Of a DNA stretch of 64,000 nucleotides, positions 1 to 64,000 are shown piece by piece. Both the position numbers and the translations under genes were made by a program. This DNA comes from Hippea sp. KM1 (GTDB lineage: Bacteria > Campylobacterota_A > Desulfurellia > Desulfurellales > Hippeaceae). The notes beneath the pieces were generated by a model. It was not told the DNA's origin. It saw only the letters and a program-made list of their open reading frames with translations, and searched no databases. The stretch spans positions 966,001 through 1,030,000 of the forward strand of contig NZ_JAFP01000001.1 in NCBI RefSeq assembly GCF_000526195.1, written 5' to 3'. The first letter of the stretch is position 1, and the number at the start of each line of letters is the position of its first letter.

Positions 1-241
1 CAATGAAAAACAGCTTAAAAAACGCCACCAATTCCCAATAGAACAGTATAGGCTTATCAAACCTAACATGGCAGTTGAAAAACGGCACTATATAGTTGCC
101 ATTTTCTATCATCCTTAGGGCAGCATCCACATATTTAGGCTCATCCGGCGGGAAAAATGAGATATAAAAGCTGCCTATCGAAAAGAATACAAACAGATAT
201 ATAAAAATCGATGCCTTGTTCTTTGTGAGTCTATCCAGCAA
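1..241 (-). CDS. Membrane glycosyltransferase, GT39/ArnT-like (N-terminal part)
   Basis: Only the first 80 codons are inside the window; the gene runs off the left edge. The translation begins with a basic stretch, has one hydrophobic segment (about residues 12-30), then FFPPDEPKYVDAALRM and, further on, RFDKPILFYWE. This is the acidic first periplasmic loop typical of polyprenyl-phosphate-sugar transferases of the PMT_2/ArnT family, where the Asp-Glu pair is catalytic. Such enzymes move a sugar from a lipid carrier to lipid A or protein on the outer face of the inner membrane. The likely start is TTG at 241-239, directly after the in-frame TAA of the preceding gene; no ATG lies near and the ribosome site is weak. 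The acceptor cannot be deduced. Confidence 0.75.
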   Translation of the reverse strand, partial: MLDRLTKNKASIFIYLFVFFSIGSFYISFFPPDEPKYVDAALRMIENGNYIVPFFNCHVRFDKPILFYWELVAFFKLFFI

Positions 242-796
242 TTAGTCTTTACCCAAAATTATCCTCTGGAGTTTTTTGAATGATTCTGTGCCTGCAAACT
301 CAAGCCAGTAAAACACCAATGTCTCGGCAGGAACAACGCTTATGCCGTATCCGTTGTAAAAATCCATTGCCGTTGAATAGAACTCATCCTCCCTCGATGT
401 TGTTGCATCCTTTGCTATTACGACATTGTACCCTTTCGCCTTCAAATCCACAGCTGTTGACAGAACGCATATATGTGATTCTATACCCGTAAGAACAACG
501 GTCTTTCTGCCCAACTCCTCTATCCTTTTTGCTATCTCATCTATCTTCAGGGCAGAAAACGACATCTTATCGAACCTTTCGGCATTGTATTTTTCAAGCA
601 GAGACTTAAGCGGCTCTATTGTTTCTCCCAAGCCCTTGGGGTATTGCTCTGTGTATATTATGGGCATATTGAATTCGTTGGCAGCCTCAATCAATAGCCT
701 GATGTTCTTTGTGGTTCTATCCAGATTCTTCATAACCTTGCAGAGTTTCTCCTGCATATCGATTACAACCAAAACAGCGTTGTTCTTGGAAAACAT
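242..796 (-). CDS. Isochorismatase-like cysteine hydrolase
   Basis: An isochorismatase-superfamily alpha/beta hydrolase of about 184 residues. The expected catalytic triad is visible: Asp13 (VVIDMQEKL), Lys77 (FDKMSFS) and Cys110 in GIESHICVLSTAVDL. The TEQYPKGLGETI segment resembles the ISOC1/ISOC2 and YcaC-like branch rather than true isochorismate hydrolases, so the substrate is unknown. A GTG at 802 is in frame but lies inside the ribosome site; the AGGGGG at about 801-806 is correctly spaced for ATG 796, which I take as the start. It follows the coiled-coil gene by a few bases and is the penultimate gene of the run that begins at the tRNA. The family assignment is secure; the role is not. 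Confidence 0.85.
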   Translation of the reverse strand: MFSKNNAVLVVIDMQEKLCKVMKNLDRTTKNIRLLIEAANEFNMPIIYTEQYPKGLGETIEPLKSLLEKYNAERFDKMSFSALKIDEIAKRIEELGRKTVVLTGIESHICVLSTAVDLKAKGYNVVIAKDATTSREDEFYSTAMDFYNGYGISVVPAETLVFYWLEFAGTESFKKLQRIILGKD

Positions 797-806
797 AGGC
801 ACCCCC

Positions 807-1115
807 TTATTTTTTCAGGTATTGTGATATCTTCTTTGCATCGCTTTCTTTGGATTTAAACTCACCCAACAGCTGCTCCTTCTTCTCAATAACCATATCT
901 ATCAATCTATTATTATCATCTATCAATTTTTTTGCAAGCTCCAATTCATCCTCGGGCGGCTCACCGTTTGACTTTAGCCTATCAAACAGCTCATTCCTCT
1001 TTCTGAATAATCTATCAACTTCTGCAAGGTTGAAATCCTTTTTAGAAATCTCCTTTTCTATTTCCTTGCTATTCTCAAAGAGCTTGTCGTATATGTCTTT
1101 TCTTTTTTCATCCAC
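807..1115 (-). CDS. Small charged coiled-coil protein
   Basis: 102 residues, almost entirely charged and predicted helical (KEIEKEISKKDF, DRLFRKRNELFDRL, RLIDMVIEKKEQLLGEF), with no signal peptide, membrane segment or cysteine. The start is GTG at 1115, preceded by AGGGAG seven bases upstream. It overlaps the end of the Ppx/GppA gene by 8 bp, so it is probably translationally coupled. I do not recognise the family. Size and heptad-like helices recall small flagellar or secretion chaperones of the FliT/FlgN type, but no diagnostic residue supports that. Position in the phosphate gene block suggests a role there, by context only. Confidence 0.7.
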   Translation of the reverse strand: MDEKRKDIYDKLFENSKEIEKEISKKDFNLAEVDRLFRKRNELFDRLKSNGEPPEDELELAKKLIDDNNRLIDMVIEKKEQLLGEFKSKESDAKKISQYLKK

Positions 1116-2028
1116 CGCAAAACTCCCTTATTATAACGCCTTCTCTTAAGCTTCCATTCGTGGTTATAAGATAATCCTTGCCAAAAAACTCAAGCACCCT
1201 CTTTATGATATAAGCACCTATTACTATAACATCCTCCCTGCCTTTTTCCAAGATGGGGTATCGCCTTAGCCTATCCTCAGAACTCATCGACATCATATCC
1301 TTCAGTATAGACTCAACCGTCGACTTCTTAAGCAGATGCCCCTCAACTATATCGTGCCTGTATTCCTTAAGCTTTAAATCTATGGCAGCCAGGGTGGTTG
1401 TGGTGCCTGCATTGGCCACAATCTCATCGACTCGCCTGTCTTTAACCTTCTCACCCAAAAAGCCAATAAACTCATCACCTATCCTTAAAAGCTCATCCTT
1501 ACTGGGCGGATCGTTCAAGATGTGTTTTTCCAATAGCTTCACAACGCCAGTGGGCAGACTAAAGGCCTCCTTAAGCCTATCATCAAAAGAGAACATAAAC
1601 TCGGTGCTGCCACCACCCAAATCAAAAGCCACCCAGCTTTTATTCCTGATTCTGCCGTTTAGGAAATACACTATACCCAAATGGGTAAGGACAGCCTCCT
1701 CAACGCCGTCTATAACCCTTATATCAAGACCCAAAGACCTCGCTCTTTCTAAAAACTCATCCCTGTTTAAGGCCTCCCGTGTGGCGCTTGTTGCAACAGC
1801 AATGGTTCTATCAACCCTAAAGTCATCTATGATTCTCAAATAGTCCTTCAATATCGATACAGCCCGTTCTATGGCCTCGGCCTTGAGCAGTTTTTGCGGC
1901 AGAAAACCCTCACCCAGACGGGCTATTCTGCTCTTTTGAACCAAAAAATCAAACCTGCACGGCTCCTCTTTCTTTGCTATGAGCAGTCGTATGGTGTTTG
2001 TTCCTATATCAATGGATGCGACAATCAT
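1108..2028 (-). CDS. ppx: Ppx/GppA-family phosphatase
   Basis: Exopolyphosphatase or guanosine pentaphosphatase of the ASKHA (actin/Hsp70 fold) superfamily, 306 residues. Visible motifs are the first phosphate loop SIDIGTNTIRLL (residues 5-16), VATSATREA (78-86), the catalytic Glu region DGVEEA (107-112) and the second phosphate loop DLGGGSTEF (136-144). The protein is the short two-domain form without the C-terminal HD-like extension of E. coli Ppx. It begins with ATG immediately after the PiT permease stop (no gap), which is itself coupled to the PhoU-like gene, arguing for a role in polyphosphate or phosphate homeostasis. Polyphosphate and pppGpp activities cannot be told apart from sequence. 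Confidence 0.9.
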   Translation of the reverse strand: MIVASIDIGTNTIRLLIAKKEEPCRFDFLVQKSRIARLGEGFLPQKLLKAEAIERAVSILKDYLRIIDDFRVDRTIAVATSATREALNRDEFLERARSLGLDIRVIDGVEEAVLTHLGIVYFLNGRIRNKSWVAFDLGGGSTEFMFSFDDRLKEAFSLPTGVVKLLEKHILNDPPSKDELLRIGDEFIGFLGEKVKDRRVDEIVANAGTTTTLAAIDLKLKEYRHDIVEGHLLKKSTVESILKDMMSMSSEDRLRRYPILEKGREDVIVIGAYIIKRVLEFFGKDYLITTNGSLREGVIIREFCGG

Positions 2029-3276
2029 CTAACTCAAAAACAAGCCCTTTAGAACAAGGAATATGGCAGCCGATAGAGCAGCAGCTATAGGCAGGGTTAA
2101 CAGCCATGAAACCACTATATCCTTCAATACCTTAAGGTTCAATGCACCTATACCCCTTGCAAGACCAACGCCTATAACAGAACCCACAAGCGTATGGGTC
2201 GTGGAGATGGGCAACCCCATCTTGGAGCAGACCAAAACCGTGGTTGCAGCGCCAAACTCTGCGGCAAAACCCCTTGAGGGTGTCATATCCGTAATCTTCC
2301 TGCCCACAACCAATATAACCTTATAACCATACATCGAAAGCCCGGCCACTATACCCACAGCACCAACACTCAACACCCAGATAGGCATCGAAAGCTGCTG
2401 ATGGGCCGTTAAGGCCTTGGCATAAACCGCACCCATTAAAGGTCCGACGGCATTAGCAACATCGTTTGCACCATGAGAAAACGCCATATACGATGCTGTA
2501 ATCACCTGGAGTATGGCAAATATCCTTTCAACCTGCGGATACCTCCTCTTATAGGGCAGGGTGGTATCAACGGGTATGCCCGAAACTATCTTGTATATAA
2601 CGCCATAGAATACAACACTAACGCCTATCGCTATGAGGAGTGAGTTTGTGAAGGAGAAGTTCAGATGAAGGTTCTTCAGCCCCTTATAAAGCATAGAGAA
2701 AACCAGCACCATAGAAACCATAAACGCCAAAAACGGTGCATACTTCTTTGCAGCCACAACGGGTTTATCGTTTGTAAGTATCTTCTTTGAAATGAACAGG
2801 AAGATAAAAAACGAGATTATGCCGCCGCTGATGGGTGAAACTATCCAGCTTAAAACAATCGTTACGACCTTACCCCACTCAATAGAGCTTAAGCCCTGCG
2901 TGACGATACCAAAACCCATTACGCCACCGACTATGGAGTGTGTGGTCGATACAGGCATTCCAAGTTTGGTTGCCATATTCACCCATAAGGCTGCAGCAAG
3001 CAGTGTGGCAAGCATACCGTATGCAAATACAATGGCCTGGCTCTCATAGGAAAACGGGTTAACAATACCCTTTGCAACCGTTAAGCTAACATGATTGCCC
3101 ACAAGCATGGCGCCTGAAAACTCAAAGATAGCCGCCACGATAATGGCCTGCTTAAAGCTTAAACTGCGTGCGCCAACGCTCGTGCCCATGGCGTTGGCCA
3201 CATCATTGGCGCCGATATTCCAGGCCATATAGAAGCCAAATGCAGCAGCCAAAAGTATAATCAATACGGGGCTCAT
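2029..3276 (-). CDS. pit: PiT-family inorganic phosphate permease
   Basis: Inner-membrane phosphate transporter (PF01384), 415 residues, strongly hydrophobic. Both halves of the internal duplication carry the family signature: GANDVANAMG at residues 22-31 and GANDVANAVG at 269-278. Each is followed by a TTH repeat, PVSTTHSIVGG near 108 and PISTTHTLVGS in the C-terminal half. A hydrophilic central loop lies near 235-250. The ATG start overlaps the stop of the upstream DUF47 gene in an ATGA arrangement. Pairing of a PiT transporter with a DUF47 (PhoU-like) protein is common; the latter is thought to modulate transport. Likely cation-coupled, low-affinity phosphate uptake. Confidence 0.93.
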   Translation of the reverse strand: MSPVLIILLAAAFGFYMAWNIGANDVANAMGTSVGARSLSFKQAIIVAAIFEFSGAMLVGNHVSLTVAKGIVNPFSYESQAIVFAYGMLATLLAAALWVNMATKLGMPVSTTHSIVGGVMGFGIVTQGLSSIEWGKVVTIVLSWIVSPISGGIISFFIFLFISKKILTNDKPVVAAKKYAPFLAFMVSMVLVFSMLYKGLKNLHLNFSFTNSLLIAIGVSVVFYGVIYKIVSGIPVDTTLPYKRRYPQVERIFAILQVITASYMAFSHGANDVANAVGPLMGAVYAKALTAHQQLSMPIWVLSVGAVGIVAGLSMYGYKVILVVGRKITDMTPSRGFAAEFGAATTVLVCSKMGLPISTTHTLVGSVIGVGLARGIGALNLKVLKDIVVSWLLTLPIAAALSAAIFLVLKGLFLS

Positions 3277-3941
3277 TGGGATATTATCAACCTTATCCTA
3301 TTTGCCATCTTCTCGGCAGCGTTTGCTATATCGCCTGTTGCCTCAATTATCTTCATCCACAATATCAAGGAGGCGCAATCAAGCTCCTCTGAGCTGTTTA
3401 CGACTATCTTTGTTAGGTCATACTGGAATACATCGGTTTCGTGCTCTTTTTCATTTATCTTATCGAGCAGCTCCAAAACCTCCTTGGCCTCAGGCCCTGC
3501 AAAACCCGCTTCCCTTAGCGTCTCAAGCTCCTCTATCACATGTTTCGAAAGCTCAACAACCTCAAGAACGCTCTTAACAAAACCGTTTATCTTGTTCTTC
3601 AACTCCTCAGGCACCTTGATGGTTTTGAATGTCATCAAGACGCCCAAATCCTCGGTCTTGTCCGCTATAGCGTCCATTGATGTAATTATCTGGAGTATAT
3701 CACCCCTGGCAACGGGCATGAATATACTCTTTGGCAGGCTCTGTCTTATTGTATTCTTTATCGTATCGGTCTTGTATTCATGATCAGAGATCTCCTTGGC
3801 GATACGCTGTATGCTCTCCTCATCCGAATTCAAAAACGCCTCATACAACTGGGGTATCCTGCCGGTGCACTCCATAACCTCTTTCATCATCTCCATAATG
3901 GCTATGAAGGGAGACTTCCTAAATAAATCGAAAATACCCAT
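3273..3941 (-). CDS. DUF47/PhoU-like phosphate transport regulator
   Basis: 222 residues, all helical, matching the DUF47 family (TIGR00153-type). The region FMPVARGDILQIITSMD is typical: it resembles the PhoU metal-binding helix, and the later conserved acidic stretch is KINEKEHETDVFQYDL. No membrane segment or signal peptide is seen, so it is cytoplasmic. A strong AGGGGGAG ribosome site lies just before ATG 3941. It sits directly upstream of and overlaps the PiT permease by 4 bp, the classic arrangement in which the DUF47 protein controls or assembles with the transporter. PhoU itself is less likely, since no Pst ABC genes are present here. Confidence 0.9.
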   Translation of the reverse strand: MGIFDLFRKSPFIAIMEMMKEVMECTGRIPQLYEAFLNSDEESIQRIAKEISDHEYKTDTIKNTIRQSLPKSIFMPVARGDILQIITSMDAIADKTEDLGVLMTFKTIKVPEELKNKINGFVKSVLEVVELSKHVIEELETLREAGFAGPEAKEVLELLDKINEKEHETDVFQYDLTKIVVNSSEELDCASLILWMKIIEATGDIANAAEKMANRIRLIISQ

Positions 3942-3951
3942 AACTCTCCCC

Positions 3952-4974
3952 CTAACTCTTTAGCTTTTCAATTATACTCCTTGCCACATCCTCAAAGGCC
4001 TGTGCCACCGGCGATGTCGGGTTGGAAACCACAATTGGCTTACCCTTATCGCCACCCTCTCTTACCTCGACATCTATGGGTATCTCACCCAAAAAGTCCA
4101 GGCCGGTCTCATTGGCAAACTTCTTTGCTCCACCGTGATCGAATATATCTGTTCTTGCGCCGCAGTGCGGGCAGATAAAATAGCTCATATTCTCAATAAC
4201 GCCGATGGTCGGTATGTTGAGTCGCTTGAAGAAATCATGGGCCCTCATAGCATCACTCATAGCCACATTTTGAGGCGTTATGACTATGATACCACCGCTA
4301 ACCTTGGTAAGCTGGGCCAAAGACAACTGGGCATCGCCGGTGCCTGGCGGCAGATCCACAACCAAAAAGTCCAAATCGCCCCAGACAACATCGTCTAAAA
4401 ACTGCTTGATGGCCTGATGTATTAAAGCCCCTCTCCAGATAACCGCAGCATCCTTCGGAACCAGATTGCCTATAGATAGAATCTTTATGCCGTATTTCTC
4501 TATGGGGAGTATCTTATCCTTGTATTTTGGGTCTATCGTAACAGGGACACCCTCAATACCCATCATTGTTGGTATGTTAGGCCCATAGATGTCGGCATCC
4601 AAAAGCCCGACCTTGTATCCGAATTTAGCCAAAGCCAATGCCGTATTTACGCTAACCGTGGATTTACCCACACCACCTTTACCCGATGTTGTTGCTATGA
4701 CATGCTTGATCTTTGAGAGCTTCTTGGATTCATCCACCACCTTCTCTATAACCAACTCCACATCCTCAACGCCGTCAATCTTTTTGACGGCCATGGGTAT
4801 GCTTTTCTTAAGCAGTTCTATTACCGAGTCGTTCTCCTCATGCTTAAGCTTAAGCTTGACAATAACCTTAGAGCCTTCAACCTCCACATCCTCAAGCACA
4901 CCCTCTTTTACTATGCTATGCGTCTTACCAGGATAAAATACCCGGTTAAGCTCACCTATAACCCTATCCTTCAT
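3952..4974 (-). CDS. mrp: Mrp/ApbC-type iron-sulfur cluster carrier ATPase
   Basis: P-loop NTPase of the Mrp/NBP35 family, 340 residues. Residues 1-85 form a MIP18/DUF59-like domain. The deviant Walker A with two lysines, SGKGGVGKSTV, is at about 97-107, DADIYGPNIP near 126 and VVDLPPGTGDAQ near 205. The bridging iron-sulfur ligand pair is CPHC at 268-271. Proteins of this type bind and transfer [4Fe-4S] clusters to apo-enzymes in the cytoplasm. It lies between ahcY (24 bp gap) and the phosphate genes (10 bp gap), in the same direction. It could serve the radical SAM and iron-sulfur enzymes encoded nearby, but that is an inference from context. Confidence 0.94.
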   Translation of the reverse strand: MKDRVIGELNRVFYPGKTHSIVKEGVLEDVEVEGSKVIVKLKLKHEENDSVIELLKKSIPMAVKKIDGVEDVELVIEKVVDESKKLSKIKHVIATTSGKGGVGKSTVSVNTALALAKFGYKVGLLDADIYGPNIPTMMGIEGVPVTIDPKYKDKILPIEKYGIKILSIGNLVPKDAAVIWRGALIHQAIKQFLDDVVWGDLDFLVVDLPPGTGDAQLSLAQLTKVSGGIIVITPQNVAMSDAMRAHDFFKRLNIPTIGVIENMSYFICPHCGARTDIFDHGGAKKFANETGLDFLGEIPIDVEVREGGDKGKPIVVSNPTSPVAQAFEDVARSIIEKLKS

Positions 4975-4998
4975 GGCTATATCTCCTTTTAAAAACTA

Positions 4999-7417
<2,419 letters not shown>

Positions 7418-7444
7418 GGGTTTACTCCTTTCCAAAAAGAAAAA

Positions 7445-7533
7445 TGGTGCCGAAGAGGGGGGTCGAACCCCTACGGGCGTTAAAGCCCACTAGACCCTGA
7501 ATCTAGCGCGTCTGCCAGTTCCGCCACTTCGGC
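7445..7533 (-). tRNA. tRNA-Leu (anticodon CAG)
   Basis: Read on the minus strand, a complete class II tRNA of 89 nt including an encoded CCA. The acceptor stem GCCGAAG (7533-7527) pairs with CTTCGGC near 7455-7449, followed by discriminator A and CCA at 7447-7445. The anticodon stem CTAGA/TCTAG encloses the loop TTCAGGG, giving anticodon CAG (Leu, codon CUG). A long variable arm (GTGGGCTTTAACGCCC) and a T-loop GTTCGAC are present, as expected for tRNA-Leu. A strong promoter lies 13 bases upstream, and metK follows after 27 bp. Confidence 0.97.
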
Positions 7534-7545
7534 ACTCCGCTTGAG

Positions 7546-7573
7546 ATTATAATCAAAACATCGCCTGTGTCAA
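7546..7573 (-). promoter_or_regulatory. Sigma-70-type promoter for tRNA-Leu and probably metK
   Basis: On the minus strand TTGACA (7573-7568), 16 bases, then TATAAT (7551-7546): both hexamers match consensus. The -35 box begins at the base directly beyond the TGA stop of the HemW-like gene, and the -10 lies 12 bases before the tRNA 5' end. It probably drives the whole minus-strand run from the tRNA to the left window edge. Confidence 0.8.
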
Positions 7574-8674
7574 TCATATAAATTCACTAAAGATGGCATT
7601 TGATACCAACATGGCTTTGGGACTTGCCAAAAACAGCCGTCCGCCGTCTTTCTTCAAAAGCCCCAATTCCAAAAAATACCTTATCCTCTCCCCAAACAAA
7701 TCCATTACATCAACACCGTATCTATGCCTGAAGCTTTCAAGCTCAACCCCTTTTTTTAGCCTTAAGGCTAAAACAAACATCTCCCTGGCAAGCTCAATTT
7801 CACTGAGCCTTTCCTCAACCACCCAGCTCCCTTTGGGATTTTCTAAATACTCTATCAAATTGTTAGTGTTCTTTGTGCGCATATTCGATACAAACGAGCT
7901 TGCAGACACACCAAATCCCCTATAATCATACCCAAGCCAATAGGCGCTATTGTGCCTGCTTTCAAAACCCCTCTTAGCAAAATTCGATATCTCATACTGT
8001 TCAAGACCACATCCTGTTAAAACCTCGCACAATTTAAGATAAAACGCCTCAACATCCTCATCAGGGGACGGCCTAAAACCCATTCTGTAAAACTCACTGC
8101 CCTTATCGACACTGAGCATATATGCAGAGACATGGTGTATATCGAGCCTGCAGGTGATAGCCAGATCATTCAGCAGTTCATCCATTGTCTCATTCACCCC
8201 GTAAATCAAATCTATACTGATGTTCTCAAAACCAGCAGATAGGGCATCATCAATAACCCTTAAGCTATCCTCTTTTTTGTGTATGCGACCCAAAAGCCTG
8301 AGTTTGTTATCCAAAAATGACTGAACACCGATACTTAATCTATTTATACCCATGCACTTTAAGGCCTTTAAATATTCCAGCCTAACAAGCGGTATTATCT
8401 CAAATGTCATCTCCTCTATCTTGCAACTAAATTCCTTATGCACCCTATTTAATATCCTCTCTATATGCTTAGGCTTCAAAACCGAAGGCGTCCCGCCACC
8501 AAAATAGATGGTTTTTACCGTTTTGTCTGTATAGAAGCTATCGATCTCCTCAATCAACGCATCCACATACCTATCAAGATAGCCAAGTCTTTTCTCATAA
8601 GAGACGAAACTGCAATACTGGCATTTTCTATAGCAAAACGGGATATGGAAATAGAAGTATATGTCGCTATTCAT
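7574..8674 (-). CDS. hemW: HemW-like radical SAM protein
   Basis: Radical SAM enzyme of the coproporphyrinogen III oxidase-like (HemW) family, 366 residues. The cluster motif is C14-x3-C18-x2-C21 within HIPFCYRKCQYCSF, followed by the SAM-binding GGGTPS. Later features are LSIGVQSF, DLIYGVN and a C-terminal HemW-type domain. The sequence has Cys-Ser after the third cysteine, whereas true HemN has an additional Cys there, so a heme-binding or heme-trafficking role is more likely than coproporphyrinogen oxidation. It overlaps the small zinc-ribbon gene upstream by 8 bp. Confidence 0.88.
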   Translation of the reverse strand: MNSDIYFYFHIPFCYRKCQYCSFVSYEKRLGYLDRYVDALIEEIDSFYTDKTVKTIYFGGGTPSVLKPKHIERILNRVHKEFSCKIEEMTFEIIPLVRLEYLKALKCMGINRLSIGVQSFLDNKLRLLGRIHKKEDSLRVIDDALSAGFENISIDLIYGVNETMDELLNDLAITCRLDIHHVSAYMLSVDKGSEFYRMGFRPSPDEDVEAFYLKLCEVLTGCGLEQYEISNFAKRGFESRHNSAYWLGYDYRGFGVSASSFVSNMRTKNTNNLIEYLENPKGSWVVEERLSEIELAREMFVLALRLKKGVELESFRHRYGVDVMDLFGERIRYFLELGLLKKDGGRLFLASPKAMLVSNAIFSEFI

Positions 8675-8894
8675 AACTGCCCCTTACTGTAAAGCTATTG
8701 CTTTTGACCTTTATGAAGCTTCCCTCATCGGTGCCGAATACATTGCCGCATCGTGGACATAAAACATTGATACCCTCTTTTGCTGTGTAATCCTCGACGA
8801 TCCTCTCCTTATAGCACCTAATCAGCTTACCTTTTCCTATCTTGCGGTATCGCATGAGTTTTGCTTTACATTTTGCACACTTTAATGTAAACAT
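8667..8894 (-). CDS. Small double CxxC zinc-ribbon protein
   Basis: 75 residues with two cysteine pairs, CAKCKAK near the N-terminus and CPRCGNVFG at about residues 46-54, plus a lone Cys in LIRCYKE. The spacing suggests a zinc ribbon holding one Zn. The middle is basic (MRYRKIGKGKLIRCYKER), which could contact nucleic acid. ATG 8894 is the likely start; the longer upstream reading frame, without domain-like sequence, overlaps the divergent methyltransferase gene and is rejected. No clear ribosome site is seen beyond GAG. Function unknown; it is coupled to the HemW-like gene. Confidence 0.75.
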   Translation of the reverse strand: MFTLKCAKCKAKLMRYRKIGKGKLIRCYKERIVEDYTAKEGINVLCPRCGNVFGTDEGSFIKVKSNSFTVRGSYE

Positions 8895-8935
8895 CTCAAC
8901 GCCATAATAACACAACCAAGAAAGAGGGGCAAAAC

Positions 8936-10027
8936 ATGCGGGCAAGAATAGAGGCAATCGTAAACGGTGGGCTGGGGCTTGCAAGAATAGACGGTGAGGT
9001 GGTCTTTGTTGATTATGCAATAGACAAAGAATTGATAGAGATAGAGATAACCCAGAAAAAGAAGGGTTATTCCAAAGGCAGGATAAAATCCATTATAGAG
9101 CCATCACCACACAGAATAGAACCACCATGCCCTTACTATACGCTCTGCGGGGGGTGTGATCTTCAACACATAAGATACGACCACCAATTGGAAATAAAAA
9201 AGGGAATAGTAAAAAACACCATAAAGAGGATAGCAAAGATAGATGTGCAAATAGCAGGCATCCATCCGTCAAATATGCAGTTCGGATACAGAAAAAGGGT
9301 CGATTTTAGCTGCCTAAAGGGCAGATGGGGGTTTCTAAAGAAGGGCTCAAGCGAATTTATAGGGATAGATAGGTGTCTTTTAGCCGATGATGCCATAAAC
9401 GATTACATAAAAAACAATAGCTGCATGAGAAAAACCAGGATAGAAATCGACGATAAAGGCAGAATAAACCAAAAACAGATGTATTTAGACATAGGAGTTG
9501 GAAAACCCCTAACATACAGATTGGGTGCATTCAGCCAGATAAATAGAAACATCAACATAAAGCTGATAGAAAGGATCACATCCATCGCAAAACAGACAAA
9601 CTCAAAGACGGCCATAGAGTTCTTCTGCGGCATCGGAAACTTCACCATACCCCTAAGCCTGAATCAAATAAGCATCACGGCCCTCGAATGGGACAAAAAC
9701 GCCGTTTTATCGCTAAAAGACAACATAAAGGCCTTCGGTATTAAAAACATAGCCATCCAGAGGGCTAATCTCATGCAACCCTTTAGAATAAACACAGAAT
9801 TCGACCTGGCCATATTAGACCCTCCCAGGGAGGGGGCAAGGTATGTCGCAGAGTGGCTAAGGAGAAGAAAGGTAAACTGGATTATTTATGTCTCGTGCGA
9901 GCCCTCGACACTGGCCAGGGATCTATTTATGTTGAAGGAGTCATACACCATCGAATCGGTGGAGTTGTTTGATATGTTTCCCCAGACGCACCACATAGAG
10001 ACGCTTGTTCTGTTAAAACTCAAATAG
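8936..10027 (+). CDS. TrmA/RlmD-family RNA (uracil-5-)-methyltransferase
   Basis: SAM-dependent RNA m5U methyltransferase, 363 residues. An N-terminal TRAM-like beta domain (residues 1-55) carries the iron-sulfur cluster ligands C65, C71 and C74 (PPCPYYTLCGGCDLQ); a fourth candidate is in IDRCLL. The Rossmann core has FFCGIGNFTIPL (SAM binding), AILDPPREGA (catalytic Asp and base recognition) and VSCEPSTLARD with the nucleophilic Cys. The iron-sulfur motif points to the RlmC/RlmD 23S rRNA branch rather than tRNA-specific TrmA, but the target site cannot be fixed. A GAGGGG ribosome site precedes the ATG. Its last 15 bases overlap the convergent DUF123 gene. Confidence 0.9.
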   Translation: MRARIEAIVNGGLGLARIDGEVVFVDYAIDKELIEIEITQKKKGYSKGRIKSIIEPSPHRIEPPCPYYTLCGGCDLQHIRYDHQLEIKKGIVKNTIKRIAKIDVQIAGIHPSNMQFGYRKRVDFSCLKGRWGFLKKGSSEFIGIDRCLLADDAINDYIKNNSCMRKTRIEIDDKGRINQKQMYLDIGVGKPLTYRLGAFSQINRNINIKLIERITSIAKQTNSKTAIEFFCGIGNFTIPLSLNQISITALEWDKNAVLSLKDNIKAFGIKNIAIQRANLMQPFRINTEFDLAILDPPREGARYVAEWLRRRKVNWIIYVSCEPSTLARDLFMLKESYTIESVELFDMFPQTHHIETLVLLKLK

Positions 10028-10483
10028 AATCATCCTTTTGGCCTTTGAGGCCCTAAAGATGGCATCGATGAGCTTATCCTTTGTTCTTGCGTAAAAAAGG
10101 TGGCTTAAACAGGCCGAATCGCTGCTTCCGAATCCGGGTATAGGGGTTAGTTTCTTTGATAGCTTTTTGGCTATAGGCTGCTCAAGCCTTTTAGGTGAAA
10201 TCCATACAACAAGCCCGTCTATATCGGCATACTCAAGGAGGTAATCGATATGCCAACGCCTGGCAAAAGACCCTGAAAGATACCTCTTAACCCTCTTTTT
10301 AAGCCCGCCCAAAGCAGAGCCCACATAGGCATAAAAACCACTCTCAAAGTAAATATCGCCTATAGCGCCTATCCTTATGCTCACACCGACACCAACATGC
10401 AATATTAAAACATATGTCCCTTTTTTACTTAAAAAATTATCAAACCTATCTATATCCACGCATTTTCTGTTCTGCCCGGTCAT
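10013..10483 (-). CDS. DUF123 (GIY-YIG-fold) protein
   Basis: About 156 residues. The core GTYVLILHV, then FYAYVGSALGGLKKRVKRYL and RRWHIDYLLEYADI, matches DUF123. This domain has a GIY-YIG nuclease-like fold and in archaea is sometimes fused to endonuclease III. The Y-x-G-S-A-x(3)-L-x-x-R pattern corresponds to the GIY-YIG arginine motif. The conserved C-terminal pair of segments FGSSDSACLSHLF is present. Start ATG 10483 is preceded by AGGGGAG; a TTG 17 codons upstream is in frame but has no ribosome site and lies within the promoter region. DNA repair is plausible but unproven. Confidence 0.85.
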   Translation of the reverse strand: MTGQNRKCVDIDRFDNFLSKKGTYVLILHVGVGVSIRIGAIGDIYFESGFYAYVGSALGGLKKRVKRYLSGSFARRWHIDYLLEYADIDGLVVWISPKRLEQPIAKKLSKKLTPIPGFGSSDSACLSHLFYARTKDKLIDAIFRASKAKRMILFEF

Positions 10484-10508
10484 TTTTTGGCTGCTCCCCT
10501 TTGGCTTT

Positions 10509-10538
10509 GTTATACCACATTTTTTATCTTGCAATCAA
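10509..10538 (-). promoter_or_regulatory. Extended -10 promoter for the DUF123 gene
   Basis: Minus strand: TTGATT (10538-10533), 18 bases, TATAAC (10514-10509) immediately preceded by TGG, an extended -10 element. It lies about 26 bases before the ATG at 10483. Its -35 overlaps the -35 of the divergent plus-strand promoter by two bases. Confidence 0.55.
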
Positions 10539-10558
10539 GGGCTAAATAGACTTATAAT
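10529..10558 (+). promoter_or_regulatory. Promoter for the VIT1-like gene
   Basis: TTGCAA (10529-10534), 18 bases, TATAAT (10553-10558). The -10 is consensus; the ATG at 10577 follows 18 bases later with a GGGGGAG ribosome site in between, so the leader is very short. Confidence 0.6.
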
Positions 10559-10576
10559 GAAGGCGGGGGAGAAAAG

Positions 10577-11443
10577 ATGGATCAAAAGATAGCGTCGAAG
10601 CTGTTGCGGTTTCAGAAAGAGGAGATCAACGGCCATGCAATATACTCCGCACTCTCGAAGCTAAAGGGTGTAAGCCCAAAAAACAAAAAGATACTCTCAA
10701 AGATAGCAGAGGATGAGCTGAACCATTACAACACATGGAAGAAATACACATCAAAACAGATAAAGCCCAACCCATTAACCGTCCTGTTTTTTATTGTAAT
10801 GGCAAAGATATTCGGTGTGGTCTTCTGCGTAAAGATGATGGAATCGTTAGAGGGCGATGCGCAGGAGGGATACAAAGAAATCGTAAACAAGATCCCCGAG
10901 GCAAAAAGGGTTTTAGAGGATGAGGAAAGGCATGAAAGACTATTGGTGGATATGCTAAAAGAGGAACGCATAGAATACATAAGCTCGATGGTGCTGGGTA
11001 TAAGCGATGCAATCGTTGAGCTAACCGGGGCTTTAGCCGGCGTATCGCTGGCATTGCAAAACGCAAAGCTCATAGGTATCGTTGGAGTCGTAACAGGTAT
11101 ATCTGCATCATTGAGTATGGGCTCAAGCGAATATCTATCGCAAAAGGCCGACAAGCACGACCATCCACTAAAGGCAGCCCTATACACAACGGCCGCTTAT
11201 TTCTTCACCGTTTTGATGCTGGTTGTGCCGTTTTTTGTATTCAATAGCTTTTACAATGCCCTTATCCTTATGTTTATAGATGCCACTGTTGTGATACTCA
11301 TCTTCAGCTTCTTTATGTCGGTTGTCAAAGAAACGCCGTTTAAAAGAAGCTTCCTTGAGATGTTCTTTATCAGCTTCTCGGTAAGCATAGTATCGTTCAT
11401 AATAGGCTATTTTGCCCGAAAAATCTTGAATGTGGAGATATAA
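10577..11443 (+). CDS. Ferritin-like/VIT1 fusion, membrane iron or manganese exporter
   Basis: 288 residues in two parts. Residues 1-135 resemble a rubrerythrin-type four-helix bundle with metal-ligand patterns EEINGHAIYSAL, EDELNHYNTW and EDEERHERLLVDM. Residues 135-285 form a VIT1/CCC1-type transporter with about five membrane helices, starting SSMVLGISDAIVELTGALAG and GISASLSMGSSEYLSQKA. This fusion is the MbfA-like architecture, known to export iron and protect against peroxide in alphaproteobacteria. The ferritin-like part would sense or bind cytosolic Fe2+. One base separates its stop from the start of the next gene, so they form an operon. Confidence 0.88.
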   Translation: MDQKIASKLLRFQKEEINGHAIYSALSKLKGVSPKNKKILSKIAEDELNHYNTWKKYTSKQIKPNPLTVLFFIVMAKIFGVVFCVKMMESLEGDAQEGYKEIVNKIPEAKRVLEDEERHERLLVDMLKEERIEYISSMVLGISDAIVELTGALAGVSLALQNAKLIGIVGVVTGISASLSMGSSEYLSQKADKHDHPLKAALYTTAAYFFTVLMLVVPFFVFNSFYNALILMFIDATVVILIFSFFMSVVKETPFKRSFLEMFFISFSVSIVSFIIGYFARKILNVEI

Positions 11444-11444
11444 C

Positions 11445-12638
11445 ATGAAAACACTGGCTGAACGGTTATACGAGATGGTCGAATTCTCTTTAGGTTGCAC
11501 AGAACCCGCAGCTATTGCATTCAACACCGCACACCTAAGCAAATATTTAGAAGGTGCAGAATCCATAGAGATAGAAATAGACAGGATGACCTTCAAGAAT
11601 GCGTTTAACGCAGGCATACCCAACTCAAAGGGCTTAACAGGCACAAAATGGGCAGCCCTTTTGGGATATCTAATATCTGATACATCTAAAGGGCTTGAGA
11701 TATTCCAGCTGCTCAACGACGAAATCCTAAAAAAAGCAGTATCAAGCAATATCAAGATAAAGATAAATGTCGTTGAGAAGAAACATCTATACATAAAAAG
11801 CTCAGCAAAGAAGGCAAATCAGACAGCAGAGGTTGTAAGCCTAAAAACCCACACGGGCATATCAAGGATAACAAAAAACGGGAAGGTCATCTTTTACAAA
11901 AAACCGGAGGAAGAGGAAGAGGTTGAGTTCGATAAGGCCTATTACAACCCAAATATATGGGAAGATTTGATAGACGAGCTCTATCTTAACCAGAGCCTAA
12001 GGGATAGGTTTAAAAAGGCCATAGAGATCAACATGAAGGCGATGGAATTTGGCAAGAGGTATTCAGATGAAGGGTTGGGTGTGTTTGGTGCGGTCTATGC
12101 CAGGATGGGCGGTGATAACATAGAGGTGGCAAGCTGTGCAGGAAGCGGCAATAAAGGGCTAACCGCCACCATACCGGTTGTTGGCTATGCAAAAACCATT
12201 CAGGCCCAGGAGGAAGAGACGCTGAAGGCCGTTATGATGTCCTGCCTTATAACATCGCTTATTACATCCAAGTTCGGCTTTGTATCGTCCACCTGTGGGG
12301 TGGTGCATGCAGCCTCAGTGGGTTTAATTGCTGGAATACTTTATTTGAAGAAGAGACTTGACTTATTCGATACTATATACAAAATTTATATAGAAGGGGT
12401 TGGAGGTGTATTTTGTGATGGAGCCAAGAGGGGCTGTGCCATGAAGGCTTTAAGCTCGGCCAAAATGGCTCTTGAGTCCATTAAATTAGGAGAGGAGGGT
12501 GTAAAAATCGGTTTTGAGGACGGTTTCTTGGGAAAGGATTTTTTAGATACACTTGAGAATCTTATGAAGTACGACCCGTATTTTAAACTGTTTGACAGGG
12601 AAACAATAGAAATCTTGAAGAAAAAGGAGAAAAATTAA
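11445..12638 (+). CDS. UPF0597/CyuA-like L-cysteine desulfidase or serine dehydratase-like protein
   Basis: 397 residues, homologous to the L-serine dehydratase alpha chain fold. N-terminal SLGCTEPAAIAF, central VASCAGSGNKGLTATIPV and C-terminal VFCDGAKRGCAMK supply the cysteines expected to hold a [4Fe-4S] cluster. The CTEPAA signature is typical of UPF0597, whose characterised members (E. coli CyuA/YhaM and archaeal cysteine desulfidase) convert cysteine to pyruvate, ammonia and sulfide. ATG 11445 has GGAG seven bases upstream; the in-frame ATG at 11430 lies inside the preceding coding end. It is coupled to the iron exporter gene. Serine as substrate remains possible. Confidence 0.85.
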   Translation: MKTLAERLYEMVEFSLGCTEPAAIAFNTAHLSKYLEGAESIEIEIDRMTFKNAFNAGIPNSKGLTGTKWAALLGYLISDTSKGLEIFQLLNDEILKKAVSSNIKIKINVVEKKHLYIKSSAKKANQTAEVVSLKTHTGISRITKNGKVIFYKKPEEEEEVEFDKAYYNPNIWEDLIDELYLNQSLRDRFKKAIEINMKAMEFGKRYSDEGLGVFGAVYARMGGDNIEVASCAGSGNKGLTATIPVVGYAKTIQAQEEETLKAVMMSCLITSLITSKFGFVSSTCGVVHAASVGLIAGILYLKKRLDLFDTIYKIYIEGVGGVFCDGAKRGCAMKALSSAKMALESIKLGEEGVKIGFEDGFLGKDFLDTLENLMKYDPYFKLFDRETIEILKKKEKN

Positions 12639-12656
12639 AGTTTAGGAGGTCTAAGG

Positions 12657-14330
12657 ATGTCATTTAAATCAAAGCTCATCGCATACGGCGTCGGCTCGGT
12701 TCTTGTGTTTTTGGTTATTTTTGGAGTCTATGCGATATTCTGGAATGTAAACCAGATCAACGAGCGCTATCAGAACATGTATAACACACTACTGAGGCTT
12801 AAAGAAACCAAAACAAAAGCCCTGATAAGAAGCATAACATCCAAATATAAATACTGCATCCTGGAAGACAACAAGCCGCTGGATGTTGTAAAGAAAGAGA
12901 TTGTAAAAGACCTAACAAGAATCAGATACGACAACGGCAATTACTTCTTCGTATTGGATCAAAACGGCGTTATGATACTTGACCCGCCAAAGCCACAGCT
13001 AAACGGCAAAAGTGTATACAATGTAAGGGATAAGAAGGGTAATTACCTGTTTCAGAAGATGATTCAGATATCCAAAACCCGGGGCAGCGGTTTTGTAAAA
13101 TACTGGTGGAAGAAGCCGGGTGGCGGCATCGCCCCGAAGATATCATACATAGACACCATACCAAAACTAAACTGGATAATAGGCACAGGCGTCTATCTTG
13201 ACGATGTGGCACGAGAGGCGATGGCTTATAAAAAACAGATCCAAAAACATATCATATCCTCCGTTGTAACGGCAGCGGGTGTTGCATTAGCAGCATTGAT
13301 CATAGTCGTATTTGTGGGCATAGCGTTGGCAAACAAGCTTGTTAAACCCATCAACCAGATGGCCAAAGAGCTTGAGGATTTAGAATCAGGAGAGGGTGAT
13401 CTGACCAAGAGGGTAAAGATAGAAACCCATGACGAATTTGAAAACTTAGCAAACAAGCTCAACAATTTCTTGGATACAATCCAACAATTGGTTAAAGATG
13501 TGAGACTTTCTGCTGAAGAGGTCATGAAAAAAAGTGAAACAACAGCATCGTCGGCTATAGAGATGGCATCAACCGTTGAGGAGACAACGAGGAACTTAGA
13601 GGAGATGACCCAGGCCGTAAACGATATGAGTGAGGCTGTGCATAATGTTGCCCAATCCACCGAGGGCATAAACATGCAGGCAGAAACGGTCAGCCAGATA
13701 AATCAACAGATGCTAAAAGATATAGAGGAAAGAGTCCAGAGGATGAACGAAAACGCCAAGCTGGCAAGAAAGGCAATGGAGCAGATCAACACGGTGGGTG
13801 AATCCTCAAAACAGATAGGCCAGATCGTCAATGTCATAAACGAGATAGCAGACCAGACCAACCTGCTTGCATTGAATGCTGCCATTGAGGCGGCAAGGGC
13901 TGGAGAGGCAGGAAGAGGCTTTGCCGTTGTTGCCGATGAGGTGAGGAAGCTTGCTGAAAAGACCCAGAGGGCAACCGAAGAAATCAGGGATATGATAACG
14001 AGAATGCAGAAGGATGCCCAGACATCTATAGAGATGACCAAAAAGGCAGAGGAGGGCATACTCAACGAAAGGGAGAAGGCCTTAGAGGATGAGAACAACA
14101 TAAAGGCCATGGTTGAGCAGATCTCAAAGACCGTTGAGGAGATAAACGCCACATCTGCGGCAACAGAGGAGCTATCATCAACCGTGGCAGAGATAAATGT
14201 TCAGGCTCAGGAGATCAGACAGGCAGCCAAGGACAACTCCACCGTGGCAGAGCAGATTGCAAACCTCTCAGAGCAGCTGAAGGCAAGCTCAGAAAGACTT
14301 ACAGAGCTTGTAAGGAGATTCAAGGTTTAA
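12657..14330 (+). CDS. Methyl-accepting chemotaxis protein with single Cache domain
   Basis: 557 residues, transducer of the chemotaxis system. A signal anchor spans about residues 8-30. A periplasmic sCache_2-type sensor follows to about 190 ([44 protein letters not shown]). A second membrane helix (about 200-225), a HAMP domain ([20 protein letters not shown]) and a long signalling coiled coil come next. The hairpin tip is [20 protein letters not shown], then [16 protein letters not shown]. The C-terminus lacks a CheR-binding pentapeptide. Cache ligands are often small carboxylates; the ligand here is unknown. TAGGAGGT precedes the start. No che genes lie in the window. Confidence 0.95.
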
Positions 14331-14337
14331 ATAAAAA

Positions 14338-14359
14338 GCCCCTCCTTTTTAGGAGGGGC
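14338..14359. terminator. Shared intrinsic terminator between convergent genes
   Basis: Perfect 8-bp stem GCCCCTCC (14338-14345) and GGAGGGGC (14352-14359) with a six-base loop. On the minus strand the stem is followed by TTTTTATTTA, a good U-tract; on the plus strand the tail is weaker (ATACCTTTTC). The stop codon of the minus-strand lipoprotein gene lies in the loop. Confidence 0.85.
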
Positions 14360-14921
14360 ATACCTTTTCAAGCCAATCAACAAGATCAACCAAAGACAGA
14401 TTCAAAAGCCTATTCAGAGACGATATGGCATCATCAAAGGAGTCTTTTTTTATTCTTATCCTTTTTTTGAATGTATGGAGATAGATTTTGCCGCTTACCT
14501 CATCCCTAAGCCTGAATTCAATATCACAAACGACAAAAGCCCCATCGGGCAAAAAAACAGGCTCAAAATCACGGATAACATAGCTTAGCCTGTAATCCGG
14601 CCTTAATATATCACCGCTTACAAATGCACCTGTGGCATTCAATATGCGCTCTATAGATGCCTTATACATCAAACAGACAGGCTCTATCCATCTTACATTG
14701 CCGTATCTGTTAAACTCAAACTCTCCCTTTTTGAAAAAGATAAAACTGCTATCGAAGGGCGGTGTGCAATCTATATCGGACACAGCGACTGTTTTTTTAT
14801 AGTTAGTGTGTTTTTTAGCAATGACGGGTTTTGGATTTAAGGCATACTCCTTTAGAGGCGGAAGCTTTGAAAAACTGCACCCCATAGCAAACAACAAAAC
14901 AACAAACACAAGCCTTTTCAT
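14349..14921 (-). CDS. Lipoprotein, ABC-transport auxiliary (PqiC-like) component
   Basis: 190 residues beginning MKRLVFVVLLFAMGCS, a lipoprotein signal peptide whose lipobox cysteine is Cys15. The mature part opens LPPLKEYALNPKP, which resembles the YxL start of the ABC_trans_aux/DUF330 family (PqiC, YajI-like), and continues with alternating beta strands. It follows the MlaD gene with a one-base overlap and ends the lipid-transport operon. Proteins of this kind sit in the outer membrane and are thought to accept lipids from MCE-protein channels. Assignment rests on position plus weak sequence resemblance. Confidence 0.72.
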   Translation of the reverse strand: MKRLVFVVLLFAMGCSFSKLPPLKEYALNPKPVIAKKHTNYKKTVAVSDIDCTPPFDSSFIFFKKGEFEFNRYGNVRWIEPVCLMYKASIERILNATGAFVSGDILRPDYRLSYVIRDFEPVFLPDGAFVVCDIEFRLRDEVSGKIYLHTFKKRIRIKKDSFDDAISSLNRLLNLSLVDLVDWLEKVCPS

Positions 14922-15766
14922 TATCTATTACCTTCCCTTCTTCCGTTTATCAGCAGGGATGGATTGTATCTAAGCTCATCTATCAGCTGACGGGTATCAT
15001 CAATCAACCTTTTGAGCTTCTTTATGGCATAATAGCCCTCAACAAGAGTGCCACCCCTGAATTCATCTATCGTTCTATTTGAGGTATCTATGAGCCTGCC
15101 CGCAGAAACAGTCAGATTATCCAGCTTAACGATAACCCCCCTAAAGAGCCTTACATCCTCCTCAAGCCCACTCATTAGCCTATTTGTGTGTTTTGCAGCC
15201 TCTGCTATGTTGTGGGCTGCGTTATTGGAGTTTTTAATGAGACTTTGGAAGTTGGAGATGGTCGAGTTATCCATAAGCCTATCAATGCTTTCTGCCACCC
15301 TGTTTATCGAATCTAAAGCATCCATTACTACATCGGTCAGCTGCTCAATCTTTGAAGGAATAGACGGTATTGTAGGATAGGGCGTATCGGGTTTAAAGGG
15401 CAACCTGGGTGGGTTCTTTTCAAAAAACAGGTTAATGTATGATATGCCGGTTAAACCGTTTGAGGAGATCTGGGCAACGGTGTTTCCATCCACTGGAAGG
15501 TTCTTATCAACGAGTATGTTTATTCTAAAAAAATCGGGGTGCTTCTTCTCTATCTCTATGGATTCAACCTTGCCAACCGAAAAACCCTTATATCTAACAT
15601 CGGAGTCGGTATGCAATCCCGAGATGTTTGAATTTGTATATACAACGCACCGCTTGTAATTGCTATAGCCACTTCCGCCAAGCAGCCATAGAACTATACC
15701 GACACCCACAACACCAAAAACAACGACAAATATACCAACCAACGCATAATTTACCTTTGGTTCCAT
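14921..15766 (-). CDS. mlaD: MlaD/MCE-domain lipid-transport protein
   Basis: 281 residues. One N-terminal membrane anchor (about residues 8-30, ALVGIFVVVFGVVGVGIVLW) is followed by a single MCE domain to about residue 120 (GLHTDSDVRYKGFSVGKVESI, VDGNTVAQISSNGLTGISYI). A long helical tail with heptad repeats then runs to the end (SIDRLMDNSTISNFQSL, LIDDTRQLIDELRY). MCE proteins form hexameric rings or tunnels in the periplasm for phospholipid movement between membranes; the helical tail could extend the tunnel. It overlaps mlaF by 16 bp and lies directly after the permease and ATPase genes. Confidence 0.93.
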   Translation of the reverse strand: MEPKVNYALVGIFVVVFGVVGVGIVLWLLGGSGYSNYKRCVVYTNSNISGLHTDSDVRYKGFSVGKVESIEIEKKHPDFFRINILVDKNLPVDGNTVAQISSNGLTGISYINLFFEKNPPRLPFKPDTPYPTIPSIPSKIEQLTDVVMDALDSINRVAESIDRLMDNSTISNFQSLIKNSNNAAHNIAEAAKHTNRLMSGLEEDVRLFRGVIVKLDNLTVSAGRLIDTSNRTIDEFRGGTLVEGYYAIKKLKRLIDDTRQLIDELRYNPSLLINGRREGNR

Positions 15767-16518
15767 TGCTCAAACTTCCTTCCCCTTTGACCAAAGAATA
15801 TCCTTTTAAGCCATTCATCGTCAATCCCTTTTATCTTTTCAGGCTCACCCTCGGCAATCACCGTTTTATCCCTAACAACGCAGGCTTTTGTGGCTATACC
15901 AAAAAAGCTATCCAAATCGTGCGTTATCATAATCACCGTTATGCCCAATATCTCATTGAGCTTCTTTATTGTAATATCAAAATCATCCGCACTTGCAGGA
16001 TCCAGGCCACTTGTGGGCTCATCCAAAAAGATAATATCAGGGTCCAGCGCCAAAGCCCTTGCAAGCGCAGCCTTCTTCCTCATACCGCCAGAGAGCTCAT
16101 AGGGATAGAGAAAATAGACATCATCGTCCAGCCCAACCAGGGATAGCTTAAACCGAACAATATCATCTATAACACCCTGCGGCAGTTTTGTATTCTCTTT
16201 AAGTGGAACAGCTATGTTTTCGCCCACGCTTAAGGATGTAAACAGGCTTGCAGCCTGAAACATGACGCCATAGGTCTTCTTTATCCGATTCCTTTCATCC
16301 TCATCTGCACTGTTTAAATCAACACCGTTTACAACTATCCTGCCCCTTGAGGGCTGAAGCATCAATATAGACCTCATAAGGGTTGTCTTACCCGAACCGC
16401 TTTTGCCGATAATCGCATAGATATCGCCCTTTTTTACATTTATGTTGACATTCTTTAATACAACCTTATCGCCAAAACTGACCGTGAGGTCTCTAACCTC
16501 TATTATATTCCCATCCAT
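15751..16518 (-). CDS. mlaF: MlaF-type ABC transporter ATPase
   Basis: 255 residues, complete ABC ATPase: Walker A GKSGSGKTTLM near residue 38, Q-loop region MFQAASLFTSLSVGEN, signature LSGGMRKKAALARAL near 143, and Walker B DIIFLDEPTSGLDPASA with the catalytic Glu, then the H-loop MITHDLDS. The SGGM signature and the C-terminal segment match the Mkl/MlaF subgroup that powers MCE systems. It overlaps both the permease gene (16 bp) and mlaD (16 bp), so the three products are probably made in fixed ratio. Confidence 0.95.
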   Translation of the reverse strand: MDGNIIEVRDLTVSFGDKVVLKNVNINVKKGDIYAIIGKSGSGKTTLMRSILMLQPSRGRIVVNGVDLNSADEDERNRIKKTYGVMFQAASLFTSLSVGENIAVPLKENTKLPQGVIDDIVRFKLSLVGLDDDVYFLYPYELSGGMRKKAALARALALDPDIIFLDEPTSGLDPASADDFDITIKKLNEILGITVIMITHDLDSFFGIATKACVVRDKTVIAEGEPEKIKGIDDEWLKRIFFGQRGRKFEQWNQR

Positions 16519-17549
16519 CTAAACAAAACAGAGAACACCGCATCGGCTATTATAACGCCAAATATGCAATCAACAACGCTGATTGTTATGCTCTTTCCGA
16601 TGCTTTCCACATTCCTTTTAGTTTGAAACCCTTTAAAGGCGCCTATGGTGGCAATCAAAAACGCAAAAGCAGGGGCTTTAAGTATGCCCGATAGGAATGT
16701 CTTTATGCCTATAGCATGATGAAGCCTTAGGATAAAATCCCTCGGTGTTATACCCAGAGACAGATGCGCCACCAACATCCCGCCCAACACCCCCATAACA
16801 TCGGCCAATACAATTAGCAGAGGCACAGAGATAAGCATGGATATAATTTTAGGAAAAACCAATATGTCGTAAGGGTTAACACCCATCGTCTTTATGACAT
16901 CCACCTCTTCTGTCACCTTCATTATGCCGATCTGGGCGGTATAGGAGCTACTGCTTCGCCCTGCAAGCAGGATTGCCACAATCAAAGGCCCTAACTCCCT
17001 CAAAACCGATATGCTGACAAGGTCAACGACAAATATATTTGCCCCAAACTGCTTAAGCCTGACCGAACCGTGATAGGCAATAACAGCCCCTATCAGAAAC
17101 GATATGGTTGCCAATATGGGCATGGCATTAAACCCCATTATCTCTATATCGTTCAGTGCAGCCTTTAATCTAAACCTCTTTGGGTGAAAAAAACCCAAAA
17201 AACCCACAAAGATCTCGCCCAAAAACGACAGAAAGGCATAGAATTCAGAAAGCCTCTGCAAGAAACCCTCTCCCAGGCGGTAAAAGAAGCCGTATTTCTT
17301 ATGCTCAAAGTGCTGCCTGGGTTTGTGGGATGAGACTATATCCAAAAGCCGCCTGCCCTTATCATTAAGAACAAGCTCAACATCCAGGGAGGATACAAAA
17401 ACAATGCAGCTTGTATCGATTTTATCTATCCGGGAAAGGTCAATAACATCGGGATTGCATCTTTCAACGGCCTTAATAAAATCTGAAAGGTTTTGATAGG
17501 TCAGGCTGCCCTTTGCGATTAGCCTTCTATTTGCGCACTCTATATGCAT
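16503..17549 (-). CDS. mlaE: MlaE-type permease with N-terminal STAS-like domain
   Basis: 348 residues. Residues 1-75 look like a STAS domain (DLSRIDKIDTSCIVFVSSL), comparable to the separate MlaB subunit of E. coli. From about residue 90 the MlaE/TIGR00056 permease follows: IMGFNAMPILATISFLIGAV, VSISVLRELGPLIVAILLAG, and PYDILVFPKIISMLISVPL. Fusing the STAS part to the permease explains the absence of a separate mlaB. The start overlaps the end of the EamA gene by 23 bp, an unusually long overlap. No gene for the periplasmic carrier MlaC is found. Confidence 0.93.
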   Translation of the reverse strand: MHIECANRRLIAKGSLTYQNLSDFIKAVERCNPDVIDLSRIDKIDTSCIVFVSSLDVELVLNDKGRRLLDIVSSHKPRQHFEHKKYGFFYRLGEGFLQRLSEFYAFLSFLGEIFVGFLGFFHPKRFRLKAALNDIEIMGFNAMPILATISFLIGAVIAYHGSVRLKQFGANIFVVDLVSISVLRELGPLIVAILLAGRSSSSYTAQIGIMKVTEEVDVIKTMGVNPYDILVFPKIISMLISVPLLIVLADVMGVLGGMLVAHLSLGITPRDFILRLHHAIGIKTFLSGILKAPAFAFLIATIGAFKGFQTKRNVESIGKSITISVVDCIFGVIIADAVFSVLFRWMGI

Positions 17550-18423
17550 TGTGAGCCCTCTTGTTGGTCATGATGACGCCTGTTATAACCAAAAGCCCGC
17601 CGAGTAATTCATACAAAGACAACCTCTCATTCAAAAGGAGCACAGATGTGATTACACCAAAGACAGGCACCAGGTTCACAAACACGCTGGCCCTGCTTGC
17701 CCCGATCTCGGCAATCCCTTTATACCAAGCGCTGAAGGCAAAGACCGTTGAAAACAGCACCATATAAGCCAGGCTGCCCCACGCCTTCAAAGGATAGCTC
17801 ATTTGAGGATTGCACTTAAACAAAGCAAGGGGCAGAAACATCAAGGCCCCTAAGAAACTGACCAGACAGACCGCCTCAGATGTTGTAAGCTCCTTTGAGC
17901 TCCTCTTTGTTATAACCGTATAGATCGCCCACATGGTCGTGGCAAAAAGCATCAAAAGATCACCGGCGTTGAAATCCATTCTAAGCAGAATCCCCAAATT
18001 GCCTTTTGAGACGATAAACACTATACCCAAAAACGACAGCACAATACCCAAAACACCCAAAGCCGTTAACCTTTCCTTGAGCACAAACCACGCTATTATG
18101 GCTGTTATTATGGGATTTGCCCCAGAGATCAACGATACATCGGAGGCCTTGGCAAACCTAAGGGCATAGAGAAAGAAAACGCCATATAGGAATATGCCGC
18201 TTAGGGCCATGAGAATAAGAACCCTTAGGTTTCTCCTCAACTTTTCAAATAAGACGGCAGGATTAAGCCTAAAAAGGGCAGCAAATAGAACGGAAACCAA
18301 CAGAAACCGTATGAATGCAAAGCAGAAAGGGTGGATGTACTCCACCCCTATTTTTGCAATGGGAAACCCCACTCCCCAGAAGCAGGTCGCTGCTATAAGC
18401 AGCAGATAGGTTCTATGCTTCAT
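17527..18423 (-). CDS. EamA/DMT-family transporter
   Basis: 298 residues with about ten hydrophobic helices arranged as two EamA repeats. Repeat one runs from TCFWGVGFPIAKIGVEYIHP to GIVFIVSKGN, and repeat two from GDLLMLFATTMWAIYTVITK to LLVITGVIMTNKR. DMT transporters usually export amino acids, nucleobases or drugs; sequence does not show which. It starts 5 bp after the roadblock gene and overlaps mlaE, so it belongs to the same transcription unit as the lipid transporter, perhaps by chance of compaction. Confidence 0.9.
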   Translation of the reverse strand: MKHRTYLLLIAATCFWGVGFPIAKIGVEYIHPFCFAFIRFLLVSVLFAALFRLNPAVLFEKLRRNLRVLILMALSGIFLYGVFFLYALRFAKASDVSLISGANPIITAIIAWFVLKERLTALGVLGIVLSFLGIVFIVSKGNLGILLRMDFNAGDLLMLFATTMWAIYTVITKRSSKELTTSEAVCLVSFLGALMFLPLALFKCNPQMSYPLKAWGSLAYMVLFSTVFAFSAWYKGIAEIGASRASVFVNLVPVFGVITSVLLLNERLSLYELLGGLLVITGVIMTNKRAHNAYRVRK

Positions 18424-18428
18424 ATGGC

Positions 18429-18791
18429 CTAAAAGGCCGATTTTATCTTCTCTGCCGCCGTCTTTATCTCCATATACAGAAGACCTAACTTGACCTTATC
18501 GTCTGTAATTACCATCAAAACGGCCTCTTCCCCTGCTGAGGTAATAACGATATAGCCCTTATCCCCCCTGATGGTAACCTGCTGCGGCACGCCCTTTTCC
18601 AACTCCTCAACGGCCCTTTCCGATAAGGACAGGAGTGCTGCAGACATAGCAGAGACCCTATCCTCGTCCATATCGCCGGGCAGATAGCTGCTGATCATCA
18701 ATCCGTCCGATGTAACCAAAGCGGCGCCCTCAATACTCTGCGTTCCACCAACCAACTCTTGAAGCGTTTTGTTTATAAGCTCCTCTTTCAT
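18429..18791 (-). CDS. Roadblock/LC7-domain protein
   Basis: 120 residues forming one Roadblock/LC7 domain: IEGAALVTSDGLMISSYLPG, then the MSAALLSLSERAVEEL helix and the strands QVTIRGDKGYIVITSAG and EEAVLMVITDD. In bacteria such proteins (MglB-like) act as dimeric partners or activators of small Ras-like GTPases. No MglA-type GTPase is encoded nearby, so a partner elsewhere or a homodimeric scaffold role is possible. AGGGAGGT precedes ATG 18791, and a promoter candidate lies in the 67-bp gap to the next gene. Confidence 0.9.
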   Translation of the reverse strand: MKEELINKTLQELVGGTQSIEGAALVTSDGLMISSYLPGDMDEDRVSAMSAALLSLSERAVEELEKGVPQQVTIRGDKGYIVITSAGEEAVLMVITDDKVKLGLLYMEIKTAAEKIKSAF

Positions 18792-18821
18792 CGATATACC
18801 TCCCTAACTTATCCTCATTCT

Positions 18822-18849
18822 AAAATACACAATTTAAATCTTTTATCAA
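18822..18849 (-). promoter_or_regulatory. Candidate promoter for the roadblock-EamA-Mla operon
   Basis: Minus strand TTGATA (18849-18844), 16 bases, TATTTT (18827-18822), about 30 bases before the ATG at 18791. The -35 is good; the -10 is imperfect. Confidence 0.4.
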
Positions 18850-18858
18850 GACAAATCT

Positions 18859-19887
18859 TTACAGCTTAAATCCTATCCTCAAGGCTCCCCAATGCTTACC
18901 GCTTAATTTTACTTCGGACGAAATGTCAAACATTAAAACGCCTACATCACGAGGATAGGGTTGAAGGATGTATTTTCTGGTATTTCTTGCTGCTGTTAGA
19001 CCTGTAAAGTCGTTGAATATCCTCATGGAGCGGTTGCCCAAAAGATCCTTCTTATAATCGCCGGTTAAGGGTTTGTCGTATTTGGAGTTGTGCGAGGGCA
19101 GATAACCGTTATCATCAACCAATACAACAAACACAAATTTCCTGTGTTTTTCGAGTATCTCATCCTCTATGGGTTGTATATACTTCTTTGCAAAGTCCGT
19201 AAATTTGGTTCTGTATTTTTGAGGGTTGGTATTGGGGACCTCTATATAGTTCCTATCCCACAGATCCTCCTCTGTTATATCACCGCTTTCGATGGCCTTT
19301 TTAAACGCATCCTCAATCTTTGCAACACCCTCCTCCAACAGTTTCACTATGCTCAAGAAGTCGTTATCATCCACCAGGTCAAACTCTATAATATCAAAAT
19401 CGCCTTCCCTTTTCATGTATGAGCCGTCCGGCTGTTTAATCATATTGACGCTTTTGTAAAAAAAGCCGTTTTTTAATACCATATCTAAATATACGCTAAA
19501 AAGCACCGGATATGGACAGATGGTTGTTCCCAACAAGGCACCGCCCACACCGGTGGGGCAATACATGCACTTATCCTTATGCACCTTAAAGATTATATGC
19601 TTATCGTCCCCTTCGATCTCATACCCATCGGCAAAGAACATAAACTCGTTTAGGTCATCAAGCAACTCCTTATAGAGCTGGGTATTTAGCTGCCTGCCGT
19701 CTATGAACGGAAAAGTGCCCATTTGCATCTTGTGTCTTACAAGCCTCTGAGAGGCCGTCTTCATAGAAGGAACCAACATGGCCTTGCTCATTATGCCCAA
19801 ATCGAATGTGGCACCCATGGTGCTTGCCCACAAAAGATGAGCCCCGTCGAGCTTTTTAAGCCTCTCCTGTTTATCCTTCTCACTCAT
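18859..19887 (-). CDS. Soluble Cache-like sensor protein of unknown function
   Basis: 342 residues, no signal peptide or membrane helix. The C-terminal third (about 235-340) reads VVLVDDNGYLPSHNSKY, PLTGDYKKDLLGNRSMRIFN, TGLTAARNTRKYILQPYPRD and KHWGALRIGF. That pattern closely resembles the cytoplasmic ligand domain found before the signalling domain of some methyl-accepting proteins, but here no signalling domain follows. The N-terminal half (LLWASTMGATFDLGIMSKAM onward) carries a cysteine cluster, KCMYCPTGVGGALLGTTICP, that might bind a metal or heme; I do not recognise it. The start is ATG 19887 with AGGGGG six bases upstream. It has its own strong promoter and precedes the roadblock gene by 67 bp. 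Confidence 0.8.
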   Translation of the reverse strand: MSEKDKQERLKKLDGAHLLWASTMGATFDLGIMSKAMLVPSMKTASQRLVRHKMQMGTFPFIDGRQLNTQLYKELLDDLNEFMFFADGYEIEGDDKHIIFKVHKDKCMYCPTGVGGALLGTTICPYPVLFSVYLDMVLKNGFFYKSVNMIKQPDGSYMKREGDFDIIEFDLVDDNDFLSIVKLLEEGVAKIEDAFKKAIESGDITEEDLWDRNYIEVPNTNPQKYRTKFTDFAKKYIQPIEDEILEKHRKFVFVVLVDDNGYLPSHNSKYDKPLTGDYKKDLLGNRSMRIFNDFTGLTAARNTRKYILQPYPRDVGVLMFDISSEVKLSGKHWGALRIGFKL

Positions 19888-19924
19888 AAAGCACCCCCTA
19901 TGTTCTGTTTTTTTAGTTTTCAAC

Positions 19925-19953
19925 TTTATACGAAATTATTTAAAAATAAACAA
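19925..19953 (-). promoter_or_regulatory. Promoter for the soluble Cache-like protein
   Basis: Minus strand TTGTTT (19953-19948), 17 bases, TATAAA (19930-19925), in a very A/T-rich gap between the MscS gene stop and the ATG at 19887. The AT richness raises the chance of a fortuitous match, but spacing and distance to the gene fit. Confidence 0.6.
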
Positions 19954-19986
19954 GTATTTTATTATTTTTAACCTTTATAAATAACC

Positions 19987-21798
19987 TCAAGTGCGAGGCA
20001 TCTCTTTGATGTGGATATCCATTTGGGGAAACGGTATGACAATATCATTCTCATAAAGTGTTTTGTAAATCAATTTTAAAAATTTAGACACCGTTCTTCT
20101 TGGATGTATCAAATCTATGCCGCTTACCCAAACATCCAAGTTAAAATCCACACTACTGCTATTCATTGCCACCATGATGACCATGGGTCTCTTTAGTGGA
20201 TTGTCCCTTACATAGTTCAAATCGCTCTTTTCCAAAGCCTCCAATACAACCCTTTCTACCTTATCAAGATCCGTGCCGTAAGCCACACTGAAGGGTATTT
20301 TAAATCTTCTCACCCTCTCTGTAAGTGTCCAGTTGACAACATTGCTTTGAAAGAGCGTCTGATTTGGGACAACAACCTCGATATGGTCGTTGGTCAAAAT
20401 TGTTGTGGAGCGTATCTGTATATCCTCAACAACGCCCTTTATATCGTCCGATATTTCAATGTAATCCCCAACCCTTATACTGTTCTCAAGCATCAATATA
20501 ATACCCGCAATAAAGTTGGATACGATGTTTTGGAGTCCAAAACCCACACCAACAGAGAGTGCACCCAGTATAACGGTAAACGATGATAGATTTATACCTA
20601 TAACCCTTAAAGCTATGAAGAATGTCAGTAAAACTATTATATAATAACCAACATTGGATAACACTATCTTGGTCGATTCGGCCATGCTTTTAGATATTTG
20701 GGCATTTCTTACCTTGATTTTATAAACCCTCCCTATCTTTATGCCCAGGATAAATATCACCAAAGAGAGGAACAAGCCCAGTATGCTAACCTTACTCAAA
20801 CCAATGCTAAACAAAGGCCTGTTAACAAATTCCCATACATTCACAACAATACGAAAACCTTCGGCTTTTATTTGCTTTATAATCATTCTAAGTGTGCCAA
20901 TCTTTCTTTTTTCTATATAAAACGCAAGATCGTTTTCTGCCTCTGCCAAACTCAACAATTGATAACTATTTATTCTCTTCATCCATTTATTCAAATTCTT
21001 TCCGAGGTTTGTTTTGCCGCTTTTTATACCAGCCAAATAAACCAATAAATAATCATCAAATACCTTTAGAGCAATCTTATCCTTCATCTCCACGGTATCC
21101 TCTATTGACTTTTGAATCCTTTGCATGTTCTCTATATCATTGGTAAGTGCAAATCTATCGTTCTTTATGTTTAGCTGCTGTAGTAGATTCTCCAATCTAT
21201 GGTATTCAGATTTTAGCCTCTTTATCTCTTTATTCAGTGGCTCAATATCAAAGTTAACCGTCAAAAACGATTTATATAAAAGCTCCTTCCATTTATCAAA
21301 ATTACTTATCAAAAACCTATTCTTTTCTTCTAACTTTCTTTTTGTAAGTTCATACATGGCGTACTGAAGCTGATAAACAACCAAACCCTTATCGTTGTCT
21401 TGTGATTGGCTTATATTCTCTTTCAAAAGCTCCAACTTCTTATCGATCTGATCCAGTTTTTTATTTAACTCCCTGTATTTTAACTCCAGTCTGGCTATAC
21501 TCTTCAAAAGCTTAAGAAAATCGTATTGGTTTTTTATGTTTGTAGTTTCTGGTTTGAGTTTTTGTATCTCCTCGCTGTTGGTGTTTGAAACAATGTTAAT
21601 CAAGGCAGAAAGAAGTGTCCTTTGGGTTAAAAACTCTGCCGTCTTTGGCGTATTATTGAGGAGTTCCTGGTATCTCTTTAAAAGCTCACTTTTATTGCCC
21701 TTAAAGAGGCTTTGATCGATGTTTGCTCCATAACAAATAAAGTTAAATGGTAACAAAACAGCTATAAAAAATACAACACCAAGCCCCTTTTTGAACAT
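19987..21798 (-). CDS. Large MscS-family mechanosensitive channel
   Basis: About 603 residues. A signal peptide (FKKGLGVVFFIAVLLPFNFI) is followed by a long periplasmic helical region with coiled-coil character to about residue 300 (KYRELNKKLDQIDKKLELLK). Several membrane helices come next. The MscS core holds the pore helix: SFTVILGALSVGVGFGLQ, NIVSNFIAGIILMLENSIRV, GDYIEI, and then the beta domain DIQIRSTTILTNDHIEVVVP. This resembles the larger MscM/MscK class that opens under hypo-osmotic shock. ATG 21798 is chosen because the signal peptide starts there; the longer frame to 21828 lacks a ribosome site. Confidence 0.9.
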   Translation of the reverse strand: MFKKGLGVVFFIAVLLPFNFICYGANIDQSLFKGNKSELLKRYQELLNNTPKTAEFLTQRTLLSALINIVSNTNSEEIQKLKPETTNIKNQYDFLKLLKSIARLELKYRELNKKLDQIDKKLELLKENISQSQDNDKGLVVYQLQYAMYELTKRKLEEKNRFLISNFDKWKELLYKSFLTVNFDIEPLNKEIKRLKSEYHRLENLLQQLNIKNDRFALTNDIENMQRIQKSIEDTVEMKDKIALKVFDDYLLVYLAGIKSGKTNLGKNLNKWMKRINSYQLLSLAEAENDLAFYIEKRKIGTLRMIIKQIKAEGFRIVVNVWEFVNRPLFSIGLSKVSILGLFLSLVIFILGIKIGRVYKIKVRNAQISKSMAESTKIVLSNVGYYIIVLLTFFIALRVIGINLSSFTVILGALSVGVGFGLQNIVSNFIAGIILMLENSIRVGDYIEISDDIKGVVEDIQIRSTTILTNDHIEVVVPNQTLFQSNVVNWTLTERVRRFKIPFSVAYGTDLDKVERVVLEALEKSDLNYVRDNPLKRPMVIMVAMNSSSVDFNLDVWVSGIDLIHPRRTVSKFLKLIYKTLYENDIVIPFPQMDIHIKEMPRT

Positions 21799-21866
21799 TC
21801 GCCTCACACCCCTATCACATAAAAACATGCATCAATGGATTCCAAAAATCTCCCATCTTCTATTAA

Positions 21867-22403
21867 TTACCCAGACATGACGAAATGTCTAAAATAACGA
21901 TCCAATTCCTCAAGCGGCAAATAAACCAGGTCTTCAAAACTCAGATTGGCAAAGGAGAAAACATTGTAATCATAATCAAGATAATCCAACCCCATATAGT
22001 AATTTATGATCCTCTTTAAATTCTTCGAATCCTTCCTAAACCAGAGAAAGTATATGCGCTTATTTTGAGGCATTGCATCGACATGTTTGTATCTTGTATT
22101 AAGCAGTTCTAAAAGCTCGAAGAAGTTGTCATTGACCTTTATGTCCAAATCCAGATAAAGACCGCCAAAGTGGTAAAGCAACAAAAACCTCACTATATCC
22201 GATTGAAATCTATAGTGAAAACCCCTAAACCTCGACAAATCATAACCAAATCCCTTTAAAAATGCTTTTATTTGGCTTGTTCTGTATAGCCTATATGTGG
22301 GGATCTTCTCAAAAATCCTCCTGTTATGCTCTATAAACACATCGTACTTTTTGGGGATCTCATCCCCATCTGAATACCAAATCTGAAAGACATGGGGAAA
22401 CAT
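21867..22403 (-). CDS. GT32-like glycosyltransferase
   Basis: 178 residues. PHVFQIWYSDGDEIPKKY at the N-terminus and SDIVRFLLLYHFGGLYLDLD near 88-107 match the GT32 (capsular polysaccharide/Och1-like) family. The last three residues are the DxD motif that binds the nucleotide-sugar metal. No membrane helix. The protein is at the short end for GT32 and probably only the catalytic core. A near-perfect AGGAGGTGAG ribosome site touches the ATG. It is divergently transcribed from the RACo-like gene across a palindrome. Likely adds a sugar to a surface glycan; the acceptor is unknown. Confidence 0.85.
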   Translation of the reverse strand: MFPHVFQIWYSDGDEIPKKYDVFIEHNRRIFEKIPTYRLYRTSQIKAFLKGFGYDLSRFRGFHYRFQSDIVRFLLLYHFGGLYLDLDIKVNDNFFELLELLNTRYKHVDAMPQNKRIYFLWFRKDSKNLKRIINYYMGLDYLDYDYNVFSFANLSFEDLVYLPLEELDRYFRHFVMSG

Positions 22404-22412
22404 CTCACCTCC

Positions 22413-22430
22413 TTTGGTATTTATACCAAA
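22413..22430. promoter_or_regulatory. 18-bp palindrome and -10 element between divergent genes
   Basis: Perfect inverted repeat TTTGGTAT-TT-ATACCAAA. On the minus strand TATAAA (22425-22420) with an upstream TGG makes an extended -10 for the GT32 gene, so the palindrome covers that promoter. It ends six bases before the -35 of the plus-strand promoter. It could be an operator for a dimeric regulator. Confidence 0.55.
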
Positions 22431-22435
22431 AAACT

Positions 22436-22464
22436 TTGATTTAATCAGCGGTTTTTTGTAAATT
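22436..22464 (+). promoter_or_regulatory. Candidate promoter for the RACo-like gene and its operon
   Basis: TTGATT (22436-22441), 17 bases, TAAATT (22459-22464), seven bases before the ATG at 22472, so a start point would fall at or inside the first codons (leaderless or nearly so). Hexamer match is moderate. Confidence 0.4.
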
Positions 22465-22471
22465 TTGAGCC

Positions 22472-23929
22472 ATGAAGCTTACTGTAAGGGCTGATGGCCA
22501 CCTAAAGTCCATTCAGGCAAACAAAAACGACAACCTATTAAAAATACTCCACTCAAACGGCCTGTTTATAAACGCATACTGCGGTGGCAAGGGTATATGC
22601 AAAAAATGCATCGTCAGGTTCTTAGAAGGTGCACCAGAACCATTAAAGATAGAGAGGGAAGCTTTAAAAGACAAAATAGATGAAGGCTATAGGCTTGCAT
22701 GTCTGCACAACATAGAAAACGGTGCAACAATCGAGATAGAAACCCTAAAGCCCGTATTCTCAGACTTCTCATCCAGTGTGTGTTGTGATGATGACAAAAC
22801 GCACATAGCCATTGATATAGGCACAACCACGATAGCATCAGCAGTGGTTGAAAGCAAACAGATCACAAAGAGTATAAACCTCATAAATCCGCAGATAGCC
22901 TTTGGCGGTGATGTAATAAGCAGAATCGCATCCTCCAACGAGGGCAACTTCGACATACTTAGAGACATTCTAAAAAGCAGCATCAGAGACATTATAGCCA
23001 CAACAAAACCTGCTTCATTGGTGGTATGCGCAAACCCCACTATGCTTTCGTTTTTCTTGGGAATAGACCCAAAACCCATAGGCGAGTTTCCATACACACC
23101 ACCGTTTACAGGGAGCCTATCGATGGAATTTGACGGCATCCAAACCTATATACCACCCGTTATCGGCGCATTTGTCGGCTCTGATATAACATCGGCCTTA
23201 AGCATTCTGCCGCAGGATGAGGATTTTTTGTTTATCGACATTGGCACAAATTGCGAATTCATCTTAAAAGTAAGGGATAGCTATTACTCATCCAGTGTCC
23301 CTGCAGGCCCTGCGCTTGAGGGGGCAAATATAGATTACGGCAGCATCGCCCAGGATGGTGCAATCTATAAAGTAGGCTTAGAGAATGGATTAAGGGTTTA
23401 CACCATCAACAGCAAAAAACCGATAGGCATAACAGGCTCAGGCCTAATCAGCGCCATAGCCCTCCTGCGCAGATTGGACATCATAGACAAAAGCGGCAGG
23501 CTTTTAGAGCCGTGGGAGGCAGAGGCACCATTTAGCATCATAAGCCGCATAAAGGATGAAGGCTTTAAGCTATCAGAGGGCATCTATTTAACGCAAAACT
23601 CCGTTAGGAATTTTCAGCTTGTCAAGGCATCCCTAAACGCAGGCGTGGAACTGCTCCTAAAGAGGGTCGGCCAGAGCATGCCCGATAAAATCTTTATAGG
23701 CGGGGGTTTTTCAAAAAGCTTAAGCAGAAACGAGATAATCGACTCCGGGCTGTTGTCTTTTGAGGGTGAATTTGTTATGCTACACAACAGTTCTTTAGCT
23801 GGGGGCTTGAGGCTATTCTGCTTAGAGGAAAGGGAAAGGGTGGAAGAGCTAAGCAAAAGGATAGAATACATAGAGATAGCGAACGAGGCCGACTTTGAAA
23901 GGTTGTATATAGAGAAGATGGACTTCTAA
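22472..23929 (+). CDS. RACo-type reductive activator of corrinoid proteins
   Basis: 485 residues. The N-terminal [2Fe-2S] ferredoxin domain has ligands C37, C43, C46 and C77 (AYCGGKGICKKC, LACLHN). From residue 110 an ASKHA ATPase-like domain follows (HIAIDIGTTTIASAVV, DFLFIDIGTNCEF, SSVPAGPALEGANI, FIGGGFSKSL). This architecture is that of RACo and related activators, which reduce inactive Co(II) corrinoid proteins back to Co(I) using ATP. It is shorter than characterised RACo, lacking most of the linker. The only corrinoid protein encoded in the window is MetH, which lacks its own reactivation domain, so MetH is the obvious candidate client. Confidence 0.88.
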   Translation: MKLTVRADGHLKSIQANKNDNLLKILHSNGLFINAYCGGKGICKKCIVRFLEGAPEPLKIEREALKDKIDEGYRLACLHNIENGATIEIETLKPVFSDFSSSVCCDDDKTHIAIDIGTTTIASAVVESKQITKSINLINPQIAFGGDVISRIASSNEGNFDILRDILKSSIRDIIATTKPASLVVCANPTMLSFFLGIDPKPIGEFPYTPPFTGSLSMEFDGIQTYIPPVIGAFVGSDITSALSILPQDEDFLFIDIGTNCEFILKVRDSYYSSSVPAGPALEGANIDYGSIAQDGAIYKVGLENGLRVYTINSKKPIGITGSGLISAIALLRRLDIIDKSGRLLEPWEAEAPFSIISRIKDEGFKLSEGIYLTQNSVRNFQLVKASLNAGVELLLKRVGQSMPDKIFIGGGFSKSLSRNEIIDSGLLSFEGEFVMLHNSSLAGGLRLFCLEERERVEELSKRIEYIEIANEADFERLYIEKMDF

Positions 23930-24202
23930 ATGGCAGACATTTGGATTAATGTCATCGGATTTAGCGCTGCGACGCTTACGACATTTAGCTTTGTTCCACA
24001 ATTCATCAAACTCCTAAAGACGAAAAGGACCGAGGGGCTTAGTCTGGTTATGATGATTCAGATAGCAGTTGGGTTGTTGCTGTGGATAACCTACGGCCTG
24101 CTGCGTAGAGATATTGTCCTTATAAGCGCCAACACGGTGGGTTTTGTTATTGTTATGGCCACAATAATTATCTATTTTAAGGTGAATCGAGATGATGTTT
24201 AA
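23930..24202 (+). CDS. SemiSWEET-type sugar transporter
   Basis: 90 residues with three membrane helices, the single triple-helix bundle of bacterial SemiSWEETs. The PQ-loop motif is in helix 1 (TFSFVPQFIKLLKTKRTEGL), and helix 3 has ISANTVGFVIVM with the conserved Asn-Thr. These proteins dimerise and move mono- or disaccharides across the inner membrane. It starts directly at the base after the RACo-like stop and overlaps the exonuclease III gene by 11 bp. A sugar substrate is presumed from the family. Confidence 0.9.
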   Translation: MADIWINVIGFSAATLTTFSFVPQFIKLLKTKRTEGLSLVMMIQIAVGLLLWITYGLLRRDIVLISANTVGFVIVMATIIIYFKVNRDDV

Positions 24203-24968
24203 GATAGCAAGCTGGAATGTAAACTCCATCAGGGCAAGGCTTGAGCTTGTCCTTGACTTCTTAAAATCCGCTCAACCGGATGTGCTATGCATGCAGGAGA
24301 CCAAGGTGGAGGATGAGCTATTCCCGAAAGAGGCCTTCGAAGAGCTGGGTTATAATGTTGCAATAGCCGGACAGAAGAGGTTTAACGGTGTGGCGACCGT
24401 ATCAAAGATAGACTTAGAGGAGATAAAGACCGACTTCTTCGATGCTGAAAAAGACCACAAAAGAAGCATCATGACAAAAATAAACGGCATAACAATAATA
24501 AATCTCTATTTTCCAAACGGCCAGGCACCAGATACAGAGCAGTTCCGATACAAGCTAAACTTCATATACGAGCTAAAAAGCTTTCTGTCGAACCACTATT
24601 CAAAGGAAGACAACCTCATAATATTGGGCGATTTTAATGTTGCTATGGAAGAGATCGATGTATACGATGTTGAACAGATGGAGGGAAAAATCGGCTTCCA
24701 CCCAGATGAAAGAAGGGCGCTAAAGGACCTATACAGCTGGGGTTTTGTGGATCTGTTCAGAAAATTCAACACCCAAAAGGCCTTCAGCTGGTGGGATTAC
24801 AGGGCAGCGTCGTTCTGGAAGGATAGGGGGCTAAGGATAGATTACATCTGGTCAACGCCAGCACTGGCAAACAGATGCAGGGATTGTTTTATAGATAAAA
24901 GCTATAGAAGAAAAAAGAAACCGTCAGACCACGCACCCGTTGTGGCGGTTTTTGAACTGGAGGGATAG
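24192..24968 (+). CDS. xth: Exodeoxyribonuclease III / AP endonuclease
   Basis: 258 residues of the endonuclease/exonuclease/phosphatase fold. Motifs in order: [21 protein letters not shown] (metal-binding Glu), [26 protein letters not shown] (catalytic Asp and Asn), [30 protein letters not shown] and [11 protein letters not shown] (catalytic His). Repairs abasic sites and resects 3' ends. Two consecutive ATG codons start the gene inside the end of the SemiSWEET gene. Complete and ordinary for the family. Confidence 0.95.
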
Positions 24969-24969
24969 G

Positions 24970-25808
24970 ATGAACTATCAGGATGTAATACTCAAATTAA
25001 ATGAATTCTGGAAAGAGAAGGGTTGTATAATCTTGCAGCCATACGATGTTGAGGCTGGAGCCGGAACATTCCACTGGGCAACAACGCTTAAATCCTTAGA
25101 CAAGGACGATTGGGCTGTTGCCTATCCTGCACCATCAAGGAGACCCACAGATGGAAGATACGGAGAAAACCCCAACAGGCTGCAACATTACTATCAATAT
25201 CAGGTTCTCATCAAACCCTCACCTGAGAACATTCAGGATCTATACTTAGAAAGCCTTGAGTTTTTAGGCATCAATCTAAAGGAACACGATATAAGGTTTG
25301 TGGAGGATAACTGGGAATCCCCGACGCTTGGCGCTTGGGGATTGGGCTGGGAGGTCTGGCTTGACGGCATGGAGATTACGCAGTTTACATACTTTCAGCA
25401 GGTTGGCGGATACGACCTAAAACCTATACCGGTCGAAATAACCTACGGCACAGAAAGATTGGGGATGTATATTCAGGGCGTCGATAATGTGTTTGATATG
25501 AAATGGAACGACAGATATACATACGGCTATATCCATCAGCACGACGAATACGAATACTCGGTTTACAACTTCGAGGTGGCAAATACGCAGATGCTGTTTA
25601 AGTTGTTTGAGATGTTCGAGGAAGAGGTGGAAAACTGCTTAAGGGCAAAACTGGTTAGACCGGCTTACGATTACTGCATGAAGTGCTCCCATGTGTTTAA
25701 CCTGCTCGATGCAAGAAACGCCATAAGCGTGACCGAAAGGGCATCCTTTATCAAAAAAGTCAGGGAGATGGTGGCAAAGGTTGCCCGTCTCTATGTGGAG
25801 GGTGAGGT

Positions 25809-25812
<4 letters not shown>
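24970..25812 (+). CDS. glyQ: Glycyl-tRNA synthetase alpha subunit
   Basis: Catalytic subunit of the bacterial alpha2beta2 glycyl-tRNA synthetase, about 280 residues. Recognisable segments are [55 protein letters not shown] (class II motif 2 region) and [17 protein letters not shown] 24970 directly follows the xth stop with GAGGGATAGG upstream; a longer in-frame reading is coding sequence of xth and is discounted. No T-box leader is visible. It is joined to glyS by a 4-bp overlap. Confidence 0.97.
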
Positions 25813-29764
<3,952 letters not shown>

Positions 29765-29789
<25 letters not shown>

Positions 29790-30184
29790 AACGGATGATA
29801 GATGCCAACTTCAACCGATTGAGGGAGGGTGTCAGGGTCGTTGAGGATATAGCACGGTTTGTGTTAAACGATGGGGGATTAACGGAAGGGCTAAAAAACC
29901 TAAGGTCTGATATAGGTAAAATAGAATCGCGGTTTGACTTTACCCATCTAAGGGACACAGAAAACGATAAAGGCAAGAAGCTAAACAGCGAGATTGAGCT
30001 TTCAAGGAACAGCATCAAGGATATTGCCAAAGCCAATATGAAGAGGGCAGAGGAGTCCTTAAGGGTGCTTGAGGAGGCCTTTAAAATTATAGACCCAGAA
30101 ACATCGTTGAGGATCAAAGCCTTACGATACAGAAGCTATGAGATCGAAAAAATCCTATTGGAGAGACTAAAGAACAATGAATGA
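29765..30184 (+). CDS. Stand-alone ThiD2-like domain protein
   Basis: 139 residues, helical. The pattern ANFNRLREGVRVVEDIARFV, FTHLRDTENDKGKKLNSE, ANMKRAEESLRVLEEAFKI and ALRYRSYEIEKILLE matches the domain named ThiD2 (PF17792), usually found fused N-terminally to thiamine-phosphate synthase ThiE. Here no ThiE part follows. The domain has been proposed as an alternative hydroxymethylpyrimidine phosphate kinase. No other thiamine gene lies in the window, so the role is by family only. The first ATG (29765) is used; a second at codon 11 has no better ribosome site. It overlaps both neighbours. Confidence 0.78.
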
Positions 30185-31979
30185 GCAAAGATACATAAGA
30201 AACTTCTCCATAATAGCACACATAGACCACGGAAAGAGCACATTGGCCGATAGGTTGATAGAGCTTACCGGGGCTTTAGACAAGCGGGAGATGAAGGAGC
30301 AGATACTGGACAGCTTAGAGGTGGAAAGAAAACACGGAATTACGGTTAAGGCCCAAACAGCCCGCCTGGAATACGAAAAAAACGGCCAGAAATACACGCT
30401 AAACATGATAGATACACCCGGGCATGTGGATTTTGGCTATGAGGTATCAAAGAGCCTGAAGGCGTGCGAGGGATGCCTGCTTGTGGTCGATGCAACCCAG
30501 GGGGTGGAGGCCCAGACCATAGCAAACGCATACCTGGCTATTGATAACGACCTTGAGATAATACCGGTAATCAACAAGATAGACCTGCCCAGCGCAGATG
30601 TCGAAAAAACCAAATCCGAGATAGAAGACGCATTGGGTATCGATGCAAAAGACGCCATAGAGATATCGGCAAAGACCGGATTTAATGTGGATAAGGTAAT
30701 TGATGCGATAATAGAGAGGATTCCCCCGCCAAACGGCAAAAAGGATAGCCCCCTAAGGGCGCTTGTTGTTGATTCGTGGTATGACAATTACAGGGGCGTG
30801 GTCTTTATTGTTAGGGTGTTTGATGGTGAGCTCAATGTGGGTGATAGGATTTTAGTCTATTCAACAAAAAAGGAATACGAGGTTGAGGAGTTGGGCTTCT
30901 TTACCCCAAAATCCAAAAAAACCGACAAGCTTTCAACGGGAGAGGTTGGGTATGTCATAGCAAACATAAAGAACATTCAAGATGCAACCGTCGGTGATAC
31001 AATAACACTGGCCAGCAATCCAACGGACAAACCCTTTGAGGGGTTTCAAAAGCCCAAGCCGTTCGTGTTTGCAGGGTTATATCCGCTAAACCCAGAGGAT
31101 TATGATGATCTGGCTGAGGCACTGGATAAGCTTCAGTTAAACGATGCATCCTTAACAGTGGAGAAGGAGAAATCCGAAAGCCTGGGGTTTGGCTTCAGAT
31201 GCGGCTTTTTGGGGGTCTTGAGCATGAATATAACCCGGGAAAGGATAGAGGGTGAGTTTGGTCTGGATGTTGTTATGACAACCCCCAGCGTTCTTTACAA
31301 GGTCGAGTTGACAAACGGTGAGACAATAGAGATATCCAATCCATCCGAACTGCCCCAGCCCACAAAGATCAAGGCTATCTACGAACCGATGGTCGAAACG
31401 GAGATAATAACGCCGGCTGAATTTGTGGGCAACATCATAAAGCTGCTTCAGGACAAAAGGGGGCAGCAGAAGGAGATCCTTTATATAGCAACAGATAGGG
31501 TATTGATAAAATACAAGGTGCCGCTTGCAGAGATCCTTGTGGACTTCTATGATAAGCTTAAATCCCTATCGAGGGGTTATGCCTCATTCGACTATGAGTT
31601 TATAGGCTTTGAGGCATCGGATCTAACCAAGCTCATTGTTTTGATCAACTCCAAAGAGGTCGATTCATTTTCGTTGATCGTGCCAAAACAAAAGGCTTAC
31701 AGGATTGCAAGGGAGGTCTTGAAAAACCTAAAGCAATACATACCGAAGCAGTTGTTTGAGGTGAGGCTTCAGGCCAAGGTTGGCGGCAAGATAATCGCAA
31801 AGGAGACCATAGGGGCGTTGAGGAAGGATGTTCTTGCAAAATGTTATGGTGGTGATATAACAAGGAAAAAGAAGCTATTGGAGAAACAGAAAGAGGGCAA
31901 AAAGAGACTAAAACAACTGGGCAATGTCAGCATATCCAAGGAGGCCTTTATTAAGCTTGTTGAAATCAAGGGGGATTGA
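30177..31979 (+). CDS. lepA: Elongation factor 4 (LepA)
   Basis: 600 residues, the usual length. GTPase domain: G1 HIDHGKSTLADRL, G2 within KHGITVKAQT, G3 DTPGHVDFGYE, G4 NKIDLPSAD. Then come EF-G-like domains II, III and V, and the LepA-specific C-terminal domain (KVGGKIIAKETIGALRKDV, CYGGDITRKKKLLEKQKEGK). It binds the ribosome and is thought to remobilise stalled or misassembled ribosomes. The following gene is lepB, the classic lepA-lepB pairing, with stop and start sharing one base. Confidence 0.97.
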   Translation: MNEQRYIRNFSIIAHIDHGKSTLADRLIELTGALDKREMKEQILDSLEVERKHGITVKAQTARLEYEKNGQKYTLNMIDTPGHVDFGYEVSKSLKACEGCLLVVDATQGVEAQTIANAYLAIDNDLEIIPVINKIDLPSADVEKTKSEIEDALGIDAKDAIEISAKTGFNVDKVIDAIIERIPPPNGKKDSPLRALVVDSWYDNYRGVVFIVRVFDGELNVGDRILVYSTKKEYEVEELGFFTPKSKKTDKLSTGEVGYVIANIKNIQDATVGDTITLASNPTDKPFEGFQKPKPFVFAGLYPLNPEDYDDLAEALDKLQLNDASLTVEKEKSESLGFGFRCGFLGVLSMNITRERIEGEFGLDVVMTTPSVLYKVELTNGETIEISNPSELPQPTKIKAIYEPMVETEIITPAEFVGNIIKLLQDKRGQQKEILYIATDRVLIKYKVPLAEILVDFYDKLKSLSRGYASFDYEFIGFEASDLTKLIVLINSKEVDSFSLIVPKQKAYRIAREVLKNLKQYIPKQLFEVRLQAKVGGKIIAKETIGALRKDVLAKCYGGDITRKKKLLEKQKEGKKRLKQLGNVSISKEAFIKLVEIKGD

Positions 31980-32620
31980 TGAAGGAAAAGAACCAGAGCA
32001 AATTGGGTGAATGGGTAAAATCCATAATCATAGCCCTCATAATCGCCCTATTTATAAGGGCGTTTTTTGTTGAGGCGTTTAAGATTCCATCATCGTCTAT
32101 GGAGCCAACGCTCCTTGTTGGTGACCATGTGCTGGCAAACAGGCTGATATACGGTATAAAGGTGCCTATAACGGGCAAGATGATAATACCGATAAAGCAC
32201 CCCCAGAGAGGGGATGTTGTAATCTTTAGGTGGCCAAAGGATAGGTCTATCTATTTTATCAAGCGGTGCGTTGGCATTCCGGGTGATACGCTTCAGATGA
32301 AAAACAAGATACTATACAGAAACGGTAAAAGGGTTAACGAACCCTATGTCGTTCACAGGGATCCAAACATATATCCAAAGGATACAGACATATCGACATT
32401 CAAGACGCTGTGGGGGTCTCGAGACAACTGGGGGCCCATTAAGGTGCCGAAGGGTGAATACTTCATGATGGGGGACAACAGGGACAACTCTTACGATTCA
32501 CGGTATTGGGGTTTTGTGCCTGAGAGAAACATAGTGGGCAAGGCCTTCATAATTTACGGTTCGTGGACATTCTCCCCGTTTGAGGTAAGGCTCAACAGGT
32601 TCTTTAGGCTTATTCACTGA
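31979..32620 (+). CDS. lepB: Signal peptidase I
   Basis: 213 residues, inner-membrane protease that removes signal peptides. One N-terminal membrane helix (about 14-30) precedes the Ser box IPSSSMEPTLLVGDHVL (nucleophile Ser40) and the Lys box IYFIKRCVGIPGD (general base Lys95). The box E region MGDNRDNSYDSRYWGFV is also present. The ATG at 31979 shares a base with the lepA stop (TGATG) and has AGGGGG upstream; the in-frame TTG just before it is a less likely start. Complete. Confidence 0.96.
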   Translation: MKEKNQSKLGEWVKSIIIALIIALFIRAFFVEAFKIPSSSMEPTLLVGDHVLANRLIYGIKVPITGKMIIPIKHPQRGDVVIFRWPKDRSIYFIKRCVGIPGDTLQMKNKILYRNGKRVNEPYVVHRDPNIYPKDTDISTFKTLWGSRDNWGPIKVPKGEYFMMGDNRDNSYDSRYWGFVPERNIVGKAFIIYGSWTFSPFEVRLNRFFRLIH

Positions 32621-32621
32621 T

Positions 32622-33176
32622 ATGCCAATAAACACGGCAAACGCAATAACCATATTCAGGATCATACTGGTTCTGCCAATAACACTGCTTCTGATAGAGG
32701 GGCTGTTTGGCTGGGCTGTGTGGCTGTTTGGTGTTGCAGCAGCAAGCGATATAATAGACGGCTTTATAGCAAGACGCTTCAATCAGGCAACCAAGCTCGG
32801 TGCTATTCTGGATCCACTGGCGGATAAGCTTCTGCTCAACTATACCTTCCTGGTTTTATCCATCAAGGGGTTAATACCGCTGTTTCTGCTTTCTGTGGTT
32901 CTATTTAAAGACCTAACCCTGATAACGGGCAGCGTGATAGAGGTTCTAAGCGCAAAGAGCATAAAGAACTTAAAAATAAAGGCTTCCATCTGGGGCAAGG
33001 TGTCCACATTCTTTCAGGTTGTCGTTGTCGTGCTGGTATTTCTGGATCTGTTCGGTATTTACAGAAACCATGCTGTTTTTAGAATAAGCGTTTTTATAAC
33101 CGCATTCTTAGTAATAATTGCTCTGTTTGATTACATAAACAAATATAGAAATCGAATAAAGGAGGGGCTTGTATGA
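32622..33176 (+). CDS. pgsA: CDP-diacylglycerol-glycerol-3-phosphate 3-phosphatidyltransferase
   Basis: 184 residues, membrane enzyme of the CDP-alcohol phosphatidyltransferase family, first step of phosphatidylglycerol synthesis. The signature D-x2-D-G-x2-A-R-x8-G-x3-D-x3-D is visible in DIIDGFIARRFNQATKLGAI followed by LDPLADKLLL. N-terminal PINTANAITIFRIILVLP is typical of PgsA. About five membrane helices. Begins one base after lepB and overlaps the DUF2892 gene by 4 bp. Confidence 0.92.
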   Translation: MPINTANAITIFRIILVLPITLLLIEGLFGWAVWLFGVAAASDIIDGFIARRFNQATKLGAILDPLADKLLLNYTFLVLSIKGLIPLFLLSVVLFKDLTLITGSVIEVLSAKSIKNLKIKASIWGKVSTFFQVVVVVLVFLDLFGIYRNHAVFRISVFITAFLVIIALFDYINKYRNRIKEGLV

Positions 33177-33367
33177 AAATCACAAAAGAGGCAAATATCG
33201 GCGGAAAAGACAGGGAGATCAGGCTTCTATCCGGTGCAGCCTTAACGACCATTGGGTGCTTAACAAAAAACCACTGGATAAAGGCCGCAGGCTGCATTCT
33301 GCTCATAACGGGCATATCAAAGAAGTGCATCTTCTATGACCTTTTAGGTATAAACACAAATACTTGA
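33173..33367 (+). CDS. DUF2892 small membrane protein
   Basis: 64 residues with two hydrophobic helices (RLLSGAALTTIGCLT and AAGCILLITGISKKC). The pattern, with a Cys near the end of the second helix and a Leu-Gly-Ile-Asn terminus, matches DUF2892 (the membrane part of YgaP-like proteins). There is no rhodanese domain attached. Function unknown. Its stop codon lies inside the -35 region of the rpmB promoter. Confidence 0.82.
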   Translation: MKITKEANIGGKDREIRLLSGAALTTIGCLTKNHWIKAAGCILLITGISKKCIFYDLLGINTNT

Positions 33368-33392
33368 GAATCGGTCGATTTTTTGGTATAAG
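33364..33392 (+). promoter_or_regulatory. Promoter for rpmB
   Basis: TTGAGA (33364-33369), exactly 17 bases, TATAAG (33387-33392) preceded by TTTTTTGG, giving an extended TGG-TATAAG element. It is 32 bases before the rpmB ATG, with an ACGGAGGTT ribosome site between. Confidence 0.7.
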
Positions 33393-33423
33393 CATTTGGC
33401 ATTAAAGAAAACGGAGGTTAGAA

Positions 33424-33618
33424 ATGGCAAGAAGATGTGAAATATGTGGAAAGAGGGCGCAGGTGGGATATAAGATAAGCCACTCCCACATCAGGACAAA
33501 GAAGAAGTGGAACCCCAACATACAGAGGGTTAAGGTCTATGTGGATGGCAAGGTAAAGAGAATGAATGTATGCACCCAGTGCCTAAAATCCAACAAGGTG
33601 GTAAAAGCCGTTCACTAA
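33424..33618 (+). CDS. rpmB: 50S ribosomal protein L28
   Basis: 64 residues: MARRCEICGKRAQVGYKISH, then SHIRTKKKWNPNIQRVKVYV and the second cysteine pair in NVCTQCLKSNKV. The four cysteines (two CxxC pairs) make it the zinc-binding C+ form. Short and highly basic, as expected. GGAGGTT lies just before the ATG. Its last four bases overlap the convergent DUF2148 gene, with no terminator between them. Confidence 0.97.
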   Translation: MARRCEICGKRAQVGYKISHSHIRTKKKWNPNIQRVKVYVDGKVKRMNVCTQCLKSNKVVKAVH

Positions 33619-34148
33619 ACCTTTATCTTCCTATCGAAAAACGGATTCTTGGTGGTTGCTGAAAGTGGTATACCGTAGGCGCCACCAATCCTTTCCTTAA
33701 AATAGCCCACCTCTTTGGCCGCCTGGCCGATGGATATCATAATACGGTTGTCAATACCAAAAACCGATGCAAGCTTTACAACACTGCCTATTGCAATACC
33801 ACAATCCGTGGCACTTACAGCGCAGACTCCGCCCTTGCTTTCGCACTCAGCACACCCCGAAAAGCCGCAAAAACCGCAATCAAAGCCGTGATAGAACAGC
33901 TTAAAACCTATGAGTATGATAAAGTCTATGTTTTCGATATTAATGGCGTCCCTTTTATAGAAGCTCTTGCCGCCTCTGTCTGTGATCTGCTTCATTCTCT
34001 CCAATATCTTCGATTTGGTTTTGCTATCATCGATAAGGTCAATCACCAAATCGTCCCTTCCAACGCTCTTTGGCGCCGTTATGGCATCAACAAGCAACAG
34101 CTTCGAAACCACGCCCAAAGCCTCTCTTACGACATCCATAAACCTCAC
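33615..34148 (-). CDS. DUF2148 ferredoxin-domain protein
   Basis: 177 residues. The cysteine-rich centre, DCGFCGFSGCAECESKGGVC, and the following DCGIAIGSVVKLASVFGIDN with IMISIGQAAKEVG match DUF2148, annotated as proteins containing a ferredoxin domain. The CxxCxxxxCxxC arrangement could hold an iron-sulfur cluster. Such proteins are common in anaerobes but have no known function. The start overlaps the sigma factor gene by 4 bp, so the two are coupled; the end overlaps rpmB. Confidence 0.85.
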   Translation of the reverse strand: MRFMDVVREALGVVSKLLLVDAITAPKSVGRDDLVIDLIDDSKTKSKILERMKQITDRGGKSFYKRDAINIENIDFIILIGFKLFYHGFDCGFCGFSGCAECESKGGVCAVSATDCGIAIGSVVKLASVFGIDNRIMISIGQAAKEVGYFKERIGGAYGIPLSATTKNPFFDRKIKV

Positions 34149-34861
34149 CTCACCTCTGTTTTACTCTCCACATAAGCTCTAATCTTCATAAGCGCCTTTG
34201 TCTTGATCTGAGACACCCTGGATTCGGTCTTGCCTATGATGGATGCTATCTCTTTCATGTTTAAATCCTCATAATAATACAGACTCAAAACGGTTAGCTC
34301 AACTTCATTTAAGATGCTGCTTAAGGCCTCCTTCACCAAATCTTGAAGCTCCTCTTCCTCTAAAATGGCAATGGGACTTTTGGATGCCTTGTTTTCAATG
34401 GACTCAAGTAACACCATGTCTCCATCTTCACCGCTAACGGCCTCGTCTATGCTAAGCATCGTGGAGTTGGACTGCTTATACAGAAGCTCATTGAACTCGT
34501 CTATATCCATATTGGCCCTCTTTGCCACCTCATCGTCTGAGGGGTTGTATTTACCCTCACCCATCAATTCCCTATAAGCAGCGTTTATCCTTTTGAGCTT
34601 GTCCCTGGCATAGCGAGACACCGGATCTATGCTTCTGAGTTTATCGAGTATGTATCCCCTGATCTTTGTATTTGCATATGATTTAAACTCAGACAGGCTC
34701 CTTTTTTCATCCCAGTTGTCCAAAGCCTTAAGCAGCCCCATCATGCCTATTTGAACAAAATCCTCCTCATCATACCCTTCAGGCATCCTGACCACTGTTT
34801 TTTTAACGATCCTTCTGACTATGGGATAGTAAGCCTGTATTATCTCATCCCTATCGATCAT
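34145..34861 (-). CDS. fliA: Flagellar sigma factor FliA (sigma-28)
   Basis: 238 residues, group 3 sigma-70-family factor. Region 2: YYPIVRRIVKKTVVRMPEGY and VQIGMMGLLKALDNWDEKRS. Region 3: YILDKLRSIDPVSRYARDKL. Region 4: LTVLSLYYYEDLNMKEIASI and GKTESRVSQIKTKALMKIRA. The DxxSRxxR boundary segment is typical of FliA/WhiG. It would direct RNA polymerase to late flagellar and chemotaxis promoters. Unusually it is not beside flhF/flhG or other flagellar genes but behind ligA and a Glu-rich membrane protein. No clear ribosome site precedes the ATG. Confidence 0.92.
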   Translation of the reverse strand: MIDRDEIIQAYYPIVRRIVKKTVVRMPEGYDEEDFVQIGMMGLLKALDNWDEKRSLSEFKSYANTKIRGYILDKLRSIDPVSRYARDKLKRINAAYRELMGEGKYNPSDDEVAKRANMDIDEFNELLYKQSNSTMLSIDEAVSGEDGDMVLLESIENKASKSPIAILEEEELQDLVKEALSSILNEVELTVLSLYYYEDLNMKEIASIIGKTESRVSQIKTKALMKIRAYVESKTEVR

Positions 34862-34868
34862 GGGTTAA

Positions 34869-35207
34869 CTATGCGTTTGCCTCTTCGGCATTTGTATCCT
34901 GTTGATTCTCACCCTCATCGGCCTTCAAGGATTCCCCTTCTTCCTCTTCTGTCTCTTCCCCTTCCTCTTCCTCTTCTTGCTGCTCCTCTTCTTTGGGTTT
35001 TATAAACTCAAGGTAATAGAAGTTAACAGCAGCAGCAGTGGCAACACCAAACAGATAAAATGAAATAGCGGTGAAGAATGTCTTAACAAATGCATCAAAG
35101 AAATCCAACCCCTTATAGGTAAAAAACAGGGTGCAGACAGCGGTTGCAACTATGGCATAGAAAGAGGAAATCCACTTAGGGTCAAGCAAAAACTCGCTCT
35201 TTTCCAA
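34869..35207 (-). CDS. Small membrane protein with acidic tail
   Basis: 112 residues. Two membrane helices (about 14-30 and 38-62: YAIVATAVCTLFFTYKG and FFTAISFYLFGVATAAAVNF) are followed by a very acidic, low-complexity tail with runs of Glu from about residue 70 to the end. The start is TTG at 35207 directly after the ligA stop, with GGAGGGG just upstream. No family recognised. The tail could bind cations or basic proteins or be a spacer; there is no evidence for either. Same strand and spacing as the surrounding operon. Confidence 0.7.
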   Translation of the reverse strand: MEKSEFLLDPKWISSFYAIVATAVCTLFFTYKGLDFFDAFVKTFFTAISFYLFGVATAAAVNFYYLEFIKPKEEEQQEEEEEGEETEEEEGESLKADEGENQQDTNAEEANA

Positions 35208-37898
<2,691 letters not shown>

Positions 37899-37902
<4 letters not shown>

Positions 37903-38555
37903 AGGTATTCTTTTTTTATCTTAATCCTTGCCACGATCAACCCAAAGATAAAACCGCCGATATGGGCAAACCAGGCAACACCCCCCATGGATTTTGATAC
38001 AATGGAGAACATGCCGTTTAAATACTGCATGAAGAACCACAAGATTATGTAAAGCCAGGCTGGAATCCAAACAAATGTTATGAATATCAAAATGGGCAGA
38101 AGCGTAAGCACCGAAGCATGGGGAAAGAAAACCAAATAAGCCCCAAGCACGGCAGATACAGCTCCGCTTGCACCGATTAGCGGCACGGTGGAATGAGGCG
38201 TTATGGCTCCCTGAACGATCATAGAGGCATAACCGCCGGCAAGATAGAAAAGCAGATAATTCACATGACCCAGCCTATCCTCCACATTGTCGCCAAAAAC
38301 CCACAAAAACCACATGTTCCCGATTATGTGCATAAAACCGCCGTGAAGAAACATGGAATTAAAGGCCCTTATGAGGGATGAAAATATGTAATGATAGTCA
38401 AATAGCATGGCGGGTATAAACGCATGGTTATACATAAACCTCATTATATTCGGCTGAGACAGCTCATAGAAGAACACCAAGACATTCACAACTATCAAGA
38501 ATATGTTGACAACAGGCCTTGTATAGGACGGGTTATTGTCCTTAAGTGGAAACAT
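37899..38555 (-). CDS. Rhomboid-family intramembrane serine protease
   Basis: 218 residues with about six membrane helices. Active-site serine Ser130 in IGASGAVSAVLGAY and histidine His198 in WFAHIGGFIFGL form the expected dyad. The HxxxN of helix 2 is GGFMHIIGNMWFLW. A loop between helices 1 and 2 contains the usual SMFLHGG. Cleaves membrane-spanning substrates; none can be named. Overlaps the DUF2062 gene by 14 bp and the LpxH-like gene by 4 bp. Confidence 0.95.
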
Positions 38556-38997
38556 CCATTACTCCTTTTTTGCCTCTATATTTTCCAACGGCGTATTTTA
38601 TCAAAAAATAACAGACAACAGAAGCGGCTAATCCAAACACCACGCTGCCTATCAATATATCCCAGAAGGCATTTTTCCCATCGTGTATATAGTGCTCAAA
38701 GGTGAAGGGTTTTAGATTGAAGTTTGTTTTATCGTTTAGAATGAACGCCCCTATCTTGTAATCAAGGTAATAGACAAGCGGCGTCGTCCAGGGATTGTTT
38801 ATCCATGAGCCGGTAATGGCCGCAAGCTTATTAAGCTTAAACAACACAGACAAAACAACAGCCAATACCGTGTGAAGACCAAAAAACGGTGATATGGATA
38901 TAAACACGCCAACGGCAAAGGACATTGCTATCTTATGGGGGCTATCATCAAGGGAGATGAGATTGCGTAAAAGCTGCCTGTAAGAAACCTTCTTCAA
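38542..38997 (-). CDS. DUF2062 membrane protein
   Basis: 151 residues. The family pattern SPHKIAMSFAVGVFISISPF and FGLHTVLAVVLSVLFKLNKL, followed by TGSWINNPWTTPLVYYLDYK, identifies DUF2062. Three to four hydrophobic helices. The start is TTG at 38997 with AGGT seven bases upstream. Members are often encoded beside glycosyltransferase or lipid genes but have no assigned function. Lies between the DnaJ-TPR and rhomboid genes in the same operon. Confidence 0.87.
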   Translation of the reverse strand: MKKVSYRQLLRNLISLDDSPHKIAMSFAVGVFISISPFFGLHTVLAVVLSVLFKLNKLAAITGSWINNPWTTPLVYYLDYKIGAFILNDKTNFNLKPFTFEHYIHDGKNAFWDILIGSVVFGLAASVVCYFLIKYAVGKYRGKKGVMDVST

Positions 38998-39003
38998 ATC
39001 TAT

Positions 39004-39624
39004 TTACCTTTTCAGGAATTTTCTGAACAAAGAACCAATGGCCACAGAATTTGAACTCAGCCGATCAAGGGCCTCTTGAGCCTTTTTGCTTGACGGGTCT
39101 ATCTTTAATGCCTCTTGATAGAATTTTCTTGCAGACTCCTTAAGGGATATGGCTTCATAGACCTCCCCCAAATAAAGATACCCCTCCAACTTCCACGGGT
39201 TTAGCTTAACGGCCTTCTGGAAGTATTTAATCGCCTGATGAAACCTCTTTTTCCTGAGGAAGGCTATGCCATACAACAGGTTAACCTCATAATCGTCATC
39301 CACATTACCCTTAATCTGGTTTAAGGCCTCAATAGCCGCATTAAAGTTGTTCTGCGATATATAGGCATGCGCCTTTTTGATCAATATATCCCTGCCTGTG
39401 GTGGTTTTTGTTGTTTTCTGATCGCTTGCGCCCTTGGAGAATTCCTTAGACTTTATCAGATTATAGGCATAGGTTAATTCTTTGAATCTACTCTCCTTCT
39501 GGATCCTCTCCTCCTCAGTTGTTGCCGTATCGGGATGATACTCCTTGGCAAGCCTTAAAAACACCCTTCTCAGCTCGTTCTCGCTTATATTGGAATCAAC
39601 ACCCAAAACCTCATAAGGATCCAT
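39004..39624 (-). CDS. J-domain protein with TPR repeats
   Basis: 206 residues. The J domain at residues 1-65 (DPYEVLGVDSNISENELRRV, then LAKEYHPDTATT with the HPD motif) would stimulate a DnaK ATPase. From about 85 on come TPR-type repeats (NFNAAIEALNQIKGNV, RFHQAIKYFQKAVKLNP, YLYLGEVYEAISLKESARKF). There is no Gly/Phe or zinc-finger region, so it is a type III J-protein. Abuts the sigma factor gene without a gap, suggesting that it and the heat-shock-like sigma factor are expressed together. Confidence 0.9.
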   Translation of the reverse strand: MDPYEVLGVDSNISENELRRVFLRLAKEYHPDTATTEEERIQKESRFKELTYAYNLIKSKEFSKGASDQKTTKTTTGRDILIKKAHAYISQNNFNAAIEALNQIKGNVDDDYEVNLLYGIAFLRKKRFHQAIKYFQKAVKLNPWKLEGYLYLGEVYEAISLKESARKFYQEALKIDPSSKKAQEALDRLSSNSVAIGSLFRKFLKR

Positions 39625-40491
39625 TCACCTATACTCCTTAAACCGCCTCTTGAGTTTGTTTATTATGTTATTCTCAAGCTGTCTGACCCTCTCCTTGCTG
39701 ATACCGTATTTTTCACCTATCTCCCTCAATGTTCTCGGCTTGCCATCATACAAACCATACCTCAACTTTATGATATCCTGCTCCCTTTGCGGAAGCTCAG
39801 ACAGAAACTTATTAACCTCCTCAATTAGGGATTTCTGTATGTGCTCCTCCTCAACCGACTGCTCCTCCAAACTAATCAGATCCCCCTTTACAATATCCTT
39901 ATCATCGTTCACATAGTCGTCCAGCGAATCAAAGTAAAATCTGGCCATCTCTGCGTTCTTTATCTCCTTCTCGCTAAGCTCAGAGATCTCGGAAAGCTCA
40001 TCGTCCAACGGCTCCTCATCGAACTTCTGTTTATAATCCTCCTTGATCGAGTCTATTTTGCTGATCCTGCTTTTTGCCTTTAACGGTATCCTTATAGGGG
40101 TGCTCTGCTCGGTTATATACTTCATAATGGACTGTTTTATCCACCATGCTGCATAGGATATAAACTTTGTGTTTCTATCTGGATCGAACTTCTTTGCTGC
40201 CTTTATCAGGCCTAAATTGCCCTCATTGATCAAATCCAACAGGGGAATGCCTAAATTCTTATATCTCTTTGCAACACTGACAACAAACCTCAAGTTGTGT
40301 TTAACCAGCTTCTTTAAGGCTTCTTTATCCCCCTTTCTTATCCTATAACCTAACTCCTTCTCCTCTTCTTGGGACAAAACAGGTATTTGGGATATCTCTT
40401 TTAGATAGCTCGATAAGGCGCTGCTTTCTGCTAAATCGGCTTCCTCATCGAGCAGAAACTGATCGTTTTTATCTATCTTTTCACTTTCCAT
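39625..40491 (-). CDS. Sigma-70-family factor, RpoH/RpoS-like
   Basis: 288 residues. Region 1.2 SSYLKEISQIPVLSQEEEKE, region 2 LVKHNLRFVVSVAKRYKNLG and LLDLINEGNLGLIKAAKKFD with ISYAAWWIKQSIMKYI. Region 3 has TPIRIPLKAKSRISKID, and region 4 is LPQREQDIIKLRYGL plus TLREIGEKYGISKERVRQLE. It lacks the long region 1.1 of the housekeeping factor, so it is an alternative sigma. Length and region 4 fit either RpoH (heat shock) or a group 2 RpoS-like factor; the adjacent J-domain gene favours RpoH. Overlaps cysS by 19 bp. Confidence 0.88.
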   Translation of the reverse strand: MESEKIDKNDQFLLDEEADLAESSALSSYLKEISQIPVLSQEEEKELGYRIRKGDKEALKKLVKHNLRFVVSVAKRYKNLGIPLLDLINEGNLGLIKAAKKFDPDRNTKFISYAAWWIKQSIMKYITEQSTPIRIPLKAKSRISKIDSIKEDYKQKFDEEPLDDELSEISELSEKEIKNAEMARFYFDSLDDYVNDDKDIVKGDLISLEEQSVEEEHIQKSLIEEVNKFLSELPQREQDIIKLRYGLYDGKPRTLREIGEKYGISKERVRQLENNIINKLKRRFKEYR

Positions 40492-41897
40492 CTGGTATAT
40501 TCCTTTGCATCTTCAAGTATAATGCCCTTCTGGCTGAGCTCATCCCTTATTCTATCGGCAGTTGCATAGTCCTTTTTCTTCCTTGCCAAAGCCCTTTCCT
40601 TTATCTTCTCCTCCACCCACTCAACATCTATGCCATCGGGGATAAACCAGCTTGCAGAGGATGTATCAAACACACCCAAAACGGATTTTATCTTATTCAT
40701 AGACTCCAAAAAGCCCTCTTTATAGGCCTTATTGGGTTTCTCATCGCCCTTTATACTATCCAGATACTGATTAAACGCCTTTATCGTGGAGAAAACCTCA
40801 CCAATGGCCTTTGGCGCATTGAAATCATCATCCATAGCCTCCTCAAACCTCTCAAGCAGGCTATCCAACCTCTGCTTAAGCTGCTCATCCAGCTTGCCCT
40901 TTTTATCAAAATCTGTCTCTTCAAGCCTCTGGATGAAGTTGTAATACCTGTTTAGCGCCTCTTTGGCTGCATCCAAGCCCTCAAAGGAAAAATCAATGGG
41001 ACTTCTGTAATGCGTAAGAAGCAAGAAATACCTCAATGTCTGACCATCGTATTTCTTTAGTATATCCTTTATGGTAAAGAAGTTGCCGAGCGATTTGCTC
41101 ATCTTCTCCTTGTTTATCCTTACAAAACCGTTGTGAATCCAATACTTAGCAAACGGCTTGCCTGTTGCTGCCTCAGACTGGGCTATCTCATTCTCATGAT
41201 GTGGGAAAATCAGATCCTCACCGCCCCCGTGTATATCGAAGGATTCGCCTAAATACTTCATACTCATAGCAGAACACTCTATATGCCACCCGGGTCTTCC
41301 CTCACCCCACGGAGAGTCCCATTTGGGTTCGTTCTCCTTTGACTTCTTCCAGAGGGCAAAATCAAGCGGGTTTTCCTTTTTGTCATTTACATCAACCCTG
41401 GCGCCACTCTTAAGTTCATCGATATTCTTACCGGAAAGCTTGCCGTATTCTTTAAACCTATCCACCCTATAGTAAACATCGCCGTCAACCTCATAAGCAT
41501 AGCCCTTCTGCTGCAATCTCTTAACCAAATCTATAATCTCTTTTATATGCTCTGTGGCTTTGGGTTCAAACTCCGGTTTTGCTATGTTGAGTTTTGACAT
41601 GTCCTTGTAATATTCGTCTATGTATTTATTCGCCACCTCACTAAAGCCTAAACCCTCCTCGTTGGCCCTGTTTATGATCTTATCATCAACATCGGTGAAG
41701 TTTTTAACAAAGACCACATCATAACCCTTATACTTCAGGTATCTATAGATGATATCAAAGGCAACAGCGCTGCGGGCATGTCCTATGTGGCAATTATCAT
41801 ACACGGTAACCCCGCAGACATACATACCAACCTTGCCCTCTCTTAAGGGCTTAAATTCCTCAAGCTTCCTGCCCATAGTGTTGTAAATCTTCAACAT
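40473..41897 (-). CDS. cysS: Cysteinyl-tRNA synthetase
   Basis: 474 residues, class I synthetase. The HIGH motif is in VYDNCHIGHARSAVAF, with the first zinc Cys in YVCGVTVYDN; other zinc ligands follow in GWHIECSAMSM and FPHHENEIAQSEA. KMSKS is exact in KEKMSKSLGNFFTIKDIL. The C-terminal helical tRNA-binding domain is complete. No T-box leader is visible upstream. Tight spacing to LysM gene (7 bp) and overlap with the sigma factor gene make it part of the long operon. Confidence 0.97.
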   Translation of the reverse strand: MLKIYNTMGRKLEEFKPLREGKVGMYVCGVTVYDNCHIGHARSAVAFDIIYRYLKYKGYDVVFVKNFTDVDDKIINRANEEGLGFSEVANKYIDEYYKDMSKLNIAKPEFEPKATEHIKEIIDLVKRLQQKGYAYEVDGDVYYRVDRFKEYGKLSGKNIDELKSGARVDVNDKKENPLDFALWKKSKENEPKWDSPWGEGRPGWHIECSAMSMKYLGESFDIHGGGEDLIFPHHENEIAQSEAATGKPFAKYWIHNGFVRINKEKMSKSLGNFFTIKDILKKYDGQTLRYFLLLTHYRSPIDFSFEGLDAAKEALNRYYNFIQRLEETDFDKKGKLDEQLKQRLDSLLERFEEAMDDDFNAPKAIGEVFSTIKAFNQYLDSIKGDEKPNKAYKEGFLESMNKIKSVLGVFDTSSASWFIPDGIDVEWVEEKIKERALARKKKDYATADRIRDELSQKGIILEDAKEYTRWKVKR

Positions 41898-41904
41898 CTA
41901 TCCA

Positions 41905-42873
41905 TCACCTCAAGATATATTTTTGTGTTCTGTCTGGAATCTCCTCCAAGCCCTCGCTTGATGGAAAGAATATGCTTAAGTAATACTTGTATTGACTGCT
42001 AACAATACCACGGCCGATGGGTATAGGCTCTGCTGAACCCTTATTTAGCCTCTCGATAACAACAGCCTTACCAACAATGTCTTTCTGAATGGGTTTGTCG
42101 GCCTTAAAGAAGAAGAAAAATCCAAGACCGCTCTGGAGTTCATTCTGGGCAACAAACAGCTGCCTGATGCCTATACCACCCAATTTAACCTCTTGCGGTT
42201 TTGAGCTTATCTGTTGATACGGATACACAGTACTTATAACATCGTCTTCTGCAACCTCCGTTGAGCATTTAGCTATCCTGCCCTTATAGACCCCATCCTT
42301 TATTTTGCTCTCAACATCTATCTCTCCTATAGGCATATAGGCCTCAAAATCGTGGTCGCATAGCTTCAAATCCAGATAATTCTTAAGGTTTCTGTATATG
42401 TATAGTTTTTTTGGCAGTTTCGGTTTGCTCGTATGCAGATAGACAACATCGCCCTGCCTTGGTTCTATGTTGGTATAGGTATCAAAGCTTATGGTGGCAA
42501 TCCTGAACTCATCCTTATGCCATACACACTCACCCTGTTGACATGTTGAGTAAAACTTAGCACCGTCATACCATATAGCAGACAGGTATCTAACCTTTTC
42601 CGGCTGTTTGTGATCGGGTTTCTTTTTAGAGAGCGTTGCAATCTCAAGCCCGTGTTCTGTGATCTTCAGTATCTCACCTGGGAATATGAGATTGGGGTCA
42701 TTGATGTATGTGTTGTTGTACCACAATTTACCCCAGAGGAATGGATTTTTATAAAACCTCTTTGATATACTCCACAGCGTATCGTGAGGCTTAACGATGT
42801 AAAGCTCACCGTATCCATAAGCAACATTTAGGGAAACAAAAATAAAAAACAAGGCCAATAACCATCTTCTCAT
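41905..42873 (-). CDS. Exported LysM-domain protein
   Basis: 322 residues. Signal peptide RRWLLALFFIFVSLNVAYG is followed directly by a LysM domain at about 24-70 (LYIVKPHDTLWSISKRFYKN, then LIFPGEILKI). The remaining 250 residues are beta-rich with repeated short segments such as PRQGDVVYLHTSKPK and an Ala-Val-Ile-Glu pattern near the end, not recognised. LysM binds peptidoglycan, so the protein is probably periplasmic and wall-associated. GGAGGAAGGG precedes the ATG, which overlaps the CpoB-like gene's stop (ATGA). Confidence 0.88.
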   Translation of the reverse strand: MRRWLLALFFIFVSLNVAYGYGELYIVKPHDTLWSISKRFYKNPFLWGKLWYNNTYINDPNLIFPGEILKITEHGLEIATLSKKKPDHKQPEKVRYLSAIWYDGAKFYSTCQQGECVWHKDEFRIATISFDTYTNIEPRQGDVVYLHTSKPKLPKKLYIYRNLKNYLDLKLCDHDFEAYMPIGEIDVESKIKDGVYKGRIAKCSTEVAEDDVISTVYPYQQISSKPQEVKLGGIGIRQLFVAQNELQSGLGFFFFFKADKPIQKDIVGKAVVIERLNKGSAEPIPIGRGIVSSQYKYYLSIFFPSSEGLEEIPDRTQKYILR

Positions 42874-43730
42874 CCCTTCCTCCTTCTCTTTATGAGGTTT
42901 ACATAATTGCTATAGGGAAACCTCTTGATCAACAGATCCCTATAATACACCTCAAGCTTTTTATCGTTCTGCTTTTTGTATATCTTTATCAGGGCAAATA
43001 TGGCCGCATCGGTCTTACCACCCTTATCAACGGATGCTTGGGGAAATTCCTCTATTATTCTTTTCAACAACTGCGTCGCTTTATCTATATTGCCCAAGTG
43101 TATGTGCGTATAGGCAAGCCAGAAGAGGGCATTATCAAACAGGTCTGTGTTCTTATACTCACCTATAAACCGCTCAAACAGCTCTTTTGCCTTTGAGTAA
43201 TCACCTTTTTTGTAATAGCCCAACGCCTCCCTATAAAGGGCCTTATAGTCTTTTGTATCAACCTGTGGCTTATTAGATGGCTTTTTTATTATGGTCTTAG
43301 TCTTGGGGGGCGGTGGTATGAAACCCAAAGAGGCATTATCCCTTTCTTCTTTTTTTGTGGATTGGGTTATATAGCTGAGTATGCGGTTTGCCTTCTTTTC
43401 TATCTCACTGTCTTTCTGTGGCTGCGGGTTATCCTTAGCCTGATGAGAATCCGAAAAAGATTCAGTAGAACTTAGATTATCCACCACAGAAGCCGGTGGG
43501 ATGTTGGCCAGAATATCCTCCTGCCTCTCCTTTGCCAATCTCTGCTTGATCTGTTGAAGCTTTAATTCTATCTCATCGATCTTTTTTGAGTTTTCCTCTA
43601 TCCTTTTTGAGTTAAAATCCACCCTGCTTTCTATTAGATTCAGCCGTTTCATTATAATGGAGTTGTTATCAAAGCCACACGAGCTTAAAACAAAAGCCGC
43701 AAGTGCAATTATGAAAACAAAACGGAACAT
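42870..43730 (-). CDS. CpoB/YbgF-like lipoprotein with coiled coil and TPRs
   Basis: 286 residues. MFRFVFIIALAAFVLSSCG is a lipoprotein signal with lipobox cysteine Cys18. A coiled-coil region follows (SRVDFNSKRIEENSKKIDEI, ELKLQQIKQRLAKE), then a Pro/Lys-rich linker. C-terminal TPR repeats come last (YREALGYYKKGDYSKAKELF, FWLAYTHIHLGNIDKATQLL). This is the YbgF/CpoB arrangement of the Tol-Pal system, although no tol genes are here and E. coli CpoB is not lipidated. ATG 43730 has GGGAGG upstream; the 81-codon in-frame extension crosses the promoter and is rejected. Confidence 0.88.
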   Translation of the reverse strand: MFRFVFIIALAAFVLSSCGFDNNSIIMKRLNLIESRVDFNSKRIEENSKKIDEIELKLQQIKQRLAKERQEDILANIPPASVVDNLSSTESFSDSHQAKDNPQPQKDSEIEKKANRILSYITQSTKKEERDNASLGFIPPPPKTKTIIKKPSNKPQVDTKDYKALYREALGYYKKGDYSKAKELFERFIGEYKNTDLFDNALFWLAYTHIHLGNIDKATQLLKRIIEEFPQASVDKGGKTDAAIFALIKIYKKQNDKKLEVYYRDLLIKRFPYSNYVNLIKRRRKG

Positions 43731-43749
43731 TTTACCTCCCAGTGTGAGA

Positions 43750-43778
43750 ATTTTAAATGATATCCCCTGCCTTGTCAA
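43750..43778 (-). promoter_or_regulatory. Promoter for the 12-gene operon CpoB-like to DUF2148
   Basis: Minus strand TTGACA (43778-43773), exactly 17 bases, TAAAAT (43755-43750). The -35 is consensus and the -10 differs at one base. It ends 19 bases before the ATG at 43730. No other promoter as good was seen within the following minus-strand run to 33615. Confidence 0.8.
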
Positions 43779-43795
43779 CTTATAGAAAAGAGTTA

Positions 43796-43823
43796 TTGTA
43801 TTTTCCCACCAAAAGTATATAAT
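43796..43823 (+). promoter_or_regulatory. Promoter for the DsbC-AsmA-metH-regulator operon
   Basis: TTGTAT (43796-43801), 16 bases, TATAAT (43818-43823), 31 bases before the ATG at 43855 with a TTGGAGGTG ribosome site between. It is back to back with the minus-strand promoter, 18 bp apart. Confidence 0.7.
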
Positions 43824-43854
43824 CAACAAATAAATTGGATTTTGGAGGTGTTTA

Positions 43855-44667
43855 ATGAAGGCTCTTAAGGGTTTGGCTATAGTATCGTCTTTTGTGCTTA
43901 TAGGTTCTATGTCGGCATCGGCCAAGACAAAATACGACGATGTCTTAAAAAAAATCATCCCATCAAGAATCAATTACACAGCAACCGTTGAGAAGGATAG
44001 CATTCTTAAGGGTTTTGACCAGATAAATGTGGGCATAGAAAATAAAAAGACAGGCACGATTTATCACAGATACATCTGGATATCAAAGGATAAAACAACA
44101 ATAGTGCCGGTTATACTGAAGCTAAAAGACGGTCAACTCAAAAGGGCAACCCCCCAGAAGGTAATGGAGAGGATAGAAACAGACATAAGCTGGTTTTATA
44201 ACTTAAAGAAAGAGCTGCCCAAGAGCATACTAAAATCTATCGGCAATGGCAAAACCGAGGTTTACCTATTCAGCGATCCGCTATGTCCATTCTGCAAAAG
44301 GGAGCTATCCAAGCTTATAAAGCTGGCAGAAGAAAACAAGATAAAGCTCTATGTATTGCCGTTTAATGTCCATGGGGAAGAGGCCAAGAAGGCCAGCGCC
44401 ATCTTTTTAAACATAGTGGAGAAAGACGGCCTAAAGGCGGCAATCGACAAGATAGAGGGTGCGGAGTTTAACCAGGTCAAGGATATGGTCAAAAAGGAAA
44501 AAGATATAGACAAACTCCTCAAAAAATACGGCTCTGTAATGGACAAAATAGCCAAGGCCGCATTCAAAAACGGTATAGAGGGAACGCCTGGAATAGTTAT
44601 ACCCAAAACAAAACAGAAAGGTTATGTAATCGTTGGCCTATCCAACATAGAGGAATACATTAAGTAA
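43855..44667 (+). CDS. DsbC/DsbG-like periplasmic thiol isomerase
   Basis: 270 residues with a cleavable signal peptide ending in SMSASA. An N-terminal region (about 25-120) may serve dimerisation. The thioredoxin-fold domain has the active site C144-PF-C147 in FSDPLCPFCKREL, and the cis-Pro loop is GIEGTPGIVIP. This is the DsbC/DsbG-type layout; the dipeptide Pro-Phe between cysteines also occurs in oxidases, so oxidase versus isomerase is uncertain. Together with the VKOR-thioredoxin fusion at 51646 it suggests a periplasmic disulfide system. Confidence 0.88.
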   Translation: MKALKGLAIVSSFVLIGSMSASAKTKYDDVLKKIIPSRINYTATVEKDSILKGFDQINVGIENKKTGTIYHRYIWISKDKTTIVPVILKLKDGQLKRATPQKVMERIETDISWFYNLKKELPKSILKSIGNGKTEVYLFSDPLCPFCKRELSKLIKLAEENKIKLYVLPFNVHGEEAKKASAIFLNIVEKDGLKAAIDKIEGAEFNQVKDMVKKEKDIDKLLKKYGSVMDKIAKAAFKNGIEGTPGIVIPKTKQKGYVIVGLSNIEEYIK

Positions 44668-44669
44668 GA

Positions 44670-47489
44670 ATGAGAAGACTGCTAAGCTATCTTTTCTTTA
44701 TTGTTGTAATAGCAGTTCTTCTGACATCGGCGGCATCGTTCGTCATCTGGAAAAAGCTGGATGCCGCCTTTTTCTATTCACTGATAAAATCACAAACCCA
44801 AAAACTCAAAAAAAGTGGCATAGAGGTAAGGCTAAAGGGTCTAAATGTAAGGAAACACTTTCCATACATCACCATAGAGGCAAAGACGGTTGCCTTTAGC
44901 CAGAATGGGTTAGAAGCCTATGGCTTCAATGTTAAAGACACCATATCCATACCAAAGGCTTTAATATCCAAGCTGGTATACGGAACATACGCAGGTGTAA
45001 TAAATGCAAGCCTCATATCCATAAACGCAGGCAATATCAAACTAAAACTGAAAAAACCCACAATCGAGTTGTTTCTAAACAAGGATATAAGGTTATCTCT
45101 AAAAACCCATTCTCTTACAACACCATACCTAACACTCAACAACCTGACCGCCAAAGCAGAGATAGACAAAACAAACAAAACCTTAACCCTACAGGTAAAA
45201 AACCCCTCTGGATTCGACATAGACTCAAAGATCAGCCTAAAGGGAGAAACACCAAATATCAGAGCAAACATAACAACACCGTATTTAGACATAACCCCGT
45301 TTAGGTCTCTTTTGAGCCCCCATCTTAAACGATTCATACTATCGGGCTTCATCAAGCTAAAAAACATAGAAATAGACGGCAATCTGCTAAACCCCGCATC
45401 GATAAAAACAGGTAAGATCGACATCAAAGAGGCTGCCTTTAGAATAGACCTAAAAAGCTCCATATTCCACATAAAAAGCGCAAATATAGAGATAGAGGAA
45501 AACAAATTGATTGCTCTTGCCAAGGGCAATTTTGAAGGGATAACAACGGACGGCTCTGAGTTTATAGTGTATCGAAAGAAGGACTATCCCATGGAGATGC
45601 ACCTGCATCTGCAGGGTAATGCCAATGAATATGTCAGGGTGTTTTTAGAGGAAAACATCTTCTCAAAGGACGATCTGGATGTATTGGGCAAAACAAAGAA
45701 CCTAAAAGGCCTGATAAGGGCAGACATAGACATATACGAATACAAAAGGAGACCCAGGCCGTATTTCGATTTTGATGTTAAGCTATACCCAAAAACAGTG
45801 GAGTTTGAAAACTCAAATATCCCCGGCGGATGGGTCAAGGTAAGGGGCTTTTTAAGGATTCAAAGAATTACAGACGGCGGAGTGGTAAAAAGGCTCATGT
45901 TAACCTTCAAAGATTTAAATGCCACAACAAAAACCTCCAACCTAAAGACTGGTCTGTTTGTTCTGGATATAAAACCCAAACTGCTCCTGAATGGTAGCTT
46001 CAATCTAAACATATCCAAAGAAGATCTAAACTTCTTCCTGACCAAATTCAGCCACAAAAATCTCCCATTCAACATAAAAAAGGCACACATAAAGGCCACT
46101 ATCAACGGAAGTCCATCGAGGTTCTCATTCAACACAGATATCTCAACGGCCTCATCCATAAACAACATACCGCTAAACCTAAAGGCAAAGGGTATATTCA
46201 ACGCCCCCCTGCTAAAGATAGAAGCATTAACCCTAAAAAGCATAGGCAACATCTCATTCAGCGGCAACATAGATATGAAGAGGCTAAATATAACAAGCCT
46301 CTCTGCAACATTCAAAAAGCTAAAAATAGAAACCATTGCCTCAATAATCAACACAATACCGGACATCAAGGGAACAATAGACGGCAAAATCAGCCTAAAC
46401 AAACAAAACGGTAAATTCTTCCTAAACAAGGGCAGCATATCCATAACAGACGGCAAATTCAAGGCGATAGACAACATATCGGCAGACATAAACTCAGACG
46501 GTAGTATGCTGTATATGACAAATTGCAGCTTCAACCTCTTAAACAATCAACTATTGTCCTATGGCAGATACAACCTAAACACCAAAAGCGGGGATTTGAG
46601 TATTTTTGGCGATGTTGTAAACCTAAATGTAAAGCAGCTGATAAAACCCAAAAAGACGCAAAACAACACAACTGTTAAGCTTCCCCATTTTAGCCTAAAG
46701 ATAAAGGCAAACATACTAAAGCTCAACCTAAAGGACAACAAGCAAACAAAGGATATCGGTGCAACAACGCTAAACTGCGCCATAACACCCAAAAGTCTCG
46801 ATATAAACATATTCAGCCTTCCAACCAAGATAACAGCCACATTCAGAAAAAAACGACTGAAAATCAACATATCAGACAGTGCGCTATGGGAATTCTTTAC
46901 CCAATGCAAAGCAAAGCACTCATCCATAAACATAAAAGCCGCCTTAACATCACCAAAAGACAACGAATTAAACATAAAAACACTCAGGGGCAAGATCAAC
47001 CTTACATCACGAAACGGCTGTATCAAGATGGGCTCATCATCCCTAAATCTATTCAGCATAATTCTAAACCCATTTAAAAACCTAACCACAAAGCTAAACA
47101 CCCAGGACAGGATAGATTACAAATACATAAAGGGCGAGTTATCCTTAAATAACGGTATATTGAAGGCAACCGATAAAAATCCCATAATATTAGATGGCAA
47201 CATAGAGATATTCGGATACGGTAAATACAATATAATATCGAAGAATATCGATGCCTATATAACCTTCATAACATTCTCCACCATAAACAAGCTGGTTTCC
47301 AAGATTCCCGTTGTGGGGTGGATCATAGGGGGCAAGGAGAAGAGCTTTACAGGCTTGAGTTTTCATGTAAAAGGGGATATAAATAATCCCTCGATAAAAC
47401 CTATTCCCTTTAAAAGCCTTGCAAAGGGAATAGCCGATGTGCTAAAAAGGACGATCATGTTGCCACTGGGCATTTTTGGGGTGAAATAG
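44670..47489 (+). CDS. AsmA/YhdP-like large envelope protein
   Basis: 939 residues with one N-terminal membrane anchor (about 5-28) and then a very long, beta-rich, Asn/Lys/Ile-rich periplasmic body made of short repeated strand patterns. The C-terminus, from GILKATDKNPIILDGN through PVVGWIIGGKEKSFTGLSFH and GDINNPSIKPIPF, matches the AsmA-like C-terminal region seen in YhdP/TamB-type proteins. These form extended lipid-carrying bridges between inner and outer membrane. Two bases separate it from the DsbC-like gene and it abuts metH. Low sequence complexity limits the subfamily call. Confidence 0.85.
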   Translation: MRRLLSYLFFIVVIAVLLTSAASFVIWKKLDAAFFYSLIKSQTQKLKKSGIEVRLKGLNVRKHFPYITIEAKTVAFSQNGLEAYGFNVKDTISIPKALISKLVYGTYAGVINASLISINAGNIKLKLKKPTIELFLNKDIRLSLKTHSLTTPYLTLNNLTAKAEIDKTNKTLTLQVKNPSGFDIDSKISLKGETPNIRANITTPYLDITPFRSLLSPHLKRFILSGFIKLKNIEIDGNLLNPASIKTGKIDIKEAAFRIDLKSSIFHIKSANIEIEENKLIALAKGNFEGITTDGSEFIVYRKKDYPMEMHLHLQGNANEYVRVFLEENIFSKDDLDVLGKTKNLKGLIRADIDIYEYKRRPRPYFDFDVKLYPKTVEFENSNIPGGWVKVRGFLRIQRITDGGVVKRLMLTFKDLNATTKTSNLKTGLFVLDIKPKLLLNGSFNLNISKEDLNFFLTKFSHKNLPFNIKKAHIKATINGSPSRFSFNTDISTASSINNIPLNLKAKGIFNAPLLKIEALTLKSIGNISFSGNIDMKRLNITSLSATFKKLKIETIASIINTIPDIKGTIDGKISLNKQNGKFFLNKGSISITDGKFKAIDNISADINSDGSMLYMTNCSFNLLNNQLLSYGRYNLNTKSGDLSIFGDVVNLNVKQLIKPKKTQNNTTVKLPHFSLKIKANILKLNLKDNKQTKDIGATTLNCAITPKSLDINIFSLPTKITATFRKKRLKINISDSALWEFFTQCKAKHSSINIKAALTSPKDNELNIKTLRGKINLTSRNGCIKMGSSSLNLFSIILNPFKNLTTKLNTQDRIDYKYIKGELSLNNGILKATDKNPIILDGNIEIFGYGKYNIISKNIDAYITFITFSTINKLVSKIPVVGWIIGGKEKSFTGLSFHVKGDINNPSIKPIPFKSLAKGIADVLKRTIMLPLGIFGVK

Positions 47490-49910
47490 ATGAGAAATTT
47501 TAGGGAAGAATTGGGAAAAGGGATTTTGATATTGGACGGTGCTATGGGCACCCAGCTTCAGGAAAAAGGTATCCTTGCAACCGGCACATGCCCGGATTAT
47601 CTGAATGTAACACATCCTAAAGAGATAGCCGAGATACATAAATCGTATTTAGATGCCGGTGCAGACATAATAGTAACCAACACATTTGGTGCAAATCCCA
47701 TAAAACTCGAAGAGTTTGGCTTACAAGAAGAGGTTTATAAAATCAATTACGAGGCCGTAAGAATAGCAAAGGATGTTGTTGGTGATAAGGGGTTTGTCTC
47801 CCTATCCATAGGGCCAACCGGCAAATTCTTAGAACCCGTCGGAGAGGCGGATTTTGATTACATAAAGGAGGTATTCAAAAAACAGGTTCAACCTGCGGTC
47901 GATGCCGATGTGGATCTATTCTCATTGGAAACATTCATGGATATAAAGGAGCTAAAGGCCGCCATAATAGCCATAAGGGAGATAACAGACAAGCCCATAA
48001 TAGCCATGATGACCTTCGCAGAAGACGGAAGAACCATACTCGGCACATCGCCTGAGGTATTTGCAAAAACTATAGAGGTTATGGATGTTGATGTAATAGG
48101 CGCAAACTGCTCTGTAGGCCCAGATTTACTGAACGAATTTGTAAAGAAGATGGCAAAGGTTAGCGATATGCCGCTTATCATACAGCCAAATGCAGGCATT
48201 CCGAGGCTTGTGGACGGCAAGACGATATTCCCCGTTGGGCCTGAGGAGTTTGCAAGTTATGCGGATGATTTCAAGGAGTATGCAGCAATCGTCGCTGGAT
48301 GCTGCGGCACAGGCCCAGACCACATAAGGCTCCTTGCCAAAAAACTCAAGGGCCAGCCTGCGAAAAAAAGGACGCCAGAGAAGGCCACCGTCCTAACAAG
48401 CAGAAGCCAGCTTATCGAGATAGGGTATTCAAGACCTGTGGTATTCATAGGCGAAAGACTCAACCCCACAGGCAAGAAACACTTAAAAGAACAGCTAAAA
48501 GAGGGCAAAACCGGCCTATACAGAAAAGAGGCCATAGAACAGACAGAGCACGGGGCGATGGCACTGGATATAAATGTGGGCGTTCCGATGATAGATGAGC
48601 CCGCCATGATGAAGAAATGCGTACTGGCCGTGGAGAGCGTGGTTTCTGTGCCTTTGGTTATAGACTCATCAAACATAGAGGCCATAGAGGCCGGCCTGAA
48701 GGCTGCAGACGGAAAGGTTTTAATCAACTCCGTGAACGGCTCCAAAGAGAGCATGGAGGCGGTCTTACCGCTTGCTAAAAAATACGGGGCAGCCATACTG
48801 GCGCTACTGTTAGATGAGACCGGTATTCCAGACACAGCAGAAGAGAGGTTGAAGATACTCGACAGGATCGTTGAGAACGCCAAAAGATTCGGCATAAGAG
48901 AAGAAGACATAGTGGCCGATGCATTGGCCTTAACCATAGGCAGCGACAAAGAGAGGGCGCTTGAAACCCTGAGAACCATAAAACTCATAAAGGAGAAATA
49001 CGGCATAACAACCATCTTGGGTTTGAGCAATGTATCGTTTGGCCTGCCAAATAGAAAGCTCATCAACTCATCCTTCATGGCTATGGCCATATACAACGGT
49101 CTGGATAGCGCCATAGTCAACCCGTATGATGAACTGCTATGGCAGATAAAGTATGCAAGTGACCTGATCGTGGACAGGGATAAGGACGCCTCAATCTACA
49201 TAAACAATTCAAACGACATCACGCTGGAAAACAGATCAACATCAAAGGCAAAATTAGAACTGATAAAATCACCGTTTGAAAAGGGTAGCTTAGAGGATAG
49301 ATTATTTATGTGCGTGATAGAGGGCAACGAGGAGGAGATAGTCCCCCTAACACAGGATGCCCTAAAAAGCAAAGAACCGCTCCAGATTAGCAACGAAATA
49401 CTCATACCTGCACTCGATGTGGTGGGCAAACTCTATGATAAGGGGATATACTTCTTACCACAGATGATAAAATCGGCAAACGCCATGAAAAAGGCCTTTA
49501 ACATACTAAAGGAAGAGATAAAAAAAAGGGCAACAAAGCAAAAAACAGGCAAAACCATCATAATGGCAACGGTCAAGGGCGACATACACGATATAGGCAA
49601 AAACATCGTCTCGCTATTGCTTGAGACAAACGGATTTGAGGTTGTGGATTTGGGTAAGAATGTGGATGATGAGACCATTCTAAAAGCCATAGAGGAGCAC
49701 CACGCAGACGCCGTTGGATTATCGGCCTTGATGACCACAACGATGGTCAACATGAAGAATGTTATAGATAAGATCAAGATGAAGGGCTTAAATGTGAAGA
49801 TAATGGTGGGTGGCGCCGCTGTTAGTGAGGATTTTGCCAAGAAGATAGGCGCCGATATGTATGCGAAGGATGCAATAGAGGCTGTGAGGTTGGCAAAGGA
49901 AAATGTATAG
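47490..49910 (+). CDS. metH: Cobalamin-dependent methionine synthase lacking the reactivation domain
   Basis: 806 residues. Residues 1-290 are the homocysteine-binding barrel with zinc ligands C207, C271 and C272 (GANCSVGPD, VAGCCGTGPD). About 315-570 is the pterin-binding domain (VVFIGERLNPTGKKHLKE). About 600-806 are the cobalamin cap and Rossmann domains with the lower-ligand histidine near 700 in KGDIHDIGKNIVSLL. The protein ends there; E. coli MetH has about 340 further residues that bind SAM and flavodoxin for reductive reactivation. The gene is intact, so the absence is real. It starts at the base after the AsmA-like stop. Confidence 0.95.
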   Translation: MRNFREELGKGILILDGAMGTQLQEKGILATGTCPDYLNVTHPKEIAEIHKSYLDAGADIIVTNTFGANPIKLEEFGLQEEVYKINYEAVRIAKDVVGDKGFVSLSIGPTGKFLEPVGEADFDYIKEVFKKQVQPAVDADVDLFSLETFMDIKELKAAIIAIREITDKPIIAMMTFAEDGRTILGTSPEVFAKTIEVMDVDVIGANCSVGPDLLNEFVKKMAKVSDMPLIIQPNAGIPRLVDGKTIFPVGPEEFASYADDFKEYAAIVAGCCGTGPDHIRLLAKKLKGQPAKKRTPEKATVLTSRSQLIEIGYSRPVVFIGERLNPTGKKHLKEQLKEGKTGLYRKEAIEQTEHGAMALDINVGVPMIDEPAMMKKCVLAVESVVSVPLVIDSSNIEAIEAGLKAADGKVLINSVNGSKESMEAVLPLAKKYGAAILALLLDETGIPDTAEERLKILDRIVENAKRFGIREEDIVADALALTIGSDKERALETLRTIKLIKEKYGITTILGLSNVSFGLPNRKLINSSFMAMAIYNGLDSAIVNPYDELLWQIKYASDLIVDRDKDASIYINNSNDITLENRSTSKAKLELIKSPFEKGSLEDRLFMCVIEGNEEEIVPLTQDALKSKEPLQISNEILIPALDVVGKLYDKGIYFLPQMIKSANAMKKAFNILKEEIKKRATKQKTGKTIIMATVKGDIHDIGKNIVSLLLETNGFEVVDLGKNVDDETILKAIEEHHADAVGLSALMTTTMVNMKNVIDKIKMKGLNVKIMVGGAAVSEDFAKKIGADMYAKDAIEAVRLAKENV

Positions 49911-51063
49911 GGTATTGGTTGTTGATGACGATGAGCAGATGAGGGTGGCCTTAAGGGCCACATTAGAGCATCTGGGATATCAGCCAACGCTATCAAAGGA
50001 CGCCAAAGAGGCCTTAAAACTACTAAAAAAACACGATTACGATTTGATATTGAGTGATTTGAAGATGCCAAAGATGGACGGCGTTGAATTCCTAAAAGAG
50101 GTAAAAGACCTAAAGCCCCATATACCGTTTGTTATGATAACGGCCTTTGGCGATATAAAAACGGCTGTTGAGACGATGAAATTGGGGGCATTTGACTTTA
50201 TACTAAAGCCGTTTTCCCAGGATGCACTAAAAAAGATTATAGAGATGGCCATATCGCATACATCCATAAAACAGACCATCCAGAACAAGCCAGCAACTAC
50301 AAAGCAAAAAGAGGGTTTCGTATTCAAAAGCAAGGCTATGGAGAATATCATAACCCTTGCACAAAAGGTGGCCCAGACGGATGCAACGGTTCTGCTGATT
50401 GGTGAAAGCGGGACGGGTAAAGAGGTTCTGGCACGCTATATACACTCAATAAGCAACAGGTCAAAGGGAAGCTTTGTGGCTGTAAACTGCGCTGCAATCC
50501 CCCAGAATTTATTAGAAAGCGAGATGTTTGGGTACGAAAAGGGCGCATTCAGCGGGGCAACGAAGGCACATCCGGGCAAGTTTGAGCAGGCAAACGGCGG
50601 AACAATACTCTTGGATGAGATAAGCGAGATGCCTTTAGAGCTTCAGGCAAAGCTCCTTCGGGTTATTCAGGAGAAAACGGTTGACAGAATAGGCTCTACA
50701 TCGTCCATTAAGGTTGATGTAAGGATTATATGCACCACCAACAGAAACATAGAAGAAGAGGTAAAAGAGGGTAAATTCAGGGAGGATCTGTATTACAGGA
50801 TTAGCGTCTTTCCTATAAGAATACCACCCTTAAGGGAAAGAAAGGACGAAATACCGCATCTAATAGATTTCTTCATAGAGAGGTTTTCTGCTCAATTTGA
50901 TAAACAGATAGAGGGGATAGAGGAGGAGGCTTTAAAGATTCTCAACAACTATCCGTGGCCAGGCAACATCAGGGAGTTGCAGAATGTCATCGAAAGGGCT
51001 GTTGTTCTATGCGAGGGTAAATACATAACGAAGGATGATATATTCTTGCATAACCTCGGATAA
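49903..51063 (+). CDS. Sigma-54-type response regulator without DNA-binding domain
   Basis: 386 residues. Receiver domain 1-120 with acidic pocket VVDDD, phospho-acceptor Asp52 (LILSDLKMP) and Lys in LKPF. AAA+ domain from about 140: Walker A GESGTGKEVLAR (167-178), the sigma-54 contact loop reads GAFSGA at 214-219 instead of the usual GAFTGA, Walker B GGTILLDEISEM, sensor and arginine fingers FREDLYYRISVFPIRIPPLR. It stops soon after YPWPGNIRELQNVIERAV with no Fis-type helix-turn-helix. Helicobacter FlgR likewise lacks one and acts from solution. Overlaps metH by 8 bp. A membrane kinase partner is not in the window. Confidence 0.93.
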   Translation: MYRVLVVDDDEQMRVALRATLEHLGYQPTLSKDAKEALKLLKKHDYDLILSDLKMPKMDGVEFLKEVKDLKPHIPFVMITAFGDIKTAVETMKLGAFDFILKPFSQDALKKIIEMAISHTSIKQTIQNKPATTKQKEGFVFKSKAMENIITLAQKVAQTDATVLLIGESGTGKEVLARYIHSISNRSKGSFVAVNCAAIPQNLLESEMFGYEKGAFSGATKAHPGKFEQANGGTILLDEISEMPLELQAKLLRVIQEKTVDRIGSTSSIKVDVRIICTTNRNIEEEVKEGKFREDLYYRISVFPIRIPPLRERKDEIPHLIDFFIERFSAQFDKQIEGIEEEALKILNNYPWPGNIRELQNVIERAVVLCEGKYITKDDIFLHNLG

Positions 51064-51071
51064 AAAAGAAG

Positions 51072-51091
51072 GGCAGGGCTTCCGCCCCGCC
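51072..51091. terminator. Intrinsic terminator between convergent genes
   Basis: Stem GGCAGGGC (51072-51079) and GCCCCGCC (51084-51091) with one A-C mismatch and a TTCC loop. On the minus strand it is followed by CTTCTTTTTT, a proper U-tract for the SlyD-like gene; on the plus strand by TGTTTGCTTTTC, weaker but usable for the response regulator gene. Confidence 0.75.
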
Positions 51092-51110
51092 TGTTTGCTT
51101 TTCTTCAGTG

Positions 51111-51533
51111 TTAGCTTACCTTCACAATCTCAACATCAAAGATGAGATCCCTACCGGCAAGTGGATGGTTGAAATCTATGGTTACGCTTTCCTCATCCAC
51201 CTCAACTATAGTTACAGGAATACTGCCGTTTTGCATCTGGGCCAATAGCTGCATACCCACCTTCGGCTCTATGTTTTCGGGCAATTGAGTTCTCGGCACT
51301 TTCTGTATGGCGTTGGGATCCCTCTGACCGTAAGCATCATCGGCTTTTACCTTAACGGTCTTCTTCTGACCCTCTTCCATACCTTCCAATTCGGCCTCTA
51401 AGGCAGGAATAATACTACCCTCTCCAAACACGAAGCTCAACGGCTCCCTGTTCTCGCTTGAGTCAAAAACCGTACCGTCCTCAAGCTTTCCGACATAGTG
51501 CATCTGCACTGTCCTACCAGTCTCAACCTTCAT
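51111..51533 (-). CDS. slyD: SlyD-like FKBP-type peptidyl-prolyl isomerase
   Basis: 140 residues. FKBP core VQMHYVGKLEDGTVFDSS and PLSFVFGEGSIIPALEAEL, with an inserted chaperone (IF) domain VKADDAYGQRDPNAIQKVPR, and the closing strand FNHPLAGRDLIFDVEIV with the characteristic NHPLAG. The metal-binding His/Cys-rich tail of E. coli SlyD is absent. ATG 51533 has GGAGG seven bases upstream; a 45-codon in-frame extension runs through the promoter and is discounted. Cytoplasmic folding helper. Confidence 0.94.
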   Translation of the reverse strand: MKVETGRTVQMHYVGKLEDGTVFDSSENREPLSFVFGEGSIIPALEAELEGMEEGQKKTVKVKADDAYGQRDPNAIQKVPRTQLPENIEPKVGMQLLAQMQNGSIPVTIVEVDEESVTIDFNHPLAGRDLIFDVEIVKVS

Positions 51534-51564
51534 CAAAAATCCTCCAAAAAACTTAAAGTTTTGG

Positions 51565-51593
51565 ATTATCTCATAAAAGTTGACAAAATGCAA
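51565..51593 (-). promoter_or_regulatory. Promoter for the SlyD-like gene
   Basis: Minus strand TTGCAT (51593-51588), 17 bases, GATAAT (51570-51565), 31 bases before ATG 51533. It overlaps the divergent plus-strand promoter. Confidence 0.65.
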
Positions 51594-51609
51594 GGAAAAT
51601 GAATAATAG
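51580..51609 (+). promoter_or_regulatory. Promoter for the VKOR-thioredoxin gene
   Basis: TTGACA (51580-51585) is consensus; the -10 is either ATAATA or TAATAG within 51603-51609 at spacing 17-18. The -35 lies in the spacer of the divergent SlyD promoter, so only one polymerase could sit here at a time. Confidence 0.6.
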
Positions 51610-51645
51610 CTGCCGCTGAGAAACAAATTTAAATAGGTGGTAAAG

Positions 51646-52422
51646 ATGGGGTTGTTCAGGTTTTTCAATGCGGTTGCTATTTTGGGTGTCGGCCTTGAGA
51701 TAGCATTGAGACTGCTGTTTAACTATACCATCTGCCACTCCTCAGGTTGCCTGTTGGTTGCAAGGCATGTTAGATTCGGCGAGATAGTCATGCTCTTTAT
51801 CGGTGAGGCTTTCTTTCTAATCCTATTAATCGTTAGCTTTGTAAAGAATGAGAAGACAAAGGGGCTTCTTCTGGATGCTATGCTAATTGCTGCACTTGCA
51901 TGCGAGGGCTTCCTTGTGGGGTATCAGCTATTCTGGATAGGCGATATATGCTATTTCTGCTTCGGTGTCTTTATAACAATCATCATACTCTCTTTAATAA
52001 GGATACAGCAGAGCTTAAGAATAACTGCAGGCTTTCTATCCTTTTTAGCCCTATTGATGATGCTCTGGATGGTAAAACCCAACCAGCAGTTGCCTATCCT
52101 GCCCAAAGAAGACAAAATCCTCATATACTCAAGCCACTGCCCACACTGCATGAGACTTATAAAGACGCTAAACTTGAGTAACTTAAAGATCAAGATGATA
52201 GAGGCATCAAAGCTCTCAAACATCCTGAAGTCGTTGAATATCAACGAGGTTCCAGTATTGATAGAAAGAGAAAAAGACGGTCTATCTATAACCATAGGCG
52301 ACAAACCGATAGAGGAAAAACTCAATCTTGAGACCAAAAAACAAAGCGTAGACATATTCAACACAGAAGACCTCATACAACAAAACGGCAGCGCATGCAG
52401 GCTAAACAAGCCGTGCAAATAA
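51646..52422 (+). CDS. VKOR-like membrane protein fused to thioredoxin-like domain
   Basis: 258 residues. Four to five membrane helices in the first 145 residues carry the four cysteines expected for a vitamin K epoxide reductase homologue: C30 and C35 in the first loop (YTICHSSGCLLVARH) and the quinone-side pair C102/C105 (ICYFC). A thioredoxin-like domain follows with C165-PH-C168 (YSSHCPHCMRLI) and a cis-Pro in NEVPVLIE. Bacterial VKOR proteins reoxidise DsbA-like partners by passing electrons to quinone; the fusion supplies its own partner. Two more Cys sit at the extreme C-terminus. The ATG at 51646 has AGGTGG upstream. Confidence 0.82.
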   Translation: MGLFRFFNAVAILGVGLEIALRLLFNYTICHSSGCLLVARHVRFGEIVMLFIGEAFFLILLIVSFVKNEKTKGLLLDAMLIAALACEGFLVGYQLFWIGDICYFCFGVFITIIILSLIRIQQSLRITAGFLSFLALLMMLWMVKPNQQLPILPKEDKILIYSSHCPHCMRLIKTLNLSNLKIKMIEASKLSNILKSLNINEVPVLIEREKDGLSITIGDKPIEEKLNLETKKQSVDIFNTEDLIQQNGSACRLNKPCK

Positions 52423-52423
52423 C

Positions 52424-52452
52424 TTGACTGCCCGGGATGGAGGCAATATATT
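52424..52452 (+). promoter_or_regulatory. Promoter for the phosphorylase-like gene
   Basis: TTGACT (52424-52429), exactly 17 bases, TATATT (52447-52452), 28 bases before the ATG at 52481, with an ACGGAGGTT ribosome site between. Begins two bases after the stop of the VKOR-like gene. Confidence 0.7.
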
Positions 52453-52480
52453 TCAATAAAACCAAAACGGAGGTTAATAG

Positions 52481-54184
52481 ATGGAAGGGCTGTTTCCATA
52501 TTTAATAGACGAAAAATACTCCCTAAGGGTCGCATACTTTTCCATGGAATTTGCCATCGATCAGGCGCTTAAGACATACTCAGGGGGTCTGGGTTTTTTA
52601 GCAGGCTCTCACATGAGAAGCGCCAACCACAAAAAGCAGGCAACCATAGGCGTTGGGATGCTCTGGAGTTTCGGTTATTACGACCAAACCAGAAACGAAG
52701 ACAACACCATGAAGGTGGAATTTAGAAGGAAGTTTTACTATTTTATTGAGGATACGGGCGTAAGGGTTAAGGTCAACATAAACGGAAAGCCCATCACCGT
52801 AAAGGCATATCTGTTGCCCGCCAATGTGTTTGAGACAGCACCCATTTTGCTTCTTACAACCGACACGCTGGAAAACGATTTCCTCTCAAGAACCATAAGC
52901 TATAAGCTATACGATGCAAACGAGAAAACACGGATAGCACAGGAGATTGTTTTAGGTATTGGCGGTGTTAGAGTCTTGAAGGAGTTGGGCATCGATATAG
53001 ATGTGTATCATCTAAACGAAGGCCACGCCCTGCCTTTGGCCTTTGAGCTAATGAAGGATTACCCCGATTTAGAGGAGCTTAAAAAACACATAGTCTTTAC
53101 AACCCACACACCAGAAAAGGCGGGCAATGAGGAACACAACATAAATTTATTAAACGAGATGGGCTTTTTTGGCGATTTTGATGCAAGGCAAATTCAGGAA
53201 AAGCTAAACTATTACGATGAAAACTTCTCGTTAACTGTGGCAGCCCTAAAGCTATCCAAAAGGGCCAATGCAGTATCAAAGATACACCACGGCGTATCGA
53301 ACAAGATGTGGTCGTTTGTCGAGGATAGGTGCCAGATAATAAGCATAACAAACGCCCAGAACATGCACTATTGGGCAGATAAACACCTGCTTACATACCT
53401 GCAGGAGCATGAGGATTATCAGCTTACTGCGTATAAGAAACACCTAAAACACATACTCTTTGAAGAGGTAGCCGACCAAACGGGCAAGATATTTGACCCC
53501 AACATATTAACGGTCGTATGGGCACGCAGATTCGTTGAATACAAACGGCCGTGGCTTTTGATTTATGACATGGAAAGATTCAGAAGGCTTATAAACAACA
53601 AGGATTACCCCATTCAGATAATATGGGCCGGCAAACCCCATCCCAACGACTATAGAGGCATAAGCATGTTCAACGAGATAGTCATGATGAGTAAGGAGTT
53701 TAAGAATGTTGCCGTTTTAACGGGATATGAGTTGAAACTATCAAAGCTTTTGAAGCAGGGTGCCGATGTATGGTTAAACACGCCCAGGTGGGGTAGGGAG
53801 GCAAGCGGAACAAGCGGCATGACGGCTGCGGCAAATGCGGCGATTCATTTCTCCGTGGATGACGGCTGGCATGCGGAATTCCAGAAAGACGGCATAAACT
53901 GCTTCACGATCTTCCATGCAGACCCCAACCTGCCCACAGAAGAGCAGGATAGACAGGACTATCTAAGCATGATGGAGAAGTTAGAGAATATCATACTGCC
54001 CATGTATTACAACGACGAAAAGCAGTGGCTCAATATAGTAAAAACCAGCATGACCGATGTGATGGCGTATTTTGACTCATCAAGAATGGTGGATGAGTAT
54101 TACGAAAAGCTTTATAAGTTCGGGCTTGATTCAGGCACAAAAAACGAAACACTCAAAGGGGATAAATCCACGGATATGAAATAG
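52481..54184 (+). CDS. GT35 alpha-glucan phosphorylase homologue lacking the PLP lysine
   Basis: 567 residues, related to the short alpha-glucan phosphorylase group. Conserved are AYFSMEFAIDQALKTYSGGL, VYHLNEGHALPLAFE, FTTHTPEKAG, VVWARRFVEYKRPWLL and IIWAGKPHPND. In the PLP-binding segment REASGTSGMTAAANAAIHFS position 448 is Thr (codon ACG at 53822-53824), where phosphorylases have the Lys that forms the Schiff base. Flanking residues also diverge while DGWHAEF remains, so this is not a random single change in an otherwise standard motif. Glycogen breakdown is the expected role, but activity is uncertain. Its last 73 bp overlap the convergent glgB. Confidence 0.88.
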   Translation: MEGLFPYLIDEKYSLRVAYFSMEFAIDQALKTYSGGLGFLAGSHMRSANHKKQATIGVGMLWSFGYYDQTRNEDNTMKVEFRRKFYYFIEDTGVRVKVNINGKPITVKAYLLPANVFETAPILLLTTDTLENDFLSRTISYKLYDANEKTRIAQEIVLGIGGVRVLKELGIDIDVYHLNEGHALPLAFELMKDYPDLEELKKHIVFTTHTPEKAGNEEHNINLLNEMGFFGDFDARQIQEKLNYYDENFSLTVAALKLSKRANAVSKIHHGVSNKMWSFVEDRCQIISITNAQNMHYWADKHLLTYLQEHEDYQLTAYKKHLKHILFEEVADQTGKIFDPNILTVVWARRFVEYKRPWLLIYDMERFRRLINNKDYPIQIIWAGKPHPNDYRGISMFNEIVMMSKEFKNVAVLTGYELKLSKLLKQGADVWLNTPRWGREASGTSGMTAAANAAIHFSVDDGWHAEFQKDGINCFTIFHADPNLPTEEQDRQDYLSMMEKLENIILPMYYNDEKQWLNIVKTSMTDVMAYFDSSRMVDEYYEKLYKFGLDSGTKNETLKGDKSTDMK

Positions 54185-56016
54185 TTAAAACCTGAGCAAT
54201 CATTACAAGGCTGGGCATTGTAATCTGAGCCATCTCCTCTGCCAAAGCCGTTGTATTTTCTATCCTGGCTGTTGAATATCTCAACCCATCTGCCGCCAAA
54301 GGGCACCCTCAAGGGGTAGTTATCCCACATCCTGCCCGAAAAATTACATACCACAACAACGGTTTGCTCCCTATTGGATGCCTTCCTTAGAAAGGCTATG
54401 ATGTTCTGCGGGGCATTGTTGACATCTATCCACTTAAAACCCCTATTCTCGTTGTCGTATTTCCAGAAAGCCGGGTTATTCTTATAGATTTTATTGAGAT
54501 CCCGTATTAAATCCTGAACCCCCTTATGGTGCGGATAGTCAAGCAGATGCCAATCCAAACTCTGGGCGTAATTCCACTCGCTAAACTGGGCAAACTCACC
54601 ACCCATAAACAACAGCTTTTTACCCGGATGCGCCATCATATAGGCAAACAAAGCCCTAAGGTTTGCAAATTTTTCCTCATATCCACCGGGCATCTTGTTG
54701 ATTAGCGAACCCTTCATGTGAACCACCTCATCGTGGCTCAATGGCAAGACAAAGTTTTCACTAAAGGCATACCAGATGCTAAATGTCAGCTCGTTGTGGT
54801 GGTATTGCCTGAATATAGGGTCTGTTTTAAAGTAATTTAATGTGTCGTGCATCCACCCCATATTCCATTTAAAGCCAAAACCCAGGCCTCCCTCATGGAC
54901 AGGCCAGCTAACCTTAGGAAAAGAGGTTGACTCCTCGGCTATGGTCATAACACCGTCGAACATGGAATAGACAGTCCTATTCAACTGCTTCAGGAAATCT
55001 ATGGCCTCAAGGTTCTCCCTGCCGCCGTATTTGTTGGGTATCCACTCACCGTCTTTCCTGGCAAAATCCCTATAGAGCATGCTTGCAACGCCATCAACCC
55101 TCAGGCCGTCTATATGGTATTTATCAAACCAGAAAACCGCACTGCTTATGAGAAACTCCCTAACCTCATTGCGCCCGTAATTGAATATAGCGCTCCTCCA
55201 TTGAGGATGATAGCCAAGACGGGGGTCTTCATGCTCATACAGGCATGTCCCGTCAAAGCTCAAAAGGCCGTGGCCGTCTGTGGCAAAATGTGATGGCACC
55301 CAGTCCAAAATTACGCCTATGCCCCCTTGATGCATAGTATCGACAAATTCCATAAAGTCTTGAGGGCAGCCGTATCGTGATGTCGGTGCAAAATAGCCTA
55401 TGGTTTGATACCCCCAAGATCCGTCAAACGGGTGTTCCGTTATGGGCAACAGCTCAATATGCGTAAAACCCATATCCTTAACATAATCCAAGAGAACGCC
55501 TGCCAATTCCTTATAGGTGAGCCACCTGTTGTTCTCCTCAACCTTGCGCATAAACGAGCCCAAATGGACCTCGTATATAGATATGGGAGAGTCAAATCTA
55601 TTCTTCGACGACCTGCTTTTCATCCAATCATCATCATGCCAGCGGTATTCAAGATCCCAGACAACCGAGGCGGACTTTGGTGGAGTCTCATAATAAAAGG
55701 CCACAGGATCTGCCTTTAAAAACCCACCGCCAAATTTAGAGCCTATGTAAAACTTATAGGTTTGCCCCTTTTTCACCCCCTTTACAAACCCTTCCCAGAT
55801 ACCAGAGCCATCACCCCTTAGAGAAAGCGGATCCTTACCCTTATCATAACCGTTAAAATCACCAACAACGCTGACATATTCGGCATTGGGTGCCCAGACG
55901 GCAAAGTATGCCCCATCCTCAAACAGATGACAACCCAGCTTTTCGTATATCTTGGCGTGTGTCCCTTCCTTGAACAGGTATATATCGTAATCGGTAAACA
56001 GCGATGTTTTAGCCAC
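54112..56016 (-). CDS. glgB: 1,4-alpha-glucan branching enzyme
   Basis: 634 residues. An N-terminal CBM48 domain (FAVWAPNAEYVSVVGDFNGY) precedes the GH13 barrel: FTHIELLPITEHPFDGSWGY, VILDWVPSHFATDGHGL, nucleophile Asp in IDGLRVDGVASML, acid/base Glu in VMTIAEESTSFP, and FVLPLSHDEVVHMKGSL with the third catalytic Asp. The C-terminal beta domain ends in the usual DLSPLSVSFFV pattern, so the final residues are genuine although they overlap the phosphorylase-like gene by 73 bp tail to tail. Adds alpha-1,6 branches to glycogen. Last gene of the glycogen operon. Confidence 0.96.
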   Translation of the reverse strand: MAKTSLFTDYDIYLFKEGTHAKIYEKLGCHLFEDGAYFAVWAPNAEYVSVVGDFNGYDKGKDPLSLRGDGSGIWEGFVKGVKKGQTYKFYIGSKFGGGFLKADPVAFYYETPPKSASVVWDLEYRWHDDDWMKSRSSKNRFDSPISIYEVHLGSFMRKVEENNRWLTYKELAGVLLDYVKDMGFTHIELLPITEHPFDGSWGYQTIGYFAPTSRYGCPQDFMEFVDTMHQGGIGVILDWVPSHFATDGHGLLSFDGTCLYEHEDPRLGYHPQWRSAIFNYGRNEVREFLISSAVFWFDKYHIDGLRVDGVASMLYRDFARKDGEWIPNKYGGRENLEAIDFLKQLNRTVYSMFDGVMTIAEESTSFPKVSWPVHEGGLGFGFKWNMGWMHDTLNYFKTDPIFRQYHHNELTFSIWYAFSENFVLPLSHDEVVHMKGSLINKMPGGYEEKFANLRALFAYMMAHPGKKLLFMGGEFAQFSEWNYAQSLDWHLLDYPHHKGVQDLIRDLNKIYKNNPAFWKYDNENRGFKWIDVNNAPQNIIAFLRKASNREQTVVVVCNFSGRMWDNYPLRVPFGGRWVEIFNSQDRKYNGFGRGDGSDYNAQPCNDCSGFNYFISVDLSPLSVSFFVPESSPNL

Positions 56017-57472
56017 CCTTCAACCTCTTGTATATCCTTGCCCAGGTGTATACATCCGAATAGTCTTTTGATGAGGCAGACCAATCAAACCTCAACCGCA
56101 TGGCCCTTTTCTGCATAACCCTAAATCCCTCCTTGTCGTTTCTAAAGACATCTATCGCCCAGGCTATCGTATTAAACAGCGCCTCGGGGTTGGCATCCCA
56201 GAACTTAAAACCCCACCCCTCCTTTGTTTCTGGGTCGTAATTTCTCACCGTATCGTCGAGTCCGCCAACAGCCCTGACGATGGGTAGCGTGCCATACCTA
56301 AGCGAATATATCTGATTCAGACCACACGGCTCAAACAGAGAGGGCATTAAAAACATATCGCATCCGGCCTCGATCTTATGGGCAAGCTCATCGGAATACC
56401 CAATGAAACAGCCAAATCTATCGGGGTATTTAGAGGCAAGACTTGAAAAAAAATTCTCAGCCCACCGCTCTCCAGACCCAAGTAAAACAAACCCCACTCT
56501 CAAATCCTTAAGCATGCCCTCTATCGAGGCAGCAAGCAATTCAATACCCTTTTGCTTTACCAATCTGCCGATGAAACCTATCAACGGCTCATCGTCCCCT
56601 ATCTTTAAACCAAATAGAGAAATCAACTCCTCTCTGCATTCCTTTTTATTCTCCAATGAGTCAATATCGTAACGGCACTTTATAAACCTATCTGTCTGGG
56701 GATTCCATTGATTGTAATCGACACCGTTTAATATGCCAAAAAGCTTAAAACTATGAGCCTTTATATGCTCATGCAGGCCGAAGCCATACTCGGGTGTTTC
56801 TATCTCCTTAGCATACCTTCTGCTCACCGTTGTTATTGCATCCGATACGGCTATAGCACCCTTTAGAAGATTCAACCCGCCTAAGGCCTCAAATTCGAAC
56901 GGATTGAAATGTTTAGAATCGACATTTAAAAGCTCAAACTTCTCTTTACCAAAAAAACCCTGGTGCTGCAGGTTGTGTATGGTTAAAACAACAACAGAAT
57001 CCCTAAAGTAATCATTATATTTAAGAACGATGCTTGCTGGCGATGTCTGCCAATCGTTTAGGTGCACCACATCGGGTCTAAAGCCTATAGACCTTGAGAC
57101 CTCAAGCGCAGCTTTAGAGAAGAATATAAACCGCTCGGCGTTGTCGTTGTAAGGCACAAAACCGTCATCATACAGACCCTTTCTGCCGAAAAAGGCCTCA
57201 TAGTCCACAAAGTATATATCAACCTCGCTTCCTGGCAATTTTGACCTAAAAACACCAAACCATAAGGTATCCTTACCGAGACGAACAGACAGGCTCCTTG
57301 GTATATGCTCAAGGTTATTCCTATCTATCACATAATAGCGTGGCATAACCACAACGACATTATGGCCATATTCAGCCAAAGCCTTAGGAAAAGCATAGCC
57401 TACATCGGCAAGGCCACCGGTCTTTGCAAATCCAGCAACCTCGCTTATCAAAAACAGAACATCAAACCCCAT
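56009..57472 (-). CDS. glgA: Glycogen synthase (first of two)
   Basis: 487 residues, GT5. N-terminal FLISEVAGFAKTGGLADVGY contains the KTGGL motif that contacts the ADP-glucose phosphates; then VHLNDWQTSPASIVLKYND and VLTIHNLQHQGFFG. The C-terminal Rossmann domain has IGFIGRLVKQKGIELL, MPSLFEPCGLNQIYSLRYGT and GGLDDTV. ATG 57472 is selected over an in-frame GTG three codons upstream because AAAGGTGG is correctly spaced for it. It overlaps the ROK gene by 11 bp and glgB by 8 bp. The second glgA in this operon is only moderately similar, so this is not a recent duplication. Confidence 0.94.
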   Translation of the reverse strand: MGFDVLFLISEVAGFAKTGGLADVGYAFPKALAEYGHNVVVVMPRYYVIDRNNLEHIPRSLSVRLGKDTLWFGVFRSKLPGSEVDIYFVDYEAFFGRKGLYDDGFVPYNDNAERFIFFSKAALEVSRSIGFRPDVVHLNDWQTSPASIVLKYNDYFRDSVVVLTIHNLQHQGFFGKEKFELLNVDSKHFNPFEFEALGGLNLLKGAIAVSDAITTVSRRYAKEIETPEYGFGLHEHIKAHSFKLFGILNGVDYNQWNPQTDRFIKCRYDIDSLENKKECREELISLFGLKIGDDEPLIGFIGRLVKQKGIELLAASIEGMLKDLRVGFVLLGSGERWAENFFSSLASKYPDRFGCFIGYSDELAHKIEAGCDMFLMPSLFEPCGLNQIYSLRYGTLPIVRAVGGLDDTVRNYDPETKEGWGFKFWDANPEALFNTIAWAIDVFRNDKEGFRVMQKRAMRLRFDWSASSKDYSDVYTWARIYKRLKGG

Positions 57473-58307
57473 CAAACCCACCTTTTAGCAGAATAACAGC
57501 ACCCTCAAGTGAGCCGTTTTGAAGCAGCGATGGCTCTATCCTTGCAGACTCAAGACTAACATCAAGCGCAGATCCCCTCAACCCATTCCTTATGTAATCA
57601 ACAAGCCATATGTTTGATTTGATAACCCCTCCTCCAAGAACAACAATCTCCGGGTTAAACAGCGTTATAACAACGGAAACACCAAAAACCAAAGCCTCTT
57701 TGTATTGTGTTGCTATCCATTCAAGCTCGGGGTTTGATGAAATCTCATCAAGCGAAAGATCCTCATCCGCCCCCTTTAGCCTCAACCACTTCTTTATACC
57801 GCTTGATGATGCAAAAAGCTCCAAGCAGTTGTCCTTGCCACAGCCACACCTAAACGGTGCCTTCTTATACGGTATATGACCAAGCTCTGAGGCCATATTC
57901 CTAAAACCCCTTACTATTCTACCGTTGTCAATTACACCGGCTCCAAGACCGCTGCCAGAATACACCGCTGCGAGGTTCTTTGAACTGAAGTATTTAGCCT
58001 CGGCAATGGCAGCGCAATTTAAGTCATTCTCAAGCAAAACATCCAAGCCGTATTTGGAATAAAAATAACCCCCTAAATCAAAACCGTCGGGTAAGTCTAT
58101 ATTGGGCGATGCAACAACAACACCGTTCAAAACCTGACCCGCAAGCGATACAGCCATCCTCTCAATGCCGTATCTTTCTATCAAGACAGACAGAAAACCC
58201 ACTATATCAAGCCCCGATGCGGCCGTCTTGCCTTCAAATGTATCTTCATTGTCGATTACTATGTATCTAAGATAGCTGCCACCAATATCAACCGCCAACA
58301 AAGCCAT
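57462..58307 (-). CDS. ROK-family sugar kinase (glucokinase-like)
   Basis: 281 residues. ATP-binding motif LLAVDIGGSYLRYIV at the N-terminus, catalytic Asp in LLENDLNCAAIAEA, and the ROK signature ELGHIPYKKAPFRCGCGKDN followed by CLELFASS, with the zinc-binding CxCGxxxCxE. EIVVLGGGVIKSN completes the C-terminal lobe. No helix-turn-helix, so it is a kinase rather than a ROK repressor. Located between two glycogen synthase genes, it most likely phosphorylates glucose released by the amylases. The start is ATG 58307, 20 bp inside the upstream glgA; the longer frame is antistructural and lacks a ribosome site. Confidence 0.88.
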   Translation of the reverse strand: MALLAVDIGGSYLRYIVIDNEDTFEGKTAASGLDIVGFLSVLIERYGIERMAVSLAGQVLNGVVVASPNIDLPDGFDLGGYFYSKYGLDVLLENDLNCAAIAEAKYFSSKNLAAVYSGSGLGAGVIDNGRIVRGFRNMASELGHIPYKKAPFRCGCGKDNCLELFASSSGIKKWLRLKGADEDLSLDEISSNPELEWIATQYKEALVFGVSVVITLFNPEIVVLGGGVIKSNIWLVDYIRNGLRGSALDVSLESARIEPSLLQNGSLEGAVILLKGGFDGV

Positions 58308-59652
58308 AAACAGACAGATACTCCCTTGCTGTCCTTTCAACGCCAAAATCGCAGGACATATTGAACCGCCTGATCTTACCAAGCCTCTGTTTGTTTTTGT
58401 ATAAATCCAATGCGGCATCGATTCGGCTCAACAATCCATCTTTTGTCTGACTCTCATACACAAAACCCAACCCGCACTCCTTATCATTGATGTCGTGAAC
58501 CGTCTGCTTCAGCCCTCCAACGCCGTGAACAACTGGTATGCACCCGTATCTAAACCCTATCAACTGCACAAGTCCGCACGGCTCAAAGACAGACGGAACG
58601 ACTATAAAATCGCTTGCGGCATAGATTCTCCTTGCCATCTGCTCATTGTATCCGCACAAAATCTTAAAATTAAAGGCATTAAACGACTCAAACCTATTGC
58701 AAATGTCCCTATCTCCATCGCCCAAAACAACGAAGTTTAGATCCCTGCTCAATATATCCTGCAGGCTCTCTAAAATCAAATCGACACCCTTCTGCTCAAC
58801 CAACCTGCCAATGAAGGAGAAGAGGGCGCCCTTTGAGCAGCTTAAACCCAACTCCTTTGTAAAACGCTGTTTGTTGCGAAATTTACCCCTTAGATTGCCT
58901 GCTGTATACGGTTCATAGATGTATATGTCATTTTTCGGATCAAACTTACCATAGTCTATACCGTTTAAGATTGCACTCAGCTTATCCTTATGTCTATTCA
59001 GAAAACCGGCTAAACCAAAATCAAACACGCCGGCAAGGGCCTCCTTTAGATAAGCATCGCTAACAAAAACAATCCTGTCGGCAAAGGCTATGCCACCTTT
59101 TAGGATATTCAACTTGCCGTAAAACTCAAAATAATCGGGGTTGAAATACTCCTTTGGTATACCCACCTCCTCAGGTGAAACATCGAATATGCCCTGATAC
59201 GATAGGTTGTGTATGCTAAGAACGACCCTGCCACCAAAACCATTAGCCTTAAGATAATAGGCAGCAAGCGCCGTATGCCAATCATTCAGATGAACAACAT
59301 CAAACCCCATACTCTGCGCAAGATGAAGAATAGCCCTGCTAAAAAAGGCAAATCTAAGGTGTACACCCTCAAAAACTCCAGAGGCAGAACAATAAATGCA
59401 GTCTCCGTTAAACACCTCATCCTTTACAAAATACACATCCAGCCCATCGAATTCAGCATGCAGAAATGTGATACCGCCAAGACTAATCTCCTCAAAGGCC
59501 TCTATGTTTTTAGCAAAACCATACAACGGCACAACCACCGATAATTTAACGCCCATTCTGCTTAATGCAGCTGCCAAACCGTAAGTAATATCGGCAAGAC
59601 CGCCCGCTTTGGCATAACCAAGCAGCTCTGCAGAGGCCAACAGCACCTTCAT
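58288..59652 (-). CDS. glgA: Glycogen synthase (second of two)
   Basis: 454 residues, GT5. N-terminal ASAELLGYAKAGGLADITYG has KAGGL in place of KTGGL; VVHLNDWHTALAAYYLKANG, VLSIHNLSYQGIFD, FSFIGRLVEQKGVDLILESL and VPSVFEPCGLVQLIGFRYGC complete the family set. It is shorter than the other copy, partly through a compact linker. KAGGL could alter nucleotide-sugar preference or make this copy an elongation isoform; sequence alone does not decide. Overlaps galT by one base and the ROK gene by 20 bp. Confidence 0.93.
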   Translation of the reverse strand: MKVLLASAELLGYAKAGGLADITYGLAAALSRMGVKLSVVVPLYGFAKNIEAFEEISLGGITFLHAEFDGLDVYFVKDEVFNGDCIYCSASGVFEGVHLRFAFFSRAILHLAQSMGFDVVHLNDWHTALAAYYLKANGFGGRVVLSIHNLSYQGIFDVSPEEVGIPKEYFNPDYFEFYGKLNILKGGIAFADRIVFVSDAYLKEALAGVFDFGLAGFLNRHKDKLSAILNGIDYGKFDPKNDIYIYEPYTAGNLRGKFRNKQRFTKELGLSCSKGALFSFIGRLVEQKGVDLILESLQDILSRDLNFVVLGDGDRDICNRFESFNAFNFKILCGYNEQMARRIYAASDFIVVPSVFEPCGLVQLIGFRYGCIPVVHGVGGLKQTVHDINDKECGLGFVYESQTKDGLLSRIDAALDLYKNKQRLGKIRRFNMSCDFGVERTAREYLSVYGFVGG

Positions 59653-60683
59653 TATTCAAACACCCTCCTTAAAAATTCTGCTGCATCCTCAGGCAATACG
59701 GGATTGATATAGACACAGCTATCTATCTCAAAACCGCCAAGCCCGAATAGTCTCGGTGTGATGCTAATCTGAAATCGCCAGAACTCCCCCAATCTATCAA
59801 AGAACCGCTCGGTTGAATAAATCTTCTGCATGGGAGGTGTATTGAATATTAAATTGAAGTCAAAGTTGCCCAGCTGCTTATACATAGCATTGAGCACCCT
59901 CATAAGAAGCCTTGCAAGGGTATTGAGCTTTTTATCGCTTAAATCTATAAGGCTAACAATATGGGGCTGTTTGCTTATTATGGAGACCTCAAAGGCAAAG
60001 CGGGATGCAAACGGCGCAAACACCAAGAAATCCTCATCGCTGCAAATGACCCTCCTGCCTTCCTCCTGCTCCCTCTGTATAACACTGTCAAACAACGACC
60101 TGTTGTTCTTTAAGTAATACTCAAAAGCCCTGTTGTAATCCTCAAGCTTACTCTTTGGCACAACAGGCAAGGCTATAAGCTGGGTATGCGGATGAACCTG
60201 TGTCGCCGATGCAGAAAAGCCCTGATTCTTAAAGATGGAGAAATAGACCATTCGCTTATCGTTTCTTAAATCGGCCAGCCTCAATCTCAATGTATAAAGC
60301 CAGTTGAAATACTCATCCTTGCTCATCTTATCAAGCCTAAGCAGATGCCTCGGTGTGTCTATTACAACCTCGTGGGCGCCAAAACCGTTATGCAACTCAT
60401 ACAGGCCGGCCTCCTTTGTGCCGTAAGGCGTCTCAATCTGAACGGCCTTATAGAGGTTTGGTATAACCCTTACCTTCCACCCCGGCATATTGGGTTTGTT
60501 GTTCCTGATGGCGAATATCTCAGGCGGCGTCAAATGCTCCTTGCCCTCACAAAAAGGGCAGGACTCCATAGTCTGGTTTATCTTTGTCTCCACAACACCT
60601 GCGTAATAGTTTGGTCTGTGCAACCTCTCAGGCGCTATCAAGGCATACTCATCGTGTATCAAATCATACCTTATCTCAGACAT
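59652..60683 (-). CDS. galT: Galactose-1-phosphate uridylyltransferase-family enzyme
   Basis: 343 residues, HIT superfamily. Zinc pair in SCPFCEGKEHLTPPE, substrate loop PNLYKAVQIETPYGTKEAGL, then ELHNGFGAHEVVIDTPRHLL and the active-site HPHTQLIALP whose second His forms the uridylyl-enzyme. No other Leloir gene lies here. In a glycogen operon without glgC such an enzyme might work in reverse on glucose-1-phosphate to give nucleotide-glucose, but that is inference. Overlaps the GH57 gene by 8 bp. Confidence 0.92.
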   Translation of the reverse strand: MSEIRYDLIHDEYALIAPERLHRPNYYAGVVETKINQTMESCPFCEGKEHLTPPEIFAIRNNKPNMPGWKVRVIPNLYKAVQIETPYGTKEAGLYELHNGFGAHEVVIDTPRHLLRLDKMSKDEYFNWLYTLRLRLADLRNDKRMVYFSIFKNQGFSASATQVHPHTQLIALPVVPKSKLEDYNRAFEYYLKNNRSLFDSVIQREQEEGRRVICSDEDFLVFAPFASRFAFEVSIISKQPHIVSLIDLSDKKLNTLARLLMRVLNAMYKQLGNFDFNLIFNTPPMQKIYSTERFFDRLGEFWRFQISITPRLFGLGGFEIDSCVYINPVLPEDAAEFLRRVFE

Positions 60684-62649
60684 CTTCCACCCTGAATCTT
60701 CCTGTTAATTTTAACTGCCTTTCGAATCCCACAACCACGGCAAAACTGATACCCTGAATAGTTAAATCAAACCCCCTTTCGCTTTTGGATACGGTATACA
60801 AAGGAACACCATAAAGACCAAAGAATGTATCTAAATTAAACCTCAAAAACCTCTCTGTATAACCATCCTCAATAACAAACGCCTTCAACATCTTATCCTC
60901 AAATCTTTTCTCAAAATCGTGGCCGTTTATCTTGATGTTCTCTGGCTGTGCAAAATGGAGATTAAGCTCAAGGGCGTAAAGATAGGGCCTGGGGGCTTCG
61001 CTGTTGAGCTCTATCTCAAAGTCAAACCCGTTATCAGCAGTATAATAGACCTTTTTAAGCGTCGTTTCGTATTTTTCTTTATCGTATATGCCGCCCCTTC
61101 TTTCAAAAACCACCGTATCGCCATCCACAAAGCATTCAAAAGGCTGGTTGGCAAAATCGCCATACTCCCTGAAGCTGCATTGAAACAGCGTATCGGAATT
61201 GAATGTATCATCCGATATATGGTCAATAAATGAGTTTTTTATATACCAATCGTAAAACAGCACGCCTTTTAGCTCCTCGTTAAGCTCATCATGCCTTGAG
61301 TGTATCGTATCGATAGCACCCTCATGGTTTTGAACATTGACCGTATGGTGATAGACCTCTCTGTATCTTGTCAGGGCATTCTGAAAGTTAAACATAGACC
61401 TCTTATCGTCAAGCTCCACTAACTGACCGCCGTATCTGCTATCAAAAACAGCCACAATATCGCTTCTTACGACCTTTACCTCTTCATAGCCATCCAAATT
61501 TATATCGCCAACCTCAACGGTATCCCTGTTGTATCTTATGTTCTCGCAGCCAATCAGATACCTATAGGCATTATCCCTGAGGTTGGGCAGATAAAGACCG
61601 CCAAAGATGCCGTGCCAATACACATCGTTTGTCTGCAGTTTATAAAGGTTTTCAAGATAAGACCTTGTGCGTTTCTTGTTCCTTGAGGCCTCTATCATCC
61701 TCTTATGAAGCCTGTTCGATTCGTAATACTTCACAAAAAAGTTCTTCCATAAGCCGCTCTTTATAAACCTATCTGGATTAAAACCATTTTCATTAAGCAA
61801 TCTTCTAATCCCTTCCACCTCAAGCGATTCCTCATAAAGAAGGCTCCACTGACCCATCTCCACATACGAGGCAGTCGGCAGATATACAAGCCCTTTTGGT
61901 CTATTGTTATTGAAGAATTCGCCGAAATGGAGCATCTTTATGTTCCTTTCGCCTATACCCTCTAAAAAGGCCTCAAGCCAGCCGCTTTCATAGACCCATT
62001 GATGGGTTTTAGGCCACAATCCAAACTTCTCAAGATCATCAAAAACAACACCAACATCCAAAGACTCAATCAAATCCAGCGCCTTATCGGGTTCAAAGAA
62101 GGGCAGGGCATACCTCAGCTTTCTCGATATGGGAAAGACGCCTATGCTCTCACCGTTAAACTCCGTTAAATAGTACCCATTAAGCCTGCTGCTATCCAGT
62201 CCGGCCAGGATAAAATGATAATCATCTAAGGCCAAATACTCAATGCCGCATTTTTTTAGATCCCCGATAATTGCATCATCCCAAACCCTTTCGGCCAACC
62301 ACAGGCCCTTTGGGTCGAAGTTGAAGTATCTCTTCAGGGTGGAGTTTAGTTTCTTTATCTGGGATACCCTATCATCCGAAGGAATGGCGGGCAATACGGG
62401 CTCATAAAAGCCACCGCTAAACAGCTCAACCTGTCCTTTCAAAACAAGCCTCTGTATGATTTCATACATCTCAGGATAGTCGTTTCTTATCTTCTCCAAA
62501 AGCCAGCCACTGCAGTGAAGCGAAAACCTAAAGTAATCAAACCCCTCCACCATCTCAAAAAACGGCATATAGCAAAGCCTGCAGGCTTCATCTACGGCTT
62601 CTGAAAAGTTATCCACCGGCTGGTGCATATGAAAGCCAAAAAGCAACAT
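60676..62649 (-). CDS. GH57 alpha-amylase / 4-alpha-glucanotransferase
   Basis: 657 residues. The GH57 barrel opens MLLFGFHMHQPVDNF; the nucleophile Glu is in KGLWLAERVWDDAII; KFGLWPKTHQWVYESGWLE is the segment that follows the general acid in this family. The C-terminal half (from about residue 400) is the beta-sandwich typical of the 4-alpha-glucanotransferases (DUF1925/1926-like): KVVRSDIVAVFDSRYGGQLV and FECFVDGDTVVFERRGGIYD. No signal peptide, so it acts on cytoplasmic glycogen, trimming or rearranging alpha-1,4 chains. Fifteen bases separate it from the upstream GH57 gene. Confidence 0.92.
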   Translation of the reverse strand: MLLFGFHMHQPVDNFSEAVDEACRLCYMPFFEMVEGFDYFRFSLHCSGWLLEKIRNDYPEMYEIIQRLVLKGQVELFSGGFYEPVLPAIPSDDRVSQIKKLNSTLKRYFNFDPKGLWLAERVWDDAIIGDLKKCGIEYLALDDYHFILAGLDSSRLNGYYLTEFNGESIGVFPISRKLRYALPFFEPDKALDLIESLDVGVVFDDLEKFGLWPKTHQWVYESGWLEAFLEGIGERNIKMLHFGEFFNNNRPKGLVYLPTASYVEMGQWSLLYEESLEVEGIRRLLNENGFNPDRFIKSGLWKNFFVKYYESNRLHKRMIEASRNKKRTRSYLENLYKLQTNDVYWHGIFGGLYLPNLRDNAYRYLIGCENIRYNRDTVEVGDINLDGYEEVKVVRSDIVAVFDSRYGGQLVELDDKRSMFNFQNALTRYREVYHHTVNVQNHEGAIDTIHSRHDELNEELKGVLFYDWYIKNSFIDHISDDTFNSDTLFQCSFREYGDFANQPFECFVDGDTVVFERRGGIYDKEKYETTLKKVYYTADNGFDFEIELNSEAPRPYLYALELNLHFAQPENIKINGHDFEKRFEDKMLKAFVIEDGYTERFLRFNLDTFFGLYGVPLYTVSKSERGFDLTIQGISFAVVVGFERQLKLTGRFRVEDV

Positions 62650-62664
62650 AAAAATCCCCCTTTT

Positions 62665-64000
62665 TTATACGAACCAGTTGTAGGAAAAGTCCCTATCGAG
62701 CCTCACCTTAAGCTCAACAAGGCCTGGCAGAATCTGTATAACCCTTCCATCTATCTCAAACTCAAAACGGAAATAGACCTCGCTATCGGCCATTAATGTC
62801 TTGGATACGGCAAGCTCGACAATCTCATAGGTTGCAAGCTGGATGTATTTATTGAATATAGCCTTAGAAATCCTCAATTTTATGGGCTTTTTTAAGCAGC
62901 TGCAATAAACCTTAATCACAGCCACCCTCTTCAGCCAATCGATATTGCCATCAAACCTAAAAAAGACCCATTCATCGTTCTGACCGTAAAAGAGCTTATG
63001 TATCGGCTTTAGGGATGTATCCATAACGCTGAATGTGGCTGTTTCGTTGATCATACCGCTGCCGAGCCATTCAAAGAAGGATGTGATCTTGCCATCTATG
63101 ACGGGACAGATAAAGTTTTTAGGCTCAACAACCAATGCATCAAGGGAGGATTCATCAACTATAGGCTCCAATAGGGCAGGGGGCGGCTGTATGCCCATAA
63201 GCCTATAAATCTCTATGAGATTTTCCCTAAACAGGCTATCAAACTCGGCCTCGTGCTCACTGTGATGCCCCTTGCCATACCACCAAAACCAATCCGAGGC
63301 TTCAGACCTCAAAAATAGAGACTCCGCCTGCTTTATTGTCTCTTCTTTTAGTTTATCCTTATGCCTCAAATAATCCCTCTTCGTATTGAATAAAAGCTCC
63401 CAAGCCCTGTTCTTCTGCTTATCGCCTATCCAGGTGTTGAAGTTTGAGAATATCCACGATCCGGGCTTTATATCATCAAGCGAATCCAAAGCCTCAACAT
63501 CATCGAGCAATACGGTCTGTATGCCGCTTTCGTTTATTTTATCATAGAGGGCCTCAAGGAACGGTTTGCCGTTTTTGTCGTAATACTCCCAGGCGTTTTC
63601 ACCATCGAGGATAACAAAGGCAATACCATCAGATTTTAAACCACTTAAGAAATCAGATAGAGCAGCATCAATATCCATGGAATGATACCTAAAGCCAATA
63701 CCGTCGCTTAAATACCTGTCTCTGAAGAATATCCTAACACCGTTATACTCATAGGCCTTATAGATACAATCCCTATCCTGTATACCCAAACTCCTCTTTA
63801 GTATATCCTCATCTGTTGCAACCCACTCGACAGAAAAATCCCTATACATCATAAGGCTATCCTTGCAGATAGCACCCTCTGCAGGCCACAGCCCCTTGGG
63901 CTTAAAGCCAAATGTCTCCTCAAACAGGCCAATAGCCCTCTCCACATGGAGCCTTGCATCGTCTTTAAGTGAAAGGATGTTCTTGGGCAGCTCAATAGAC
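62665..64000 (-). CDS. GH57-family glycoside hydrolase (N-terminus beyond the window)
   Basis: 445 codons are visible and the reading frame stays open to the right edge, so an apparent GTG start at 63945 is internal. The visible part begins ELPKNILSLKDDARLHVERA and then FGFKPKGLWPAEGAICKDSL with the nucleophile Glu. The catalytic Asp is in FVILDGENAWEYY, and DWFWWYGKGHHSEHEAEFDS follows. A C-terminal beta domain ends the protein. The pattern fits the GH57 amylase/pullulanase group that acts on glycogen or starch. First visible gene of the operon running to glgB. Confidence 0.9.
   Translation of the reverse strand, partial: SIELPKNILSLKDDARLHVERAIGLFEETFGFKPKGLWPAEGAICKDSLMMYRDFSVEWVATDEDILKRSLGIQDRDCIYKAYEYNGVRIFFRDRYLSDGIGFRYHSMDIDAALSDFLSGLKSDGIAFVILDGENAWEYYDKNGKPFLEALYDKINESGIQTVLLDDVEALDSLDDIKPGSWIFSNFNTWIGDKQKNRAWELLFNTKRDYLRHKDKLKEETIKQAESLFLRSEASDWFWWYGKGHHSEHEAEFDSLFRENLIEIYRLMGIQPPPALLEPIVDESSLDALVVEPKNFICPVIDGKITSFFEWLGSGMINETATFSVMDTSLKPIHKLFYGQNDEWVFFRFDGNIDWLKRVAVIKVYCSCLKKPIKLRISKAIFNKYIQLATYEIVELAVSKTLMADSEVYFRFEFEIDGRVIQILPGLVELKVRLDRDFSYNWFV

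Follow-up and report, generated by a model that had tools for sequence, protein, structure and literature searches.

The window analysed here is the whole stretch of 64,000 nucleotides from Hippea sp. KM1 (contig NZ_JAFP01000001.1, positions 966,001 to 1,030,000 of the forward strand), whose genome is a single contig of 1.74 Mb. It carries an open reading frame of 342 codons for a two-domain protein that we call NC, followed 67 nt downstream by the gene of a roadblock/LC7 protein, as the initial annotation had stated (Table 1). The NC reading frame is genuine, because its full-length identity to relatives (60-86% within its own family, f1, and about 53% with the sister family f2) far exceeds chance. 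Directly 5' of its ATG stands the Shine-Dalgarno-like sequence AGGGGGTG, a strong ribosome site. Sixteen further genomes have an orthologue that spans both domains; two of these orthologues are cut off by contig ends and one enters an assembly gap. The closest relatives with named records come from Hippea, Desulfurellaceae and Desulfurellales metagenome genomes. Throughout, f1 denotes the family of the window genome, f2 another family of the same order, and f3 and f4 other families of the same class. The gap of about 100 nt upstream of NC leaves room for a promoter; the promoter of its own with which the gene had been credited found no support, the 6 promoter-like sites there comparing with 4.2 ± 1.9 expected.

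Table 1. Features of the NC locus; positions are counted from the first letter of the window.
Feature	Position	Strand	Basis
Putative two-domain soluble sensor NC, 342 aa	18859..19887	-	ORF; orthologues 53-86% identical in 16 other genomes
N-terminal V4R/TRAPP-like domain (predicted), residues 1-175	19363..19887	-	AF2 model, VIA-align, hhalign
Cys107-x-x-Cys110 motif of NC	19558..19569	-	Invariant in 17/17 and 10/10 more diverse rows
Cys124 of NC	19516..19518	-	hhalign partner is the V4R cysteine preceding the last helix
Asp165 of NC	19393..19395	-	Relatives have their fourth cysteine here
C-terminal Cache/PDC-fold domain, residues 176-342	18862..19362	-	VIA-align Z 11.2; sequence kin at MCP C-termini
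Roadblock/LC7 protein, 120 aa, conserved neighbour	18429..18791	-	PF03259, E 6.3e-21

NC has no transmembrane segment, its top 19-residue Kyte-Doolittle window reaching 1.46 against the usual cut-off of 1.6 for a membrane segment, and the whole protein matches no Pfam, NCBIfam or PADLOC entry, signalling domains included. The lack of a membrane helix and of a signalling domain, both first read from the letters alone, was thus borne out, and the search for an enzyme family that would cover the whole protein returned none. A role in a defence system was rejected, as PADLOC gave no match. Searches of PDB sequences with the NC protein and two profiles produced chance-level matches only. The CxxC plus third cysteine noted earlier in the N-terminal half are Cys107, Cys110 and Cys124, the sole cysteines of the protein.

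The AF2 model of whole NC has a mean pLDDT of 77, and its C-terminal half has a Cache/PDC fold. With VIA-align this half (residues 168-342) superposes on the WalK/YycG sensor (5is1) with a Z of 11.2 and an rmsd of 3.4 Å over 128 residues, and Tlp3, PctC and KinD-type sensor domains give similar values; the Cache models of Pfam do not match NC up to E 10. The domain (175-342) makes up half of NC and not its C-terminal third, as had been thought. Two chemoreceptors (MCPs) encoded in the window genome end in a stretch that matches these residues at 65% and 56% identity. Both MCPs have membrane segments near the N-terminus only, followed by the MCP signalling domain and then by the Cache-like domain, which is cytoplasmic because the membrane segments all lie N-terminal to it. 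The two receptor domains are encoded at positions 1171253-1171756 and 1449192-1449674 of the genome contig, and no Pfam model covers them. In all 23 MCP rows that we collected the match stops at most 6 residues from the end of the open frame. The chemoreceptor kinship that had been proposed for this half is correct as far as MCPs go, but the kin are cytoplasmic C-terminal domains rather than the usual periplasmic kind, and together with the missing membrane segment this agrees with the cytosolic sensor first suggested. Cache sensors are usually extracellular and lie between two membrane helices, whereas NC is cytosolic and has neither flanking helices nor a fused output; NC illustrates how a Cache domain can act intracellularly. 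Intracellular Cache families exist, as the portion of PMC4822843 available to us describes, and our literature search found no direct description of cytoplasmic Cache domains at receptor C-termini. Outside the class the Cache-like domain occurs in 15 plasmid records (Salinivibrio, Azospirillum, Vibrio and others), where the annotation at the match is a methyl-accepting chemotaxis protein in eight, no listed gene in five and wanting altogether in two unannotated records.

From an evolutionary point of view the Cache half and the MCP tails form two separate sets. In a tree of 43 Cache-like domains one branch (100/97) splits the 17 NC rows from the 23 MCP rows, and this split is recovered in 100% of 200 bootstrap trees; three fragment rows are ungrouped. 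The fused form has a single origin in this tree, and the two-domain protein is most simply explained by one fusion event with vertical inheritance thereafter. The kinship of the Cache halves suggests another role for NC, that of a chemotaxis accessory which shares a Cache ligand with the MCPs and buffers it, delivers it or joins the receptor array, with the roadblock gene an incidental neighbour. The close identity to two receptor tails of the same genome fits such a role, as does the presence of at least one further Cache-domain match in 16 of the 17 NC genomes (the exception being an incomplete genome). However, NC matches no chemotaxis-domain family, its AF2 model has no long coiled coil, the NC Cache branch stands apart from that of the MCPs, and the roadblock gene is the neighbour kept across the order in the loci that we read. 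We consider this role improbable.

The fold search with whole NC was swamped by the Cache half and the N-terminal half was therefore predicted alone. The resulting model has a mean pLDDT of 76.7, falling below 50 at residues 28-32 and at residues 114-120 in the cysteine-bearing loop, which is poorly modelled; the predicted order is four helices, two strands, helices and three strands. This half had been described as unrecognised. That holds for the model libraries, since neither the N-terminal domain of NC (hereafter N-domain) nor its stand-alone relatives match any Pfam or NCBIfam model, and the domain defines a family that has no library model; by predicted structure and by profile it is nevertheless V4R/TRAPP-like. 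Foldseek gave weak matches to the model (best E 0.014), and among the 50 listed, 38 were H-NOX, TRAPP or BcsD and 12 were designed or unrelated proteins. When the Foldseek candidates were aligned with VIA-align, all 50 listed were BcsD, TRAPP subunits (among which we count an entry titled only "Mutant transport protein", presumably TRAPP), soluble guanylate cyclase/H-NOX, PoxR/MopR or YslB. The Z values were 8.6 for BcsD (7zzy), 8.0 for Bet3-Trs33, 7.5 for soluble guanylate cyclase and PoxR and 7.2 for YslB, where the program warns that a Z below 8 may reflect a common arrangement. The uniformity of this list is the stronger point and outweighs the modest Z values in suggesting a V4R/TRAPP-type fold for the predicted domain.

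Profile comparison pointed the same way. With hhalign, a 10-row N-domain profile and a 9-row V4R profile aligned over 117 collinear columns with a score of 33.8 (P 1.3e-4, probability 53%), and the narrower N-domain family alignment gave a probability of 10%. As controls, the reversed V4R profile scored 15.0, ten unrelated real alignments scored 8.6-19.3, and 150 column-shuffles reached 20.2 at most, none of the 150 attaining 33.8. The alignment pairs the V4R cysteines that precede the last helix and lie in the last strand with their equivalents in the N-domain. Homology of the N-terminal half to V4R is supported but not proven. The V4R model PF02830 itself was tested and matches neither NC, even at E 10, nor the stand-alone N-domains, and NC is therefore set outside that family. 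V4R proteins (DmpR/PoxR/MopR and the methanogen MsvR) have in common with the N-domain the predicted fold and the collinear profile match; they differ in the Glu-x-x-Cys part of their zinc site, which is absent from NC, whereas NC has an earlier CxxC and the Cache fusion. The TRAPP core subunits (Bet3/TRAPPC3) resemble the N-domain in predicted fold (Z 7-8) with no sequence match, and the case has been made that the Bet3 subunit of TRAPP descends from prokaryotic V4R (PMC2253512). BcsD structures being the top matches of the model, NC could also be an enzyme or carrier that uses a V4R-type pocket, for example like BcsD, and not a sensor at all. This seems very unlikely to us, for NC matches no enzyme family, and the Cache fusion and the linkage to regulatory genes point to regulation.

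With residues 1-178 as query we retrieved the NC orthologues of f1 and f2 and one stand-alone relative in f3, and a profile search of 386 genomes placed the N-domain in 23, of which three lie outside the class. A later profile found it in 5 of 136 genomes of one out-of-class phylum (one a short match with a stop) and in one of the two genomes in the phylum of another out-of-class carrier. The N-domain occurs alone in four other lineages and is a stand-alone family, spread wider than the fused form; no second copy was found in the window genome. The stand-alone gene in f3 is flanked by apparent genes for an M23-type peptidase and a YihY-like membrane protein (named by eye).

The roadblock gene is the conserved neighbour of NC. 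It adjoins NC in 13 of the 17 NC genomes, namely all nine of the same genus, the one genome of genus g5 and all three of f2. The intergenic gaps within the genus are 66-73 nt in the eight genomes measured. In f2 the order is flipped, with the roadblock gene first and NC following after 10-11 nt; 14 other window genes were looked for in the 17-kb stretches around NC in that family, and not one turned up. The roadblock gene alone was kept through this rearrangement, which argues for a functional link with NC. The remaining four NC genomes (genera g3 and g4) have no adjacent roadblock gene, and a search of one, which is 88% complete, found none at all. In both genera NC precedes what looks by eye like a molybdopterin oxidoreductase operon, of polysulfide-reductase-like kind.

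The linkage extends, more sparsely, to relatives of the N-domain. A stand-alone N-domain adjoins a roadblock gene in one of ten genomes: in G068, which belongs to another phylum, it lies directly 3' of the roadblock gene and before a DUF4388 response regulator. A roadblock gene is present in 22 of the 23 genomes with an N-domain and in 108 of the 363 without one (386-genome set), a weak co-occurrence because the genomes are related and the out-of-class part consists of three lineages, all with a roadblock gene. By eye, V4R and roadblock genes are neighbours within about 1 kb in at least four genomes (G012, G020, G021 and G287). In the unrelated genome G287 (L179:84-1221) a V4R gene with a CxxC runs straight into a roadblock gene, and the g5 genome has NC followed by a roadblock and then a V4R-like gene. 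We do not argue for a simple replacement of V4R by NC, as g5 carries both side by side and the window genome has a distant V4R-like gene.

A Ras-like GTPase gene is the third member of this company. In f2 it is convergent with NC on the side opposite the roadblock gene. The window genome has an orthologue of it (63% identity), which lies about 118 kb from NC behind the same kind of upstream gene; the idea that the protein upstream of the GTPase is PATAN/DUF4388-like gained no support from Pfam. After the window-genome GTPase gene come thioredoxin-like and thioredoxin-reductase-like genes (L096:467-3408; names by eye). In f4 a compact cluster (L145:2231-5219) encodes the upstream protein, which has no family match, the GTPase, a weak roadblock protein, a roadblock protein and a true V4R protein (PF02830, E 1e-16); its GTPase and roadblock proteins are orthologues of those of the window genome at 46% and 44% identity, so that the V4R gene has there the same gene company as NC has elsewhere. 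This cluster may be a complete GTPase-V4R module. A cluster in f3 (L078:2194-5469) holds in a row an MglA-like GTPase, a 386-aa protein, a true V4R protein, a cysteine-rich 182-aa protein and the roadblock orthologue. Neither the 386-aa nor the 182-aa protein has a Pfam match, and a CheW-like assignment of the former has no support from Pfam.

The G3 motifs of these GTPases, read by eye, are ATPGQ, GTPGQ and TVPGQ and lack the usual Asp, a feature of MglA according to the sections of PMC4316618 accessible to us. Roadblock and MglA-like GTPase genes are linked in f4 and f2, and in the window genome both are present but about 118 kb apart. The combination of a Ras-like GTPase without the G3 Asp and a roadblock protein is that of the MglA/MglB polarity module and of the actinobacterial conservon; here a V4R-type sensor would be an extra partner. 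V4R does not occur in the accessible text of that small-GTPase survey (PMC4316618). The available part of PMC10933270 describes roadblock dimers as platforms for small GTPases and reports that the GTPase genes of the Asgard MK-D1 genome are generally not in operons with roadblock, longin or TRAPPC3 genes. The gene company of NC is thus like the partners of TRAPP, in that NC adjoins a roadblock gene and a Ras-like GTPase gene lies nearby in relatives. It differs in that the neighbour is a roadblock protein and not longins, and any GEF activity or membrane role like that of TRAPP would be hypothetical for NC.

The cysteines of the N-domain are strictly conserved. Cys107, Cys110 and Cys124, which have Pro and Gly near them, are invariant in all 17 rows and also in each of 10 more diverse rows. 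At position 165 the 12 f1 rows carry Asp, and all three f2 and all seven stand-alone rows carry Cys. Cys and Asp are usual zinc ligands. An analysis for metal or haem had been proposed at the outset. H-NOX proteins bind haem through a conserved proximal histidine, and the N-domain has no histidine in its invariant or nearly invariant columns; a haem reading was rejected, even with H-NOX structures among the fold matches, and because the family has no invariant histidine the cysteines suggest instead a V4R-type metal site or a thiol switch. The zinc site of the DmpR V4R domain comprises Cys151, Glu172, Cys177 and Cys185 (PMC7264223, in the excerpt available). Two of these four ligand positions are kept in the N-domain, at Cys124 and at the Cys or Asp of position 165, and the CxxC replaces the others. 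Such a motif is not foreign to V4R, because two V4R proteins, including the one in G287, also have a CxxC before the V4R cysteine. The TRAPPC3 of Thorarchaeota is reported to have a four-cysteine zinc site (PMC10933270), and PoxR, DmpR and this TRAPPC3 share a ligand-pocket fold that is usually dimeric and pinned by zinc, as far as the consulted parts of PMC7264223 and PMC10933270 go.

The same residues could serve a thiol redox sensor, in which the CxxC and the third cysteine are oxidised and reduced and report to the roadblock/GTPase switch while the Cache half provides a second input. Beyond the invariance of the cysteines, the methanogen V4R regulator MsvR binds DNA in a redox-sensitive manner via its cysteines (PMC3729527, in the part seen), and the MsvR model gives the V4R protein encoded in the f4 cluster a weak 46.5 bits, below its cut-off of 220. 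The thioredoxin-like and thioredoxin-reductase-like genes that follow the window-genome GTPase and the apparent molybdopterin oxidoreductase operon that follows NC in g3 and g4, all named by eye, would also fit. A plain disulphide switch nevertheless explains less well why two of the cysteine positions are zinc-ligand positions of V4R (DmpR, PMC7264223, same excerpt) and why the fourth is Cys or Asp, and we regard the redox sensor as rather unlikely.

The reading that we favour, and to which we would give an even chance of being right, is that NC is a cytosolic, metal-stabilised V4R-like and Cache sensor that regulates a roadblock/GTPase switch. Its N-terminal half would be a divergent domain of the V4R/TRAPP-Bet3 fold, probably dimerising and enclosing a hydrophobic cavity, pinned by a putative metal site made of Cys107, Cys110, Cys124 and Asp165. 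The Cache half and the C-terminal chemoreceptor tails would go back to a common ancestor, and the fusion of this half to the N-domain would have happened once. Because NC has no output domain it would act through a partner, most likely by binding the roadblock dimer encoded next door, and this binding would tune, in one direction or the other, the MglA-like GTPase whose gene lies about 118 kb away in the window genome. Signalling via the roadblock protein to the GTPase is what we infer from a predicted pocket fold, a second ligand domain, the lack of an output and an adjoining roadblock gene taken together.

A wider possibility, which we put forward tentatively and judge somewhat doubtful, is that the class has a TRAPP-like bacterial switch. 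In such a switch a roadblock dimer would be bound by subunits of the V4R/Bet3 fold, either NC or, in the sister families, true V4R proteins, and these subunits would respond to a hydrophobic or a metal/thiol signal by setting the nucleotide state of an MglA-like GTPase. If this were true the gene clusters would encode a bacterial counterpart of the Bet3-longin-Rab core, and the Cache fusion of NC would feed a second input into the same switch. The fold, the Cache domain and the roadblock protein are of known kinds. What seems new is the linkage of V4R-fold genes with roadblock and GTPase genes in bacteria: in the open-access literature, to which our search was confined, we found no paper that links V4R to roadblock proteins in bacteria and no account of a role for V4R-fold proteins beside bacterial GTPases. 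The one study found that covers V4R-type and roadblock proteins together concerns, in its available part, Asgard archaea (PMC10933270). The clusters of GTPase, roadblock and V4R-fold genes offer a small soluble system for direct tests of partnership.

On the 3' side of the roadblock gene, at window positions 14349-18423, an EamA transporter gene is accompanied by what appears to be a lipid transport operon of the Mla type (MlaE, MlaF and MlaD by eye); the genus retains this arrangement.
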